Positions 1 through 64,000 of a stretch of DNA of 64,000 nt are shown here, piece by piece (positions within the stretch are counted from its first letter, which is position 1; the number at the start of each line of letters is the position of its first letter). The position numbers were made by a program, and so were the translations under genes. Source of the stretch: Crenothrix polyspora (GTDB lineage Bacteria > Pseudomonadota > Gammaproteobacteria > Methylococcales > Methylomonadaceae); the NCBI RefSeq assembly GCF_900163755.1, contig NZ_FUKI01000126.1, positions 62,001 to 126,000 of the forward strand, written 5' to 3'. Below the pieces are notes generated by a model. The model made no database searches, had not been told where the DNA came from, and saw nothing but the letters and a program-made list of their open reading frames with translations.

Positions 1-833
1 TAATTGAGTAAGCTTTCTGCGCGTGCCATTTCTTCCCTGGATACCAATGATTCATATAGTTTTTCACCATGTCGGGTTCCAATTACATTAATGGGATTAG
101 ATTTATTCAGTAGTTCCTTTAAAGCTATAGCCAAATCACCAATAGTAGATGAAGGTGATTTCTGTACGAAAATATCCCCTTGTTTACCGTGTTGAAAGGC
201 ATATAACACCAGATCAACAGAATTTTCTAGCGACATGAGAAATCGGGTCATACTTGGATCGGTTACTGTTATTGGTTTTTCTTGTAATAATTGCGTTATA
301 AATAATGGAATTACTGATCCGCGCGAAGCCATAACGTTGCCATAACGTGTTGCACAAAATATGGTTTCCCCTGTGTTTTGGTTTCTCGCTTTAGCGATCA
401 TTAGTTTTTCCATCATAGCTTTGGATAGTCCCATTGCGTTGATTGGATAAACAGCTTTATCAGTACTGAGCACGATTACATGCTTAACATTCTGGGCTAT
501 TGCAGCGGTCATCATATTCTCTGTACCCAAAACATTGGTACGGACAGCCTCCATTGGATAAAATTCACAAGATGGAACCTGTTTTAGCGCAGCGGCATGA
601 AATACAAAATCTACTCCTTTTAAAGCCTGATGAATACTGTCATAGTTTCGAACATCGCCAATATAAAACTTCAGTTTGTTATTATTTAATGACAACCGCA
701 TTTCTTCTTGTTTTTTTTCGTCACGACTAAAAATACGAATTTCTTTGACATCAGTTGCTAAAAAACGGTTAACAACTGTATTACCAAATGAACCAGTACC
801 ACCAGTTATCATTAAAATTTTATCTTTGAACAT
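1..833 (-). CDS. fnlA: UDP-GlcNAc 4,6-dehydratase (FnlA/WbjB/CapE type), 3' end outside window
   Basis: Partial gene that reads off the left edge; the ATG is at 833 and about 277 codons are visible. The N-terminus carries the Rossmann signature TGGTGSFG, followed by RIFSRDEKKQEEMR and a GDVRNYDSI segment. The catalytic region reads STDKAVYPINAMGLSKAMMEK, in which the usual SDR Tyr-x3-Lys is Met-x3-Lys, as in the inverting 4,6-dehydratase/5-epimerase subgroup. That family (FnlA, WbjB, CapE) makes the first intermediate of the UDP-FucNAc or UDP-QuiNAc pathway in the cytoplasm. Its start overlaps the end of the upstream reductase gene by 14 bp, so the two are co-transcribed. The C-terminus cannot be judged. 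Family assignment is strong; the exact sugar product is inferred. Confidence 0.85.
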   Translation of the reverse strand, partial: MFKDKILMITGGTGSFGNTVVNRFLATDVKEIRIFSRDEKKQEEMRLSLNNNKLKFYIGDVRNYDSIHQALKGVDFVFHAAALKQVPSCEFYPMEAVRTNVLGTENMMTAAIAQNVKHVIVLSTDKAVYPINAMGLSKAMMEKLMIAKARNQNTGETIFCATRYGNVMASRGSVIPLFITQLLQEKPITVTDPSMTRFLMSLENSVDLVLYAFQHGKQGDIFVQKSPSSTIGDLAIALKELLNKSNPINVIGTRHGEKLYESLVSREEMARAESLLN

Positions 834-1725
834 TATTTTCCTGTAATTGATAATAGTCATGCATTATTTTTATTAACTCTGGCCATTCAGGAGAAACATA
901 GCCTGTTGCTTTTAGAAAACGTTCTGCATTTAATGACCTGTCAATAACTAAAGAGTCATCAGGAATAATTTGAATTTTTTTAGAGTAAATATCCGCTATC
1001 AATTGTAGTAGATCAAGTTTACTAATGGGTTTGGCTGCCACATGATAAAGGCCTTTTAATGATTTATTAGGTATAACAATATCTCGTATTATTTCTGCAA
1101 GTACAACAGCAGGTAAACCTGAAAAAATGACTTTTTTGAAACCTTTTACTTTAATTTGTTGAGATAAAAACCACTCAACTAATCCTCGCTGGGTATTTAA
1201 TTCATGACCAATGATAGATGTTCTCAATGTAACAACATGAGCCTGATCATTTATTTCACCTAAATATTTAGATCGACCATATAAATCGTTAGCATCACTT
1301 AAGTCTTGCTCAATATAATTCCCAATATTTCCAGAAAATACACAATCAGTACTGATGTGAATAAGACGCGCCCTAGATATTTCGCAGAGTCTTAATAGAC
1401 GGTGTGGTAATAGTGAATTAATAGAAATTGTTAATAATTGGTCATAAGAGTTTGCTAATTGTTTGACTACTCCTATACAATTAATCACAATATCAGGTCG
1501 AACGATACGAAATATATTTACTAAAGAATCATTATTTTCGATATCAACGCCGGAAATAATTCGTTGTGAAAATTCAATAGGAAAATATTTCTTAATATTT
1601 TCTGATCTTACTGTGCTAAAAACGATGAACTTTTTTTGTTCATTTAAAACACGAACCATCGTATTTCCCAGCATTCCACTGGCACCTAATACAAGAATTT
1701 TTTCTGGATTAATATTATTTTTCAT
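820..1725 (-). CDS. RmlD/FnlB-like NAD(P)-dependent sugar-nucleotide reductase
   Basis: 301 residues, SDR family with an RmlD-type substrate-binding half. Visible motifs are GASGMLGN near residue 14 (dinucleotide binding), ISTDCVFSG, and a YGRSKYLGE Tyr-x3-Lys catalytic motif. It sits directly upstream of the FnlA-type dehydratase with a 14-bp overlap. A C-4 reduction of the 4-keto sugar made by that enzyme is therefore likely, as FnlB/WbjC does. Unlike WbjC/CapF (about 370 residues) it lacks the C-terminal cupin domain, so it resembles plain dTDP-4-dehydrorhamnose reductases in length. Upstream (1726-2114) the operon is interrupted by a non-coding stretch with a small inverted-repeat element and an IS200 relic, so this pair may have its own promoter. 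General function is confident, substrate is not. Confidence 0.75.
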   Translation of the reverse strand: MKNNINPEKILVLGASGMLGNTMVRVLNEQKKFIVFSTVRSENIKKYFPIEFSQRIISGVDIENNDSLVNIFRIVRPDIVINCIGVVKQLANSYDQLLTISINSLLPHRLLRLCEISRARLIHISTDCVFSGNIGNYIEQDLSDANDLYGRSKYLGEINDQAHVVTLRTSIIGHELNTQRGLVEWFLSQQIKVKGFKKVIFSGLPAVVLAEIIRDIVIPNKSLKGLYHVAAKPISKLDLLQLIADIYSKKIQIIPDDSLVIDRSLNAERFLKATGYVSPEWPELIKIMHDYYQLQENNVQR

Positions 1726-1926
1726 AGGGATTTTATCAATACAGAACGGAATTATTTTTGCTTTTCATGATTTAATTTGTTGTTTTATAGTTATCCAGCA
1801 TAAGCCAAAGTGACAGTAATATTTTTTGCCATAAAATTACAGAATTATAGTTTTTATAACGCCTTGATTATTAATAGTAAATATTCAACAGCAAAGCCGA
1901 TGGCTTCATGTTGTGAACCGCTCGAA

Positions 1927-2051
1927 GCGGTAAGGGCATGTCTTTATACATAAGTCGAAAAAACCTAAAAAAATTAATAGCGCTATGTTTTTGTACCCTC
2001 GTTGATTTTACTAGAATTTTCGGACTTGTGTATAAGGACATGCGGTAAGGG
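1927..2051. repeat. MITE-like inverted-repeat element with 10-bp flanking direct repeats
   Basis: An element at about 1937-2042 has imperfect terminal inverted repeats of about 25 bp: the left end begins CATGTCTTTATACATAAGTC and the right end is close to its reverse complement, ending TATAAGGACATG. The 10-mer GCGGTAAGGG occurs immediately on both sides (1927-1936 and 2042-2051), as expected for a target-site duplication. The interior has no coding capacity. A 10-bp duplication would fit IS4-family-type transposition, but no related transposase is in the window. The element lies just beyond the 3' end of the IS200 relic. Confidence 0.6.
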
Positions 2052-2110
2052 GGGGGTCGCTAACGCGGCTCCAATTTAATAGCTACCAATAGGTAGCAAG
2101 TCAGTGCCAT

Positions 2111-2405
2111 AGGCTCAATTGTTCAATCCTATGATCTTCTTATTCTTGGTGACGTATGTACTGCCGAATAATGGTTTCATCCCGCTAAACCGTTGAAACA
2201 AAATAACCAGGCGCCCAAAAATGTTGTCCAACATTGTTCGCTGTTTCTCTCCATACACCCGTGCAAGATGAATAGCACTCTTGCCTTTAATATAACCAAT
2301 CATCTGCGATACTGAATATTTCGGTGGTATCGATATCAGCATATGAACATGATGATATTTACATTTTATTTTTGAATGGCTTAAGCTTTCTTTGTCGTCC
2401 ATCAG
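2111..2405 (-). pseudogene. IS200-family Y1 transposase (tnpA) relic
   Basis: The minus strand reads DDKESLSHSKIKCKYH and then directly HVHMLISIPPKYSVSQMIGYIKGKSAIHLARVYGE, both recognisable from IS200 TnpA. In the family about 45 residues separate KYH from the HuH motif region, so an internal deletion has occurred. After that the frame shifts: the other frames read FWAPGYFVSTV, stop, RDETIIRQYIRHQE, stop, EDHRIEQL, which is the normal C-terminus broken by in-frame stops. The catalytic Tyr region is thus disrupted and the element is dead. Hairpin-forming bases (GCTACCAATAGGTAGC, 2082-2097, and ACCGCTCGAAGCGGT, 1917-1931) lie beyond the 3' side, as is usual for IS200 ends. Confidence 0.75.
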
Positions 2406-2568
2406 ACTCTCCTCTATCACGTACTTGGCGGTTCACGATTACGAGTGTCTTGATGGACTCCTGTTAATATCAAACTTTTGCTGTCTCCCAGGCAGAGTCG
2501 AGGGGATACTTATGATTAATTATTAATTTAAGCAACTATCATTCCGCTCTGTATTGGGATTTTATAAA

Positions 2569-4302
2569 TTATCTATAGCGAAGAAAAAGCCTTTGCATTG
2601 TTGTAATAAAGCTACTACGACATATTGAAGAAAACAATTTAAATAACGAACAATTAATATTTATTGCCAAAATAATTAAAAAATTTAAAAAATTATTTCT
2701 ATTTAAAATCAATTTTAATGTATTAAGTAATAAAATTTTTACATAACTTTCATATTGACAAAGGTATGAATCTCTCATTATATAAATGGCTATATTTAAA
2801 TGCCCAATAACTTGCTTACGAAAATTAATTGCAGCTGATTCTTCAGTCACGCGAACAAATGATAACCCCTTACTAATGCCTCCAAATTTATATCGACTAA
2901 CAAGAGAAATCCAAAGGCAAACATCTTCTCCTATGTCAATTTTTTCTTGAAAAAAATAATTGTCAAAAACTTCTCTACGCACCATAACTGATGGCGCTGC
3001 AATAGGACAATTAATCATAATATTAGGAAAAGCATTTTTATTCAGAGAGCCTGAATTTATAAAACCTATAACTTTTCCATAGGAATCAATACGAAAATAT
3101 GAAGTGTGTGAAATAAATAATTCGTTTTCTTCCATATATCTAATTTGAATATCAAGTTTTTCTTGATCAAACAAATCGTCTGAATCGAGGAAGGCAATAT
3201 AATAACCAGTCGCAAGAGCAATCCCACTATTTCGCGCTTTTGCAGAGCCTGAATTAATTTGCTTAATATATTTTATTCTATTATCAAGCCTAATTATTTC
3301 AAATAGCGACTCTAGGTTATCTGTTGAACCATCATCAACTAATATTATCTCAAATTCCTGATGTGTTTGTGCTTGTACGCTATGTATTGCTTCAATTGTC
3401 CAGCCAATACGATTATAAAATGGAATTATTACAGATACCTTTATATTACTTAAATGTTTTTCAATCATTGATATAGCTAATTTTTCAGCCTTATCGTACA
3501 ATGCCGATGAAAGAAACTGAGAGCTTTTCAATAAAAAGCGATAAACAGAACCCTCCATTAAAATCATTTCTTCGTCAGTTAGGCGTTTTAAAAAACTTGA
3601 CCATAGTGCATTACATTCTTCTATATGTTCTTTAATTTTATGTGTATCTTGTTCAGGATGAACACGGGATTGAATAAGAATTTTAGAGTCGAAATGTAAT
3701 GGCGCTATTCTGAAAAACTCAAACCATAGAGCATAATCCTGAGTTGATGGCAGGGCTTCGTTAAACATACTGATTTCGAAAAAATATTTTCGATGAATTA
3801 ATAAAGAGCAACCGTGAATTAATCCTCTTAATAAAGGAAGTAATGAAATATTGAGCTTTTCCGATGATAAAATGGAATCAGGACGAATTAAGTATAAGGG
3901 TTTAGAATTAGAATCAATTACTTGATAACCACCATATAGGATTGTTGTTTTATCCTCTAAAAGAGATAGTACATTCAATTGGTGTTCTATTTTTTCTGGA
4001 AAATATCGGTCATCATGACTTAACCATGAAAAATACTCACCAGACATTCTTGAAATTGCAAAATTAAGAGCAGATGCTACTTTTCCATTTTCTTTAGAGA
4101 AATAACGGATTTTATCACCATAAGAAAAAGCGATTTTTTCAGTTGCTCCATCATCATTCGAGCCATCATTTACCACGATAATTTCGATATTTTTATATGT
4201 TTGTGCAAGAGCGCTATCTATAGCCTGATTTAAATAGTTAGAACCATTATAAACTGGTATGATGACCGAGACTTTAGGTGAAAAATTCATTTTTTTACTC
4301 AA
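2569..4302 (-). CDS. two-domain family 2 glycosyltransferase
   Basis: 577 residues with two GT-A domains in tandem. The first starts at about residue 11 (VSVIIPVYNG, later VVNDGSNDDG and the DXD-like HDD at 96-98). The second starts at about 289 (VSVIIPFYNR, LVDDGSTDN, then FLDSDD with acidic residues at 373-376). The first domain lacks a canonical DXD but keeps HDD, which many bacterial GT2 enzymes use. The product probably adds two sugars to a lipid-linked oligosaccharide on the inner face of the inner membrane. It follows a 2OG-oxygenase gene after a 16-bp gap, in the same polysaccharide operon. The coding sequence is very AT-rich, a sign of horizontal origin typical of O-antigen clusters. 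Donor and acceptor cannot be predicted. Confidence 0.85.
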   Translation of the reverse strand: MSKKMNFSPKVSVIIPVYNGSNYLNQAIDSALAQTYKNIEIIVVNDGSNDDGATEKIAFSYGDKIRYFSKENGKVASALNFAISRMSGEYFSWLSHDDRYFPEKIEHQLNVLSLLEDKTTILYGGYQVIDSNSKPLYLIRPDSILSSEKLNISLLPLLRGLIHGCSLLIHRKYFFEISMFNEALPSTQDYALWFEFFRIAPLHFDSKILIQSRVHPEQDTHKIKEHIEECNALWSSFLKRLTDEEMILMEGSVYRFLLKSSQFLSSALYDKAEKLAISMIEKHLSNIKVSVIIPFYNRIGWTIEAIHSVQAQTHQEFEIILVDDGSTDNLESLFEIIRLDNRIKYIKQINSGSAKARNSGIALATGYYIAFLDSDDLFDQEKLDIQIRYMEENELFISHTSYFRIDSYGKVIGFINSGSLNKNAFPNIMINCPIAAPSVMVRREVFDNYFFQEKIDIGEDVCLWISLVSRYKFGGISKGLSFVRVTEESAAINFRKQVIGHLNIAIYIMRDSYLCQYESYVKILLLNTLKLILNRNNFLNFLIILAININCSLFKLFSSICRSSFITTMQRLFLRYR

Positions 4303-4318
4303 TTTTTAGAAGAAAGAG

Positions 4319-5104
4319 CTATGAAAATTCACGCGTTTTATTTCCACGTTTATCAAGAAAATTCCTCTTTTTCCACAAAGCGCTATGAGGCTCTGAAACT
4401 GTAATTTGCTCATTTGGTCGATTTTCTTTTGTATAATAGTATAGAATAATAGAGCGTCTTGGCTCATTTATTGGAAAGTTGACGGGGTCTGGAAGACCGT
4501 GAAAACTTTTATCATGAGAGTCAAATATTACGAGACGATTAAATAGAGGAGCTACTTTTTTCAAGCAAACAGTGCCCGTTGAATTATAAATACCAAATTC
4601 TCCTCCCCAGTTTTCTTGCCACCCAGGATTTAGGTAATAAATCGCATTCAATCGACGATTTAAACCTGTTGCATCATGATAGTTTCCATCCACATGCACA
4701 TCTAGTAGCCCACCACGTTTAGTCACATTTAAACCTCCACCTAAGAAATATGGATCGGGAATAATCTTTTCTATACCAATGGTTGAAGATACAGAGCGCA
4801 AAAAAATAGAGCTATTCATAATTCGAATAGCCGCAATTAGTCCTTCAGGAATATCAAATTCAGATTGCCATTTTGTACGAAATTTTATTTCAATATCTTC
4901 ATCACAAGCTTCTTCCCAGTCCATCTGATTGACTTGGGGAAAATGTTTTAAACACATTAATGCAATTTCTTTGGGAAAGAAATTATCAATAACTAAGTGT
5001 TTATATGGTTCAGTGAAATATTCAACACCTTCTGTTGCCATAAGAATCTTTTGACATGAGTACTCTGAAATTTCTTTAAGTTGTGTTTGCGTAAAACCAA
5101 ACAT
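4319..5104 (-). CDS. 2OG-Fe(II) oxygenase, prolyl-4-hydroxylase-like
   Basis: 261 residues. The double-stranded beta-helix iron site is complete: HVD (His137, Asp139), a distal FHG (His202), and Arg216/217 in RRSIILYYY for 2-oxoglutarate. LNAIYYLNPGW followed by WGGEFGIYN is typical of the prolyl-4-hydroxylase-like 2OG-FeII_Oxy_3 family. The start codon overlaps the stop of the upstream methyltransferase (TAATG), so translation is coupled. In a polysaccharide cluster with a Wzm/Wzt exporter such an enzyme could hydroxylate a sugar, a methyl cap or an acyl substituent; no substrate is shown by the sequence. No signal peptide is seen, so it acts in the cytoplasm before export. Confidence 0.85.
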   Translation of the reverse strand: MFGFTQTQLKEISEYSCQKILMATEGVEYFTEPYKHLVIDNFFPKEIALMCLKHFPQVNQMDWEEACDEDIEIKFRTKWQSEFDIPEGLIAAIRIMNSSIFLRSVSSTIGIEKIIPDPYFLGGGLNVTKRGGLLDVHVDGNYHDATGLNRRLNAIYYLNPGWQENWGGEFGIYNSTGTVCLKKVAPLFNRLVIFDSHDKSFHGLPDPVNFPINEPRRSIILYYYTKENRPNEQITVSEPHSALWKKRNFLDKRGNKTREFS

Positions 5105-5958
5105 TAATTCCCCTTGATAACAAACAAATTATAAAATATTAATTTTTTTAAAATTTTTTTAATTTTCTTCATTATTTTAATAGCCATTAAACTATTAATA
5201 TCATTAAGTTTAGATTCCAAATGAAATAATTTACTTTCCAACTCCCATACACGACCATGAAGTATTTGCATTGCATTTGGTAATACTGCATTAATAGGAA
5301 AATCCAATAGATTTCTCACAGGCAATAAATATTTATTACTATATATTCCAATTATTGAATTAATATTTTTATTTTCTTCATCTAGAAATGTAACACCTTT
5401 TAAATCTTCGTAAAAAAATTCTAAATTATTATATTTTGGAAAACTTATTTTTGTTATGTTTGTCAATAAATGAAATTCATTTCCTGGCATTTCATTATAT
5501 GGTACGTTTATTATTAAGCGTTGTTTCCATTTTAGACTTAAACAAAGTGTTAAGCCATTTTGTATATGCTCAACTGCATGTCTTGACACGATATAATCAT
5601 AATCAGGCATTTTATCAATAAGTTTTTGTATATCTGTCACTATATAATCAAGATTAGTCACAAAATAATTATCTCTAGCATATGAAATAGATTCAATGCT
5701 AATATCAACACCAGTTACTTTTGAGTTTGGAATATTGGCAAGATAGCGACTACCATGTCCTGTTCCACATCCAAAATCAAGAATAGTTATTTCTTTATTT
5801 TTTATTTGATTAGTAGCTATATCTTTCTCAATAACTTTTTTAAAAAATTGATAACTACTTTGATGCCGAATTTCTTCCTCCAAATTATGGGTTACACCTA
5901 AAATCAATCGTTCACCATTGTTATAAATATTTTTTTGTTGTTCGGTAAGTGTTTTCAT
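5104..5958 (-). CDS. class I SAM-dependent methyltransferase
   Basis: 284 residues. Motif I reads ILDFGCGTGHGSRYLA (about residues 59-74), followed by VTGVDIS (acidic motif II) and YIVSRHAVEHI (motif IV/V region). This is the Methyltransf_11/UbiE-like fold. The C-terminal about 70 residues are predicted to be helical and Lys-rich (IKIMKKIKKILKKLIF), possibly a membrane-association helix. It lies 16 bp downstream of the Wzt-like ATPase gene and overlaps the oxygenase gene by one base. In ABC-dependent O-antigen systems the terminal sugar is often methylated to stop chain growth and to be read by the Wzt C-terminal domain; that role here is inference. AT-rich like its neighbours. Confidence 0.8.
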   Translation of the reverse strand: MKTLTEQQKNIYNNGERLILGVTHNLEEEIRHQSSYQFFKKVIEKDIATNQIKNKEITILDFGCGTGHGSRYLANIPNSKVTGVDISIESISYARDNYFVTNLDYIVTDIQKLIDKMPDYDYIVSRHAVEHIQNGLTLCLSLKWKQRLIINVPYNEMPGNEFHLLTNITKISFPKYNNLEFFYEDLKGVTFLDEENKNINSIIGIYSNKYLLPVRNLLDFPINAVLPNAMQILHGRVWELESKLFHLESKLNDINSLMAIKIMKKIKKILKKLIFYNLFVIKGN

Positions 5959-5974
5959 TTTAATAGCATAATAA

Positions 5975-7225
5975 TTAGTTACAACGTTCCCAAACAGGGT
6001 AAGGAAGATAAGTAATACTTGGCCAGAAAATATTGTGTGTGGATAACCGCGTTATAATTGTTTCTTCTTTTCTAAACCATATCCTATCTGAAGGAAAATG
6101 AACAGGCTCTCTTCCTGGTTCCCAAAAGCCAAATGCAATCCAATATTCTCCAGGGGCTAATATTGAATAAGGTACATTAAGAGTTACAACATGTGTTCCT
6201 ACATTACGTTTGTTTCCATCTTTCCAAAATTCGTCATTCGCATAAAAAACTGAGACATCGGATTCGTTTTTTATCTCTACACATAACAAAGTATTTTCAA
6301 TACTATTATCTTCAACCTTATAACTAAATTTTAGTTTAAGATCATCTTCATGATAAATAGAATTAATTAACTCTACTGTCAAAAATTGAATTGATAGATT
6401 ACAGTTAGAATAAACAAATTTATATAATTGTCGTTTATTATTAGAATGCAAATATAATCCAATTGCTTCAGAAATGCTTCCATCAACAAAAATCTCACCT
6501 TTATCTAAGATAATTGCTCTTGAGCATATAGCTTTTACAGCTTGCATCCCATGACTTACAAATAATAAGGTTATTCCATTACCTGATATATCTTTCATTT
6601 TATTTAGACATTTTTCTTGAAATTGGTTATCCCCAACCGCCAAAACCTCATCCACAATCAATATCTCAGGTTCCAAATGCGCGGCCACAGCAAACGCCAA
6701 ACGCACATACATACCTGATGAATAATGTTTAACTGGCGTATCCAGAAACTTTTCCACTTCCGCAAACGCTACAATTTCATCAAACTTGCTTCTTATCTCT
6801 TGGCGCTTCATACCTAAAATGGCACCGTTAAGAAAAATGTTTTCCCGCCCCGTCAGTTCAGGATGAAAACCCGTACCGACTTCCAGCAAACTGGATACAC
6901 GGCCATTAATGGTAATCTTGCCGGTAGTTGGCGCAGTAATGCGGCTTAAAATCTTTAATAAAGTAGACTTACCCGCACCATTACGGCCAATAATACCCAC
7001 CCTGTCGCCTTGGTTAATCTCAAAATTAACCTCTTTTAATGCCCAAAACTCTTCGTGTTCAACGGTATTGTCCAAACTGGAAAACGGATGGCGCAAGAAG
7101 TTATAAGCTTGTTTGCCGCAATTTGACAACGCCCCGCCCAACGTTTCGTAACGGTAATGGCCTTGTTGTTTTTGGTGGTCGATAATATAGCGTTTACCGA
7201 GATTTTCTACTTTAATCGCTGTCAT
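5975..7225 (-). CDS. wzt: polysaccharide ABC exporter ATP-binding protein (Wzt-like)
   Basis: 416 residues. The ATPase half has Walker A GRNGAGKST (80-88), the signature SSGMYVRLA (169-177) and Walker B ILIVDE (188-193). The last about 150 residues form an extra beta-rich domain (FVYSNCNLSIQFL to the C-terminus), as in Wzt proteins that recognise a modified chain end. It energises export of lipid-linked polysaccharide across the inner membrane together with the adjacent permease, whose stop overlaps this start by 4 bp (ATGA). Base composition shifts within the gene: the ATPase half is moderate in GC, while the C-terminal half is AT-rich like the downstream genes. This suggests an exchange junction inside the gene, in keeping with serotype-specific C-terminal domains. 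Confidence 0.88.
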   Translation of the reverse strand: MTAIKVENLGKRYIIDHQKQQGHYRYETLGGALSNCGKQAYNFLRHPFSSLDNTVEHEEFWALKEVNFEINQGDRVGIIGRNGAGKSTLLKILSRITAPTTGKITINGRVSSLLEVGTGFHPELTGRENIFLNGAILGMKRQEIRSKFDEIVAFAEVEKFLDTPVKHYSSGMYVRLAFAVAAHLEPEILIVDEVLAVGDNQFQEKCLNKMKDISGNGITLLFVSHGMQAVKAICSRAIILDKGEIFVDGSISEAIGLYLHSNNKRQLYKFVYSNCNLSIQFLTVELINSIYHEDDLKLKFSYKVEDNSIENTLLCVEIKNESDVSVFYANDEFWKDGNKRNVGTHVVTLNVPYSILAPGEYWIAFGFWEPGREPVHFPSDRIWFRKEETIITRLSTHNIFWPSITYLPYPVWERCN

Positions 7226-8073
7226 AACACATCCGCGAATTGTCTTTCGCGTCGGCTAAAAAAGGCAATGCCGCTGATAAGCAGCATGGCCGACAGCACA
7301 ATGGACACAACCAAGCCAGGTAGATATAACTGAATATCCGAGCCAAGCAAACACCAACGAAAACCATCAATCACTCCCACCATAGGATTAAGACTGTACA
7401 GTAACCGCCATTGCTCAGGAATAATGCTGCTGCTAAAACCAATCGGTGAAATGTACAAACCAAATTGCAGAATAAACGGCACGATATAGCGGAAATCGCG
7501 GTATTGGGCATTAAGAGCCGCAATCCATAAGCTGACACCTAAAGCTGCAACTATCGATAACAGTAAAAATAACGGCAAATAGACTATTTTGATGCTCAAA
7601 GGGGTGTGATAGAACGCCATTAGCACTAACAAAATCACAAATGAAATAGCAAAATCCATTAAATTAACAAAAAACGGCGCAATCGGAATGATAATGCGCG
7701 GAAAATAAATTTTGCTGATCATATTGGCGTTATTGACGATAGACAAACTGCTGTCTTGCAGCGATGAGGAAAAAAAATACCACGGCAACATGGCGGTAAA
7801 CACCATAACAGCATAAGGGCTTTGGCCTTCAACCGGCAGCTTGGCCAATATTCCGAAAACAACGGTAAACACCACCATAGTCAGCAACGGTTTTAACACA
7901 GCCCACGCCACGCCAATAACAGTTTGTTTGTAGCGTACCTTAAAATCCCGCCACGCCAAAAAATACAGTAAATCTTTATACTCCCAGAATTCACGGCTGG
8001 AATCTTCCAAGGTTTTGTTGGCAGTGATTATGGTTTGTTTCTGGTGCATTATTTTTTTATGAGCTACAAACAA
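7222..8073 (-). CDS. wzm: polysaccharide ABC exporter permease (Wzm-like)
   Basis: 283 residues, ABC-2 type membrane protein with about six hydrophobic segments. The cytoplasmic N-terminus (REFWEYKDLLYFLAWRDFKV) is typical of the family. It forms the channel for undecaprenyl-linked glycan and pairs with the overlapping Wzt-like ATPase. It is the first gene of the leftward polysaccharide operon. Two starts are possible, 8073 (used here) and an in-frame ATG at 8049 giving a start MHQKQTIITA; neither has a strong ribosome-binding site. Only 11 bp separate it from the longest reading frame of the divergent ParD-like gene. The real ParD start is further in, leaving about 180 bp for divergent promoters. 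Confidence 0.87.
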   Translation of the reverse strand: MFVAHKKIMHQKQTIITANKTLEDSSREFWEYKDLLYFLAWRDFKVRYKQTVIGVAWAVLKPLLTMVVFTVVFGILAKLPVEGQSPYAVMVFTAMLPWYFFSSSLQDSSLSIVNNANMISKIYFPRIIIPIAPFFVNLMDFAISFVILLVLMAFYHTPLSIKIVYLPLFLLLSIVAALGVSLWIAALNAQYRDFRYIVPFILQFGLYISPIGFSSSIIPEQWRLLYSLNPMVGVIDGFRWCLLGSDIQLYLPGLVVSIVLSAMLLISGIAFFSRRERQFADVL

Positions 8074-8252
8074 TAAAATACAAAATGGCTGAAGGGCAGG
8101 GCGTTTATAACGCAGTAAATGGCTATAATGAAAGTATAGTGAAAATATGTAAAGTAGTTGGTAGTTCCTTAAAAAATGTTTTGCTACACGGTATCATGCA
8201 AAAACTTGGGGGTGATAATTGTCGTGATGTTTTTTTAATCCTAGCGGTTACA

Positions 8253-8513
8253 ATGACTACGAATGTAGCACTATCGCAAGAGGTTTCAAATGGCCGGAAG
8301 CCTTCAATTCGAATTAATCAAGAGCTGTACGATCAGGCTAAGCAAGATGCGGCTTTGGAGCACCGTTCTATCGCTGGACAAATCGAGTTTTGGGCGAAGG
8401 TAGGTCGCGCCGCCTTAGACAACCCTGATCTTCCTGTCAGTTTTGTAGCCGAGTCGTTGGCTTCAATATCCGAACCCCGTGAGCAGTCTCAACCGTTCGT
8501 GCCTCGTAGATAA
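8253..8513 (+). CDS. ParD-like type II antitoxin, orphan
   Basis: 86 residues from the ATG at 8253. The open frame extends up to 8085, but the family match only begins around KPSIRINQELYDQAKQDA, so the later start is preferred. The central stretch EHRSIAGQIEFWAKVGRAAL followed by DNPDLPVSF matches the ParD_like antitoxin family (ribbon-helix-helix DNA binding). Such proteins repress their own promoter and neutralise a ParE/RelE-type toxin. No toxin reading frame follows: 8514-8621 is non-coding and the next gene is an unrelated YefM-type antitoxin. It is therefore an orphan here. Recognition is good; biological activity is unknown. Confidence 0.75.
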   Translation: MTTNVALSQEVSNGRKPSIRINQELYDQAKQDAALEHRSIAGQIEFWAKVGRAALDNPDLPVSFVAESLASISEPREQSQPFVPRR

Positions 8514-8577
8514 TTTATGACATGGGTAGTCATATATTTTTGAAAAATCTGTAAAAAAGATTGCTTTTCTATAAACT

Positions 8578-8607
8578 AGCTAATTTATGGGTATTATCAG
8601 CTAATTT
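8578..8607 (+). promoter_or_regulatory. paired AGCTAATTT boxes, possible antitoxin operator
   Basis: The 9-mer AGCTAATTT occurs twice at 8578-8586 and 8599-8607, 21 bp apart (two helical turns), ending 14 bp before the YefM-type antitoxin start. Phd/YefM antitoxins usually bind paired sites at their own promoter. That these boxes are the operator is inference from position and spacing. Confidence 0.35.
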
Positions 8608-8621
8608 TTTAGGATAAGATT

Positions 8622-8885
8622 ATGAAAACAATATCTTCTGTGGAAGCACAAAATAATTTTGGAAATATGGTAGCCCTGATAAAAGAGGGTGAACCCGTGA
8701 CAGTAACACAGTACGGGAAACCGACCATGCTTATATTACCATACGCTATCGGTTCTGATGCTTTACGCCAATACAATGCACGGCGCATGGCTCAATTTAT
8801 GGACGCACTGCCACCTAGCAACCTTAACGCTCCAGAATTGACTGACGATGAACTGACCAAGCTTATCCATGAATTACGCCCGTAA
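8622..8885 (+). CDS. Phd/YefM-family antitoxin
   Basis: 87 residues. The N-terminal half (SSVEAQNNFGNMVALIKEGE, then PVTVTQYGKPTMLILPY) is the conserved Phd/YefM DNA-binding fold. The C-terminal tail (TDDELTKLIHELRP) is the likely toxin-binding segment. A sequence AGGATAAG lies just before the ATG as a ribosome-binding site. It overlaps the PIN toxin gene by 17 bp, the usual coupled arrangement, so antitoxin and toxin form one autoregulated operon. A paralogous but broken antitoxin lies on the opposite strand at 9292-9627. Confidence 0.85.
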   Translation: MKTISSVEAQNNFGNMVALIKEGEPVTVTQYGKPTMLILPYAIGSDALRQYNARRMAQFMDALPPSNLNAPELTDDELTKLIHELRP

Positions 8886-9288
8886 AAAAATTGTTTTTGA
8901 CACCAGCTCGCTTATCCCAATTTGTTTGTATCCTGAGCGAGCCCCAGCCCAAATTTTCAAACGAGCCATTTTCAATCATGATCTTTTTGCTTCAAGTGAA
9001 ACCATTACCGAGTTAATGGCAGTTTTGGCTCGCCCAAAGTTTGATGCGTGGCGCTCAGCTAACCAGCGTATGGCATGGGGTATTTTTTATCAATCGGTCG
9101 TTATTGTAATTGATTCGACCGTAAAAATTGATGATTGCCGTGATGTAAAAGACAATAAATTTTTAGAATTGGCAGTATCCGCCCAAGCGGACATTTTAAT
9201 TTCTAGTGACATCCACCTTTTGGAACTCCACCCCTATCGAAACATGGACATCATTAAGTTAAAGGACTTTGGAGAAAGATTTTTTTAA
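8869..9288 (+). CDS. PIN-domain toxin (COG1569-type), VapC-like ribonuclease
   Basis: 139 residues. PIN-fold acidic residues are present: Asp11 (KIVFDTSSL), Glu44/Glu48 (SSETITEL), Asp92/Asp95 (CRDVKDNKFLELA) and Asp114 (ISSDIHLL). This matches the family annotated as toxin component of a putative toxin-antitoxin system, PIN family. It is expected to cut RNA when freed from the overlapping YefM-type antitoxin. The pairing of a PIN toxin with a Phd/YefM-type antitoxin is common in this subfamily. Length and motifs are intact, so the pair may be functional. Confidence 0.85.
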   Translation: MNYARKKIVFDTSSLIPICLYPERAPAQIFKRAIFNHDLFASSETITELMAVLARPKFDAWRSANQRMAWGIFYQSVVIVIDSTVKIDDCRDVKDNKFLELAVSAQADILISSDIHLLELHPYRNMDIIKLKDFGERFF

Positions 9289-9291
9289 ATT

Positions 9292-9627
9292 TTACTGGGG
9301 TGCTTTCGTAAGATTACTGTGAAAATAAAAACAAAATGGCCGTAGCTCATGAACAAGGCGGTTAATGTCTTCTAGGGTGAGGCTTTCGGCTTCGTCATTT
9401 GTTGTTATGCTTTTCATGAAGTGTATCATTTGCTCCGCCCGGTACAGCCTCATGGCCTCCAGTCCAACTTCGTAAAGCAGGATCATAAGCGTGGGTTTGT
9501 TGTATTGGGTAACAACCACCCCTTCTCCACGGAGCACCGTATTAGTAACTTGCCCAAAGTTGTTTTGTACTTCACGGGAAGCTAAGGGACGTGCATGAAA
9601 TAACTTGAACAACTTAAACGCCACCAC
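9292..9627 (-). pseudogene. broken Phd/YefM-family antitoxin with MITE-derived N-terminus and lost toxin
   Basis: The frame is open for 111 codons, but only ASREVQNNFGQVTNTVLRGE to VHELRP is antitoxin sequence; it is clearly paralogous to the antitoxin at 8622-8885. The first 14 codons (MVAFKLFKLFHARP) are read from the end of an inverted-repeat element (family D, 9586-9684), so the native start has been lost. Beyond HELRP, where the PIN toxin should begin in an overlapping frame, only a short start-like ATG remains, and the sequence runs into the 3' end of the other PIN gene at 9288. The module is best read as a remnant antitoxin whose toxin has been deleted. Confidence 0.7.
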
Positions 9628-9684
9628 TGTTCGTGCTGAGCCTGTCGAAGCATGAACTTGCTCAAGTTATTTCGTGCGCGTTCC
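9586..9684. repeat. family D inverted-repeat element with one REP arm
   Basis: Left end GGGACGTGCATGAAATAACT (from 9586) and right end GTTATTTCGTGCGCGTTCC (to about 9684) are inverted relatives of about 25 bp. Between them (9624-9656) lies one arm of the REP-like sequence, GTTCGTGCTGAGCCTGTCGA. A second, partial relative of the right end with a degenerate REP arm occurs at about 58110-58171. The left end forms the start of the broken antitoxin frame. Confidence 0.55.
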
Positions 9685-9704
9685 TAAGGTTTTCATGGGT
9701 ATAC

Positions 9705-9840
9705 CTTAAGTGGCTACCAATCTAAAACGGGACAGCTTTAAAAAAGCCGTTCGTGGTGAGCTTGTCGAACCATGAACCACAAGTCCTTCGACAAGCTCAG
9801 GACGAACGGATGCCCCGTCTTAAATTGGTAGCCTCTTAAG
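9705..9840. repeat. family C inverted-repeat element carrying the 63-bp REP pair
   Basis: Terminal inverted repeats of about 27 bp: the left end begins CTTAAGTGGCTACCAATCTA (9705), the right end finishes TTGGTAGCCTCTTAAG (9840). The centre (9747-9809) is a 63-bp unit with two inverted REP arms, each containing GAGCTTGTCGAA or its complement. The same 63 bp occurs in perfect reverse complement at 12947-13009 on the other side of secA. Confidence 0.6.
9747..9809 (+). repeat. REP pair, copy 1 (upstream of secA)
   Basis: Begins CCGTTCGTGGTGAGCTTGTC and ends CTCAGGACGAACGG. It has two opposite-facing hairpin arms. The reverse complement is identical, base for base, to 12947-13009. Confidence 0.8.
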
Positions 9841-10016
9841 TTTAACTATTAGCGAAAATTATCATTATAGGTAAGATAGCTACAATCATAATAAATAGTT
9901 TGTTGTGCCTAATAAAAATAGGATTCAATAAGTTCAGTGCCTGGAGATCGGGCTAGCTTTCCAGATTGTCACAAATTTGTGGTGGCGTTTTATCTGTATC
10001 TCATAGCTAAAACGGT

Positions 10017-10022
10017 ATATAA
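10017..10022 (+). promoter_or_regulatory. possible -10 box for secA
   Basis: A perfect TATAAT lies about 50 bp before the secA start. No good -35 box is seen at the usual spacing, so this is only a candidate. Confidence 0.3.
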
Positions 10023-10070
10023 TCAAGTTATTTTGTTAAATCTTTTACTGAATTCATACCGGAAAAAAAC

Positions 10071-12779
10071 ATGTTGGGTAAGCTAGTCAAATTAGTGATA
10101 GGAAGCCGTAACGACAGGCTGGTCAAGAAGAAAAGAAAGCTGGTAAAAAGCATTAATGCTTTATCTTCTGAGTACGAAAACCTGTCTGAGGATGCTTTAA
10201 AAGCTAAAACTCAGCAGTTTCGTGACCGTTTGGCACAAGGAGAAAAACTCGACAATTTAATAGTAGAGGCCTTTGCAACCGTGCGAGAAGCCTCGGTACG
10301 CGTGTTTGGTATGCGGCATTTCGATGTGCAGCTTATCGGCGGTATGATTCTTCATGACGGCAAAATTGCCGAAATGAGAACCGGTGAAGGTAAAACCTTA
10401 ATGGCCACCTTGGCGGCGTATTTAAACGCCTTACCTGCCAATGGCGTACACGTTATTACTGTCAACGATTATCTAGCCAAGCGTGATTCGGCATGGATGG
10501 GTAAATTATACGGTTATCTGGGTTTGACTACCGGTGTTATTATCAGCCAAATGGATAATGAAGAGCGCCGCGTTGCTTACGCTGCCGACATTACTTACGG
10601 CACTAACAACGAATTTGGCTTTGATTATCTGCGCGATAACATGGCATTTACCATTCAACAAAAAGTTCAGCGCGAATTGAGTTTTGCTATTATCGACGAA
10701 GTCGATTCGATTTTGATTGACGAGGCCAGAACCCCGTTGATTATCTCCGGGTCTACCGAAGAAAATACTGAAATTTATATCAGAATTAATAACATAATAC
10801 CTTTATTGATTAAGCAGGAAAAAGAAGGTACGCCAGGGCATTACACGGTTGATGAAAAAACCCGTCAAGTGCATTTGTCAGAAGCAGGCCATGAGCGCAT
10901 AGAAGAGCTGATGGTTGAGCACGGTTTAATGTTAGACGGTAGCAGCTTGTACGATGCGTCTAATATTCGCTTGATGCACTATTTAAATGCTTCGCTACGC
11001 GCCAACGTATTGTATAGAAAAGATGTGGATTACATCATTACCAATGGCCAGGTTGTTATTGTAGATGAATTTACCGGTCGTATTATGACTGGTCGTCGCT
11101 GGGGCGAGGGCTTGCACCAAGCCATTGAAGCCAAAGAAAGAGTGCCGATTCAAAACGAAAACCAAACGCTGGCATCCATTACCTTTCAAAACTATTTCCG
11201 TCTGTATCACAAACTGTCTGGCATGACCGGCACTGCGGATACCGAAGCGTTTGAGTTGAATAAAATTTACGGCTTGGAAGTTATTGTTATTCCCACTCAT
11301 CGCAATATGATCCGTAAAGACATGGGTGATATGGTGTATTTGACTACCGATGAAAAGTACAATGCGGTGGTCAATGACATTAAACGCTGTGTGGAAAAAC
11401 AACAGCCGGTGTTGGTAGGTACTACGTCGATTGAAAATTCGGAACGTATATCTAATTTACTGAAGCTGCAAGGTGTTCCGCACGAGGTTCTGAATGCTAA
11501 GCAGCATGAGCGGGAAGCGTATATTATTTCACAAGCAGGGCAACCCAGCGCGGTAACCATTGCTACCAATATGGCAGGTCGTGGTACCGATATTGTGTTG
11601 GGGGGTAATCTGGATGCAGAATTAGCCGCCTTGGATAGTTCAGCCAGTACTGCACAAATGCAGCAGATACGTGACGCTTGGCAAGAACGCCATAATCAAG
11701 TGGTTGCCAGTGGTGGTTTGCATGTGATTGGCTCAGAGCGGCATGAGTCACGTCGTATTGATAACCAGTTACGTGGCCGTTCTGGACGGCAGGGCGATCC
11801 TGGTTCAACTCGTTTTTACTTATCTTTGCAAGATGATTTAATGCGTATTTTTGCATCAGACCGTGTTGCGGGGCTGATGAAAAAACTGGGTATGGGGGAT
11901 GGTGAAGCTATTGAACACCCTTGGGTAACCCGATCTATTGAAAATGCCCAGCACAAAGTTGAAGCGCGTAACTTTGATGTCCGTAAAGAAATTTTAGCTT
12001 ACGACGACGTGGCTAACGATCAGCGTAAAGTAGTGTATGCCCAGCGTAACGAGCTAATGGCAGCTGAAGAAGTGTCGGACATTATTACCTCCATACGCGA
12101 AGATGTGGTCAATAATTTGATTACCCAATATATTCCGCCTAAAACAATGGCAGAGCAGTGGAATATTCAGGGCTTGGAAGACCATATTTTGCAGGAGTTT
12201 AACGTTGAAGTGCCTGTGACACAGATGTTTAAGGAAAATAAAGCCTTAAATGAAACTGCATTACGGGCGGGTGTCATTAAAATTTTAGAAGACAGCCACA
12301 AAGACAAAGAGCAGCAAATTTCCACAGAGGTCATGCAGCATTTTGAAAAGTCGGTCATGCTGCAAGTGTTAGACAATAGTTGGAAAGAACATTTGTCAGC
12401 AATGGATTATTTGCGCCAAGGCATTCATTTTAGAGGGTATGCGCAAAAAGATCCTAAGCAGGAATACAAACGTGAAGCCTTTGAAATGTTCACCAGTTTG
12501 CTGGATCGTATTAAGTACGAGGTCATCAGCATCTTATTTAAAGTCAATGTGGCTGATGATGAAGATGTGCAGGCGATTGATGATCAAATGCACTTGCCTA
12601 AGGACATGCACTTTGATCATGCCTTAGCGCCTTCCATAGATGATTATGACAGCGCTCAAGGTAATTTATTGGGTCAAGATGAATTGCCCATACTTAATAA
12701 TGCTAACGTAGGTCGTAACGATCCTTGTCCGTGTGGATCGGGGCTTAAGTTTAAGCAATGTCACGGTAAAATCAGTTAA
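10071..12779 (+). CDS. secA: protein translocase ATPase SecA
   Basis: 902 residues, the normal length for a gammaproteobacterial SecA. Visible parts include the nucleotide-binding motif MRTGEGKT (Gly105-Thr109), the DEAD-like [44 protein letters not shown] and the [11 protein letters not shown] helicase motif VI. The C-terminal zinc-binding tail is [17 protein letters not shown]. SecA binds preproteins and drives them through SecYEG at the inner membrane. The ribosome-binding region is GGAAAAAAAC before the ATG. It stands alone, without the usual cell-division genes upstream, and is flanked on both sides by repeat elements that share a 63-bp inverted REP pair. Confidence 0.98.
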
Positions 12780-12788
12780 AATTAACTG

Positions 12789-12903
12789 GCACTTAGTTAA
12801 TCTTGATATGTCAGGTATATTTTTGACCGGTGTGAGACCTACGAGGTTTTAAAAACCTCGTAGGTCTTTAATAGCATCCAACAGAATAATATTGACTGAG
12901 TAC
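12789..12903. repeat. family B inverted-repeat element, copy B1 (30-bp palindrome core)
   Basis: The ends are imperfect inverted copies (CACTTAGTTAATCTTG on the left, ATTGACTGAGTAC on the right). The centre holds a palindrome of about 30 bp, GACCTACGAGGTTTT followed by AAAACCTCGTAGGTC. It lies just after the secA stop, where the hairpin could also slow transcription, although no T-run follows. Related copies are at 21954-22068 and 57803-57916. Confidence 0.65.
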
Positions 12904-12904
12904 T

Positions 12905-13052
12905 AGTACTTAGTCATTTTTACTTTGTCGAGTACTATAAAATACTCCGTTCGTCCTGAGCTTGTCGAAGGACTTGTGGTTCATGGTTCGACAAGCTCAC
13001 CACGAACGGTTTTTTAAAATTCACACTCGCCAAAATAAAATTGACTGAGTAC
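12905..13052. repeat. family B inverted-repeat element with REP core (copy Bc)
   Basis: The left flank (AGTACTTAGTCA...GAGTACTATAAAATACT) and right flank (CACTCGCCAAAATAAAATTG then ACTGAGTAC) match the two flanks of the other family B copies. The middle is the 63-bp REP pair (12947-13009) in place of the 30-bp palindrome. It lies in tandem with copy B1, separated by about one base. Confidence 0.6.
12947..13009 (-). repeat. REP pair, copy 2 (downstream of secA)
   Basis: Begins CCGTTCGTCCTGAGCTTGTC and ends CTCACCACGAACGG. It is the exact reverse complement of 9747-9809. Confidence 0.8.
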
Positions 13053-13132
13053 GTATCCTTGGGTTAACCGTTTAATGTTAACCCAGCGTGTTTTTAGCCA
13101 GTGCGATTACTTACATTAAAACGCCGCTCACC

Positions 13133-16100
13133 TCACCTATATTTAACCAACACCGCATTAGCCCCCAACAATACTTTCAACTGTCCAAGCAACACATCAG
13201 TCGGATTAATTCGCCACTGGTCGCCAAACTGCACATTAGCCTGCTCAGTTGCCGTACTGTAAGTAAGTATAATAGGACATGTCCCCCCAGAAAACGGCTG
13301 TAACACGGCCTTTAATTTGGCCATGAATACCTCAGGTGCCAAGGTATTTTCCGCTGCATCCCAGCTTAGCTGAATATGCCGTGCAAACACCACCCGTGCC
13401 TGGTCGATATTGTAGAGCTTGTCGGCATTCAAGCGCAACGTACCCAAATAATCATCTACGCCCAACTCACCTTCAGCCACTAACAAGCTGTCACGGACAA
13501 AAATATCGCGGTAGCTGTCATACACAGGCCCAAAGGCCGCTACTTCCAATCGACCCGTTTTATCATCCAGGGTAGCAAAGCCCATCGTTTTACCGTTTTT
13601 AGTTTGCCGAGTACGCACTTCCACCACCAAACCTGCTACCCGCACATTCATCTTGCCCTTGGAACGCTCCATTTTTTCCAATAAGGCCGCAATACTGCTT
13701 TGGGTAAATTGCTGTAATTCCGGCAAATATTGCTCAATGGGATGGCCAGTTAAAAACAAACCCAAAGTCAGCTTTTCCGCTGCCAGGCGTTCGTTTTCAG
13801 TCCACGGTTCTACGGTGCTTGCGTAAGCGGCGTTTTCAGACTCATTGGCAGACTCCGACATTAAACCAAACAAATCATCCTGACCGGTTTGCGCCATTTT
13901 ACCGTGTTGTTCGGCCACTTTTAACGCCATCGGCAATTCTGCCAGATGCGCGGCGCGGTTATCGTCAAACACATCAAAGGCACCGGCACGGATCAGGGCT
14001 TCCAGTACACGGCGATTAAATTTACGCAAATCCACTCGCTGGCATAAATCGTACAAGCCCGTAAAATCAGCGTGTGCAGCACGGTTTTCCAGCATATCTT
14101 CAATAGCGGCCTGTCCCACGCCTTTTACAGCACCCAGCCCATACACAATATGGCCTTGGGCATCCACAGTAAAACGGTAGTTAGATACGTTAATATCAGG
14201 CGGACAAATCACCAGCTTCATTTGCCGACATTCTTCAATCAATACCACCACCTTGTCGGTGTTGTCCATGTCCGATGACAACACCGCCGCCATAAATTCG
14301 GCCGGATAATGGGTTTTTAGCCACGCGGTTTGATACGCCACCAACGCATACGCGGCACTGTGGCTTTTATTAAAACCGTAACCGGCAAACTTTTCCATCA
14401 AATCGAACACATAGGTGGCGATTTTCTCATCAATCTGATTAGCAATTGCGCCCGTGGTGAATTTTTCACGCTCCTTGGCCATTTCCTCGGCTTTCTTTTT
14501 CCCCATGGCTCTTCGAAGCATATCCGCCCCACCCAGGGTATAACTGGCCAGCTCACGGGCAATCTGCATCACCTGTTCCTGATACAAAATAACGCCGTTA
14601 GTCGGTTTTAAGATAGGTTCTAGCCAGGTATGGGCATACACCGCCTTCGTGCCGTGCTTGACGTTAATATAATCATCCACCATGCCAGACTCCAACGGCC
14701 CTGGGCGAAACAACGCCACCAAGGCGATAATGTCATCAAAACAATCGGGTTTGAGCTTTTTAATCAGCTCTTTCATGCCGCGCGATTCCAACTGGAACAC
14801 GGCGGTGGTCAAGCCGTATTTTAATAGCTCGTAAGTTGGCGCATCATCGCGTGCAATCAGCGTAATATCGACTAACGCGGCGTTAGTTTGCTGTTTTTTA
14901 AGGTTGATGGTTTGCAGCGCCCAATCAATAATGGTCAGTGTGCGCAGCCCCAAAAAGTCAAACTTGACCAAGCCGACCGCTTCCACGTCGTCTTTATCAA
15001 ATTGCGTAACCAGATTACCACCGCCTTGCTCGCAATACAGCGGGGTAAAATCAGTCAGCTTGGTGGGCGAAATCACCACCCCACCGGCGTGTTTTCCGGC
15101 ATTTCTGACCGTGCCTTCCAGGCTCAAGCACATATCAAGCAGCGCTTTGACTTCTTCTTCGCTGTCGTAAAGGAGCTTAAGATCAGGGCTGTCTTGCAGC
15201 GCTTTGGTCAGCGTCATGCCGATTTCAAACGGCACCAATTTAGCCAAGCGATCCACAAAACCATAGGCATGGCCTAATACTCGCCCGACATCACGGATTA
15301 CCGCTTTGGCGGCCATCGAGCCATAAGTGATGATCTGTGCGACATGGTCGCGGCCATAATGCCGTGCCACGTAATCAATCACCTCATCGCGCCGATCCAT
15401 GCAAAAGTCGATGTCAAAGTCGGGCATGGATACCCGTTCGGGGTTTAAAAACCGTTCGAACAACAAATCAAATTCAATGGGATCCAAATCGGTAATTTTA
15501 AGCGCATACGCCACCAATGAACCCGCACCGGAGCCGCGTCCTGGCCCTACCGGAATCAGCTGATTTTTTGCCCATTGGATAAAATCGGCAACAATCATAA
15601 AATAGCCGGGAAAACCCATTTGGGTAATCATCTTCAGCTCAAAATCCAGGCGCTCATAGTAGACAAGACGATTTTCCGCATCCGTGCCTTTACCCACAGC
15701 GGGCGAATGCGTCAGACGCTCTTCCAAACCTTTTAACGCGGCTTCGCCCATCACGTCACCGAGCGTCATACCTTCTGGTACGGGGAAATCGGGCAGAAAA
15801 TTTTTACCCAGTGTTAAGGTTAAATTACAACGCTTGGCAATCTCGACAGAATTTTCCAAGGCTTCGGGAATATCGGCAAATAGCGCTAACATTTCCTCTG
15901 TACTGCGTAAGTATTGCTGGTTAGTGTAGTCTTTGGGTCTACGCGCATCATCCAGCACGCGGCTCTGGTTGATGCACACGCGGATTTCATGGGCGGCAAA
16001 ATCCTTGGCGTGGATGAAACGCACATCATTGGTGGCCACTACCGGCAAGTCCAGCTCTAGCGCCAACGCTACCGCTGCGGCGATATAACGCTCTTCATCG

Positions 16101-16624
16101 GGTTTACCGACGCGTTGCAGCTCCAGATAAAAGCTGTCTTTGAACAATCTCTGCCAGAAAACAGTCAACCTTTTGGCGGCATCCATTTTTTCCACCAATA
16201 ACGCGCGGCCGATATCGCCATCCATTGCACCAGACAGTGCAATCAAACCGCTGTGATTATCTTCTATCCATTCATAACGCAGCATGGGCACGCCCTGATG
16301 CTGGCCTTCTTGATAGGCTTTGGAAATTAACTCAGTGAGGGTGATATAGCCTTGGTGATTATTGACCAGTAAGCTTAAGCGGTAAGGGCTAGCAGGATCT
16401 TCGACGTTGAAAATCAATACGTCAGCACCCGCAATAGGTTTTATACCCAGCCCTAACGCGGCTTTATAAAACTTAACCAGGCCAAACAAATTGGCGTGAT
16501 CCGTTACTGCGATCGCTGGCATGTTTAGTTCAGCTAGCCGCTTAATCAGTGGTTTTATTTTAACAATGCCGTCTACCAGCGAAAATTCGGTGTGGAGTCT
16601 TAAATGGATAAAAGCAGGTTGCAT
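13133..16624 (-). CDS. dnaE: DNA polymerase III alpha subunit
   Basis: 1163 residues, normal for DnaE1. The N-terminal PHP domain starts FIHLRLHTEFSLVDG and continues AVTDHANLFG. The polymerase active site reads PDFDIDFCMDRRDEVIDYV, with Asp402 and Asp404 as the catalytic pair. GPGRGSGAGSLVAYAL, the NKSHSAAYALVAYQTAWLK region and an OB-fold near the C-terminus (RVAGLVVEVRTRQTKNGKTM) are all present. It is the replicative polymerase of the chromosome. The gene converges with secA; the intervening 350 bp is filled with repeat elements. No accA or lpx gene lies next to it, unlike in enterics. Confidence 0.98.
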   Translation of the reverse strand: MQPAFIHLRLHTEFSLVDGIVKIKPLIKRLAELNMPAIAVTDHANLFGLVKFYKAALGLGIKPIAGADVLIFNVEDPASPYRLSLLVNNHQGYITLTELISKAYQEGQHQGVPMLRYEWIEDNHSGLIALSGAMDGDIGRALLVEKMDAAKRLTVFWQRLFKDSFYLELQRVGKPDEERYIAAAVALALELDLPVVATNDVRFIHAKDFAAHEIRVCINQSRVLDDARRPKDYTNQQYLRSTEEMLALFADIPEALENSVEIAKRCNLTLTLGKNFLPDFPVPEGMTLGDVMGEAALKGLEERLTHSPAVGKGTDAENRLVYYERLDFELKMITQMGFPGYFMIVADFIQWAKNQLIPVGPGRGSGAGSLVAYALKITDLDPIEFDLLFERFLNPERVSMPDFDIDFCMDRRDEVIDYVARHYGRDHVAQIITYGSMAAKAVIRDVGRVLGHAYGFVDRLAKLVPFEIGMTLTKALQDSPDLKLLYDSEEEVKALLDMCLSLEGTVRNAGKHAGGVVISPTKLTDFTPLYCEQGGGNLVTQFDKDDVEAVGLVKFDFLGLRTLTIIDWALQTINLKKQQTNAALVDITLIARDDAPTYELLKYGLTTAVFQLESRGMKELIKKLKPDCFDDIIALVALFRPGPLESGMVDDYINVKHGTKAVYAHTWLEPILKPTNGVILYQEQVMQIARELASYTLGGADMLRRAMGKKKAEEMAKEREKFTTGAIANQIDEKIATYVFDLMEKFAGYGFNKSHSAAYALVAYQTAWLKTHYPAEFMAAVLSSDMDNTDKVVVLIEECRQMKLVICPPDINVSNYRFTVDAQGHIVYGLGAVKGVGQAAIEDMLENRAAHADFTGLYDLCQRVDLRKFNRRVLEALIRAGAFDVFDDNRAAHLAELPMALKVAEQHGKMAQTGQDDLFGLMSESANESENAAYASTVEPWTENERLAAEKLTLGLFLTGHPIEQYLPELQQFTQSSIAALLEKMERSKGKMNVRVAGLVVEVRTRQTKNGKTMGFATLDDKTGRLEVAAFGPVYDSYRDIFVRDSLLVAEGELGVDDYLGTLRLNADKLYNIDQARVVFARHIQLSWDAAENTLAPEVFMAKLKAVLQPFSGGTCPIILTYSTATEQANVQFGDQWRINPTDVLLGQLKVLLGANAVLVKYR

Positions 16625-16929
16625 AGAATTGGATAATAAACCGATTGGAAACGAGCAACACTATACATCAAAACAGTATTTTAAACGGCAAACAGTGCCG
16701 CTGTGTGTCATGTGCAGTGACAAAGTCCCCCAGTGATTAAGTAGCGATTCAATGCCACAGTCAATAACATGTGCAGTTGGTTTTACAAGAACAGGAGGAA
16801 TCTTAAACGCCTATTTTTGTAAAAAATATCTGTAAAAAACAGTAAGATAATTTACATAATAAAAAAAACTACATACTATAAGCATAGGCCTACACGGTAG
16901 GCTGTTCATATAAAATAGGAGTCCATTAC

Positions 16930-17034
16930 ATGCTTGTAAAGAATAGAAGATTATTTATTATTTTTTTGGTGTTAGGCGTTGCCAGTATCGTCAGTAGCTG
17001 CATGACGCTGGCGTTACTTAACTTAATCGGCTAA
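16930..17034 (+). CDS. possible 34-residue membrane or lipoprotein mini-gene
   Basis: The ATG at 16930 is preceded by TAGGAGTCC, a good ribosome-binding site at normal spacing. The product has a basic start (MLVKNRR), a hydrophobic stretch (LFIIFLVLGVASIV), then SSCMTLALLNLIG. VSSC would serve as a lipobox (Cys24); alternatively the peptide is a single-pass membrane protein. Nothing known is recognised. The next 270 bp are rich in hairpins. The clear ribosome-binding site and good signal-like composition support reality; no homologue comparison was possible. Confidence 0.4.
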   Translation: MLVKNRRLFIIFLVLGVASIVSSCMTLALLNLIG

Positions 17035-17048
17035 TGATTGCTGATAGA

Positions 17049-17294
17049 CACTATATCGCACTGTATATAGTGATGACGTGAGTTTTTTATGACTATTCAT
17101 AGGCAAGAACCGCAGACCACTCATGGGTTTGTGTATGAAAAATAGTGGTCGACGGTGTATTTCAAAGTAGCTTTAAATACACTGTTGTCGTCCATCTATC
17201 AATTAGAAAAATAATTGTCGCTGAACAGCACACTGTTGAGTTCGGCGCTGCTGAGTATTGTGTCGTCATAATACGCATTTATCGTCAGGATGCG
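17049..17294. other. hairpin-rich intergenic region, possible structured RNA
   Basis: Several stem-loops follow one another. 17049-17072 pairs CACTATAT with ATATAGTG. 17115-17150 pairs GACCACT with AGTGGTC. 17155-17182 is the strongest, pairing GTGTATTT with AAATACAC and then AAAG with CTTT around a 3-base loop. 17224-17237 pairs AACAG with CTGTT, and 17274-17294 pairs CGCAT with ATGCG. No reading frame spans them. They could belong to a small RNA, a long 3' untranslated region of the mini-gene, or a decayed element. Confidence 0.35.
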
Positions 17295-17355
17295 ATAGGG
17301 CAGCACGATGCCTCAAGCTGATTTGCTGTGCAAAAGCCGTGCTGAGCTTATATGC

Positions 17356-17955
17356 TTACTTACGCATTTGATTTTCAAAAATACTGTTCAAGCGTCTATT
17401 TTCTTCTTCGTGACTGTATTGATCCGCATTTTCAATTACGGGCAATCTGGGTTTAACAATCGCAACTGTTTGTGCAATAGGCGCTCTGGCAGACTTATAA
17501 GACGTATCGAGTCTGAAAATCTTTTCGTAAGTATTGGCTTTGTCGAAATCATCCCAAACCCGTTGTGGATAAACAATCGGTTTAGTAATCAGCGGTGCGG
17601 TTAATAAATCAAACGTACCGGCTGTCATGCGCCCAACCGTATCCAGAATACCTTTGACACCACCGCCAATCACACCATAAACAATATTGCTGTCTTCTTC
17701 GTTAGTGAGATTAATCATATTTTTAGGCACTTCAAGAAAACCAGTAGCAATGTTAGTAATACCGCTGATGGCTTTTTTTTCTACCTGGCGTTGATATTGT
17801 TGCTGACGAAAATGTTTTTGCACTTCCAGTTCGTGTTTTAAGAGCTTTTCATTTTGCGACTGTTGTTGGACATAATCTGCCTGTATTATTGGCGCAATTG
17901 TTAGCAGCACGCTGGTACAGGTTAAGGAAACGAAAAAACGATAGAATTTGCTCAT
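17356..17955 (-). CDS. exosortase system-associated protein, TIGR04073-like
   Basis: 199 residues. There is an N-terminal signal peptide (MSKFYRFFVSLTCTSVLLTI, cleavage likely after APIIQA). A conserved core follows: KAISGITNIATGFLEVPKNM, then VIGGGVKGILDTVGRMTAGT and FDLLTAPL. This Gly-rich pattern with EVPKNM and DLLT is the hallmark of the TIGR04073 family, which co-occurs with exosortase genomes; its molecular role is unknown. The mature protein should be periplasmic. A longer-than-usual charged linker (residues 30-60) and a C-terminal extension are present. It stands alone between the mini-gene and tex. This is consistent with the XrtA locus at 54816-64000. Confidence 0.75.
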   Translation of the reverse strand: MSKFYRFFVSLTCTSVLLTIAPIIQADYVQQQSQNEKLLKHELEVQKHFRQQQYQRQVEKKAISGITNIATGFLEVPKNMINLTNEEDSNIVYGVIGGGVKGILDTVGRMTAGTFDLLTAPLITKPIVYPQRVWDDFDKANTYEKIFRLDTSYKSARAPIAQTVAIVKPRLPVIENADQYSHEEENRRLNSIFENQMRK

Positions 17956-18013
17956 CTCACATCCTACTGGTTCAGTGAATAATTATGATCAGTATAGCAG
18001 AGCTTTTCAGGTT

Positions 18014-20302
18014 TTATTTTTTCAACGCCTTGGCCATTGCATTGGCCATTGCATTGGGTAGTGGCGCTGCTTGTGGTTTGATTTTATTGACGTGTTTTGA
18101 ATGATCACGCTCTTGCTTAGGCTGTATTTTATCTGCCGGATCAATCTGGCTTTTCATGGTTAACATAATACGTTTACGGTCGAGGTCAATCTCCAAAACC
18201 GTCACCTTGACCATATCGCCGGTTTTGACAATATCCCGCGCCTCTTTAACAAACGCATCTGCCAAATGCGAAATATGTACCAAACCATCTTGATGTACAC
18301 CAATATCGACAAACGCACCAAAGTTAGCCACATTAGTCACTACGCCTTCTAAGCGCATACCCACTTCCAAGTCAGTGATTTTTTCAATACCCGCTTTAAA
18401 AGTGATACTTTTAAAATCTGGCCGAGGATCACGACCAGGTTTTTCCAATTCTTGCAAAATATCGGTCACCGTTGGCAAGCCGAAACGCTCGTCGGTGTAA
18501 TTGGCGGCTGTTAAGCCGCGTAAAAATTGGCTTTGGCCGATAAGATCACGGATGGATTTACCAGTATCTTTAATAATCGCTTCCACTACCGGATAGGCTT
18601 CAGGATGCACGGCGGACGCATCCAATGGATTTTCACCATTCATAATACGTAAAAAGCCTGCCGCCTGTTCATAGGCTTTATCACCCAGACGCGGTACTTT
18701 TTTTAACTGCTTTCGGTTACTAAACGAACCGTGTTCGTTGCGGAAAGCGACAATATTTTCGCTGATACTGGCAGACAAGCCCGACACTTGCTTTAACAAA
18801 GCCACGGAGGCGGTATTTACATCGACACCTACTGCGTTCACGCAGTCCTCAACCACGGCATCCAGGCCTCTGGCCAAGTGCGCTTGATTCACATCGTGCT
18901 GATACTGACCGACACCAATAGATTTGGGATCAATTTTTACCAATTCCGCCAGTGGATCTTGTAAACGTCTGGCAATAGATACCGCGCCACGTAGCGAAAC
19001 ATCCAGATTCGGAAATTCCTTGGCGGCTAATTCCGATGCGGAATACACCGAAGCCCCCGCTTCTGAGACCGTGATCTTGGTAAATTTTAACTCCGTGTAA
19101 AATTTCATCACATCCGCTACCAATTGGTCGGTTTCGCGTGATGCCGTGCCGTTGCCAATACTCACCAAATTAACGCCGTGGGTTTTTATCAATTTGGCCA
19201 AACTGGCAATAGATTCTTGCCATTGGTTGCGTGGTTGATGCGGGTAAATGGTATCGGTGGCCAGTAATTTGCCGGTGGGATCAACCACCGCCACTTTTAC
19301 ACCGGTACGTATACCGGGATCTAAGCCCATTGTGGTTTTGGCGCCTGCGGGGGCTGCCAGCAGTAAATCGCGTAAATTACTGGCAAACACACGAATGGCT
19401 TCACGTTCCGCAGCCTCACGTAACGTGAGTTTTAAATCCAGATCAATACGGGTAAACAGCTTTATTTTCCAGGCCAAGCGAGCCGTTTCAGCCAGCCAGG
19501 CATCGGCAGGTTTACGGGTATCAGGAATAGTAAGATGGCGATGCACCGCTTGAATACACACTTCCTGCTCTAAGGGCTCATCCATGCCCGGCTTTAAGGT
19601 CGTGCTTAAAAAACCTTCGTTACGGCCACGGAATAAGGCTAACGCGCGGTGCGAGGGAATTTTATTGATGGCTTCATGGTAATCAAAATAATCTTTAAAC
19701 TTTTCGGCTTCGCGCTCTTTACCTGCCACAACAATTGAATGTATAACGCCTTTTTGCCAGACATGTTCACGTAAACTGGCCAGCAAACCCGCTGCTTCAG
19801 AAATACGCTCCATAATGATTTGCCGCGCACCTTCTAAAGCCGTAGTTACATCTGGCACACCTTTTTCACTGTCGATAAAGCGGGCTGCAATAACATCCGG
19901 CAGCAGATTGCGGTCTTCCAATAACGCATCAGATAGCGGTTCTAAGCCTGCTTCGCGGGCTATTTGCGCTTTGGTACGGCGTTTGGGTTTATAGGGTAAA
20001 TACAAATCTTCTAACAGCGTTTTGGTATCGGCGGCATTGATGGCATTTTCAAGTGCTGGGCTTAATTTATCTTGCGAGCGAATACTGTCCAAAATGCTGG
20101 CACGACGATCATTGAGTTCGCGTAAATAAACCAAGCGTTCGGCCAGTGTTCTTAGCTGGGTATCATCTAAACCGCCGGTGATTTCTTTGCGGTAACGGGC
20201 AATAAATGGCACGGTTGCACCTTCGTCCAATAAGGCAACAGCGACGCTGACTTGCTGGGTATTAACAGATAATTCTTCGGCAATGCGTTGGATGACATCC
20301 AT
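18014..20302 (-). CDS. tex: Tex family RNA-binding transcription accessory protein
   Basis: 762 residues, full length. The N-terminal Tex helical region starts [25 protein letters not shown] and [16 protein letters not shown] YqgF/RNase H-like domain begins near [20 protein letters not shown] helix-hairpin-helix segment follows ([15 protein letters not shown]). The C-terminal S1 domain is [20 protein letters not shown] then [14 protein letters not shown]. Tex binds nucleic acid and affects transcription and stress tolerance in the cytoplasm. The tail contains a short Met-Ala repeat ([13 protein letters not shown]) of no known role. It is a single gene. Confidence 0.96.
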
Positions 20303-20445
20303 TTTTCTATGATTTATACAGTTAAAGTAAGTGTATTGTAGCAGTAAGCCAATAACACATCGAACTTGGCGGGTAAAAATTGATACAGCGGAGAGAGATT
20401 GGACAAATCAAGAAATATTTAAAACACTGTGCTGTTATAGGGCAG

Positions 20446-21684
20446 TTAGTGGTTTATTAATGATATTTTAGCGAGCCATGAACGCATTGTTTGCACTCGC
20501 TCCCAGAGCTTTGGCGTGTGTTTGACTTTACGCTTTAAGCGATGATAAGCCACCGAAAATACCGTGTAGGTTTTACCTAATACAGTTGTGCCATGATAAT
20601 AATTATACAAATTTAATTCGTGATTACACCATTGGGTTTTATAAGCTTCATCGCCAATGGTAAAATCGTAAGTTTCGATACCATTATCAATGCACCATTC
20701 AAATAGCTTCCACATCAATAAGCCGCCCGGTGCATACCGGGTTAGTTCAGATTGCTCGTAAGTTGGGTACAAATGGTAAAAACGTTTTTTATAAACCAGA
20801 CCCCAATGCGTAGCAATAACTCTATCATCTAATGTCAACGCACTCATATGCACCATGCCTGATGGATATAATTGCAGCGATAATGCTGCAAAAAAATCAC
20901 AGACTTCTTTGCTGGCAAATAAATTACTGACCCCCATTTCCATATAACTACGCACTTTTTGGCTAATCATATCGGCCAAAAAACGCTTTGTTTGCGTAGA
21001 ATGGGTGGCGATAACAAATTCAACCTGGCCGAATTCTCGTAAGCGCTTATGTTTTCTTTTTTCGGTATCAAGGGATTTTTTACTGCGTTTTTGTGTTAGG
21101 AAGGCATTAAAATCAGTTCCTAAGTCGGTAAAATGGGCGCTGCTGGCGGTTGGGATGCAGGGCAGTGATACAAAGGGGTTAAGTTGGCCACCAATAGTTT
21201 GCGGCATTTCTTCGAAGACAATGCTGTCAAAAGCAGGTAATTGTGCTTGAATGATACGCCATGCTTGCTGAAATAGCGCTGCGGGCAGTTTTTTAGAATA
21301 GTCGGGGCTTAATAATGGCCCATGATAATCTGCAACTTCGCCGCCTAGCCAAACTAAACAGCGGATACCGTGGCGTTTTTCAATACCCAGCGGTAAAATC
21401 ATAATCGGTTGGTCAAGCGGGTATTTAACAACAACTAAACACGCTTGACAATTTGTTACTATGTCAACGCTGTCATGCCATTGTTTTAAAAAATTAAAAC
21501 TCTGAAACGCATAGTTATCACCGGACTCTTCAAAAGAGCGCCAAATGCTTTCTATGTCGGCAAAAGAATTAAAAATAACGGTTTTAAGAGACTCAGTTAC
21601 TAACAACGACGACCTACCAATTCTATTAAAGGGATTAAAGGGATATTGAATGCACTTGCTTTTATTGATATTCCCAGAAAACAC
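20446..21684 (-). CDS. FemAB/GNAT-like acyltransferase of exopolysaccharide locus
   Basis: 412 residues. Three regions match the BioF2-like/Acetyltransf_6 fold: the N-terminal part (IWRSFEESGDNYAFQSFNFL), a central FLTQKRSKKSLDTEKRKHKR, and a C-terminal YAPGGLLMWKLFEWCIDNGI then ETYDFTIGDEAYKTQW. Family members occur in cellulose (CelD) and exosortase-linked polysaccharide operons and transfer acyl or aminoacyl groups. Here it could acylate a free amine on a sugar, which would fit the nearby polysaccharide deacetylase. The start at 21684 gives a 25-residue leader of doubtful value; a shorter start at the internal valine/methionine region is possible. It is separated from the GT4 gene by 460 bp of repeats, so it may be transcribed on its own. 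Confidence 0.7.
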   Translation of the reverse strand: MFSGNINKSKCIQYPFNPFNRIGRSSLLVTESLKTVIFNSFADIESIWRSFEESGDNYAFQSFNFLKQWHDSVDIVTNCQACLVVVKYPLDQPIMILPLGIEKRHGIRCLVWLGGEVADYHGPLLSPDYSKKLPAALFQQAWRIIQAQLPAFDSIVFEEMPQTIGGQLNPFVSLPCIPTASSAHFTDLGTDFNAFLTQKRSKKSLDTEKRKHKRLREFGQVEFVIATHSTQTKRFLADMISQKVRSYMEMGVSNLFASKEVCDFFAALSLQLYPSGMVHMSALTLDDRVIATHWGLVYKKRFYHLYPTYEQSELTRYAPGGLLMWKLFEWCIDNGIETYDFTIGDEAYKTQWCNHELNLYNYYHGTTVLGKTYTVFSVAYHRLKRKVKHTPKLWERVQTMRSWLAKISLINH

Positions 21685-21774
21685 TATTTTAAAATAATGC
21701 GTTGCCAGTAATTGCAGTAATTGTTAAATTTTTAATGACAGTGTTTTCAGTCTGCATTGATTACCCAATAGATA

Positions 21775-21899
21775 CAGCGTTTTCAACTTAGGACAGTTAC
21801 AGCCACCGTTCGTGCTGAGCTTGTCGAAGCACGAACGGCACACTTTGACAAGCTCAGTGCGAACGGTTACGCTGCAACTATTGAACTGTGAAAACGCTG
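21775..21899 (+). repeat. family A MITE, copy A1 (125 bp)
   Basis: The ends are CAGCGTTTTCAACTTAGGAC and its imperfect inverse ending TGAAAACGCTG; TA flanks both sides (21773-21774, 21900-21901). The centre holds the REP pair 21806-21866 (two arms with AGCTTGTCGAA and TTTGACAAGCT). The element contains no coding capacity. Confidence 0.75.
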
Positions 21900-21953
21900 T
21901 ATATGCGCTCTATATTTGGAGGCCAGGTTCTGCTTAATTATCAGGCAGAGCCT

Positions 21954-22068
21954 AGTACTCAGTCAATCTTGGTATGTCAGGTATATTTTTGATCAGCGTG
22001 AGACCTACGAGGTTTTAAAAACCTCGTAGGTTTTTGCAACACCCGACAAAATAAAGTTGACTAAGTAG
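21954..22068. repeat. family B inverted-repeat element, copy B2
   Basis: Left end AGTACTCAGTCAATCTTGGT, centre palindrome GACCTACGAGGTTTT with its inverse, right end AAAGTTGACTAAGTAG. It is the same family as 12789-12903 and 57803-57916. Confidence 0.65.
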
Positions 22069-22143
22069 TAGCATCCATTTGGTGTAATTAACGTAATATA
22101 ACACTACTGTACCTGACATTGCCTTAGCAGATGTCAATAAAAT

Positions 22144-23277
22144 CTAGCTTTTTGCAGGTATTTCAATAGGAAAAGAAAGTAATTCACGGTAAAACGCAAT
22201 AATATGCTCTACCATTGTGGAAAATCTAAAATGAGTATAGACATATTTATGCAAGGCGGCAGCTAATTGTTCAGCGCCGTCATGATCATCAAGTACAAAT
22301 TGCATTGCTTTGGCCAGTTCATGTGCATTGCCTGCTGGCAATAACTGATTGGCATGTGGACCAAAAATTTCAGGAATTCCGCCTACGTTGGTGGTCAATA
22401 ACGGTACTTTTGCCGCCGCAGTTTCCAAGACAATGTAAGGGAATGATTCTGCCAAAGAGGGCACAACAACACACCGCGCATTAATAAAGGCTTTGGTTAC
22501 CGGAAAAATGGGTGGGTTAAAGGTGACTTGTTCGGTTAAATTAAGCTCTTTAACACGGTGTTTAAAAAACTCTTCATCAGGGCCTGCGCCAAAAACCAAT
22601 AGGCTGACATTACGCTCTTTGAGCAAAGTGAGTGCCTGTAATAAAATATCCAAGCCCTTAAGCTTTCTTATTTCACCCACAAAGACAAACTGATTTTCAG
22701 GTGTGTTGCGATTAAGGCTGTTAAATTCATGATCGCGCAAACCGTTATGCACGATGCGATGCTCACACGAGAAGCCGCCCATTTTACCACGATATGTTTC
22801 TGCGCTGGATTTACTATCGAAAATAATACCGTCAGTGAATTTTTTTAAATAGCGTTCTAACGACAAATAAAACATGCCTGTTGGTGTGGTAATAGAATAG
22901 TGCATTGAGCCACCGTGTGGGGTGTAAATGGCTTTGGCAGTTAATATTTTGGCCATAATGCGTCCGTAGGCACCGCCTTTAGCACCGTGCCCATGCACAA
23001 CATCGATATTTTGTTTAGCACACAACCGTGGAATATCGCGTAAAACTTTTATGTCAGAAAAGCCAATATGGCGACTCATTGGAACCCGATGTACACCTAA
23101 AGTGCAGATGGCTTGTAACGCATCCAGCTTACTGGCTGCGCTGTTGCCACCGGTTGACGCATCGCAAATAATACCGACATTATAACCCAATCGTGCTTGT
23201 TCTTCGGCAAGGTCGCACACATGACGAAACAGCCCACCGACAGGTGAACGAAATACATGAAGAATATTCATCGACAT
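22144..23277 (-). CDS. glycosyltransferase family 4
   Basis: 377 residues with a GT-B fold. The N-terminal half opens with MNILHVFRSPVGGLFRHVCD, followed by a GHGAKGGAYGR segment and IYTPHGGSMHYS. The C-terminal nucleotide-sugar half contains FVFVGEIRKLKGLDILLQAL and FGAGPDEEF. The E-x7-E type motif is VPSLAESFPYIVLETAAAKVPLL. It probably adds a hexose to the growing exopolysaccharide at the inner membrane. Neighbouring genes downstream and upstream on the same strand (GNAT, formyltransferase, deacetylase, initiating transferase) form a single pathway, though repeat-filled gaps of 440-460 bp separate it from both. Donor sugar is not predictable. Confidence 0.85.
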   Translation of the reverse strand: MSMNILHVFRSPVGGLFRHVCDLAEEQARLGYNVGIICDASTGGNSAASKLDALQAICTLGVHRVPMSRHIGFSDIKVLRDIPRLCAKQNIDVVHGHGAKGGAYGRIMAKILTAKAIYTPHGGSMHYSITTPTGMFYLSLERYLKKFTDGIIFDSKSSAETYRGKMGGFSCEHRIVHNGLRDHEFNSLNRNTPENQFVFVGEIRKLKGLDILLQALTLLKERNVSLLVFGAGPDEEFFKHRVKELNLTEQVTFNPPIFPVTKAFINARCVVVPSLAESFPYIVLETAAAKVPLLTTNVGGIPEIFGPHANQLLPAGNAHELAKAMQFVLDDHDGAEQLAAALHKYVYTHFRFSTMVEHIIAFYRELLSFPIEIPAKS

Positions 23278-23377
23278 ACAATCCTTATTAATTGTTTAGC
23301 GTTGAAAAAAAATTTAATATTTTCAGCGGCTGATGTACAAAAAAACATATAAAACTGCCACGTTTTGGTAATTATTC

Positions 23378-23459
23378 AGTCCTCCTCTTTGAAAAAGAGG
23401 GGTTAGGGGAGATTTTTTAAATAAATCTCCCTCAATCCCCCTTTTTCAAAGGGGGATTG
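23378..23459. repeat. 82-bp inverted repeat with poly-purine arms
   Basis: Left arm TCAGTCCTCCTCTTTGAAAA with GAGGGGTTAGGGGAGATTT, right arm AAATCTCCCTCAATCCCC with CTTTTTCAAAGGGGGATTGA; the arms pair to form a long imperfect hairpin. Such sequences are dispersed intergenic repeats in many proteobacteria. It lies beside family A copy A2. Confidence 0.6.
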
Positions 23460-23467
23460 AACACTTA

Positions 23468-23592
23468 CAGCGTTTTCAATTTAGAACAGTTACAGCCACC
23501 GTTCGTGCTGAGCTTGTCGAAGCATGAACGGCACACTTCGACAAGCTCAGTGCGAACGGTTACGCTGTAACTATTGAACTGTGAAAACGCTG
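23468..23592 (+). repeat. family A MITE, copy A2 (125 bp)
   Basis: Same length, ends and TA flanks (23466-23467, 23593-23594) as A1, with the REP pair at its centre. Directly after the right TA comes AGCGTTTTCAATTCAC, which resembles another left end and may be a trace of a second insertion. Confidence 0.75.
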
Positions 23593-23716
23593 TAAGCGTT
23601 TTCAATTCACATCGATTACTCAACAAAATATACCTGTTCTGGAGGTCAGGCTTTACCTGATCTCCATTTAGTGTAATTAATCAGTTATGAAAATACTGTA
23701 CACATTTTGTTCATCA

Positions 23717-24490
23717 TCATTTCACACCTTTGTGTCGCCAATTTTGTATATACTCCAATAAAGTGGGGTGATGCCATAGTTGTGACGGAAATACACCTTG
23801 TTTAATAGTTAACCGATTTTCTTTTATATCATCTAGTGTCGCTATCATCAGTGGAATCGCCTTGGCGATTTGATGAATCGGGTAGGTATTTAAATTATCT
23901 TGCTTATTTACCTGAATAGTGGCTTGATAAAGTACACCTCCTGTATCAATGCCTGGGTCAACAAGGTGTAATGTAACACCACAATTATCAGCATCGCTAT
24001 TTGCCAAAGCCCAGTAGCCGCCATGTGTGCCACGGTATTTTGGCGTAATGCCGTTATGGGTATTAATAAAAGGCGCGGCTATGCACGTCAGCACGTTGTT
24101 CGCTATGATTCTCGTGCCATTAACAACCACTGCATCAGGTTGAATTTCTTTTAGTAAAGCAATTACTTCCGCACTGTTAACGGTGGCTACTCTAATGGTA
24201 GTCGCGGTTGGGAAATTGTCCTCATTCAGCCCGTAAGCAGAAATAAGTTGCGTAATTCTGCCGGTAGATAATTTTTCAAGTAACCGATTAACCACTAAAA
24301 AAAACAATTGTCCAACTGTTTTTGCAGCACCTAGTTTCGCCATTCTGCGTTGTATCATTATTTTTGCCGAAGGTTTATCTTCAACAATTATGTTGACGAT
24401 GTCGACATGCGAGGCTAAGCCGTTATACATTATTCTGGAAGACTGCCTATTACCACACAACATAACAACGCGGATTTTTTTGGTATTCAT
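23717..24490 (-). CDS. formyltransferase-family enzyme (sugar N-formyltransferase-like)
   Basis: 257 residues. The 10-formyl-tetrahydrofolate transferase active site is complete: Asn143 and His145 in FINTHNGITPKYRG, and Asp182 in VDPGIDTGGVLYQA. An N-terminal Rossmann region begins RVVMLCGNRQSSRI. The protein is too short for tRNA-fMet formyltransferase and lacks its C-terminal tRNA-binding domain. It starts immediately after the stop of the polysaccharide deacetylase gene (no gap), so the two are translated together. It may formylate an amino sugar or intermediate in the exopolysaccharide pathway. The pairing recalls ArnA (formyltransferase) and ArnD (NodB-type deformylase), although neither gene is an orthologue. 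Substrate unknown. Confidence 0.75.
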   Translation of the reverse strand: MNTKKIRVVMLCGNRQSSRIMYNGLASHVDIVNIIVEDKPSAKIMIQRRMAKLGAAKTVGQLFFLVVNRLLEKLSTGRITQLISAYGLNEDNFPTATTIRVATVNSAEVIALLKEIQPDAVVVNGTRIIANNVLTCIAAPFINTHNGITPKYRGTHGGYWALANSDADNCGVTLHLVDPGIDTGGVLYQATIQVNKQDNLNTYPIHQIAKAIPLMIATLDDIKENRLTIKQGVFPSQLWHHPTLLEYIQNWRHKGVK

Positions 24491-25468
24491 TTATGCGTCC
24501 TGCATTTGACACAACTCGCTCATATTTAATGAAACCATGTCGTAATTTTTTGTTAAAAGCTGATAGTGTGTAATAATTTCGCTAAGAAAATCAATGTTTT
24601 TACTGATATTAATTCCAAAGTCATGTGGATGCCACCACAAATGAAACAAGCGTTTATTAATAGCGGCATCGTCCATTGCTTTTTTAATTCGCCTTAAACG
24701 CAATTTTTCCAAACCGGCTAACTTGGCTGAATAGGGGCGAAGATAGCGACTTGACGGGAAGTTAAATGGCGCATTTTGGACACAGGTGTTTAAATCGTAA
24801 GTATTTTGGCCGGACAGATTAATATACGCATCCATTAAGCGAAACGCTCTTCGAAATTGATTTTGACTGACATCCACAGAGGCGGCTTTATACATCCAGC
24901 TTGATTCTTTACCTCTAAAACACTGCACACCCAATTGGGTTAGCGTAGAAAAATAGTCAGCATTCCATTGATTGCGCGGAAAAACAATGCTTTTTATGGT
25001 AATGCCTTTGCGTTTTGCAATCGCGATAGCCGCAGCAATGTCTTGTTCAAATTGAGCTTGTGTTTGGCCGTCTTCGAGACAGTAATAATGGGAAAAGGTA
25101 TGTGTACCTACCTCCTGGCCATCGTGCTGAAGAATTAAGTCGATAAGCTCAGGGGCAAAATGATATAAGCTATCAAGTTCTCCTGCTTGTTCTGCATATT
25201 TATACGGTGAAAGCACTGCCTTGGTATAGGTTGGCAATAAGTCAGGTTGGTTTTGCTTTAAATCGTGAGTATCATTACAAAACAAAAGCCCGACCGCTGC
25301 CCACGTCACATGAACATCGTTCTGACTGAACACCTGTAACATTTCGGGTATGGCTTTTCTAACACCCTGAAGATTATCTTTGTATTGTTCAATGCTTACT
25401 ATATCTCTCATTCCCCAATACAGCTCAAAATCAAGAGACACAGTAAAAACGCCACGGTTTAGATTCAT
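24491..25468 (-). CDS. polysaccharide deacetylase family protein (NodB-like)
   Basis: 325 residues. NodB-like motifs are present: SLDFELYWG (metal-binding Asp13, in place of the usual TFDDG) and HTFSH (His123 and His127). Arg/Trp-containing motifs follow (FPRNQWNADYF) and a late LWWHPHDFG with the C-terminal His motif. Family members remove N-acetyl or N-formyl groups from sugars with a divalent metal. No signal peptide is visible, so it would act in the cytoplasm on lipid-linked or nucleotide-linked sugars, or be attached peripherally. Coupled with the following formyltransferase gene. It is followed upstream by about 200 bp and then the initiating glycosylphosphotransferase. Confidence 0.82.
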   Translation of the reverse strand: MNLNRGVFTVSLDFELYWGMRDIVSIEQYKDNLQGVRKAIPEMLQVFSQNDVHVTWAAVGLLFCNDTHDLKQNQPDLLPTYTKAVLSPYKYAEQAGELDSLYHFAPELIDLILQHDGQEVGTHTFSHYYCLEDGQTQAQFEQDIAAAIAIAKRKGITIKSIVFPRNQWNADYFSTLTQLGVQCFRGKESSWMYKAASVDVSQNQFRRAFRLMDAYINLSGQNTYDLNTCVQNAPFNFPSSRYLRPYSAKLAGLEKLRLRRIKKAMDDAAINKRLFHLWWHPHDFGINISKNIDFLSEIITHYQLLTKNYDMVSLNMSELCQMQDA

Positions 25469-25665
25469 ATTAATATCCTATTGTAATGAAACCGAGGAGA
25501 AGCACACTGCCTTACCACTGCAAAACGAGTCCCCTCGAGTATGATTAAAAACTAAAAACCGCCAACGTCCAATTAACAGCCAGCATGAAATAAGCTTAAT
25601 AACACGTCCCTGGTTATGTGCCAGTTTTTAGTTTTGTTAACGTACTTTACGCGATACAGTTAACT

Positions 25666-27120
25666 TTAATACGCATTTTTTTGATCAAGAACAACAAATA
25701 CGGTTCTGAAGATAATAAAAATGTCTAAAAAAAACGACCAATTTTTAATGTAGTCTATGTCGTACTCTACGCGTTTTAATATTTTTTCTTCGGTATCGGT
25801 TTCGCCACGCCAGCCATTAACTTGTGCCCAACCGGTGACACCTGGCTTAACTTTATGGCGTTCAGCATAGCCTGCAACCGCTACTTCATACAGTTTACCT
25901 GCCGCACTGGCTGATAACGCGTGAGGACGTGGGCCAACTATAGACATGTCACCTTTTAACACATTGTAAAATTGAGGAATCTCATCAAGACTGCTACGTC
26001 GTAAAAAAGCACCTAACTTGGTCACTCTGGGGTCATCTCGAGTAACTAAGGTTTTTGCCGTCATGTCCGCCTGATTAACATACATTGAACGGAATTTATA
26101 AACCTCAATTAACTGGTTGTTATAGCCATAGCGTTTTTGTTTAAACAATATAGGTCCTGGGCTATCCAGTTTAATAAGCAGGCCAATAATCAGATACACT
26201 GGGGTTAGTAGCACGCAAAAAAGTAAGCCCAGTAAGCGATCTTCCGCCAGCTTTATCAAAAAATCCCAATCGGAAAGGGGTTTATTCAAAATTTCTACCG
26301 TTGGAATACCGTTAAAGTATTCTATCTTGTGATCGGCGTAACTGTGCATAGAAAAGCTGGGAATTAATCGAACCGGCACGGGTAACAGCTTAAGTTTCAT
26401 GCTGATCTCTTCAATTCGTTCACGGGCTTCTAAAGGCAATACCACAAATATTTCGTAGCAACGGTTATCACGTACGTATTGCACTAAAGCATCTATATTG
26501 CCAACCAGTGGACTGCCATTAACCATTGCGGGGGTTCTGTCTAAACGATCGTCAAACAGTCCTGTTACTTTAATCCACGGGCTTTTATCGTTTTGCACGG
26601 CATCAATAAATTCGCCTGTCCGCGCATTGACACCAAATATTACAATTTGACGTGTTAAGTGTCCCTTAATGGCGAGTTCTTTGAGCAGCATATAAACTGC
26701 GGTTCTCTCAAGACCCAAGGCAAGGGTAACGCCTAGCCACCAAAGCAGTACCCACCACTGTGAAAATATCGCTATTCTGAAAGAGCCCAGTAAAATCACA
26801 CAAAAAATAAATGCAACCACTCTGATAAGGCCAACAATTTTTTTGTCTTTCTCAAGCGCATTCGCGGTTAAATTAAAGCGATATAATCCGGAAATATAAA
26901 ATACGCCCACGATTGAAAGTGCGGTCAGCATCATGAGTAATTGATGTGCCAGATAGCTTTCGTTGCTATTGTGAACAACAAATAAACAGACGACCGTGCC
27001 GGATAGCCACACGATGAGTCCTTCTAGTACCATCAGGCAAGCAACGACTATTTTTCCGGATAGCGCATTACAGTTAAAGTGTTTCATAATATTGGAATAA
27101 TACAGAAAATTTGTTAGCAT
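25666..27120 (-). CDS. undecaprenyl-phosphate glycosylphosphotransferase (WcaJ-like), initiates exopolysaccharide
   Basis: 484 residues; an in-frame ATG at 27087 (MKHFNCNALSG) is an equally good start. Four or five N-terminal membrane segments precede a CoA-binding-like Rossmann domain (IVIFGVNARTGEF) and a further membrane helix. The catalytic bacterial sugar transferase domain follows: SPGPILFKQKRYG, VYKFRSMY, LRRSSLDEIPQFYNVLKGDM, SIVGPRP and KPGVTGWAQVNGWRGETDT. It transfers a sugar-1-phosphate from UDP-sugar to undecaprenyl phosphate, the first step of repeat-unit assembly. It is the first gene of the leftward exopolysaccharide set; a long AT-rich upstream region may hold regulatory sites. 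Confidence 0.92.
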   Translation of the reverse strand: MLTNFLYYSNIMKHFNCNALSGKIVVACLMVLEGLIVWLSGTVVCLFVVHNSNESYLAHQLLMMLTALSIVGVFYISGLYRFNLTANALEKDKKIVGLIRVVAFIFCVILLGSFRIAIFSQWWVLLWWLGVTLALGLERTAVYMLLKELAIKGHLTRQIVIFGVNARTGEFIDAVQNDKSPWIKVTGLFDDRLDRTPAMVNGSPLVGNIDALVQYVRDNRCYEIFVVLPLEARERIEEISMKLKLLPVPVRLIPSFSMHSYADHKIEYFNGIPTVEILNKPLSDWDFLIKLAEDRLLGLLFCVLLTPVYLIIGLLIKLDSPGPILFKQKRYGYNNQLIEVYKFRSMYVNQADMTAKTLVTRDDPRVTKLGAFLRRSSLDEIPQFYNVLKGDMSIVGPRPHALSASAAGKLYEVAVAGYAERHKVKPGVTGWAQVNGWRGETDTEEKILKRVEYDIDYIKNWSFFLDIFIIFRTVFVVLDQKNAY

Positions 27121-28575
27121 CCTTCGATTTCCTCCATGGCGCGTCCGCGTTAGATTACCTAGCGTAAAGGACGTGAATAATTTTTTGGCATAAACACCGT
27201 CATAATCAGAGCAGTTGGGTTATTCAAATTGAATTTTTACCCCAGTATTCTTAATTTTGTATTCATTTCAAAATGTAAAATTACCAGACATTGAAAAAAT
27301 GATTACACACTTACCTGTACATTGGTGTGTAGTAAGCATTTTTAAAATTCAGTAACAATTATTTGTTTTCACCAAAAATTAATGCTTTTGCAGTTGCTTA
27401 AAAAACACTGCATGGCGGAGTAATTTTTAAAGTCTCAACTGATGGCCTCTTAAATTTATGTAGACTAAGAGGATAACAGCATAATTTAACAAAAGCATTA
27501 TTTAGGCCAACTTTTAGAAAATTATAAATATTTAATATAGGGATATGATTGTTATAATATTTTTTATTGAATGATTTTTTTTGTATTTAAGTTGTGTCGT
27601 AAAAGAAACCAATTATTTGCGCTAGTGTTAAATTATAAAGACAACTCTATTGTGCATTTTATAAGCAGCCCTTACACAGAGGGTGGATTAGCGCCTTACA
27701 TTAAAAACTATTACACTGTTTTAGGTGTATATTTTGTTTACAATCACTGGGCTTAAGGTAGTAAAGGCTGTTATTTATTAGATAAATTACACATAATTGA
27801 GGTATATGTTGCTTGAGGCATATTGTAAAATTTAGCTAATAATTACAGTGTCTACATCGTAATGCCAATCAGTTATTTTGTCTAGTACCAATGGTAAGTA
27901 GCGGCCTACGTTAAAAATAATGCGCCGAATTACCGGTCGTCATCCAGTGCTATAGGTTGTATAAATATTTTACATTTTTGCTGTAATTGTCTTGCATACT
28001 TGTCAAAAGTAATTCTTTCATAAGCTATATTAACTATACGGCAAGACAGCGATTTTATGTTTTTTTACTGCTGATAATTACATAATAGTCAGTAATAAAA
28101 TACAAAAAACTAAAAATATATTTTATTTTAAATAAAATAATATCAAATAAAATGTGATATGTAAAAAAAATATACATAGTACTGTGCTTCAGGTAATTAA
28201 ATTAAAATGTAGCAAATATTTTACATCTGCTCTGCATTACAAGGCGTATTGCTTGATGAGATTAGGGCAGTCGGCTGTGGATTTAATGCTTACAGTCAAA
28301 GATTTTGATGCCTAACTGAGTAGCGTGGCATATGTCTTTTGTGGCCACGCAGAACAAGTGTTAATACCAATGGTGGGTGCCTATCTTATACGATTTGCCT
28401 TAATTTAAGGGCAGTGGCGTACTGTGATGGCAAAAGCGCAAGGCTTGAAATGCGTGTTTTCGCGCCTGTGTCAGCGCTTACAGTTAATATTGAGAAACCT
28501 TCTCCAAAGAGAGAAGGTTGGCTCGGGTTAGTTTAATATTTTGATTTTAATATAAAAATATACGTAAGGTGAGTA
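27121..28575. other. 1.45-kb AT-rich non-coding stretch
   Basis: No convincing gene on either strand; the short open frames here have no ribosome-binding site or recognisable sequence. TGTAAAA/TTTTACA words recur (near 27274, 27824, 27969, 28160 and 28219). A small hairpin AACCTTCTC...GAGAAGGTT lies at 28497-28520, downstream of the propeller gene. It may contain the promoter region of the exopolysaccharide initiation gene. Confidence 0.5.
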
Positions 28576-29595
28576 CTAGCGCGTATTGGTATAGCTTGCC
28601 CCTAATTGATGTTTTTGAGCCTCATTTACACCTAAATTACTCATAGACCACACTTTGCCGGTGTAAATATTGCCTACATACAGACGATAAAATTTGTCAC
28701 CACGGTTGCTGGAAAAAAAGATATTGGCGTTATCTATTGGTGCAGGATCAGAATTATCCGCATTGCAATCATTTAAGCTAAGCTCTACAGGTTGCCCCTG
28801 TAAATTGGGTAAATACCAATAGATTTGATCCATCTTGGTTAGCGCATCTTTCCAGCTAACAAAAAATAAAGCGTTATTTTTAGTGACTGGATAGTATTCA
28901 CTTAAGCCTTCTTTGCCTGTAACTAAGCTGGGTGTATCGGCAACCAATTGATTGTATTTTATTTTAAAATTGACGCGATAAATATCGCTGTTAGCCCCCG
29001 CGCCTTGGCTGTAAAAAACAGATTTACCATTGGTGGAAAAATAAGGCATTGATTCTTCTGTATCGTAACCATTATTAGTTAACCGCGAAGAAGTTCCCAG
29101 AAGCGGTGCATCTGGATTAGCAAACGTTAAGCGGCTTAGCACAATATCAGCATTATTTTTATAAACAATGTAGTTTCCGTCTGGGGAAAACTTAGGATCT
29201 TCACTCACATCGCTGGAGTCCTGAGTATGATTGGTTAAATTTATTGGCGCTAATGATGAACCTGGCTTCCAGATAAAAATATTCCATCGTGTATTTTGCT
29301 TACCCATAAAAACGATATATCGTCCGTTTGGCGAAAAATGGGCATTCATGGGATCTTCAATATTCCAAGAAGCTTGATTTAATTGCACTAAAGTATTAGT
29401 ACGAAAATTTTTTAAAAATAAATTGGATGATCCGCTGCCATAGTCGCTATACGAGTGATAAATCAATCTACCGCGTAATGACTGCGGAAATTTTGAATCG
29501 GATTGTAACACTGGGCTAGAGGTACATTGCGCGTAACTGGTAAAACTAGCCATTAAAGATGACACGATAATAGGTAAAATTAAGAGTGTTTTCAT
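28576..29595 (-). CDS. secreted TolB-like (PD40) beta-propeller protein
   Basis: 339 residues with a signal peptide (MKTLLILPIIVSSLMASFTS, cleavage after SYA). Repeated PD40/WD40-like blade motifs are visible: MNAHFSPNGRYIVFMGKQN, EDPKFSPDGNYIVYKNNADI, ESMPYFSTNGKSVFYSQG and ANIFFSSNRGDKFYRLYV. This pattern resembles the TolB C-terminal propeller but without the TolB N-terminal domain. It is probably periplasmic or exported and protein-binding. It stands alone; a Tol-Pal role is not supported by context. No PEP-CTERM tail is present. Confidence 0.75.
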   Translation of the reverse strand: MKTLLILPIIVSSLMASFTSYAQCTSSPVLQSDSKFPQSLRGRLIYHSYSDYGSGSSNLFLKNFRTNTLVQLNQASWNIEDPMNAHFSPNGRYIVFMGKQNTRWNIFIWKPGSSLAPINLTNHTQDSSDVSEDPKFSPDGNYIVYKNNADIVLSRLTFANPDAPLLGTSSRLTNNGYDTEESMPYFSTNGKSVFYSQGAGANSDIYRVNFKIKYNQLVADTPSLVTGKEGLSEYYPVTKNNALFFVSWKDALTKMDQIYWYLPNLQGQPVELSLNDCNADNSDPAPIDNANIFFSSNRGDKFYRLYVGNIYTGKVWSMSNLGVNEAQKHQLGASYTNTR

Positions 29596-30261
29596 AGTGT
29601 TTTTTAGTTAGGTTAAGGTGTTATAAAGTTTTCGAACCGATGTGTTTTTATGGCCTTAAGTTATGAAAACGCGCTTGTTGTCTGTTTAAGAGTGGTTTCT
29701 AAAAACACAGTAATTCAAGCTAAATTCATAGATAATTTATTTTATTACTGATGATTAATAGCTTAGATGAACTGCCGATTTGCTTCCGTGACGCAGTTCA
29801 CAAAAGCATTATTCTTCTTGGGGATTTACAAAATAATTCAGCTAACGAAGCTGCATTCAGTAAATGGGCAAAAATAATTGAATGCCGTGAGCAGAAAAAG
29901 ATATTTTAGATGTTATGTGTAAAGATATTTTTAACTGTATGTGTAATAAGGTGTTGCAGGTTTTGTTGTTAGGTTGATAGGAAATATAAATATAAGTTAT
30001 TGATTAAAATATATTTTTATTGGTATTTTACGATAAATGCGGGGTCAATTTTTGGATGTCATGATTGTGTGAGTGGTGATTTTGTTTTTTTATTTTACAC
30101 TATGTGCTTAATAAAATAACATGTGTCTATAAAATTTATTATGGTCACTAAGATATCGGTATCGCCGGTGTGGTTTATTCACATGATTACAATCCTGATA
30201 ACTGAAGCACACGCAACCCTGTTAAAATGAAAAAACTTTTCACCAAAAAACGACACCCTCC
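29596..30261. other. AT-rich intergenic stretch upstream of valS
   Basis: It separates the divergent propeller gene and valS. It holds one possible small frame (29751-29909) and otherwise nothing recognised. Confidence 0.4.
29751..29909 (+). CDS. possible small protein, 52 residues
   Basis: The ATG at 29751 opens a frame with protein-like composition (MINSLDELPICFRDAVHKSI, then ILLGDLQNNSANEAAFSKWA). It ends at a TAG (29907-29909). No ribosome-binding site precedes the start, so it may equally be a fragment of a larger lost gene. No family recognised. Confidence 0.2.
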   Translation: MINSLDELPICFRDAVHKSIILLGDLQNNSANEAAFSKWAKIIECREQKKIF

Positions 30262-33057
30262 ATGGAAAAAACCTACGCACCGCATTCAATAGAACAACGC
30301 TGGTATCAAACTTGGGAGCAAAACGGTTACTTTGCCGCCAAGCCCGACGGCGAATCGTATTGCATTATGATCCCTCCACCCAACGTTACTGGCAGCTTGC
30401 ACATGGGGCACGCCTTTCAAGACACCATCATGGATGCGCTCACACGATATCATCGTATGAAAGGCTGTAGCACCTTATGGCAAGCGGGCACTGACCACGC
30501 AGGCATTGCTACGCAAATGGTGGTGGAGCGCTTATGCAATGCCGAAGGCAAAACCCGCCATGATTACGGGCGTGAAAAATTCATCGAAAAAGTCTGGCAA
30601 TGGAAAGAAGAGTCCGGCGGCACGATTACCCGGCAATTACGTCGCATGGGGTCTTCTTTGGATTGGAATCGCGAGCGCTTTACTATGGACGATGGCATGT
30701 CCGATGCCGTACAGGAAGTGTTTATCCGCCTGCATGAAGAAGGCCTGATCTATCGCGGCAAACGCCTGGTGAACTGGGATCCGGTTTTGCATACCGCTGT
30801 TTCTGACCTGGAAGTGTTGTCCGAAGAAGAAAATGGCTTTATGTGGCACATACGCTACCCGTTGTCCAATGGACTAGGCCATTTGATTGTCGCCACCACC
30901 CGTCCCGAAACCCTGCTCGGTGATGCGGCGGTGGCCATCCACCCTGACGATGAGCGGTATAAGCATTTGCTGGGTGAATTTGTGGAGCTGCCGCTCACGG
31001 GCCGACGTATTCCGATTATTGCTGATGACTATGTTGACCCTGCTTTTGGTACCGGCTGCGTAAAAATTACCCCCGCGCATGATTTTAACGATTACGAGGT
31101 CTGGACACGTCACCGCCATACGTCAGTTGTACAAGACTTGCCACACGGCGGCTTAATCAATATTTTTACCAAAGATGCCCGTGTGGCGGCTGATGAATTA
31201 ATACCTGTCTGCTATCAAGGTTTGGATCGCTTTGAAGCCCGTAAGCAAATGGTCGCTGATCTTGAAGCGCAAGGCTTACTGGAAAAAATTGCCGATCATA
31301 AATTAATGGTGCCGCGCGGTGACCGCACCAACAGCGTTATTGAACCGCTATTGACTGATCAGTGGTATGTCAAAGTTGCGCCGTTAGCAGAGCCTGCGAT
31401 TGCTGCTGTCGAAAACGGCGACATTAAGTTTGTGCCCGACAACTGGAAAAACACCTATTTTGATTGGATGCGTAACATTCAAGATTGGTGTATCTCACGG
31501 CAAATTTGGTGGGGACATAGAATTCCTGCTTGGTACGATGAGCTGGGCAATATTTACGTGGGACAATCGGAGCAGGCCATCCGTGATAAACACGGCTTAG
31601 CCGCCGATTATCGGCTCAAACAAGATGAAGATGTGCTCGATACCTGGTTTTCATCGGCGTTATGGCCGTTTTCTACCTTGGGCTGGCCGGAACAAACACC
31701 AGAACTGGCCAAGCATTACCCGACCAGTGTTCTAGTTACCGGCTTTGATATCATCTTTTTCTGGGTGGCGCGGATGATTATGATGGGTCTCAAGTTCCAA
31801 GGCACAGTGCCGTTTAAAGAAGTCTATATACACGGTTTGGTACGCGATGCCGAAGGCCAGAAAATGTCCAAGTCCAAGGGCAATGTGCTAGATCCTATCG
31901 ACATCATTGACGGCATAGATTTAGAAGCGCTGGTCAGCAAGCGGGTTTCCGGCATGATGCAGCCGCATTTGGCGAAAAAAATCGAGCAAGCCACCCGCAA
32001 GCAGTTCCCTGATGGTATCCAGTCGTACGGCACCGATGCCTTGCGCTTTACTTTTGCCTCTTTGGCATCAACAGGCCGCGATATTCGTTTTGATTTGGCG
32101 CGTACCGAAGGTTACCGTAATTTCTGTAACAAACTGTGGAATGCGTCGCGCTTTGTATTAATGAATACCGAAGATCAGGATAACGGCTTATCCGGCGAAA
32201 CCTGCCAGTATAGCCAAGTAGATCAATGGATTAATACCCAGTTAAACCAGGTAATTGCTGAAACCTGCAAAGCCATAGACCACTACCGTTTTGACTTGGC
32301 CGCCCAAGCCATCTACGACTTTACTTGGAATGCGTTTTGCGACTGGTATTTGGAGCTTGCAAAAATCTCCCTGCAATCAGACGATGCCGCGTTGCAACGT
32401 GGCACGCGTAAAACCTTGTTGACAGTATTGGAAAAACTGCTGCGTTTGGCACACCCCATTATGCCGTTTATTACCGAAGAAATCTGGCAAACGGTAGCGC
32501 CGCTTGCGGGTATTCACGCAGATACCATCATGTTGCAGGCGTATCCGAGTGTGGATGAAGCCCAAAATGATCTGGATGCGGTGGCTAACATTAACTGGAT
32601 GATGCAGTTTATTTTAGGGGTGCGCCGTATCCGAGGCGAAATGAATATTGCCCCCGGTAAGCCTTTACCTGTGCTGCTAAAAAATGGCTCTGCTAGCGAT
32701 CAGCACAGCGTCACTCGCAACGAAGTTTACTTACAAAAAATGGCCAGGCTAGAATCAATAACCTGGCTACAAGACCATGAAATTGCGCCAGAATCTGCGA
32801 TGGCACTGCTCGGCGATATGCAAATATTAATCCCGATGGCAGGTTTAATTGATAAACATGCCGAATTGGCGAGACTGGCAAAAGAAATTCAGCGTATTAA
32901 AAATGATTTGCCGCGTATTGAGGGCAAATTAAGCAATCCGGCTTTTGTCGATAAAGCGCCACCCGAAGTCATTGATAAAGAAAAAACAAAATTAGTGGAG
33001 TTAAACTCTTTGCTGCATAATCTTGAACAACAACAACTTAAAATTCAAAACTTGTAA
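30262..33057 (+). CDS. valS: valyl-tRNA synthetase
   Basis: 931 residues, full length. The HIGH-type motif is HMGH (47-50, in [13 protein letters not shown]), and KMSKS is at 534-538. The CP1 editing domain is present ([20 protein letters not shown]). A C-terminal coiled-coil arm ([20 protein letters not shown]) completes the protein. It charges tRNA-Val and edits mischarged Thr. The usual pepA-holC neighbours are absent. Two hairpins follow the stop codon. Confidence 0.98.
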
Positions 33058-33095
33058 AATATGACGTGAGTTGGTAGCAGATTTACGTTTTGTTA

Positions 33096-33212
33096 ATCGT
33101 AGGTGGGGTGAGATGACGCACTCCAACCTGCGATGCCGAATAGGTGTCATCACACGCCACAGCATTAACATTTTGTAAGGTAGCGCTACAGTAAATAGCT
33201 CACGCGCTACCC
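33096..33212. other. two hairpins in the valS-pilB intergenic region
   Basis: The first (33096-33134) pairs ATCGTAGGTGGGGTG with CACTCCAACCTGCGAT. The second (33179-33212) pairs AGGTAGCG with CGCTACCCT. They lack long T-runs, so they are not textbook terminators. The rest of 33058-33406 shows no gene. Confidence 0.35.
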
Positions 33213-33406
33213 TCATATTAACTTTTATGCCGTCTACAGTTTAACCGTACACATCAAACGATTGATACACCAACAGCAAACACTGTAAAGGTTTGTATTG
33301 GCGAGCTAGGAATCTAGGTAAAAACGGACATAATTGGCTTATAGATTGAATAAAACCAATATTTCATCTATATTTTTCTTGTTACATCTCACTTGATATT
33401 TATCTT

Positions 33407-35122
33407 ATGGCAACTGCACCAATAGATTTTCGCCTCAGCGGTCTTACTAACTGTTTAATTCAAGAAGGCTTGCTGTCTGAAAGCAATGCAAAACTACACG
33501 CTCAGGAAGCAAAAAAAAATAAGCAGTCTTTAATCAGTTACCTTGTTGCTGCTAAATTGGTAGACAGTAAAACTGTTGCTAACCTTGCCATGACAGCATT
33601 CGGCATTCCGTTTTTCGATCTAGATGCTATTGATAAGGCGCATCTTCCCATTAATCTGGTCAGTGAGGTATTAATTCGTAAACATAATGCCTTGCCATTG
33701 TATAAGCGTGGCAAGACTTTGTATATTGCAATGTCTGATCCGACTAATTTACAAGCTTTAGATGATATAAAATTTCAAAGTCGGCTTAATCCAGAGACTA
33801 TACTGGTAGAAGAAAATAAATTGGTTAATGCCATTGAGTCGTCGCTGGAATTGGTCAATACGGTCATGTCCGATTTAATGGATTCTGATTTGGATAATTT
33901 GGTCACTTCGTCCGGCAGCGAGGATGACAACCCTAAAGATAACATTAATGGCGACATTGAAGATGCACCGATTGTGCGTTTTGTTAATAAAATTTTGTTG
34001 GATGCTATCAAAAAAGGTGTCTCTGATATTCATATGGAGCCGTATGAAAAGAACTTCCGTATTCGCTTTAGAGCTGACGGCATTTTGTTTACCGTGCCTA
34101 GCCCACCGGCCAATATCGCCAGTAGAATTATTTCCCGTATAAAAGTCATGTCTAAAATGGACATTGCTGAGCGTCGCATTCCTCAAGATGGGCGCATTAA
34201 ATTAAACATCTCTAAAACCCGCGCCCTTGATTTTCGGGTTAATACCTGCCCCACTTTGTTTGGCGAAAAAGTAGTTTTGCGGATTCTCGATTCCACTTCC
34301 GCACACATAGGTATTGAAAAACTGGGTTTTGAACCCGAACAAGAGCGGTTGTTTATGGCGGCTATCAACAAGCCTTATGGCATGGTATTAGTGACAGGCC
34401 CCACCGGTAGCGGTAAAACCGTGACGTTATACACGGGTTTAAACTTACTCAACAGTGTTGAGCGTAATATTTCCACGGCGGAAGATCCGGTGGAAATTAC
34501 CGTAGAGGGTATTAATCAGGTTAACGTTAATCCTAAGGCAGGTTTAACCTTTGCCAGTGCATTACGGGCTTTTTTACGTCAAGATCCAGACATTATTATG
34601 GTGGGTGAAATACGCGACTTAGAAACCGCCGAAATTGCGGTAAAAGCCGCTCAGACGGGGCATTTAGTGTTGTCGACACTGCATACCAACGACGCACCAC
34701 AAACGCTAAACCGATTGGTACAAATGGGCATAGAGCCGTTTAATATTGTGTCAGCGGTTAATTTGATTATGGCGCAGCGTTTGGCAAGACGGCTGTGTGA
34801 GCACTGCAAAATTTCTGTTGATTACCCTGACAGCGTTCTCAAATCCATCGGCTTTACCGATGCAGAACTTGCCACTATTACTATCTACGGCCCAGTAGGT
34901 TGCGATAATTGCACCAACGGCTATAAAGGTCGCGTAGGTATTTATCAGGTGATGACCTTAAGCGAAAAAATGCGCCAAATTATCTTGGAAGGCGGTAATG
35001 CCATGCAAATAGCCGATCAAGCTGCCGCAGAAGGTATTAATGATTTACGTGCATCAGGCTTAAATAAGGTACGTGCGGGCATCACCAGTCTTGAAGAAAT
35101 TGACCGAGTTACTAAGGATTAA
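33407..35122 (+). CDS. pilB: type IV pilus assembly ATPase PilB
   Basis: 571 residues. The N-terminal MshEN-type domain is followed by the secretion ATPase core: Walker A GPTGSGKT (331-338), Asp box EDPVEI, Walker B IIMVGEIRDLETAEIA and His box GHLVLSTLHTNDA. A tetra-cysteine zinc site is formed by CEHC and CDNC near residues 465-505. PilB drives pilus extension at the inner membrane. It is the first gene of pilBCD-coaE-zapD-yacG, with a 2-bp gap to pilC. No pilA is present upstream; 350 bp of non-coding DNA separates it from valS. Confidence 0.97.
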   Translation: MATAPIDFRLSGLTNCLIQEGLLSESNAKLHAQEAKKNKQSLISYLVAAKLVDSKTVANLAMTAFGIPFFDLDAIDKAHLPINLVSEVLIRKHNALPLYKRGKTLYIAMSDPTNLQALDDIKFQSRLNPETILVEENKLVNAIESSLELVNTVMSDLMDSDLDNLVTSSGSEDDNPKDNINGDIEDAPIVRFVNKILLDAIKKGVSDIHMEPYEKNFRIRFRADGILFTVPSPPANIASRIISRIKVMSKMDIAERRIPQDGRIKLNISKTRALDFRVNTCPTLFGEKVVLRILDSTSAHIGIEKLGFEPEQERLFMAAINKPYGMVLVTGPTGSGKTVTLYTGLNLLNSVERNISTAEDPVEITVEGINQVNVNPKAGLTFASALRAFLRQDPDIIMVGEIRDLETAEIAVKAAQTGHLVLSTLHTNDAPQTLNRLVQMGIEPFNIVSAVNLIMAQRLARRLCEHCKISVDYPDSVLKSIGFTDAELATITIYGPVGCDNCTNGYKGRVGIYQVMTLSEKMRQIILEGGNAMQIADQAAAEGINDLRASGLNKVRAGITSLEEIDRVTKD

Positions 35123-35124
35123 TC

Positions 35125-36345
35125 ATGGCAGAACAAACTGATCAACTGAGTTTTACTTGGGAGGGTAAGGATAAAACCGGTAAAAGAACCAAAGGAGAAG
35201 TCGCTGCCAAGAGCGAAACCGTTGCGCGTGCGGAATTAAGGCGACAGGGCATTAAAGTTATTACTTTAAAAACCAAATCAAAATCCTTATTTAGTCCGCG
35301 CACACGTCCCATTACCCCTGCGGATATTGCTATTTTTTCTCGGCAACTGGCTACCATGCTCGGCGCTGGCGTACCATTAGTACAGGCGTTTGATATTGTT
35401 GCCAGAGGCCATGAAAATCCCAGCATGCAAAATATGTTACTGAGTGTAAAAGCCGATGTTGAAGGCGGTGATACTTTAACTGAGGCATTGAGTAAAAAGC
35501 CGCTGTATTTTGATGAGTTATTTTGTAACTTGGTAAGAGCTGGTGAACATGCCGGTATTTTGGAGACGCTTTTAGATAAAATAGCGACTTACAAAGAAAA
35601 AACCGAGTCCATGAAGAAAAAAATCAAAAAAGCTTTAACCTATCCCGCTGCGGTATTGGTGGTGGCTTTTGTGGTGACGGTAATTTTATTACTGTTTGTG
35701 GTACCTGTTTTTGAAGATTTATTTAAAAGTTTTGGTGCAGATTTACCAGGTTTTACCCGCATGGTTATTAATATGTCGGAATGGATGCAAGAATGGTGGT
35801 GGATTGTTATTGCGGCTATTGTTGGTGCGGTGTACACCTTTTCATATTTTAAAAAACGCTCACGAAAATTTTGCCATGCACTGGATCGTACTTTATTAAA
35901 AATACCCGTGGTAGGTTTAATTTTAAATAAATCGGCCGTCGCGCGTTTTGCAAGAACCTTATCTACCATGTCAGCTGCTGGTGTACCGCTTGTCGATGCC
36001 TTGGAATCTGTAGCCGGCGCATGCGGTAATATTATCTATTCTGATGCGGTGTTAAAAATGCGTGAAGAAGTTGCTACCGGTCAGCGCTTACAATTTGCCA
36101 TGCAACAAACTTCTTTATTTCCGCATATGGTGCAGCAAATGGTGGCTATTGGTGAAGAATCCGGTTCTATTGATTCAATGTTAGCAAAAGTGGCTGATTT
36201 TTATGAGGAAGATGTGGATAATCTTATCGACAATTTAAGCAGCTTAATGGAACCTTTAATTATGGTTATTTTAGGTATTTTAGTGGGTGGTTTAATTGTC
36301 GCTATGTATTTGCCTATTTTCAAAATGGGCGCAGCGGTTGGTTGA
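35125..36345 (+). CDS. pilC: type IV pilus inner-membrane platform protein PilC
   Basis: 406 residues. Two T2SF domains are visible, with the repeated motifs FSRQLATMLGAGVPLVQAFD and FARTLSTMSAAGVPLVDALE. Three membrane segments are present (AAVLVVAFVVTVILLLFVVP, WWWIVIAAIVGAVYTF, and a last VILGILVGGLIVAMYLPIF). It forms the platform on which PilB works. Gap of 2 bp to pilB; pilD follows after 78 bp. Confidence 0.97.
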   Translation: MAEQTDQLSFTWEGKDKTGKRTKGEVAAKSETVARAELRRQGIKVITLKTKSKSLFSPRTRPITPADIAIFSRQLATMLGAGVPLVQAFDIVARGHENPSMQNMLLSVKADVEGGDTLTEALSKKPLYFDELFCNLVRAGEHAGILETLLDKIATYKEKTESMKKKIKKALTYPAAVLVVAFVVTVILLLFVVPVFEDLFKSFGADLPGFTRMVINMSEWMQEWWWIVIAAIVGAVYTFSYFKKRSRKFCHALDRTLLKIPVVGLILNKSAVARFARTLSTMSAAGVPLVDALESVAGACGNIIYSDAVLKMREEVATGQRLQFAMQQTSLFPHMVQQMVAIGEESGSIDSMLAKVADFYEEDVDNLIDNLSSLMEPLIMVILGILVGGLIVAMYLPIFKMGAAVG

Positions 36346-36423
36346 TGTATTTTTACGGAGTAGGTCATTGTTAATACATAAGATATTCGCTAGCATACTG
36401 GGTTAACCTGTGTTAAAAAAATC

Positions 36424-37293
36424 ATGACTTTAGCATCTTTATCACCTTATTTATTTTCCATGCTGATCGGTGTTATCGGTTTGCTGGTCGGTAGTTTTCT
36501 TAACGTACTTATTTACCGGCTACCCATTATGATGCGCCGTGATTGGCGTAATGAATGTGCAGAATATTTACAAATTTCAATTGATAGCACCGACGATATT
36601 GAGCAGCCGTTTAATTTGGTTTTACCTTTATCACGCTGTTCGGCGTGTAAGGTTGCTATCAAACCGTATCAAAACATTCCTGTCATCAGTTATGTTTTGT
36701 TAAAGGGGTGTTGTGCAAGTTGTAGGCAGCCGATTTCACTGCGCTACCCTGCCATTGAAATACTGACGGCGCTGGTTTCGGTGCTGGTTGCTTGGCGTTT
36801 TGGTTACTCTTTGCAAACCGTGTTTGCGTTATTATTGAGCTGGTCTTTAATCAGTTTGAGTTTTATTGATATTGATCAGCAGTTATTACCCGACTCCATT
36901 ACCTTGCCCATGCTTTGGCTGGGTTTAATAGTAAGTGTTTTTTCTGTGTTTTGTGCGGCAAATACCAGTATTATCGGCGCTGCGGCGGGCTATTTAGTGT
37001 TGTGGAGTGTTTATCATGTATTTAAACTGGCAACCGGCAAAGAAGGCATGGGTTATGGCGACTTTAAATTACTGGCTTTATTGGGGGCGTGGCTAGGCTG
37101 GCAGGCTTTACCGATGATTGTCTTATTATCGTCACTGGTCGGTGCTATTATTGGCAGTGCTATGATTATTTTTGGTAATCGTGATCGTAACACAGCGATT
37201 CCTTTTGGGCCTTATTTAGCGGTTGCAGGTTGGATAGCACTGATCTGGGGCAAGCAGATTAATGCGCTATACTTAAGTGCAGTGGGCTTATAA
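36424..37293 (+). CDS. pilD: prepilin peptidase / N-methyltransferase PilD
   Basis: 289 residues. The cytoplasmic zinc loop has CxxC pairs at 72/75 and 97/100. Catalytic aspartates lie in FIDIDQQLLPDSI (about 149-151) and GYGDFK (Asp213). Several membrane helices surround them. It cleaves and methylates prepilins and type II pseudopilins. Gap of 2 bp to coaE, so both are in one operon. Confidence 0.96.
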   Translation: MTLASLSPYLFSMLIGVIGLLVGSFLNVLIYRLPIMMRRDWRNECAEYLQISIDSTDDIEQPFNLVLPLSRCSACKVAIKPYQNIPVISYVLLKGCCASCRQPISLRYPAIEILTALVSVLVAWRFGYSLQTVFALLLSWSLISLSFIDIDQQLLPDSITLPMLWLGLIVSVFSVFCAANTSIIGAAAGYLVLWSVYHVFKLATGKEGMGYGDFKLLALLGAWLGWQALPMIVLLSSLVGAIIGSAMIIFGNRDRNTAIPFGPYLAVAGWIALIWGKQINALYLSAVGL

Positions 37294-37295
37294 CA

Positions 37296-37892
37296 ATGCT
37301 TAAAATTGGTTTAACAGGCGGTATCGGCAGTGGCAAAACCACGGTTACCCAATTATTCGCAGCGCTTAATGTCCCCATTATTGATGCAGATGAGCTGGCT
37401 CACCAATTGGTTGCAGTAGGGCAACCTGCGTTGAAGCGTATCCAAACAGAATTTGGTGCGGCGGTTATTAATGCAGATGGGTCATTAAATCGAAAAGAAA
37501 TGCGAGAGCGTATTTTTTCAGATGCAGCAGCCAAAAACACACTGGAGGTAATTTTACATCCGTTAATTTATGCGGCTATACAGGCAAAAATTAACCAGCT
37601 CACGGCGGCTTATTGCATAATTTGCGTGCCCTTGTTATTTGAAACCCAGATGACCGCCATTGCCGATAGAATATTAATTATTGATTGCCCCGTAGGGCAG
37701 CAGATAGAACGCGTTAAACTGAGAGATCAACTGACGCGTGAAAAAATTCAGGCGATCATCGACAGCCAGATAAGCAGGGAAAATAGATTGTCAAAAGCCG
37801 ATGATATTATTAATAACTCAGCAACGGACGCTGACCTTGGCCAACAAGTTAAGGCGCTGCACCATTTATATATCTCATTAAGTACACTTTAG
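37296..37892 (+). CDS. coaE: dephospho-CoA kinase
   Basis: 198 residues, normal length. The P-loop GGIGSGKTT (9-17) and DADELAHQLV are typical. It phosphorylates dephospho-CoA to coenzyme A in the cytoplasm. The position between pilD and zapD is the common gammaproteobacterial order. Confidence 0.96.
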   Translation: MLKIGLTGGIGSGKTTVTQLFAALNVPIIDADELAHQLVAVGQPALKRIQTEFGAAVINADGSLNRKEMRERIFSDAAAKNTLEVILHPLIYAAIQAKINQLTAAYCIICVPLLFETQMTAIADRILIIDCPVGQQIERVKLRDQLTREKIQAIIDSQISRENRLSKADDIINNSATDADLGQQVKALHHLYISLSTL

Positions 37893-37898
37893 GATAAA

Positions 37899-38675
37899 TT
37901 GTCTGTGAACACCTCTATTATCTATGAATTCCCACTCAATGAACGCATTCGAGTTTTCATACGGCTCGAACAATTATTTCAACAATTTAATTATTTTTTA
38001 ATACGGGATAGCATTGCCGATAAGCGTATCGCTATGAGTCTTTTGTTGGATATTGTGTCTATTTTTAGGCGTAACAATCTTAAGTCGGAAGTTTTGCAAG
38101 AACTGGATCGGCAATCAAAAGTTTTAACAAAAATTGTTAATAGCCAAAATTTGGGAACCGGAAAGCTACAGGAATTAATTAATAGAATCAATGGTATTAG
38201 TAAAAGACTGTACGCAATTAAAGACCGTGTTGATGTCAATATCATGGCCAGCGATTTGTTTCAAAGTATTAGCCAGCGCAGTGCTATTCCTGGTGGCAGT
38301 TGCTCTTTTGATTTGCCTGAATACCATTACTGGTTAGAACAGCCAGAGGCTACGCGGCTTGCAGATTTGGAATATTGGAGTGATCCGTTCGAAGATATTC
38401 GAGAGGCCAATCAGTTGGTGCTTGAGTTGATACGCAGTAGTAACACCACCAGCCATGAAGTGGCGGAATCTGGCTTTTTTCAGATTGTGTTGGATGCCAA
38501 TCAACCCATGCAATTAATTAAAGTTGCTTTAAGCAAATCAGTGCCGTGTTTTGTGGAGATAAGTGGCGGTAAACATCGTTGCACTATTCGATTTATGGTG
38601 CCATCGCCAGATGAAAAACGCCCCGTACAAAGTGCCGAGGCTATTCCTTTTGTCTTGAGTTGCTGCATGCTCTGA
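37899..38675 (+). CDS. zapD: cell division protein ZapD (YacF)
   Basis: 258 residues. The start [18 protein letters not shown] and the conserved [20 protein letters not shown] and [19 protein letters not shown]-like segments identify ZapD, which cross-links FtsZ filaments at the division ring. No ATG is available: the frame opens with TTG (37899), and a GTG at 37905 has better spacing from AGGA at 37891-37894 and is an alternative. The stop overlaps the ATG of yacG (TGATG). Confidence 0.93.
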
Positions 38676-38860
38676 TGACATCTGGTACATGTATACATGT
38701 TAAGTGTCCCACCTGTAAAAAACAGGTTGCCTGGGGTTACGAGCAATTATTTAAGCCTTTTTGCAGCGAACGCTGCAAACTCATTGATTTGGGCGAGTGG
38801 TTCATGGAAAACAAGGTAATCCCTGGTGAGGCTGTATCAGATGATGAGCCAGAACAATAA
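38675..38860 (+). CDS. yacG: DNA gyrase inhibitor YacG (zinc protein)
   Basis: 61 residues from the ATG at 38675, which overlaps the zapD stop by one base; the 5-residue longer start at 38660 is less likely. The zinc motif is CPTC followed by [20 protein letters not shown] is the family C-terminus. YacG binds GyrB and blocks DNA binding. It converges with the phosphohexomutase gene, 12 bp apart. Confidence 0.94.
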
Positions 38861-38872
38861 AATAAGCGCAGC

Positions 38873-40636
38873 TTATTGTTGGGTAGTTTTTTCAAGGCAA
38901 CGCAGGATTCCATTCGGTTCTTGCGTTGCTAGCGCGGCAATGGTATCCGCACGTATTGCTGTATTGGCAACCGCGTATATTCTTAGTTCATCGGCATTGC
39001 CAGAAGGGCGCAAGTGCGCGATGTCGTTATTGCTAAAATAGAGTCGCACACCATCAATATAGTTGATGCCAGCAATATCAGTAAAGCCCAGCGCCTGTGT
39101 AAAAAAACTCTGTAGCGTTGTGCGGATAGCGCACAGTGTAGTCACGTCTTCTGCGCTAACGCTCAGTGCTAAATTGTTGTTGTCAAAAAATGTACAGCTA
39201 TCGTTGGAAAATACCACGTCACAAATCGCTGCATTGGCAGGCGAGAAACGTTTTACTATAGCCAGTCCTAAAGCTTTTGGAAATTGCTTAAGCAGCGCAG
39301 CGCAGCTATACCGCTTGGGTAAGCGAGCAAATAAGTGGGTGAGTGTGATGTTTTCTCGTTGTGCAGTAGCCAGCACTGCCAAAAGAGGCAGCACGGCATC
39401 GCGTGTTGGCAAGGCGGTCAGTTGCTTGCCATTGTAGACTATATCCGAAGCTGTCAGGAAGCCACCATTGGCTTCAAATCCACATACCGCCTGCTTGCCT
39501 TGCGCTAAAGCGATCTCCATGCCAGCAATCACATAAGGTGAGCCTATGCGGGTTTTAGGTTCAAGCAGGTGTTTTAGGGGGCTATGGTCAATACTGTCAT
39601 TGCTGCTAATGGGGACAACGATGGCCTTCGCACCTAAAAATTCAGCAGTTACCATGCCCACTAAATCGCCGCTAAAAAAGCGGACGGTGTTGGTTTCGGG
39701 GTCTATACCCAGCAATAACGGACGGTCGCTATCACCATCGGTAGAGATAATCGCATCGAATGTGCCGTGCTTCACTATTGCTTCATCATACAATGCTTGC
39801 AGTGTCGCCAGTTGAGCGGCGTGTATGTTTTCAGTATCTATCGGTACAAACGTTTCGCTACGTCCTACCGGCAACACCATCGCCCCCAAGGCGCGGAAAA
39901 TATCTACTATTATATCGCGGCCAACAGCAGAGTGTTGGTAGGCCAATACGCGCAATCCTGTTAACGCATCAGAACTAAAAAAATCCACGTAACGTTGAAT
40001 ATATGCTTGTTGCGCGTGTTGATATTCGGTAGATAAATTATCGGGATCATTTTTTAAAAAACCGTCTGTGGTAAATAACGATTCTTCAAGAGGCTGCGCG
40101 TAAAATGCTGCTCTGACTTGTTTGACTTTGGCGTTAATAGGGTTTTCATGCTGTTTGAGCAATTCGCCGCGTGAGGTATTGGTTTTATAGCCATTACGGT
40201 CGAATGGTATATGGCTACCGGTAACCATAATGCTAGCTTTACCTTGCAGTAAAGCGTAATACATGAGGGCAGGTGTTGGGATTTGACCTTGATTAACGGG
40301 GATCATACCTGCGTAACGTATCGCTTGTTCAATGGCTTGTGCCAGTTTACCGCGATTGTCTTGCTCTATGACGTAACTATTTGAGCTAGGGCGTAAGTCG
40401 TAGGCGTAAAAAAATTCTTCGCCGCGTAAGATGCCGCCTTGCTCCTTTGGTAGTGATTGCAGAAACTCAAGTTCTGCCACTACATTAATAAAAACTTCCA
40501 GGTGTGTTAAGTGAGTTACTAAGCCGCGTCTACCACTGGTGCCAAATTGTAATTCTTGTGGGGTATATTTGAGGTTGGTGCGTAACGACTCTTGTGGATA
40601 ACTGTGATTTGACATATAATACTCTTGGAATCTCAA
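38873..40636 (-). CDS. phosphohexomutase (phosphoglucomutase/phosphomannomutase family)
   Basis: 587 residues; an in-frame ATG at 40615 (MSNHSYPQES) is the more typical start. The N-terminus reads LQFGTSGRRGLV. The phosphoserine loop TGSHIPFDRNG contains Ser141, and metal-binding STDGDSDRP lies in the second domain. The C-terminal phosphate-binding RPSGNADELRIYAVA is intact. It interconverts hexose 1- and 6-phosphates and so supplies sugar nucleotides for the nearby polysaccharide loci. Substrate preference (glucose, mannose or glucosamine) cannot be told from sequence alone. Confidence 0.87.
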   Translation of the reverse strand: MRFQEYYMSNHSYPQESLRTNLKYTPQELQFGTSGRRGLVTHLTHLEVFINVVAELEFLQSLPKEQGGILRGEEFFYAYDLRPSSNSYVIEQDNRGKLAQAIEQAIRYAGMIPVNQGQIPTPALMYYALLQGKASIMVTGSHIPFDRNGYKTNTSRGELLKQHENPINAKVKQVRAAFYAQPLEESLFTTDGFLKNDPDNLSTEYQHAQQAYIQRYVDFFSSDALTGLRVLAYQHSAVGRDIIVDIFRALGAMVLPVGRSETFVPIDTENIHAAQLATLQALYDEAIVKHGTFDAIISTDGDSDRPLLLGIDPETNTVRFFSGDLVGMVTAEFLGAKAIVVPISSNDSIDHSPLKHLLEPKTRIGSPYVIAGMEIALAQGKQAVCGFEANGGFLTASDIVYNGKQLTALPTRDAVLPLLAVLATAQRENITLTHLFARLPKRYSCAALLKQFPKALGLAIVKRFSPANAAICDVVFSNDSCTFFDNNNLALSVSAEDVTTLCAIRTTLQSFFTQALGFTDIAGINYIDGVRLYFSNNDIAHLRPSGNADELRIYAVANTAIRADTIAALATQEPNGILRCLEKTTQQ

Positions 40637-40766
40637 GTTGGATGCACAAAACCTCTAATTATAGCCCGTAAAAAATCCAGTATAGAAAGTATTTTGAGCT
40701 ATTCTGGGTGATTTTTAAGCGACAAGTTAAATTAAAGACGCTTTTAGTTTTTTTTTTCGGAAATGC

Positions 40767-40775
40767 TGATATAAT
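40767..40775 (+). promoter_or_regulatory. extended -10 promoter of csrA
   Basis: TGATATAAT matches an extended -10 (TGnTATAAT), 63 bp before the csrA start. No strong -35 box accompanies it, which is normal for extended -10 promoters. Confidence 0.45.
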
Positions 40776-40838
40776 TCCCAGAGTAAGTTAAATGCTGTGC
40801 TTAGTGCAGTGCGTTATTAATTACATTAGGAAGAAGCC

Positions 40839-41042
40839 ATGCTTATCTTGACTCGTCGAGTAGGTGAAACTTTAATGATTGGTGATGAGGTTACGGTCAC
40901 GGTTCTTGGAGTGAAAGGGAATCAAGTTCGTATAGGGGTTAACGCGCCAAAGGAAGTTTCTGTACATAGAGAAGAAATTTACGAAAGGATTAAAAAGGAA
41001 CTGGCTGAGTCTTCAGGTTTAACGGGTTCTACACAGCAATAA
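40839..41042 (+). CDS. csrA: carbon storage regulator CsrA
   Basis: 67 residues, with the full conserved sequence ([32 protein letters not shown] with the RNA-contact Arg44 region). AGGAAGAAG precedes the ATG. It binds GGA motifs in mRNA leaders to control carbon flow, motility and biofilm. It precedes tRNA-Ser and tRNA-Arg as in many gammaproteobacteria. Confidence 0.98.
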
Positions 41043-41050
41043 GTATTCAG

Positions 41051-41141
41051 GAGGGATGGCCGAGAGGCTGAAGGCGCTCCCCTGCTAAGGGAGTATGGGC
41101 TTTAACTCCCATCGAGGGTTCGAATCCCTCTCTCTCCGCCA
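41051..41141 (+). tRNA. tRNA-Ser (GCU)
   Basis: 91 nt including encoded CCA. The acceptor GGAGGGA pairs with TCTCTCC; the anticodon loop is CTGCTAA with anticodon GCT. The long variable arm (GTATGGGCTTTAACTCCCATC) is class II. TGG TTCGAATC T-loop present. Confidence 0.97.
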
Positions 41142-41169
41142 CAACAACAAGCGCTATTATTTTTAATTG

Positions 41170-41198
41170 TTGACATGAAAGCAATTAAATTAGATAAT
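41170..41198 (+). promoter_or_regulatory. sigma-70 promoter for tRNA-Arg/tRNA-Asn
   Basis: The -35 box TTGACA (41170-41175) and -10 box GATAAT (41193-41198) are separated by exactly 17 bp and end 15 bp before tRNA-Arg. Confidence 0.8.
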
Positions 41199-41213
41199 GT
41201 AGGGCTAAATAAA

Positions 41214-41290
41214 GCGCCCGTAGCTCAGCTGGATAGAGTAATCGGCTACGAACCGATCGGTCGGGAGTTCGAATCTCTCCGGGCGCGCCA
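41214..41290 (+). tRNA. tRNA-Arg (ACG)
   Basis: 77 nt including CCA. The acceptor GCGCCCG pairs with CGGGCGC; the anticodon loop CTACGAA gives ACG (read as ICG). GTTCGAATC T-loop present. Confidence 0.97.
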
Positions 41291-41309
41291 ATTAAGAGTA
41301 AAAAATAAT

Positions 41310-41385
41310 TCCCCTGTAGCTCAGCAGGTAGAGCAGGTGACTGTTAATCACCTTGTCGGCGGTTCGAGCCCGTCCGGGGGAGCCA
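41310..41385 (+). tRNA. tRNA-Asn (GUU)
   Basis: 76 nt including CCA. The acceptor TCCCCTG pairs with CGGGGGA; the anticodon loop CTGTTAA gives GTT. It follows tRNA-Arg by 19 bp. Confidence 0.97.
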
Positions 41386-41393
41386 AGCAAATC

Positions 41394-41426
41394 AAGGGCT
41401 TAGAGTAAAATCTAAGCCCTTTTTTT
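41394..41426 (+). terminator. rho-independent terminator of the csrA-tRNA run
   Basis: AAGGGCTTAGA pairs with TCTAAGCCCTT around GTAAAA, followed by a T-run. Confidence 0.9.
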
Positions 41427-41574
41427 ATGCCTGAAATTTAGTGGGTTATGTTGGGTCAATTTTTACATGACCACAACCCGAATTACTCGATATGGTGGAT
41501 CAAACTTACTTTCTGGGGACATTTTTAACCTTCATTCATTGGTAATCATTGAAGCTAGCAACGCATCCTGCATT

Positions 41575-42279
41575 TTACAAACCCTCACTACAGGCCAACC
41601 GATAACCCACACCGGTTTCTGTGAGTAAATAACGCGGCTGGGTAGAATCTGCTTCTAATTTTTGCCGCAGTTGTCCCATGTAAATCCGTACATAATGGTC
41701 GTGTTCGACATACGTCGGCCCCCAGACATTTAACAGCAATTGCCGGTGCGTCATCACTTTGCCCGCATGACGGATCAAAGCACTTAACAATCGATATTCG
41801 ATGGGCGTTAGATGCACCTCGTGTGTGCCGACAGTAACCAGCCGACGTGCCAGATCAACCCGCAACTCACCCTCACAAAATACGGTTTCCGTACTGTCTT
41901 TAAATTGCGCGGCGTGACGAATGGATACCCGAATCCTGGCCAGCAATTCACCAATACTGAACGGTTTTGTCAAATAATCATCTGCTCCTGCATCCAGGGC
42001 AGTAATCTTATCAAGTTCCTGACTCCTGGCTGACAACACGATAATAGGTACACTAGACCACTCCCGCACTTTATGGATCACGGCAAACCCATCCAGGCGC
42101 GGCAAACCCAGATCGAGGATAACCAGATCAGGTTTTCGAGTGGCAATTTCAACCAGGCCTTGCTCACCGGTATTCGCCTCAAACAAGCTAAAACCATTGG
42201 CGTTCAAACTCGTGCGTAAAAACCGGCAAATTTGCGGATCATCCTCAATCACCACGATGATGGATTTTAGGGTGTCCAT
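41575..42279 (-). CDS. kdpE: response regulator KdpE
   Basis: 234 residues. The receiver domain has phosphoacceptor Asp56 (VILDLGLPRLDG) and conserved Lys in DDYLTKPFS. The C-terminal OmpR-type winged helix includes LTPIEYRLLSALIRHAGKV. It is phosphorylated by KdpD and activates kdpFABC when potassium or osmotic conditions demand it. Gap of 4 bp after kdpD; it is the last gene of the operon. Confidence 0.96.
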   Translation of the reverse strand: MDTLKSIIVVIEDDPQICRFLRTSLNANGFSLFEANTGEQGLVEIATRKPDLVILDLGLPRLDGFAVIHKVREWSSVPIIVLSARSQELDKITALDAGADDYLTKPFSIGELLARIRVSIRHAAQFKDSTETVFCEGELRVDLARRLVTVGTHEVHLTPIEYRLLSALIRHAGKVMTHRQLLLNVWGPTYVEHDHYVRIYMGQLRQKLEADSTQPRYLLTETGVGYRLACSEGL

Positions 42280-42283
42280 TTTC

Positions 42284-45013
42284 CTAAGCCTCTGCTTCTA
42301 ATTCGGGTGGCGCTTCATCCATAGGCAAGACAAAATAAAATTGTGCGCCGCCACCGGGTCGATTGGCTGCACCCACCAGGCCGCCGTGTGCAACCACAAT
42401 CGCCTTGCAAATAGCCAAGCCTAAACCCACCCCGCTTTGAGAACCTTCCCGATGCAACCGGTAAAATTTATCAAATAACTTTTCTTCTTCGCCAACCGGA
42501 ATGCCTAAACCGCGATCCGCGACACTGATTTTTAATGTATGTACTGCTCGCTCCGCTATAACATCAATCGGGGTAGCTGGCGGCGTGTATTTACAAGCAT
42601 TTTCCAATAGATTGATAAGCACCTGCTCAATCAAAACCGCATCAACACGCACCAGGCACAGGCCTTCGGGAAGTTCGGTGTTAATCATCCGTCCAGCAGT
42701 TAGTTTGCGTACCCGCGTTAAAGCACCGCCTATAATCTCATCCAGAGGATACCATTGCCGGTTCAGTTGCGCTTGCCCTGCATCCAGGCGAGCCATGTCT
42801 AAAATATTGTTGGTTAAATTGGACATGCGCAAGGCTTCATCGTAAATGGTAAGACTTAACTCATGCCGATCCTCTGGAGAAAGCTGCCCGTCTTCAGCCA
42901 CTAAGGAACTGGCTGCACCAACAATGGAGGCCAGCGGTGTGCGTAAATCATGCGAAATTGCACTGAGCAACGAATTGCGCAACGACTCCGATTCCATGCG
43001 TATTTGGCTTTGCTGTGCATCGTCCGACAGGCGCACACGTTCAATGGTTTGCACAATCTGATTGATAAAGGTATCCAGCAACCGGCGCTGTTCAGGTAGG
43101 AACACCCGACGCAAATTAGCCGCCTGTAAAGCCAGTACGCCTATAACGCCCCGATAACCTGTCATGGGGAAAAACACGGCATTCGCGCCGGGTAAAGTAT
43201 CGGTGCCTTGCCCTGCAATCTGGCCATGATCAAACACCCATTGCGCGACACCCAGATCACACCCGCGCAAGGATTCCGGTAAGGGTGAGTCCAATGGGTA
43301 AACCATGCGCCCCCCGTCAACGGGAAACAATAAGACATTAGCGCCGCCAAATTCGGCTTGAATATGCCGCGCGGCAACTTTTGCTGCATCGGTTAACGTG
43401 CGGCCAACCGCTAATTCTTCGCTTAAGGCATACAACACGCTGGCACGGCGCTCACGGTGCGCGGCAACTTTAGTTTGTGCCCGCATATCACTGGTTAAAT
43501 GGCTAATCACCATGCCAACCAACAGCATAATAAGAAAGGTCACCAAATACTGGGCATCAGCCACCGAGAAGGTATTGATAGGATTGACAAAGAAAAAGTC
43601 AAACGCCAACACGCTTAAGACTGATGTCATGACCGACGCTTCACGGCCAAAACGGGCGGCAACAAACACCACCCCCAGTAAATACACCATGACGATATTG
43701 GCCAGCTCAAACCGACCGCTCATCAACCACGCCACCAAACTGCTGCAAACGGTACTGGTCAACGCCCATCCGGCATTTATTCCCCACTTTCTTGTTGGGC
43801 CTTTAGGATAATAAAAGCGGCTGGATTTGGTTTTAAGTGTCTGCTTAACCTGTGTTAAATCCCCTGGCTTTGATCGGGGGCTGCCCAACAAATAAATATT
43901 AATATTATGGGCTTCGGAAATGAGATCATCGACCACCGAACCTAACAGCCAGCGTTTCCAGCCCCTGCGGTTGGGTTTACCCAAAACAATTTTGCTGACA
44001 TTGCGACTTTTGGCGAAATTCAACACGGCATCGCTGATGACCAAACCTGACAGCGTCACGGTTTCAGCACCTAACTGCTCGGCAAAACGCAGCACCCGCA
44101 GAACATCATCACGCTGTTCAGGCTTTAGGCGTTGCAGCTTAGGGGTTTCGACATACAGTACAATACACTGGGCATGCAGGCTGGTCGCCAGGCGTTTACC
44201 TGCCCGTACCAAACGCTCGGCAATCGGGTTAGGGCCAATACAAATTAAGATACATTCACCGACCTGCCAGATGTCACGTATCGCATTGTCATCGCGATAA
44301 TCCTGTATTTGGGCATCGACCCGGTCAGCGGTCAGCCGCAACGACAATTCGCGCAAGGCAATCAGGTTACCTTTGCGAAAAAAGTTTTGCATCGCCCGTT
44401 CTGCCTGCTGAGGAATGTAAACTTTGCCTTCTTTAAGCCGCAGTAATAAATCATCGGGCGGTAAATCAATTAGTTCGATTTCATTGGCAAGCTCAAAAAC
44501 CGTATCGGGCACTGTCTCCAAAATCTGTACGCCGGTCACCTGGTTGACATCATCGTTCAGGCTTTCCAGATGTTGTACATTCAGGGTAGTGTAAACATCA
44601 ATCCCGACCTGTAACAGTTCATCAATGTCCTGCCAGCGTTTGGGATGACGACAACCCACCGCATTACTGTGTGCCAGCTCATCGATTAGGATTAAGGTCG
44701 GATGGCGTTTAAGTGCACCATCCAGATCAAATTCACGTTGTACCGTGCCACGGTATTGCACCAATTTCGGTGGCAGCACGTCCAATCCCTGTAAGACGGC
44801 AATGGTTTCCTGACGCTCATGGGTTTCGACCAGTCCAACGACAACATCGATACCCTTAAGACGGAGAGATTGTGCCGCCAACAGCATAGCGTAGGTTTTG
44901 CCCACACCTGCGGCCGCTCCGAAAAATATTTTTAAGCGGCCACGTTTGCGCTGTTGTTCTTCCCGTTCTACACGAGCAAGCAAGGCATCTGGATCTGGTC
45001 GAGTATCGTTCAT
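42284..45013 (-). CDS. kdpD: osmosensitive K+ channel histidine kinase KdpD
   Basis: 909 residues. The N-terminal KdpD domain has the P-loop GAAAGVGKT (32-40). A USP-like domain follows, then four membrane helices (DUF4118 region), a GAF-like domain, HisKA with His688 (SAISHDLRTPLASI) and an ATPase domain (LLENACKY, GVGLGLAICKAIV). It senses potassium limitation and phosphorylates KdpE. Operon order F-A-B-C-D-E, 15 bp after kdpC. Confidence 0.97.
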   Translation of the reverse strand: MNDTRPDPDALLARVEREEQQRKRGRLKIFFGAAAGVGKTYAMLLAAQSLRLKGIDVVVGLVETHERQETIAVLQGLDVLPPKLVQYRGTVQREFDLDGALKRHPTLILIDELAHSNAVGCRHPKRWQDIDELLQVGIDVYTTLNVQHLESLNDDVNQVTGVQILETVPDTVFELANEIELIDLPPDDLLLRLKEGKVYIPQQAERAMQNFFRKGNLIALRELSLRLTADRVDAQIQDYRDDNAIRDIWQVGECILICIGPNPIAERLVRAGKRLATSLHAQCIVLYVETPKLQRLKPEQRDDVLRVLRFAEQLGAETVTLSGLVISDAVLNFAKSRNVSKIVLGKPNRRGWKRWLLGSVVDDLISEAHNINIYLLGSPRSKPGDLTQVKQTLKTKSSRFYYPKGPTRKWGINAGWALTSTVCSSLVAWLMSGRFELANIVMVYLLGVVFVAARFGREASVMTSVLSVLAFDFFFVNPINTFSVADAQYLVTFLIMLLVGMVISHLTSDMRAQTKVAAHRERRASVLYALSEELAVGRTLTDAAKVAARHIQAEFGGANVLLFPVDGGRMVYPLDSPLPESLRGCDLGVAQWVFDHGQIAGQGTDTLPGANAVFFPMTGYRGVIGVLALQAANLRRVFLPEQRRLLDTFINQIVQTIERVRLSDDAQQSQIRMESESLRNSLLSAISHDLRTPLASIVGAASSLVAEDGQLSPEDRHELSLTIYDEALRMSNLTNNILDMARLDAGQAQLNRQWYPLDEIIGGALTRVRKLTAGRMINTELPEGLCLVRVDAVLIEQVLINLLENACKYTPPATPIDVIAERAVHTLKISVADRGLGIPVGEEEKLFDKFYRLHREGSQSGVGLGLAICKAIVVAHGGLVGAANRPGGGAQFYFVLPMDEAPPELEAEA

Positions 45014-45028
45014 AGCTTAATCCACCAC

Positions 45029-45613
45029 TTACTCAAGGCAAGAACGCCTATTATCCAGCGCTAGATTTAATCTTAAAATATTCACCCGTGGCTCGCCTAA
45101 TACGCCCAATTGCCGCGCTTCAGTGCACTGCGTCACTAACGCTTCTATCTTATCCAAGGGTAAATGTCTGACTGCCGCTACTCGGTTTAATTGAAACAGT
45201 ACCGCAGCGGAGCTGATGTGTGGGTCAAGGCCGCTTGCCGAAGCCGTGACCAAATCCACAGGAATGGGTTGAGTGTTGCTTGGATCCAGTTCGCGCAAGA
45301 CTTTGATGCGTTGCTGCACGAGTTCCCTTAAATTAGGATTGCTTGGGCCTAGGTTAGAACCACTAGAGGCAGCGGCATTATAAGCACTGGACGAAGTCGC
45401 AGAAGGCCGTCCCCAAAAATACTCAGGCCGGGTAAAGGATTGCCCGATCAATTCCGAACCCAAAGTGTGCTTATCATTGACGATTAAACTCCCATTAGCC
45501 TGGGCAGGAAATAAAATCTGCGCACCGAAAGTAACCAAGAGCGGGTAGGCAATGCCCGTTAACACCGTGAAAAACAAAAGCATGAATAATGCGGGTTTTA
45601 TGTGTTGCATCAT
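45029..45613 (-). CDS. kdpC: K+-transporting ATPase subunit KdpC
   Basis: 194 residues with an N-terminal membrane helix (ALFMLLFFTVLTGIAYPLLV). Typical motifs are LIGQSFTRPEYFWGRPSAT and SGSNLGPSNPNL. The C-terminus holds DPHISSAAVLFQLNRVA. It is the small periplasm-facing partner of KdpB. 17 bp from kdpB. Confidence 0.97.
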   Translation of the reverse strand: MMQHIKPALFMLLFFTVLTGIAYPLLVTFGAQILFPAQANGSLIVNDKHTLGSELIGQSFTRPEYFWGRPSATSSSAYNAAASSGSNLGPSNPNLRELVQQRIKVLRELDPSNTQPIPVDLVTASASGLDPHISSAAVLFQLNRVAAVRHLPLDKIEALVTQCTEARQLGVLGEPRVNILRLNLALDNRRSCLE

Positions 45614-45630
45614 AACAGTCTCCTTAGCCT

Positions 45631-47703
45631 TTAAAACGCTAACGCGGTTAAACCGAGATCAATTAACTTAATCCCAATGAACGGCACAATAACGCCACCG
45701 CCGCCGTAAATCAGCAAATTAGTACGCAGTAAACTTTCAGCACTTTGAGGCCGATAAGTGACACCTTTGAGTGCCAAAGGAATCAGCGCAACAATAATCA
45801 GGGCATTAAAAATAACCGCCGCAAGAATCGCGTTGGCAGGACTGCTTAAGCCCATAATGTTTAGCGCCCCCAATTCAGGGTAGGTGCTGGCAAACGCAGC
45901 GGGCACAATCGCAAAATATTTTGCCAGGTCATTCGCTAAACTGAATGTCGTTAACGCACCGCGTGTCATCAGCATTTGTTTGCCGGTTTCGACAATTTCA
46001 ATCAGTTTGGTCGGGTTGGAATCCAAATCGACCATATTACCGGCTTCCTTAGCCGCCTGCGTACCCGAATTCATCGCTACCGCCACATCGGCCTGTGCCA
46101 GCGCGGGCGCGTCGTTGGTACCATCGCCGGTCATGGCGACCAGGCGGCCTTCTGCCTGTTGTTCGCGGATGAGTTTAAGCTTGGCTTCCGGCGTTGCTTC
46201 CGCCAAAAAATCATCAACACCGGCTTCTGCGGCAATGGCTGCTGCTGTCAAGCGGTTATCGCCGGTAATCATAATAGTTTTGATGCCCATCCGGCGCAGC
46301 TCGACAAAGCGTTCTTTAATACCACCCTTGACGGTGTCTTTCAGCTCAATCACTCCTAATACTCTGCCACCTTCAGCCACCAACAGCGGCGTACTGCCTC
46401 GGCGAGCGACGGTATCGGCAAGCTGTTTGGCTTCATCCGGAAACTTGGCCTGTTGCGCTTCGATGTAGGTACGAATGGCATCCATAGCGCCCTTACGAAT
46501 TTGCTTGGCACCGATATTAACACCACTCATTCGGGTTTGGGCACTAAAGGCGACAAAGGTAGCGCCTAATTCCTGAATATTACGCTCCCGCAAGGCAAAT
46601 TTTTGTTTGGCCAGAATAATAATACTGCGGCCCTCCGGCGTTTCGTCCGCCAAGGTTGCCAGTTGCGCGGCATCGGCCAGTTCCCGTTCGCTGATGCCGT
46701 TAAGCGGGAAAAAAGCCGATGCTTGCCGGTTGCCTAAAGTAATTGTGCCGGTTTTGTCGAGCAGCAACACATCCACATCACCGGCCGCTTCAATGGCTCT
46801 ACCAGACGTGGCAATGACATTTTTTTGCATCATCCGGCCAATACCGGCTACGCCAATCGCGGACAGCAAACCACCGATGGTGGTCGGAATCAGGCACACC
46901 AGCAACGCGACCAGCACGGTTATTGATACGGGCGTTCCGGACTTGGCAATGTCCACGCTGTAAATTGAAAACGGCAGCAAGGTCACGGTGGTGAGTAAAA
47001 AAATCAAGGTCAGTGCGACCAGCAAAATGGTCAGGGCAATTTCGTTAGGGGTTTTTTGCCGTGAGGCGCTTTCCACCATTGAAATCATCCGGTCAATAAA
47101 CGCTTCCCCAGGATTAACCGTTACCCGCACCACCAGCCAATCCGACAATACCCGTGTTCCGCCAGTGACTGAACTAAAATCGCCGCCGGATTCACGGATG
47201 ACCGGCGCACTTTCACCGGTAATAGCACTTTCATCGACCGATGCCGCGCCTTCGATAACTTCGCCATCGGCAGGCACAAAATCACCCGCTTCAATCAACA
47301 CAACATCACCACGGCGTAATAGTGTGCTGACCACTTTAGTGTAATCAGTATCGTAGTGTGGCTCATTAAGTTGCTTGGCCATGAGTTCTCGCTTTGCACC
47401 CCGTAATGAAGCTGCCTGGGCTTTACTGCGGCCTTCGGCGATACTTTCAGCAAAGTTGGCAAACAAAACAGTAAACCAAAGCCAAAACGTTATCGCCAGC
47501 ATAAAACCAAGCTGTTGCTCGTTACCTTGGTAGATACTGGTAATACATAAGCCGGTAGTCAATAGACTGCCCACGTAAACCACGAACATTACGGGGTTTT
47601 TCCATTGCTGCTGCGGCGCTAATTTACGTAGGGTGTCAGTCAGTGCTACCCACATAAGCTGTTTGGTAAAAAACGGCTGGGACTGATGTTTTGTAGTCAT
47701 CAT
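45631..47703 (-). CDS. kdpB: K+-transporting P-type ATPase subunit KdpB
   Basis: 690 residues. P-type motifs are ITGESAPV, the phosphorylated Asp316 in [13 protein letters not shown], and [20 protein letters not shown]. It hydrolyses ATP to power K+ uptake through KdpA at the inner membrane. It starts 30 bp after the kdpA stop. Confidence 0.98.
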
Positions 47704-47733
47704 TTAATTCCTTTTCAGTGAGGCTTGGCAGCA

Positions 47734-49485
47734 TTAAAGTTGGTTGAGCATTTGTAGATGTTCAACAATAGGCCCTAGCGCCAAGGCCGGTACAAACGTC
47801 AACGCACCGACCAGTAAGATCGTTGCAATTAGCAGCAGTACAAATAAAGGCGTATGGGTTGGCAACGTGCCAACGGTTGCCGGTACCGATTTTTTAGCCG
47901 CCAATGAACCAGCCATTGCCAGTACCGGCAGAATGATGCCAAAGCGCCCAAATAGCATAATGATGCCTAACACAATATTGTAGAATGGCGAATTGGCGCT
48001 TAAGCCTGCAAAGGCGCTGCCGTTATTACCGGCAGCCGACGAAAAAGCGTAGAGAATTTCACTGAAGCCATGTGCGCCGGGATTGGCCGTCGCAATTTTA
48101 CCGGCATCTGACAGTACCGCCAGCGCCGTGCCCATTAGGATAAAAAAAGCCGGTATTAAAATAACGATGGCGGCCATTTTGATTTCAAAAGCCTCCATTT
48201 TTTTACCCAGATATTCCGGTGTACGACCAATCATTAGCCCTGCAACAAAGACGGCAATGATGGCAAAAATTAACATGCCGTACAGACCAGAACCGACCCC
48301 GCCAAAAATCACCTCGCCCAGTTGAATCAGGCACAACGGCACCATGCCACCGAGCGGCATAAAGGAATCGTGCATAGCATTGACGGAACCATTGGAAGCG
48401 GCTGTTGTGGTCGTTGCCCACAGCACCGAATTAACAATGCCAAAGCGGGTTTCCTTGCCTTCCATGTTGCCGCCAGATTGCGTTAGGCTGGACGTTTGAT
48501 CTACCCCTAAAGCATTCAACAAGGGATTGCCTGCTTGCTCATAGTGCAGCGTAACCAGCAATGCACCCAGCAAGACCAGTGTCATCGTGGTTAAAATCGT
48601 CCAGCCTTGGCGCGGATCATTAACCATAGTCCCGAAACTATGACACAACGCTGCCGGAATCAGCAAAATGGCCAACAACTCCAGAAAATTCGACAACGGC
48701 GTTGGATTTTCAAAAGGATGTGCAGAATTGGCATTAAAAAATCCGCCACCGTTGGTGCCCAACTGCTTGATGGCGACTTGTGATGCCGCAGGACCAACGG
48801 CAATCGTTTGGCTACTGGTTTGTTGTGTTGGCGGGCTAGCTTGTACCTGCTCTACCATTGGAATAGTCAGGTAGGGCTTGAAAGTTTGCACCACGCCTTG
48901 ACTTACCAATATGAATGAAAATACCAAAGCCAGCGGCAATAAGATATATAAAACACCACGGGTTAAATCCACCCAAAAATTTCCGATAGTGGTCGCATGG
49001 GTGCGTTGAAAGCCACGAATCATCGCCACTAAGACCGCCATCCCAGTTGCAGCAGAAACAAAATTCTGCACACTAAGCCCCAGCATTTGGGTGAAATAAC
49101 TCATAGTGGTTTCACCGGAATAACCTTGCCAATTGGTATTGGTGACAAAACTAACCGCCGTATTAAACGCTGAATCAAACGACACATTGGCGAGTTGTTG
49201 CGGATTTAACGGTAAATAGGCTTGCGCTATTTGCACTATAAACACCGCTAAACCGCCGAAAAAATTAAACCACAACAAGGCCGCCACATACTGTTTCCAA
49301 GTCATTTCCTCAGCTGCTTTAATGCCGCTCAAACGGTATAATGCTAATTCGACAGGAGCGAACAAGCGATTTAGTAGCATCGGATTATTTTCATAAACGT
49401 TAGCCATATAAACGCCGAGCGGTTTTGCCAATAGCAACAGCGTTATCAAGTACAACGAAATTTGGGAATACGTGTTAATGAACAT
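47734..49485 (-). CDS. kdpA: K+-transporting ATPase subunit KdpA
   Basis: 583 residues from the ATG at 49485 (MFINTYSQISLYLITLLLLA). A longer frame to 49659 exists, but it covers kdpF and is not used; KdpA proteins are about 560 residues. Pore motifs TNTNWQGYSGETTMSYF and LGTNGGGFFNANSAHPFENP are intact, with about ten helices. The start overlaps the kdpF stop (TAATG). Confidence 0.96.
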   Translation of the reverse strand: MFINTYSQISLYLITLLLLAKPLGVYMANVYENNPMLLNRLFAPVELALYRLSGIKAAEEMTWKQYVAALLWFNFFGGLAVFIVQIAQAYLPLNPQQLANVSFDSAFNTAVSFVTNTNWQGYSGETTMSYFTQMLGLSVQNFVSAATGMAVLVAMIRGFQRTHATTIGNFWVDLTRGVLYILLPLALVFSFILVSQGVVQTFKPYLTIPMVEQVQASPPTQQTSSQTIAVGPAASQVAIKQLGTNGGGFFNANSAHPFENPTPLSNFLELLAILLIPAALCHSFGTMVNDPRQGWTILTTMTLVLLGALLVTLHYEQAGNPLLNALGVDQTSSLTQSGGNMEGKETRFGIVNSVLWATTTTAASNGSVNAMHDSFMPLGGMVPLCLIQLGEVIFGGVGSGLYGMLIFAIIAVFVAGLMIGRTPEYLGKKMEAFEIKMAAIVILIPAFFILMGTALAVLSDAGKIATANPGAHGFSEILYAFSSAAGNNGSAFAGLSANSPFYNIVLGIIMLFGRFGIILPVLAMAGSLAAKKSVPATVGTLPTHTPLFVLLLIATILLVGALTFVPALALGPIVEHLQMLNQL

Positions 49486-49574
49486 TAGAATTTCTCCGGA
49501 AAAAATAACGCCACTAACAAATAAATGAACAAAGCCAACGCCAATAATGCGCTTAATGCGTAAATAAAGGTCAT
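49485..49574 (-). CDS. kdpF: K+-transporting ATPase small subunit KdpF
   Basis: 29 residues, one membrane helix (MTFIYALSALLALALFIYLL, then VALFFPEKF). A strong ribosome-binding site TAGGAGGAA precedes the ATG. It stabilises the KdpABC complex and is the first gene of the operon. Confidence 0.92.
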   Translation of the reverse strand: MTFIYALSALLALALFIYLLVALFFPEKF

Positions 49575-49611
49575 GATTATTCCTCCTAACAATTGATACG
49601 TTGGAGAGCAA

Positions 49612-49644
49612 TTTATCGAAATGCGTGTAAAAAAGCTGTAAAAA
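49612..49644 (-). promoter_or_regulatory. candidate KdpE binding site and -10 box of the kdp operon
   Basis: On the minus strand TTTTTACAGCTTTTTTACAC lies at about 49625-49644, resembling the known E. coli KdpE site (T-rich run ending TTTACAC). A -10-like GATAAA is at 49612-49617. The distance to the kdpF ATG (about 40-70 bp) suits an activator site. The match was made from memory, not by search. Confidence 0.45.
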
Positions 49645-49881
49645 TTGTCTTTTGGACACAACACCTTCGCCAAACGCATAAAGTAAGGTGCTGTAGACTT
49701 GAAGCTGTGCTACTTTGTGTATGAGGGTGCTCTGGGCAATAATAACGGCTTGCAGTGAGTCAAACAGACGAGCCTAAACTTTTTAGGTTAATATGCGGTC
49801 AATTTTTACCGCAATGATTAACGCCGCGTTTGATCACCGCTTATTGTGCATATTTTTAATCACCAATAACTTACAAACGTA

Positions 49882-52800
49882 CTATTTTTTGCCTAATACG
49901 TGCGCCATAGCTCTCACCAAAACGACATAAGGCAACAGTACACGCGGCGCTGTCTGTTGAATATCAAGATAAACCTGTTGGTATGATGTAAGCCGCTGCT
50001 GTACTTCGGGCAAGGTAAAATAATCGCCACACGTCTTAAGTGAGCTGGCCAGAATTTTCTTCACTATCTGGCCAATATAGTGTTGCATATCTTCTTGCAG
50101 ATCATGGACGACAAGACTCTCCCAGTTATCACGTAACGCAATAGCAGCTATTTGTTGCTGGATGTCATTCACGGCTAGTCTGTGGGTCACCTCATCCAAC
50201 AAGGCCAAAATAAGTGTAAAATCCTGTTGGGTTTCTTCCGTTAATGACACCCAATAGGGGAAGTTGTGTATCGCGTCAATAACCCCCCATTTTTGCGCCA
50301 GTGCCGCCGGTAATTGCGCTAACGGGTGCTGGTGTTGCGCTTGTTCCTGTTCCGATCTGTGCTGGTTAATATAGGTTTTATAAGCATTTAAATAGGCACT
50401 GTACACATTAATCGTGCTGGCATCAGGCCGTATCTCCCTACCGTGTAATAATGCCCAGCGGCAAAAAGATATCAATCTGTGTTCCAACTGGTTTAACAAT
50501 TGATATTGCTGTGCTGCTGGTATTTGGTTATCCAGTTCCGCTATCGCTTGCCGCAGTGCATCAGCCTGTAAAATCTGGTCAAACGCCAAATAGCAATCGA
50601 TTGCCGTTATGATGTTGCCGTCGGTATCGAATATCAGGCCTAAAAAACCACAACCTGCCTGATTGATAATCAGGTTACTGATGACGGTGGCCTTAATTTC
50701 AGTGGCTAAGGCATGTCCAGAAAGATACGCCTTAAAGCCCGTACGCAGCTGCACTGGAAAATACGCCTGGCAATAACGCTCATAACAGTCATCCTGCAAT
50801 AAATCCGCCTGATCTTGTAGTTGTTGCGCCAGATACATTTTACTGGCCGCCATTAAATCAGCCAACTCAGGGCGAGAAATGACTTGTCCAGGCCTGGTCA
50901 GGATATCCTTATTAGAAGCAAAGCACTGCACCGCCCTATCCAGAACCCCTGCCGCTTCCAGGTGTTCTGCCAGTTGCAAAAACAGCGCCGGATTTTCTGC
51001 ACAGCGCAGCTGTTCTAAAGACAAGCACAGGCTTTGCGCTACGTTATCCGCCAATACCAACTGACAAACTGCGTCGGTCATGTCGGTAAACAACGTGTGG
51101 TAATCGGCTACCCGCTGTTTTTTTTGCAGGCTATTGAGTAATATCTTTAAATTGACTTCATGGTCAGAGGTGTCAACACCCGCCGAATTATCTACCGCAT
51201 CGGTGTTGATACGGCCACCGCGTAAACTGTATTCAATGCGAGCCTGTTGAGTAAAGCCTAAATTTGCACCCTCGCCAACCACGGTTGCACCCAGTTCACT
51301 GGCATTTACCCGCACAGTGTCATTGCCGCGATCACCGACCTCTTCGTGTTTTTCGGTGCTGGCTTTTACATACGTGCCAATGCCGCCCAACCATAATAAT
51401 TCCACCGGTGTAACCAGTAGGGCACGTATCAGCGCTTCACCGTCTATCGACTTGTAACGGATACCCAGCCAGCGTTTTAGCTCGTCTGAAACGGGGATAT
51501 CCTTGGCTGATCTCAAATACACGCCACCCCCTTTGGAGATCAGGCTACGGTCATAATCATCCCAGTTGGAACCGGCCAATTCAAATAAACGCTGACGTTC
51601 CTTGAAAGCGGCATCACTTTGCGGTGGTGTAGGATCGATGAATATATGCTGCCCGCTGAACGCTGCCAGCAAGCGGATACACGGTGATAGCAACATGCCA
51701 TTACCAAACACATCACCGTCCATGCTGCCGATGCCGATGACGGTAAAGGGGTGCCGTTGAATGTCTTTGCCCAATTCCCGAAAATGCCGTTGTATGCACA
51801 CCCAAGCCCCGCGTGCGGTGATACCTAAAGCTTTATGGTCGTAGCCATAGCTGCCGCCACTGGCAAACGCATCCCCTAACCAAAAGCCGTATTCAGCGGC
51901 GATGGCATTAGCGCTGTCCGAAAATTGTGCCGTACCCTTGTCTGCCGCCACCACCAGATACGGGTCTGGGTCATCGTAAATCACCAAGTCTTTGGGGTTA
52001 ATATGGTTGTTATCGATAAAGTTGTCGGTTAAATCCAACATACCGCGTATCAATCGACTATAAGCTTTTTTACCGGCGGCTTTAAAATCTTGCCGGGAAG
52101 TATTGTCTTTCACCACAAAACCACCCTTGGCACCGGTTGGGATAATCAGGGCGTTTTTATTGATTTGGGTTTGCATCAAATCCAGTATTTCCGTTCTGAA
52201 ATCATCCAGGCGATCCGACCAGCGAATGCCGCCGCGTGCTATTTTGCCACCGCGCAAATGAATACCTTCCATGTCGATGGCGTGGACATAAATTTCACAA
52301 TACGGCTTGGGGGTTGGCATGTCGATAACGCCCAGGCTATTGATCTTGAAGGCGATAAAATAATCATCCGCCGTACAGCGCTGGTGGAAATTACATCGAA
52401 CCGTTGCATCAATCAGGTTAAACAGCGTGCGTAAAATCCGGTCGTCATTAATGTCGGCTACCGATGCTAAATTGTCGAGTATGCGTAATCGCAGTGGAAA
52501 CAAAACCTGCTCTTCCCTGAAAACCGGATCTTGCCAATCAGGATCGGGTTTAAAGCGCGCATCAAAATACTGGTAAAGGGCTAACGCCACGTCGGGGTTA
52601 TTTAGCAAAGCATGATGCACACTTGCCCGCGTGGTGCGGTAGCCCAGTTGCAGATAATAGTTCCGGTAAGCCCGCAACAAATCGCAGGCTTGCCAATTCA
52701 ACCCTGCCAGAACACATAATTTGTTGAGCGCATCGTTTTCAACCTGGCCTTGCATCACCCGCTCAATAGCCGTCAGCAAGTGGTTTTTTATCAGGTTTAA

Positions 52801-53226
52801 AGGATGAGACGGCAGGTGGGCGGACTTAATGGTAAAGCTTTTAAGGCTGACGCTAACGCCATCAACATTAAAACTAAATTGCACCTGATCCATCACCCGT
52901 AAACCCATATTTTCCAGCACAGGGATAAATTCATCCAGGTAACGGGCTTGCTGGCTATAAAAATGCAGGCGATAATGCGGGTAGTGCGGGTAGGGTTTAA
53001 GCAGGCTGATAGCTTGCTGTTTCGTGCTAATTAAACGCTCAAGCTGCAAAATATCATTCAGGGCATAGCGGGGTGAAATCAGGCTTTGATAGTCTGCTGA
53101 TAATAAGGGCTGGTATTTTTGCCATAAGAGCCGAGCCGTTTGTACACCCAATACTCGTATAGCAAAGGCCTGAAGCTTGTCATGCCAAGCGGTGGGGAAG
53201 TTATGTTCTGGCTCATCTGGGTTCAT
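49882..53226 (-). CDS. NAD-glutamate dehydrogenase, large family, short form
   Basis: 1114 residues. The catalytic core matches the bacterial large NAD-GDH family (Bac_GDH). Evidence includes GGIRWSDRLDDFRTEILDLM, the substrate-binding PTGAKGGFVVKD, VIYDDPDPYLVVAADKGTAQ, ITARGAWVCIQRHF and IGSMDGDVFGNGMLLS. The usual 180-kDa form has about 1600 residues; here the N-terminal regulatory part is about 500 residues shorter. It converts glutamate to 2-oxoglutarate and ammonium with NAD. The gene starts 37 bp after an RsbW-like gene on the same strand, so it belongs to the same operon as the STAS/kinase pair. The shortening is seen directly; whether it alters allostery is unknown. Confidence 0.88.
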   Translation of the reverse strand: MNPDEPEHNFPTAWHDKLQAFAIRVLGVQTARLLWQKYQPLLSADYQSLISPRYALNDILQLERLISTKQQAISLLKPYPHYPHYRLHFYSQQARYLDEFIPVLENMGLRVMDQVQFSFNVDGVSVSLKSFTIKSAHLPSHPLNLIKNHLLTAIERVMQGQVENDALNKLCVLAGLNWQACDLLRAYRNYYLQLGYRTTRASVHHALLNNPDVALALYQYFDARFKPDPDWQDPVFREEQVLFPLRLRILDNLASVADINDDRILRTLFNLIDATVRCNFHQRCTADDYFIAFKINSLGVIDMPTPKPYCEIYVHAIDMEGIHLRGGKIARGGIRWSDRLDDFRTEILDLMQTQINKNALIIPTGAKGGFVVKDNTSRQDFKAAGKKAYSRLIRGMLDLTDNFIDNNHINPKDLVIYDDPDPYLVVAADKGTAQFSDSANAIAAEYGFWLGDAFASGGSYGYDHKALGITARGAWVCIQRHFRELGKDIQRHPFTVIGIGSMDGDVFGNGMLLSPCIRLLAAFSGQHIFIDPTPPQSDAAFKERQRLFELAGSNWDDYDRSLISKGGGVYLRSAKDIPVSDELKRWLGIRYKSIDGEALIRALLVTPVELLWLGGIGTYVKASTEKHEEVGDRGNDTVRVNASELGATVVGEGANLGFTQQARIEYSLRGGRINTDAVDNSAGVDTSDHEVNLKILLNSLQKKQRVADYHTLFTDMTDAVCQLVLADNVAQSLCLSLEQLRCAENPALFLQLAEHLEAAGVLDRAVQCFASNKDILTRPGQVISRPELADLMAASKMYLAQQLQDQADLLQDDCYERYCQAYFPVQLRTGFKAYLSGHALATEIKATVISNLIINQAGCGFLGLIFDTDGNIITAIDCYLAFDQILQADALRQAIAELDNQIPAAQQYQLLNQLEHRLISFCRWALLHGREIRPDASTINVYSAYLNAYKTYINQHRSEQEQAQHQHPLAQLPAALAQKWGVIDAIHNFPYWVSLTEETQQDFTLILALLDEVTHRLAVNDIQQQIAAIALRDNWESLVVHDLQEDMQHYIGQIVKKILASSLKTCGDYFTLPEVQQRLTSYQQVYLDIQQTAPRVLLPYVVLVRAMAHVLGKK

Positions 53227-53262
53227 GATTATAGGTCGCCGATGTGAGGGTTAAAAACGTGG

Positions 53263-53688
53263 CTACTTCAAGTATTTGATAATCTCCAGGACATTGTAAT
53301 CGGCTTGCCTGGTATACGTGACTGAATCCATCAGGCTGCGGATAAAAAACAGCCCCATGCCGCTTTCCTGGGGATGCTCAAAATCCGGTATCGGCACAGT
53401 GTCCAGGTCAAAGCCCTGGCCATAATCATACACTTTAATATGTAATGCGTTACTATGCAGGTGTATTGATATTCTGACCGTGTGTTGCAGGTCATCATCG
53501 CTAGCATGTTTGATGGCATTGGCAGTCGCTTCGGTCAATACCAGATTCAGCTGGTAGGCTAAGGCTTCTCGGTCACCGGTAAAGCCATCTACTTTTTTAG
53601 CGATGCGTTCGCCAATGCAGCCGATTAAATCCAGGTATTTGGTTTCAGTGGGAATAACAACGTCTACTTGCAAGAGCGGTATACACAT
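53263..53688 (-). CDS. RsbW-like anti-sigma/serine kinase (HATPase)
   Basis: 141 residues. The GHKL ATPase boxes are present: N-box LVLTEATANAIKHASD, G1 VYDYGQGFDL and G2 ESGMGLFFIRSLMDSVTY. This is the short, kinase-only RsbW/SpoIIAB type, which phosphorylates a STAS partner and may hold a sigma factor or other target. Its STAS partner lies directly upstream with an 8-bp gap. No sigma factor or PP2C phosphatase is near. Confidence 0.87.
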   Translation of the reverse strand: MCIPLLQVDVVIPTETKYLDLIGCIGERIAKKVDGFTGDREALAYQLNLVLTEATANAIKHASDDDLQHTVRISIHLHSNALHIKVYDYGQGFDLDTVPIPDFEHPQESGMGLFFIRSLMDSVTYTRQADYNVLEIIKYLK

Positions 53689-53696
53689 GGCGGTCT

Positions 53697-54035
53697 CTAG
53701 GTTTCGTTGTTGAGGATGTCATTGATATCGGCATAGATTTCAAACACCCGATTTAACCGGGTTAATTCGAACATCGACAATACCTGTGGCTGAATATTGA
53801 CTAATACAAAACGACCCGATTTGGCAACAATGTGCTTGTTGCCAGCCAATAACGCACCTAAACCGGAGCTGTCAATAAAGCGGACTTGTTGCAATTGCAC
53901 GATGATCTGAGTGTCGCCACGCGCTATCATTTGCAAGAGCGTGTCTTTTAATTCGCCTGAGTTATGGGCATCAATTCTTTCATCCTGTACGGTCAAAATA
54001 TTAAAGTTGTTTATGTTTTCACAAGTTGCACGCAT
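53697..54035 (-). CDS. STAS-domain anti-sigma factor antagonist
   Basis: 112 residues. The phosphorylatable serine lies in FIDSSGLGALLAG (DSSGLG at 55-60). The fold is that of SpoIIAA/RsbV. It is the likely partner of the RsbW-like kinase that follows; the two form a partner-switching module feeding into the glutamate dehydrogenase operon or a distant target. First gene of the set. Confidence 0.88.
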   Translation of the reverse strand: MRATCENINNFNILTVQDERIDAHNSGELKDTLLQMIARGDTQIIVQLQQVRFIDSSGLGALLAGNKHIVAKSGRFVLVNIQPQVLSMFELTRLNRVFEIYADINDILNNET

Positions 54036-54066
54036 GGGTTGCCTTTATCGGTGTCTTAGACGTAGT

Positions 54067-54232
54067 CAGGGTGTGATTAAAAGTACGGAGAATTTATAAA
54101 ATATCATATGTTGGTAATATTCCTCAATCTACCCCTATCATTTAGAATTATAGTTATGGAATACCCAACATTCGGTGCATTACGCTTACGCTATGCGCCC
54201 TATGAATTCCCGTACTTTTAATCGCATCCCGT
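54067..54232. repeat. 166-bp inverted-repeat element
   Basis: The left arm CAGGGTGTGATTAAAAGTAC (from 54067) is matched by the right arm GTACTTTTAATCGCATCCCG (to 54232). Between them is a palindrome-like TGCATTACGCTTACGCTATG, common in dispersed repeats. It lies upstream of the STAS gene and may overlap its promoter. Confidence 0.5.
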
Positions 54233-54239
54233 CGTCAAT

Positions 54240-54815
54240 AAAATAATGCAGGGCAATAAAGTCAACGAGTTGAGATGTTTTTTAACTTTTAATGTTTGAT
54301 GCTTTATGCGTCAATACGTTAAAACTGACAATTTATACAAACAACCTACCTGTGTTGTGTTGCAGGCACTACCCATTTTTACACGTTGATTAATATAAAA
54401 AAGCGTGCGCGCCATTTTACATAGCACTCGGTTATTTTTGTAATAAGTGTAAAAAAATTAAAAAATTTGATCGTTATAATGGATAAGTTGACTATACTCA
54501 ATAATATATTAAAGAACACAGATGTATTAACTTTAATAATTTGTTTCCTCTTTTTGTGAATATAACTTCAGGTATCTTTTACAGCGTATCAGTAAAGCAT
54601 AAAAAAGAAGATTGGCGTGTAAGTATTTCAATAAAAGCTGGTTTGATCCGTCTGGTAGCGGGCAACTATAATGACTAATTAACAAATAGTGTTGGGTTTG
54701 TTGCTACACTTCAAGCTGAAAAATTTGCTCATCCTTGTAAATTTGGTAATTAAAAAAATACCAAAAATTATAAAAGATAGCCACAATAGATTAAATTTTG
54801 CCGGATTAATTAATA
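54240..54815. other. AT-rich leader region upstream of the PrsT-like gene
   Basis: No gene seen. A TATAAT occurs at 54474-54479 without a convincing -35. TTTTACA/TGTAAAA words appear at 54413 and 54447. A sigma-54 type box was looked for and not found. Confidence 0.3.
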
Positions 54816-57236
54816 ATGATGCGTTTTTATCCTAACAATAGGTTATGGAAAGCAATAGGGCTGTGGGTATTGCTGTTGCCAGCGGCCTGCAATAACAATG
54901 ATCCTAAAGAGCATTTGCAGCGCGGTGTTGAATATTTTAAACAAGGCGATTATGAAAAAGCTAAGCTGGAACTAAAAACATCCAACCAATCGGACAAAGA
55001 TACGGCTCAAACGTATTATTATCTGGCGTTGTTAGATGAAAAAAATCATCAATATAAAGCGATGCGGGAAAATTTGGTTAAAGTAATTGAGCTAGAACCT
55101 AAAAATACCGAAGCCAGATTGAAGCTGGGTAAATTATTACTACCGTTTGGTGAGCCTGATGCGGCGTTGGTACAAGCAGAAAGTGTTTTAAAAGAAGCGG
55201 CTGAAAATTTAGAGGCGCTTGCTTTAAAAGCTTCTGTATTTATCAGGCAAAAAAAGCAAGAAGATGCCTTACGTATTATTGATAGTATATTGCAGAAAAA
55301 TCCTAAATTTATTGACGCATTATCATTAAAGGCGCTGATTTATAACGAAAGAAATGAAAAAGATAAAGCATTAGCCTTGATGGAAACCGCAATGGCGGTG
55401 GAGCCTAAAAATATAGATTTACATTTTTTCAAGATCCAATTACATGCAAAAGCCAAAGATATGGCGGCTGTTATGGCGGATTATGAGGTGTTAAGTCGTT
55501 TGTATCCTGAAAACGATGACTATAAAGTGACGTTGGCTAGGCTTTATACGCAGATGGATAAAAAACAAATTGCTGAAAATCTATTGCGTGAGTTGATGGC
55601 AAAATCGCCTAATGACATAAAACCCAAACTATTACTACTGGATTTTTTGAGTGATACTGCGCTAGATAAGGTGACGGATCATTTGCATCAATTTATAAAA
55701 ACGCATAACGATGAACCGCGTAAGTTGCTGGAGTTAGCTAACTGGACGATTGCACACAAACGTTTAGGGGAGTCAGAGAAAATACTCAATCAGGTTATTG
55801 AGATGGAGCAAGACAGTCCGGTGGGGTTGCTGGCAAAAACATCACTGGCAAAAATTGCCTTTGATAGGCAAGACCTGATTGAAACAGAAAAGCTCATTGG
55901 TGAAATTTTAGAGGACAATGCAAATTATAACGATGCGAAAGTATTACGTGCGCGGGTGCTGTTAGTAGAAAAACATTATGACAGCGCACTTGAATTGCTA
56001 AATAAAGTATTGTTAAGTCAACCTGAGCTGGAAGAGGCCTTAGTGCTGTCAGGGCAGGCATTTTTAGCGACAGGTGATCGGAAAAAAGCCACGCAATATT
56101 TTGACAATACGCTAAAGATAAATCCGACTAATGCGCAGGCTTTAAGGTATTTATATGATAAAGCGCTCAGTGAGAATAAAATAAAATCTGCTAAAGATAT
56201 GGTGCTTACGGCGGTTAAGTATCAAGCTAATAATATTGATTTTCTTGAAAAATTAGCCAAAGTAAGTTTGTTGGATGCCGATTTGCCTGCTGCAAAAGAG
56301 GTGGTAGAAAAAATTGCTGAGTCAGCCAGTCCGTTAGCGGAAGATGTTGCTAATTTTTTACGCGCACAAATTTTTCAAGCAGAAGGTGCGTACGGTCAAG
56401 CGATAGAGCTGTACAAAGTATTGCTGGTTAAATTTCCAGGCCATAAAAACACGCTGGAGAATATGGCGCGTTGTTTTGACACGCTTAATAAACGTTCGGA
56501 GATGATTGTTGTGCTGAATGCAGTGCGTGATAAAGAGCCTAATAATGTCGCGATTAATTTAATATTGGCTGATTTATTGTTGCGTGATAAAAAAATCACC
56601 GAAGGCGTTGATATTTTAACAGCGTTGCTTAAAAACAATGCTAAAGTGCCGCAGGCGTACATAAGCTTGGCTAAATTTAAGCTGGCTCAGAATGATAAAA
56701 CAGCAGCTGTTGCCGTTTATCAGGATGGCTTACAGCAAAACCCTGATGACGTGGGGCTTTCATTGGCATTGGCCAGTGTCTATCAAGCGCTGGGTGACAA
56801 TGAACACGCGATTTTGATTTATGATGCGCTGTTGGCTAAAAATCCTAATCTCGATACGGTGATTAACAGTTTTGCGGTCTTGTTAATTGAGCATGAGGGT
56901 AGGGTAGAGCAGTTACAAAAAGCGTTGCAATTGTCTGAGCGTTTTAAAGATTCCGATCAGCCGTACTATAAAGATACCTATGCGTGGGCGTTAATTAAGC
57001 AGGGTAAAACACAGGAAGGTATTACGCTGTTACAAGACATCATTACAAGTGCGCCTGATATTCCTGTATTTCGTTACCATTTAGGTGTTGCTTATGCTAA
57101 CAGTGATAACAATGGCAGCGCTATGGCCGAGTTGCAGCAAGCACTGGATTTAGCCAATAAAAAAACTGACTTCCCTGAGTTACAAGCAGCAAAAACCTTA
57201 TTGACACAGATTATTGCCAAAACAAGAGGTCATTGA
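54816..57236 (+). CDS. XrtA/PEP-CTERM TPR-repeat protein, PrsT-like
   Basis: 806 residues. The N-terminus has a signal peptide (LWKAIGLWVLLLPAAC) with a weak lipobox before Cys. Most of the protein is TPR helices, seen in regular units such as GVEYFKQGDYEKAKLELKTS, VIELEPKNTEARLKLGKLLL, LLSQPELEEALVLSGQAFLA and LKINPTNAQALRYLYDKALS. The match is to the PEP-CTERM system TPR-repeat family (PrsT, TIGR02917), slightly shorter than usual. It probably serves as a periplasmic/outer-membrane scaffold for exopolysaccharide assembly or secretion in the XrtA system. It is followed by a 980-bp repeat-rich gap before the rest of the locus. Confidence 0.85.
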   Translation: MMRFYPNNRLWKAIGLWVLLLPAACNNNDPKEHLQRGVEYFKQGDYEKAKLELKTSNQSDKDTAQTYYYLALLDEKNHQYKAMRENLVKVIELEPKNTEARLKLGKLLLPFGEPDAALVQAESVLKEAAENLEALALKASVFIRQKKQEDALRIIDSILQKNPKFIDALSLKALIYNERNEKDKALALMETAMAVEPKNIDLHFFKIQLHAKAKDMAAVMADYEVLSRLYPENDDYKVTLARLYTQMDKKQIAENLLRELMAKSPNDIKPKLLLLDFLSDTALDKVTDHLHQFIKTHNDEPRKLLELANWTIAHKRLGESEKILNQVIEMEQDSPVGLLAKTSLAKIAFDRQDLIETEKLIGEILEDNANYNDAKVLRARVLLVEKHYDSALELLNKVLLSQPELEEALVLSGQAFLATGDRKKATQYFDNTLKINPTNAQALRYLYDKALSENKIKSAKDMVLTAVKYQANNIDFLEKLAKVSLLDADLPAAKEVVEKIAESASPLAEDVANFLRAQIFQAEGAYGQAIELYKVLLVKFPGHKNTLENMARCFDTLNKRSEMIVVLNAVRDKEPNNVAINLILADLLLRDKKITEGVDILTALLKNNAKVPQAYISLAKFKLAQNDKTAAVAVYQDGLQQNPDDVGLSLALASVYQALGDNEHAILIYDALLAKNPNLDTVINSFAVLLIEHEGRVEQLQKALQLSERFKDSDQPYYKDTYAWALIKQGKTQEGITLLQDIITSAPDIPVFRYHLGVAYANSDNNGSAMAELQQALDLANKKTDFPELQAAKTLLTQIIAKTRGH

Positions 57237-57260
57237 TTTTTAGATAGGGCTATACAGTTA

Positions 57261-57385
57261 CAGCGTTTTCACAGTTCAATAGTTACAGCGTAACCGTTCG
57301 CACTGAGCTTGTCGAAGTGTGCCGTTCATGCTTCGACAAGCTCAGCACGAACGGTGGCTGTAACTGTCCTACGTTGAAAACGCTG
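57261..57385 (-). repeat. family A MITE, copy A3 (125 bp)
   Basis: Inverted relative to A1, A2 and A4; flanked by TA at 57259-57260 and 57386-57387. The second unit of the surrounding tandem repeat (CAGTTAATATCGGATAAAAA, 57552-57571) lacks the insert and shows the empty site. Confidence 0.78.
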
Positions 57386-57420
57386 TAAGGCCGGATAAAA
57401 AAATAACAACAACATTCAAG

Positions 57421-57507
57421 TAGGTTGGGCAGCCTGCTGTTTGGCAAGCCAACATTTACAATACTTGGGAATGTTGGGTTGATAAAAGCGTTCAACCCAA
57501 CCTACAT
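57421..57507. repeat. inverted GTAGGTTGGG repeat, unit 1
   Basis: GTAGGTTGGGCAGCC at one end and GTTCAACCCAACCTAC at the other; related to unit 2 at 57586-57672. Dispersed hairpin repeat with no coding capacity. Confidence 0.5.
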
Positions 57508-57585
57508 TTTGTCTCTTGTTAAGCTGGTAGTCGACTTTTAGACAGGGCTATACAGTTAATATCGGATAAAAAATACTGCTGAAGT

Positions 57586-57672
57586 AGTAGGTTACCTGCT
57601 GTTTGGCAATTCAATATGTGCATCGATTTGATTGTGTTGGATTGAGCAAAGCGTTCAACTTAATCTACATTT
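57586..57672. repeat. inverted GTAGGTT repeat, unit 2 (diverged)
   Basis: GTAGGTTACCTGCTGTTTGG at the left and GTTCAACTTAATCTAC at the right; a diverged duplicate of 57421-57507. Confidence 0.45.
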
Positions 57673-57802
57673 TGCCCCATCTTCTTGGTAGCCATAGCCA
57701 AAAAGCAGTCGAACCATAACCGCACACCGTGCATCTTTCGACCGTTCAGGATGAATGGTGTGCCTTGTTGCGCGTAGCGCCTTAGATATAAAGTTGGTAG
57801 CG

Positions 57803-57916
57803 AGTACTCAGTCAATATTATTCTGTCGGATGCTATAAAGACCTACGAGGTTTTAAAAATCCCGTAGGTCTCACACCGGTCAAAAATATACCCGGCATAT
57901 CAAAATTGACTAAATA
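57803..57916. repeat. family B inverted-repeat element, copy B3, inverted
   Basis: Left end AGTACTCAGTCAATATTATT, centre palindrome GACCTACGAGG with an inverse carrying one change, right end AAATTGACTAAATA. Its last bases are interrupted by family A copy A4; the expected continuation CTAG appears on the far side of A4 (58044-58047). Confidence 0.62.
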
Positions 57917-58041
57917 CAGCGTTTTCAACTTAGGACAGTTACAGCCACCGTTCGTGCTGAGCTTGTCGAAGCACGAACGGCACACTTCGACAAGCTCAGT
58001 GCGAACGGTTACGCTGTAACTATTGAACTGTGAAAACGCTG
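57917..58041 (+). repeat. family A MITE, copy A4 (125 bp)
   Basis: Same sequence organisation as A1-A3, with TA at 57915-57916 and 58042-58043. It is inserted in the terminal repeat of family B copy B3. Confidence 0.75.
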
Positions 58042-58109
58042 TACTAGGTAATGCAATACGTAACGTTAACACGGTGCAGAATATAAATTAAACAGCTTAA
58101 AATCCGGTT

Positions 58110-58171
58110 TTTGTTCGTTCTGAGCTTGTTAAGACATGGGTTTGCTTAAATTATTTCGTGCGCGTTCTGTG
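58110..58171. repeat. degenerate REP arm with family D right end
   Basis: GTTCGTTCTGAGCTTGTTAA followed within 20 bp by GCTTAAATTATTTCGTGCGC; the same order occurs at 9629-9684. It is close upstream of the EpsE-like gene and may overlap its promoter. Confidence 0.4.
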
Positions 58172-58223
58172 TTTATTGTGTGGCCAAGTAAAATAGCATA
58201 TTCAAATAATTGAGGTATTTTTG

Positions 58224-58946
58224 GTGAGTTTTTTTAAAAAAATAAAATGGCTATTACTTTTTTTAGCAACCTTGTCGCTTGGCGGATGCGGCGGCTATCC
58301 GCTGTTAAGCGAGGAAGAAGATGCTGTTATTCCCAGCGATTACACTTATATTATTGGCCCTGGTGATAATGTTAATATTTTCGTTTGGGGTAATCCTGAT
58401 ATTTCCACCACAGCAATAGTAAGACCGGATGGCAAAATTACTATCCCGCTGGCAGAAGATTTATTGGCGAGCGGTAAAACACCGTCTCAGCTGGCGCGGG
58501 TCATGGAAAAACAACTGTCTAAATATGTACGTGATCCTCAAGTGGTTATTATGGTCAGTGGTTTTGAAGGGGTTTATTCTCAGCAAGTGAGAATTATTGG
58601 TCAATTAAGTGGCGGCAGTGGCGCATCAGGAAATGGCGGATCAGGCGCTCTTGGTATCGGTGCTAGCAATGGTTTTTCTGGCGGAGGTTTTGGCGGTGGT
58701 GGTAGTGGCTTTTCTGCACGCACATTTCCTTATAAAAAGGATATGACTTTATTGGATTTAATGATACAAGTCGGTGGGTTAGGGCAATACGCCGATGGTA
58801 ATAAAGCAAATATTATTCGTAATATTGACGGTGAGCCACAGCATTTTGGTATCAGGATAGATGATTTGATTGATAACGCTGATTTATCTGCCAATGTAAA
58901 AATCTTACCCGGCGACATTATTATTATTCCGGAAGCATTTTTTTAA
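58224..58946 (+). CDS. XrtA-type exopolysaccharide export lipoprotein (EpsE/Wza-like)
   Basis: 240 residues from the GTG at 58224, with GAGG at 58212-58215; a TTG 3 bp earlier is a weaker choice. It has a lipoprotein signal (MSFFKKIKWLLLFLATLSLG then GCGGYPLLS, lipobox LGGC). The poly_export domain reads YIIGPGDNVNIFVWGNPDIS, with TAIVRPDGKITIPLAEDL. A SLBB-like half follows (QVRIIGQ and FPYKKDMTLLDLMIQVGGLG). Between these two SLBB segments is a Gly/Ser-rich stretch of about 37 residues (about 128-164) not expected in the family. It forms the outer-membrane secretion channel for the exopolysaccharide. First gene of the contiguous set to the right. Confidence 0.88.
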   Translation: MSFFKKIKWLLLFLATLSLGGCGGYPLLSEEEDAVIPSDYTYIIGPGDNVNIFVWGNPDISTTAIVRPDGKITIPLAEDLLASGKTPSQLARVMEKQLSKYVRDPQVVIMVSGFEGVYSQQVRIIGQLSGGSGASGNGGSGALGIGASNGFSGGGFGGGGSGFSARTFPYKKDMTLLDLMIQVGGLGQYADGNKANIIRNIDGEPQHFGIRIDDLIDNADLSANVKILPGDIIIIPEAFF

Positions 58947-58994
58947 CAGCTAAGTCAGACATTAATAAGGTGTTAAGCAGGGCAGTAAAATAAT

Positions 58995-60584
58995 ATGCAA
59001 GAGCAGATTTCTGAGATTATCTATTACGTAAAAGGCACGTTACGCTATAAATGGCATGGTATTGTTATTGCTTGGGTGGTGTGTTTAATTGGTTGGGTAT
59101 TTGTATTGGCAATGCCTAATAAATACACTTCTGAGGCCAAAGTGCATGTTGAAACACGGACTATGTTACAGCCTTTGTTGCAAGGAATGACTATTCAGTC
59201 AGATATACGTGGTTTGTTGCGGGTAATGCAATCTTTAATGTTTACGCAATCTAATCTTGATGAAATTATTAAACTGTCAGATTTGGGGAAAACTGTTCAG
59301 AATGAAACAGAACGACAAGCGATGATGACACGCTTGAAAAAAGACATTCAAATTAATGGCGGTGCCGATGAGATTTTTATTATTAAATACGAAGCCCGTG
59401 AAGCCGAGATGGCTAGAAATGTGGTGCAAGCGGTATTAACGGTTTTTTCTGAGCAAACCCATAAATCTACTTTGGTAGGCGCTGATTCGGCGAAAAAATT
59501 TATTGATGTGCAAATAAGTGATTATGAAACACGCTTAAGAAATGCCGAAAAAGCCAGAGAAAATTTTAAACGTACTAATTTTGGGCTATTGCCTGGCGAA
59601 GGTAATGATCAAATTGCTCAAGTGCAAACCACGGCGGGTATGTTAGCCGATGCCAAAATGAAACTGAATGAAACTTTATCGCGTAAAGAAGTGTTGCTTG
59701 CTCAGTTGAAGGAAATTAAAGAATCTGATGAAGAATGGGGTGTCACTGATTTACAACAGCAAGAGCAAAATTTATCGGAAGAAGATACCACTATTCAGGT
59801 ATTAAAAATTCGTAAAAAAGAATTGTTAGTACGCTATACCGAAAGGCATCCAGAAATTGTATCCATTAATAAAGCTATCGCGGAAATGAAGCAACGTAAA
59901 AAAGACACGGTGCAGGTTGAGCAGAAAGCAGATGATGCGTTAATTAAGCCCAGTGTGATGGCAAATCCGTATATACAAACAATCAAGGTAGCGTTGAACG
60001 AAGCAGAGGCCGATGTAGCTTCGGCGCAATCTCGCGTTACTGAGTTGCAACAACGTGCTGATAAAATAGGCACGGAGTTGAATTCTCGGTTGACTGTGGA
60101 AACCGAGTTGAAAAACTTGAATCGTGATTATGATGCTATTAAAAGCACTTATGACAAGTTACTTGAAAGCAGGGAGCAAGCCAAGATGTCTGAAAAAGTT
60201 GATAATCAGGCTGAGGCGTTGAAATTTAGAATTGCCGATGCACCCAATAAACCGCTGGCTGCGTCTTCGCCAAACCGACCGTTATTATTTTCAATTGTTT
60301 TGGTAGGTGGCGGTTTGTGTGGCTTTGGTTTAGCGTTGGCTTTGTATTTTATCAGACCTACGGTTATGTCTACCTTGCAGTTACGGCAGCTAACAGGACT
60401 GCCTGTGCTAGGTAGCGTGTCTTTAAAAGTGACTGAGGATAAAGTGCAAAAGAATAAAAAAGATCGCTTGCGTTACAGTTTTGCTGGTGTAGGGTTACTG
60501 GTTATTTATGTTGGTTTTATGGCGCTTGAGTTGATGGGTGTTAGGTTTTTCAGCCTTTCTAAATTATTACAAAGCATTACTTGA
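58995..60584 (+). CDS. XrtA-system chain-length determinant protein (Wzz-like)
   Basis: 529 residues. A first membrane helix (WHGIVIAWVVCLIGWVFVLA, about 20-39) precedes the Wzz domain. A long periplasmic coiled coil covers about 170-400. A second helix follows near residue 435 (LLFSIVLVGGGLCGFGLALA), and a third hydrophobic segment near the C-terminus. It controls polymer length and works with the tyrosine autokinase 20 bp downstream. The match is to the TIGR03007 type of PEP-CTERM loci. Confidence 0.9.
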   Translation: MQEQISEIIYYVKGTLRYKWHGIVIAWVVCLIGWVFVLAMPNKYTSEAKVHVETRTMLQPLLQGMTIQSDIRGLLRVMQSLMFTQSNLDEIIKLSDLGKTVQNETERQAMMTRLKKDIQINGGADEIFIIKYEAREAEMARNVVQAVLTVFSEQTHKSTLVGADSAKKFIDVQISDYETRLRNAEKARENFKRTNFGLLPGEGNDQIAQVQTTAGMLADAKMKLNETLSRKEVLLAQLKEIKESDEEWGVTDLQQQEQNLSEEDTTIQVLKIRKKELLVRYTERHPEIVSINKAIAEMKQRKKDTVQVEQKADDALIKPSVMANPYIQTIKVALNEAEADVASAQSRVTELQQRADKIGTELNSRLTVETELKNLNRDYDAIKSTYDKLLESREQAKMSEKVDNQAEALKFRIADAPNKPLAASSPNRPLLFSIVLVGGGLCGFGLALALYFIRPTVMSTLQLRQLTGLPVLGSVSLKVTEDKVQKNKKDRLRYSFAGVGLLVIYVGFMALELMGVRFFSLSKLLQSIT

Positions 60585-60604
60585 TATTTCTGTAGAGGCA
60601 TACG

Positions 60605-61513
60605 ATGAGTATTATTGAAAAAGCATTAAATAAAGCCAAAACTCAAGAGCAAGAAACTAATAGCGCTACTAATTTTTCTAATACTGCATTTAAAAATACA
60701 GATCGAGTGCGTTCAATCAGTCCCGCGATACCGCTATTTTCGGGTAATGACTATGAAAAAACCCGACATGATTTTGAGCCTGCTGAAACCGTAGAAATTG
60801 ATTGGCAGCGTTTGGCGAGTATGGGTTTTGTGACACCGGATGATGTTAATACACAAACCATAGAGGAGTACCGTAATATTAAAAGACCGCTGGTCAGTAA
60901 CGCCTTTGGCAAAGGCAGTTTAGGTATAGAGCGGTCTAATTTGATTTTAGTGACCAGCAGCGTGCCAGGAGAAGGGAAAACATTTACCGCCATTAATCTG
61001 GCATTGAGTATCGCTAATGAGCGAGATAAAAATGTTTTATTGATTGATGCTGATGTCGCGAGGCCGTCAGTTTCAAAAACGTTAGGTATTAAATCGTCGC
61101 CGGGCTTGATTGAATATTTAGAATCGACAGATATTGATTTTGTTGATGTTATTTTGGCAACCAATATGCCTGGGCTGAGTGTGGTGCCGGCCGGTAAGAA
61201 GCATAAATATTCCACCGAATTACTGTCTAGCAATAAAATGGGTGTGTTGGCTCAGGAGTTAAGCACTCGATATCCCAACAGAATAGTGATTTTTGACTCA
61301 CCGCCTTTGCTGGCCGCCACGCAAGGTGAAATATTAGCAAAATTGGTAGGGCAGGTGGTTTTAGTTATTGAAGCGGAATCTACCTTGCAAAGTATGGTGA
61401 TGGAAGCGGTTGCTAAGTTAGCGCCGTGTGACGTTGTGTTGACGGTTTTTAATAAATCTCAAAACACCGGAATGGACGGCAGTTATTACGGTTATGGACA
61501 GTATGCGCATTAA
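60605..61513 (+). CDS. XrtA-associated tyrosine autokinase (BY-kinase)
   Basis: 302 residues. The N-terminal MSIIEKALNKAK is diagnostic of the TIGR03018 type. Walker A is SSVPGEGKT (118-126), Walker A' VLLIDADVARPS and Walker B IVIFDSPPLLA. The C-terminus is Tyr-rich (SYYGYGQYAH), the autophosphorylation cluster. It regulates export by cycles of tyrosine phosphorylation with the Wzz-like partner in the inner membrane. Confidence 0.92.
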   Translation: MSIIEKALNKAKTQEQETNSATNFSNTAFKNTDRVRSISPAIPLFSGNDYEKTRHDFEPAETVEIDWQRLASMGFVTPDDVNTQTIEEYRNIKRPLVSNAFGKGSLGIERSNLILVTSSVPGEGKTFTAINLALSIANERDKNVLLIDADVARPSVSKTLGIKSSPGLIEYLESTDIDFVDVILATNMPGLSVVPAGKKHKYSTELLSSNKMGVLAQELSTRYPNRIVIFDSPPLLAATQGEILAKLVGQVVLVIEAESTLQSMVMEAVAKLAPCDVVLTVFNKSQNTGMDGSYYGYGQYAH

Positions 61514-61579
61514 TACCATGCGTCTGTTGTTTGCGTCCGCATGATAGGCGCATTTTAATTTATGGGGTATCAGTGAGTA

Positions 61580-63250
61580 ATGTACGTACAGTGTTTTGAT
61601 TTCAGCTGGCGCAAACGAGGCGAATTCAGTTTGTCAAATACACCCGTACGATTTGTTAATTCATGGCGTAATCAGACAATTCGCGATAACCTTCAGCGCC
61701 AATGGATTAAGTCTGGTGTGTTTAGACTGTTGTATTGGGGCGGCATTCAGGTATTAGTGTTTTTGTACAGCGATCAAAGTTGGGCGAAAAATTGGCATGT
61801 AGTGCCCAGTCTTCAATGGCAAGAAATTTACTCCGATAATATTAATCTGGCGGCATCGGGTAAAGCTAAAAATGGATTTGTTACCCAGTTAAGTCCGGCG
61901 GCTAATATTATTTGGCAGGTAGGTAAATCTAGCCTTAACCTCAGATATAACATGCAAAATTTGTACAATGCCCACGGTGATGGTGATTATAGTTTAGCGC
62001 ATCAATTACAGTTTTCTGCGCATAATGTACTGCTGAAAAATCGTTTTTTTGTGGATTCCAGAGCATCAATAGGTCAGCAAAATATCAGTAATACCCGTTT
62101 GATAGCAGACAATATATCCGGTAATAAAGATGATACGACAACTATGCGTTCTTTTGGTGTGTCACCGACGTGGCTAGTGCATTTGGGTAATTATGTTAAT
62201 GGCAGTGTACGGGTTAATGCCGATACCTTTTCTTCGGGCGCGACAACGCTGTCCAATTCTGAAACTGTGGCTGAAATGATTCAGCTTAACAGCGGCAGTC
62301 AATTTAAACGTTTACAGTGGTCGGCAGGTTTTAATAATTCTAAGGCCTATCGTACAGACGGTGAAGATGTTGCTTTTCAAAGCTCCAGCGTGAGTGTGAG
62401 AACGCATATCCATAAAAAATTCAGTCTCTTTGCAACAGTGGGACACAGTGCTAATGCTTTTAATGCCGCAGCTAACGTGGGTAGGCATAATAATGGTTTT
62501 TTTTATACACTAGGCGGTCGCTGGAGTCCGAGTCGTTATTATTGGTTAGAGGCAGGCGCTGGTAATAATAGTTATGCTACGGTTAATATTATGCCGATGA
62601 AACGTTTGAGCTGGTTGACGACAGTAAAATGCAATGCGATAGGCTTAAACACCGGCACAACCTGGCAAACGGCTTTAAATTATCGGACACGTAATGCGAG
62701 TTGGACGTTAACACATGACAATGATACAACGACAGTTCAGGATATTTTTACCACGCAGAACGCTGCGCTGGTTAAAGTAAATTCGCCTGCTATTCAGTTA
62801 GGAGCTATGCCAGTCAATATATCAATTAGTAGTCCATCGGCAATTGATGGGGTTGTTGAAAGAGCAAGCTGGAATCTTTCCGCAGTATTTTTTACTGGTA
62901 AAAGTACTGTTTCAGTTCATGGCTTTAATCAAGATCGGACTTTTCAAGCCAGTAAAAATAATGCCCCTAGCACGGAACGTGTTAGAGGTGTTAACGCCAC
63001 CTGGCAGTGGCAATTTGCCAGAAAAACCAGTGCTTATCTGAGTCCAGAGTGGCAGCAGATTGATAGATACAGTGCTAAAAATACCTCATCGCATGACAAT
63101 CGCTATGATTTTGCTATTGGCTTAAACCAGGCAATTACTCAGCGGGTGAGTGCGCAGTTAGAATTTAGACACGTAACGCAAACGTCAGATTTATTAAGTA
63201 ATGATTATCAAGAAAACCGCGCGACAGCCAATTTATTTATGAGATTTTAA
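61580..63250 (+). CDS. PEP-CTERM system-associated outer-membrane protein, TIGR03016-like
   Basis: 556 residues. After a leader (about residues 50-70, VFRLLYWGGIQVLVFLYSDQ then SWA) the protein is composed of amphipathic beta-strands, with a final ...ATANLFMRF ending in Phe, typical of outer-membrane barrels. VVPSLQWQEIYSDNINLAAS is the family's opening strand. It likely forms a porin-like channel for the exopolysaccharide. The start is uncertain: a TTG at 61631 with GAGG at 61617-61620 would shorten the leader by 17 residues and looks at least as good. Confidence 0.82.
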   Translation: MYVQCFDFSWRKRGEFSLSNTPVRFVNSWRNQTIRDNLQRQWIKSGVFRLLYWGGIQVLVFLYSDQSWAKNWHVVPSLQWQEIYSDNINLAASGKAKNGFVTQLSPAANIIWQVGKSSLNLRYNMQNLYNAHGDGDYSLAHQLQFSAHNVLLKNRFFVDSRASIGQQNISNTRLIADNISGNKDDTTTMRSFGVSPTWLVHLGNYVNGSVRVNADTFSSGATTLSNSETVAEMIQLNSGSQFKRLQWSAGFNNSKAYRTDGEDVAFQSSSVSVRTHIHKKFSLFATVGHSANAFNAAANVGRHNNGFFYTLGGRWSPSRYYWLEAGAGNNSYATVNIMPMKRLSWLTTVKCNAIGLNTGTTWQTALNYRTRNASWTLTHDNDTTTVQDIFTTQNAALVKVNSPAIQLGAMPVNISISSPSAIDGVVERASWNLSAVFFTGKSTVSVHGFNQDRTFQASKNNAPSTERVRGVNATWQWQFARKTSAYLSPEWQQIDRYSAKNTSSHDNRYDFAIGLNQAITQRVSAQLEFRHVTQTSDLLSNDYQENRATANLFMRF

Positions 63251-63252
63251 TT

Positions 63253-64000
63253 ATGTATGATGGTTTTTATAACCTCAGTAAAAAACCTTTTCAGTTAAAT
63301 GCTGACAGTGATTTCTTTTTTAACAGCGTTGTACACAAACGCGCCTTAGCTTATATGCGTTATGGATTGACGCAAGGTGAGGGTTTTGTGGTGGTTACCG
63401 GAAAGCCCGGTACCGGTAAAACGATGTTAGTTAAAGAGCTGGTCAACAGTTTAAACAGCAATGATATTACTATTGGTATCATGGTGTCGTCGCAAGTAGG
63501 GGCGGATGATTTACTTAAAATTATTTCAGCAACTTTTGGTTTGCCTTACGATGGCGAAGATAAAGCGACTTTATTGACACGTATTGAACGGTTTTTTATT
63601 CAGCAGGCGGTTGATGGCAAAAGGGTGCTCATGATTGTTGATGAGGCGCAAAATTTGCCGAAAGATTCGCTGGAAGAATTGCGTATGTTGTCTAACTTTG
63701 AAATGTCTGGTAAAGCTTTATTTCAGACCTTTTTGATTGGCCAGTTACAATTGGGTGAAACTTTGTTTTTACCCGAAATGGAACAGTTAAGACAACGTAT
63801 TGTGGCTACTTTTCAGCTAAAACCACTGGAAGAAGAAGAAACCAAAAACTATATTTTGTTTCGTCTTGAAAAAGCCGGTTGGCAACAAACCCCCCAATTT
63901 GATGATGATGTTTTTAATGCGATTTGTACTTACACACAAGGTATTCCAAGACGTATTAATACCTTGTGTGATCGGGTTTTGTTGTTTGGCTATCTGGATG
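63253..64000 (+). CDS. XrtA-associated AAA ATPase (ExeA-like), 3' end outside window
   Basis: 249 codons visible, from the ATG 2 bp after the previous stop. The start MYDGFYNLSKKPFQLNADSD is the family signature. Walker A GKPGTGKT and Walker B VLMIVDEAQNLP follow. A C-terminal IPRRINTLCDRVLLFGYLD is visible before the window ends. It matches the TIGR03015 type PEP-CTERM ATPase, thought to power polysaccharide or cell-wall processing. The rest of the XrtA cluster should lie just beyond. Confidence 0.9.
   Translation, partial: MYDGFYNLSKKPFQLNADSDFFFNSVVHKRALAYMRYGLTQGEGFVVVTGKPGTGKTMLVKELVNSLNSNDITIGIMVSSQVGADDLLKIISATFGLPYDGEDKATLLTRIERFFIQQAVDGKRVLMIVDEAQNLPKDSLEELRMLSNFEMSGKALFQTFLIGQLQLGETLFLPEMEQLRQRIVATFQLKPLEEEETKNYILFRLEKAGWQQTPQFDDDVFNAICTYTQGIPRRINTLCDRVLLFGYLD

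What the first reader, a model, noticed from the sequence alone, without database searches (positions are those of the whole stretch)
12789..13052. Core exchange between tandem family B elements
B1 and Bc lie next to each other with matching ends. B1 has the palindrome GACCTACGAGG with inverse, while Bc has the 63-bp REP pair. Since the flanks of both cores match, the central module appears replaced, not the whole element.
Basis: partly seen in the sequence, partly recalled or inferred. Interest (0 to 1): 0.6.

Follow-up and report, generated by a model that had tools for sequence, protein, structure and literature searches.

The report
Two IS630 mini-transposons side by side
Two tiny non-coding transposons sit end to end behind the secA gene of a methane-oxidising bacterium; their ends match because both use the ends of one IS630-type insertion sequence, and their centres (a hairpin in one, a REP pair in the other) are interchangeable modules, one of which also occurs inside an unrelated transposon shell.

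Summary
B1 (12789-12903, 115 nt) has a 31-nt perfect palindrome. Bc (12906-13052, 147 nt) has a 63-nt inverted REP pair. They share one TA. Both are MITEs of an IS630-family insertion sequence with about 20 copies in this genome (41 ends, control 0; a complete relative encodes HTH_32 + DDE_3, NCBIfam transpos_IS630). Elements sit in C-TA-G and duplicate TA.

The flank match is the 28-nt IS terminal repeat. Beyond 28 nt the flanks are unrelated, apart from one borderline pair. A core swap at this locus is not supported. Bc is an established family in two genera (about 16 copies here, 26 in G051, 1 in G091). It most likely inserted beside an older B1, because each end of an inserted element restores CTAG (nine such junctions genome-wide).

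The modular-core idea survives genome-wide. The same shell carries at least five different interiors across genera. The 63-nt Bc core occurs letter for letter in an unrelated shell D (8-bp target duplication). The core is more conserved than its flanks (97% against 82-83% between genera). One Bc copy and one D copy share the same two core substitutions. How cores move is open: the only intact RAYT gene found lies beside a different palindrome.

The parts
12789..12903 (.). B1: 115-nt MITE, palindrome core, 84 nt of shell; left end decayed (GCACTTAGTTAAT, flank TG instead of TA)
12836..12866 (.). B1 core: perfect 31-nt palindrome GACCTACGAGGTTTTAAAAACCTCGTAGGTC
12876..12903 (-). B1 right terminal inverted repeat, 28 nt (GTACTCAGTCAATATTATTCTGTTGGAT)
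12904..12905 (.). TA shared by B1 and Bc: target duplication; junction reads AGTAC-TA-GTACT (CTAG at 12903-12906)
12906..13052 (.). Bc: 147-nt MITE, REP-pair core, 84 nt of shell; other copies in this genome identical or nearly so over about 150 nt
12906..12933 (+). Bc left terminal inverted repeat, 28 nt
12947..13009 (.). Bc core: 63-nt inverted REP pair, identical letter for letter to the core of the commonest D-shell elements
13025..13052 (-). Bc right terminal inverted repeat, 28 nt (GTACTCAGTCAATTTTATTTTGGCGAGT)
10071..12779 (+). secA, ends 9 nt before B1
   Evidence: translation ends [22 protein letters not shown]; naming from knowledge of SecA
13133..16624 (-). DNA polymerase III alpha subunit gene (dnaE), convergent to secA; ends 80 nt beyond Bc
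   Evidence: naming from the protein sequence
21955..22068 (.). another B element with palindrome core, CTA/TAG flanks, 114 nt
57804..57917 (.). another B element, reversed; an A-shell element has inserted at the TA of its end
9712..9833 (.). D-shell element (TIR GGCTACC), 122 nt, carrying the same 63-nt REP-pair core as Bc; near-perfect 8-bp target duplication
21775..21899 (.). A-shell element (TIR CAGCGTTTTCA, TA on both sides), 125 nt, with a related REP pair; further copies near 23468, 57261 and 57919

Best explanation
B1 and Bc are two different non-autonomous miniature elements (MITEs) of one IS630-family insertion sequence. Shown: they share its 28-nt terminal inverted repeats and its C-TA-G target with TA duplication. 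Inferred: the IS transposase moves both in trans. Shown: each inserted element begins with G and ends with C, so inserting into C-TA-G leaves a fresh CTAG at both ends, and elements stand head to tail sharing one TA. Inferred: Bc (recent, many identical copies) inserted at the CTAG at the right end of the older B1. Shown: the interior between the repeats is free to vary; the palindrome, REP pair, single REP, other hairpins or plain sequence occur in the same shell in different genomes, and the same 63-nt REP pair occurs in an unrelated shell. Inferred: cores are occasionally exchanged or converted between shells at REP homology, not in this tandem pair.
For: IS ends TACTYAGTCACTCTT: 41 in the genome, 0 in the control, nearly all at contig ends; the longer pattern gives 42 against 0. 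A complete related IS of 1217 nt in C-TA-G has HTH_32 and DDE_3 and matches NCBIfam transpos_IS630. Among 29 end-to-end units found in the own-genome loci (a few of them chance pairings), 20 have CTA on the left, 22 TAG on the right and 19 TA on both sides. Ends of B, Bc and IS agree at positions 1-11 (88-95%) and 12-28 (z 3.2-5.8); at 29-40 Bc resembles neither B nor IS ends, except B right end against Bc left end. Nine tandem junctions, 0 in the control; also in Methylovulum and Methylobacter psychrophilus beside the IS. Bc in G051 and G091. Other cores in the shell. Core in shell D: 63/63, right flank TTTTTTAAA shared (p 0.006), left flank not. Core diverges less than shell between G000 and G051 (2/63 against about 15/84, p 0.008).
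Against: The full IS of this genome is not assembled (only its ends at contig ends), so mobilisation rests on shared ends and on relatives' IS. One inner-flank comparison (B right end against Bc left end, 29-40) is above chance before correction, and B1 and Bc both have exactly 84 nt of shell, so an older common shell with exchanged cores is not excluded. Shared core substitutions between Bc and D are few (3 of 8, p 0.02).
Confidence: 0.85

Rival explanations
1. Local core replacement: Bc arose here from a second B copy whose palindrome was replaced by a REP pair.
For: Same shell length (84 nt) in both; inner flank of B's right end resembles Bc's left end (z 2.9); old Bc copy L016 has a left end with a 19-nt run identical to B's right end.
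Against: Bc is a family of about 16 copies here, about 26 in G051 and one in G091 of another genus; left flanks do not match in the same orientation; CTAG insertion explains the adjacency.
Confidence: 0.04
2. Cores move as REPINs: a REP-associated tyrosine transposase inserts the REP pair into MITE shells, so several shells received the same REPIN.
For: The core is a REP doublet forming a hairpin, as REPINs are defined (PMC3116915); a RAYT gene exists in the genome (C36, 210 bits); single REPs occur in the same shell in G016.
Against: The RAYT gene is flanked by another palindrome (GGGTAGAGGCGTGAGCC..) and not by this REP; the other Y1 genes are ordinary IS200/IS605; all six REP pairs in the window lie inside transposon shells; Bc and D share 9 nt outside the REP pair on one side.
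Confidence: 0.2
3. Independent capture: each MITE formed separately when IS630 ends closed around different local DNA, with no exchange of cores afterwards.
For: Similarity of Bc to B limited almost wholly to the 28-nt TIR; many unrelated interiors in the shell.
Against: Same core in shells B and D at 63/63 and more conserved than its flanks; a Bc copy and a D copy share two substitutions.
Confidence: 0.35
4. The core is shared because its sequence is under selection (protein binding or transcription ending), so it stays identical in several shells without exchange.
For: Palindrome arms of B covary (12 compensated double changes; 421 paired cells against a shuffle maximum of 411); core conserved above flanks; G005 has an independently inserted B element right behind secA.
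Against: Letters of the Bc core outside the long stem (GGACTTGTGGTTCATGG) are conserved too across shells, and other copies of the shell tolerate other cores.
Confidence: 0.2

Closest known systems
RUP elements of Streptococcus pneumoniae (IS630-Spn1 MITEs)
   Same: About 107-bp MITE with ends of a resident IS630-family IS, TA target, presumed mobilisation in trans (PMC2229807)
   Different: Here several MITE families with different hairpin cores share one set of ends, target is CTAG and tandem arrays occur; host is a methanotroph lineage
IS630 / ISY100 (IS630-Tc1-mariner family)
   Same: HTH plus DDE_3 transposase, insertion into TA with duplication (PMC2170065); IS630 prefers TA in CTAG (Tenzen and Ohtsubo 1991, title cited)
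   Different: B1 and Bc encode nothing; the related IS is read in two overlapping frames
REPIN (inverted REP doublet) and BIME
   Same: Bc core is two inverted REPs with a spacer, forming a long hairpin (PMC3116915; PMC2817692)
   Different: It lies inside DDE-transposon-like shells with their own terminal repeats and target duplications, and the genome's RAYT gene is not flanked by this REP
Correia/NEMIS elements of Neisseria
   Same: MITE with and without an extra internal module (107 and 155 bp, IHF site; PMC2229807)
   Different: There one module is present or absent; here alternative unrelated cores occupy the shell

Membership tests
IS630-family MITE | terminal inverted repeats of an IS630-family IS | tested here: met
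IS630-family MITE | TA target duplication (here in CTAG) | tested here: met
   19 of 29 units have TA on both sides; for B1-Bc itself only the shared TA is intact, the outer ones have decayed (TG left, GTA right)
IS630-family MITE | no coding capacity, 50-500 nt, many copies | tested here: met
IS630-family MITE | partner IS with IS630 transposase in the same genome | tested here: inconclusive
   41 ends with N- and C-terminal coding parts; central part not assembled; complete relatives match NF033545
IS630-family MITE | mobilised by the IS transposase | not testable with these tools
   needs a transposition assay
REPIN (Bc core) | two inverted REPs forming a hairpin, many copies | tested here: met
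REPIN (Bc core) | REP flanks a RAYT gene in the genome | tested here: not met
   (about 1.4 kb on each side of the RAYT gene)
REPIN (Bc core) | free-standing mobile unit | tested here: inconclusive
   all six REP pairs of the window lie in TIR shells; not counted over the whole genome

The most novel reading that the evidence does not exclude
REP pairs in this lineage are spread as interchangeable cargo of several unrelated DDE-transposon shells, swapping between shells by recombination at the REP homology, instead of by a REP-specific tyrosine transposase; short hairpin repeats and MITE shells would then evolve as separate, recombining modules.
Probability: 0.3. Interest if true: 0.6.

Novelty: new variant of a known kind. 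Interest (0 to 1): 0.4.

Why it matters
It separates two things usually treated together: the ends that make a small element mobile and the hairpin repeat inside it. If cores pass between shells, REP-type repeats can spread through a genome without their own transposase, and repeat families defined by their centres and by their ends will give conflicting histories. The CTAG rule also gives a simple reason why such elements pile up in tandem.

Tried and rejected
First guess IS701 (YTAR target): two DDE_5 genes found, neither at these ends; rejected. A single-genome history (D older, Bc made in this lineage) was dropped when Bc turned up in G051 and G091. Rfam: nothing above gathering; sub-threshold hits are taken as chance. 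A first flank comparison for D elements ran past the element borders and understated identity; redone with borders. The A/Bc chimera at the start of contig C5 is only suggestive, because contig ends can be misassembled. Tandem enrichment beyond CTAG targeting is weak when only intergenic CTAG sites are counted (p about 0.02). The exact palindrome was found in none of 273 other genomes sampled from the class; that sample held few members of the family, where copies do occur.

Full report
What is there. The gap between the convergent genes secA (stop at 12779) and dnaE (stop at 13133) holds two elements. B1, 12789-12903, is 115 nt with a 31-nt perfect palindrome at 12836-12866. Bc, 12906-13052, is 147 nt with a 63-nt inverted REP pair at 12947-13009. 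They share the TA at 12904-12905. Repeat search and folding confirm both cores. Each element without its core is 84 nt.

What the ends are. A genome search with the ends found 41 copies of TACTYAGTCACTCTT, none in the reversed control, nearly all about 40-55 nt from contig ends. These are the ends of a high-copy insertion sequence that broke the assembly. Its outer parts encode the start and end of a transposase. A complete relative in a Methylobacter tundripaludum MAG is 1217 nt, sits in C-TA-G, and encodes HTH_32 and DDE_3 in two overlapping frames, matching the NCBIfam model transpos_IS630. B, Bc and IS ends agree over 28 nt. Beyond that Bc does not resemble B or IS ends, except for one borderline pair, B right end against Bc left end. 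In the direct comparison the left flanks of B1 and Bc do not match in the same orientation; B1's right end matches both ends of Bc. So the 'matching flanks' are the terminal repeats of one IS630-family IS.

Why they are neighbours. Elements begin with G and end with C and insert at C-TA-G, so each insertion leaves CTAG at both ends. The junction pattern occurs at 10 places in the genome and not in the control; one of these, at 3 mismatches on C97, is not a junction, leaving nine. They include B-Bc-IS triples on C41 and C121. The same arrangement stands beside the IS in Methylovulum miyakonense (L167) and Methylobacter psychrophilus (L172). CTAG is scarce (69 in the window, 15 intergenic), so element ends are a noticeable share of the available targets. 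Ten or so Bc copies have identical cores and near-identical flanks, while B1 is diverged and its left end decayed, so Bc most likely came second (inference). The two other genomes of the genus have no element behind secA.

Not a local swap. Bc with the same core and shell has about 26 copies in G051 and one in G091, another genus. It is an established family, not a product of this locus.

Modular cores. The shell holds a palindrome (this genus, G005), a REP pair (this genome, G051, G091), a single REP (G016), a GTAGGGGCGG-type hairpin pair (Methylovulum), or no evident hairpin (M. psychrophilus). Conversely the 63-nt REP pair occurs letter for letter in shell D, with ends GGCTACC and an 8-bp target duplication (for example GAATAATT in L026), and a related REP pair occurs in shell A, with ends CAGCGTTTTCA and TA on both sides. 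B and D flanks are otherwise unrelated, save 9 nt on one side (p 0.006). The core is better conserved than its shell: between G000 and G051 Bc 97% against 82-83%, among D copies 96% against 79-82%. Of 8 core variants in Bc, 3 are also in D (p 0.02), and Bc copy L009 and D copy L085 carry the same pair C6T and T34C. This suggests, without proving, that cores pass between shells.

Is the core a REPIN? By structure yes (PMC3116915). But the only RAYT gene that passes its model lies next to a different palindrome, the other tyrosine-transposase genes are ordinary IS200/IS605, and all REP pairs in the window lie in transposon shells. How the core reached several shells is not settled.

Hairpin of B. 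Across 31 copies the palindrome arms covary beyond shuffling. A B element was inserted separately right behind secA in another genus (G005), and the B1-Bc junction itself scores as terminator-like. A terminator role is possible but untested.

Verdict. Observation confirmed; interpretation half right. Ordinary in kind (IS630 MITEs), with an unusual modularity of cores that deserves a proper phylogenetic test.

Noticed in passing
L003, L063, L071, L074, L014 (own genome); Several palindrome-core B elements have the outer 11 nt of one terminal repeat replaced, at the same junction, by a module CGTATTGTGGCGGATTGCC..GGCGAATCCACCCTACA that is itself partly palindromic.
   Followed up: partly
L024/L051 (G000 contig C5, 1-116): Apparent recombinant: left half of an A-shell element joined within the REP pair to the right half of Bc. 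It lies at a contig start, so it may be an assembly artefact.
   Followed up: partly
L096 (G005, right behind secA): In another genus a B-type element with the same palindrome sits directly at the secA stop codon, an independent insertion.
   Followed up: partly
window 57804-58043: An A-shell element has inserted at the TA of the end of a B element, showing their relative ages there.
   Followed up: no
window 2115-2420 (minus strand): Remnant of an IS200/IS605-type Y1 transposase gene.
   Followed up: partly
L220 (G000 contig C36), gene 1345-1890: A RAYT gene (210 bits) with its own palindrome GGGTAGAGGCGTGAGCCGAAACCCATC upstream, unrelated to the REP of Bc.
   Followed up: partly
L035 (G000 contig C56, whole 3031-nt contig): Three similar small exported-looking proteins in a row (repeated W-R-D-P-x-F-G-N-x-G-W motif), with a B element and an A element between them.
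   Followed up: no
window 9638-9700 and 58112-58167: A single REP unit followed by a shared tail AAGTTATTTCGTGCGCGTTC, possibly another element family.
   Followed up: no
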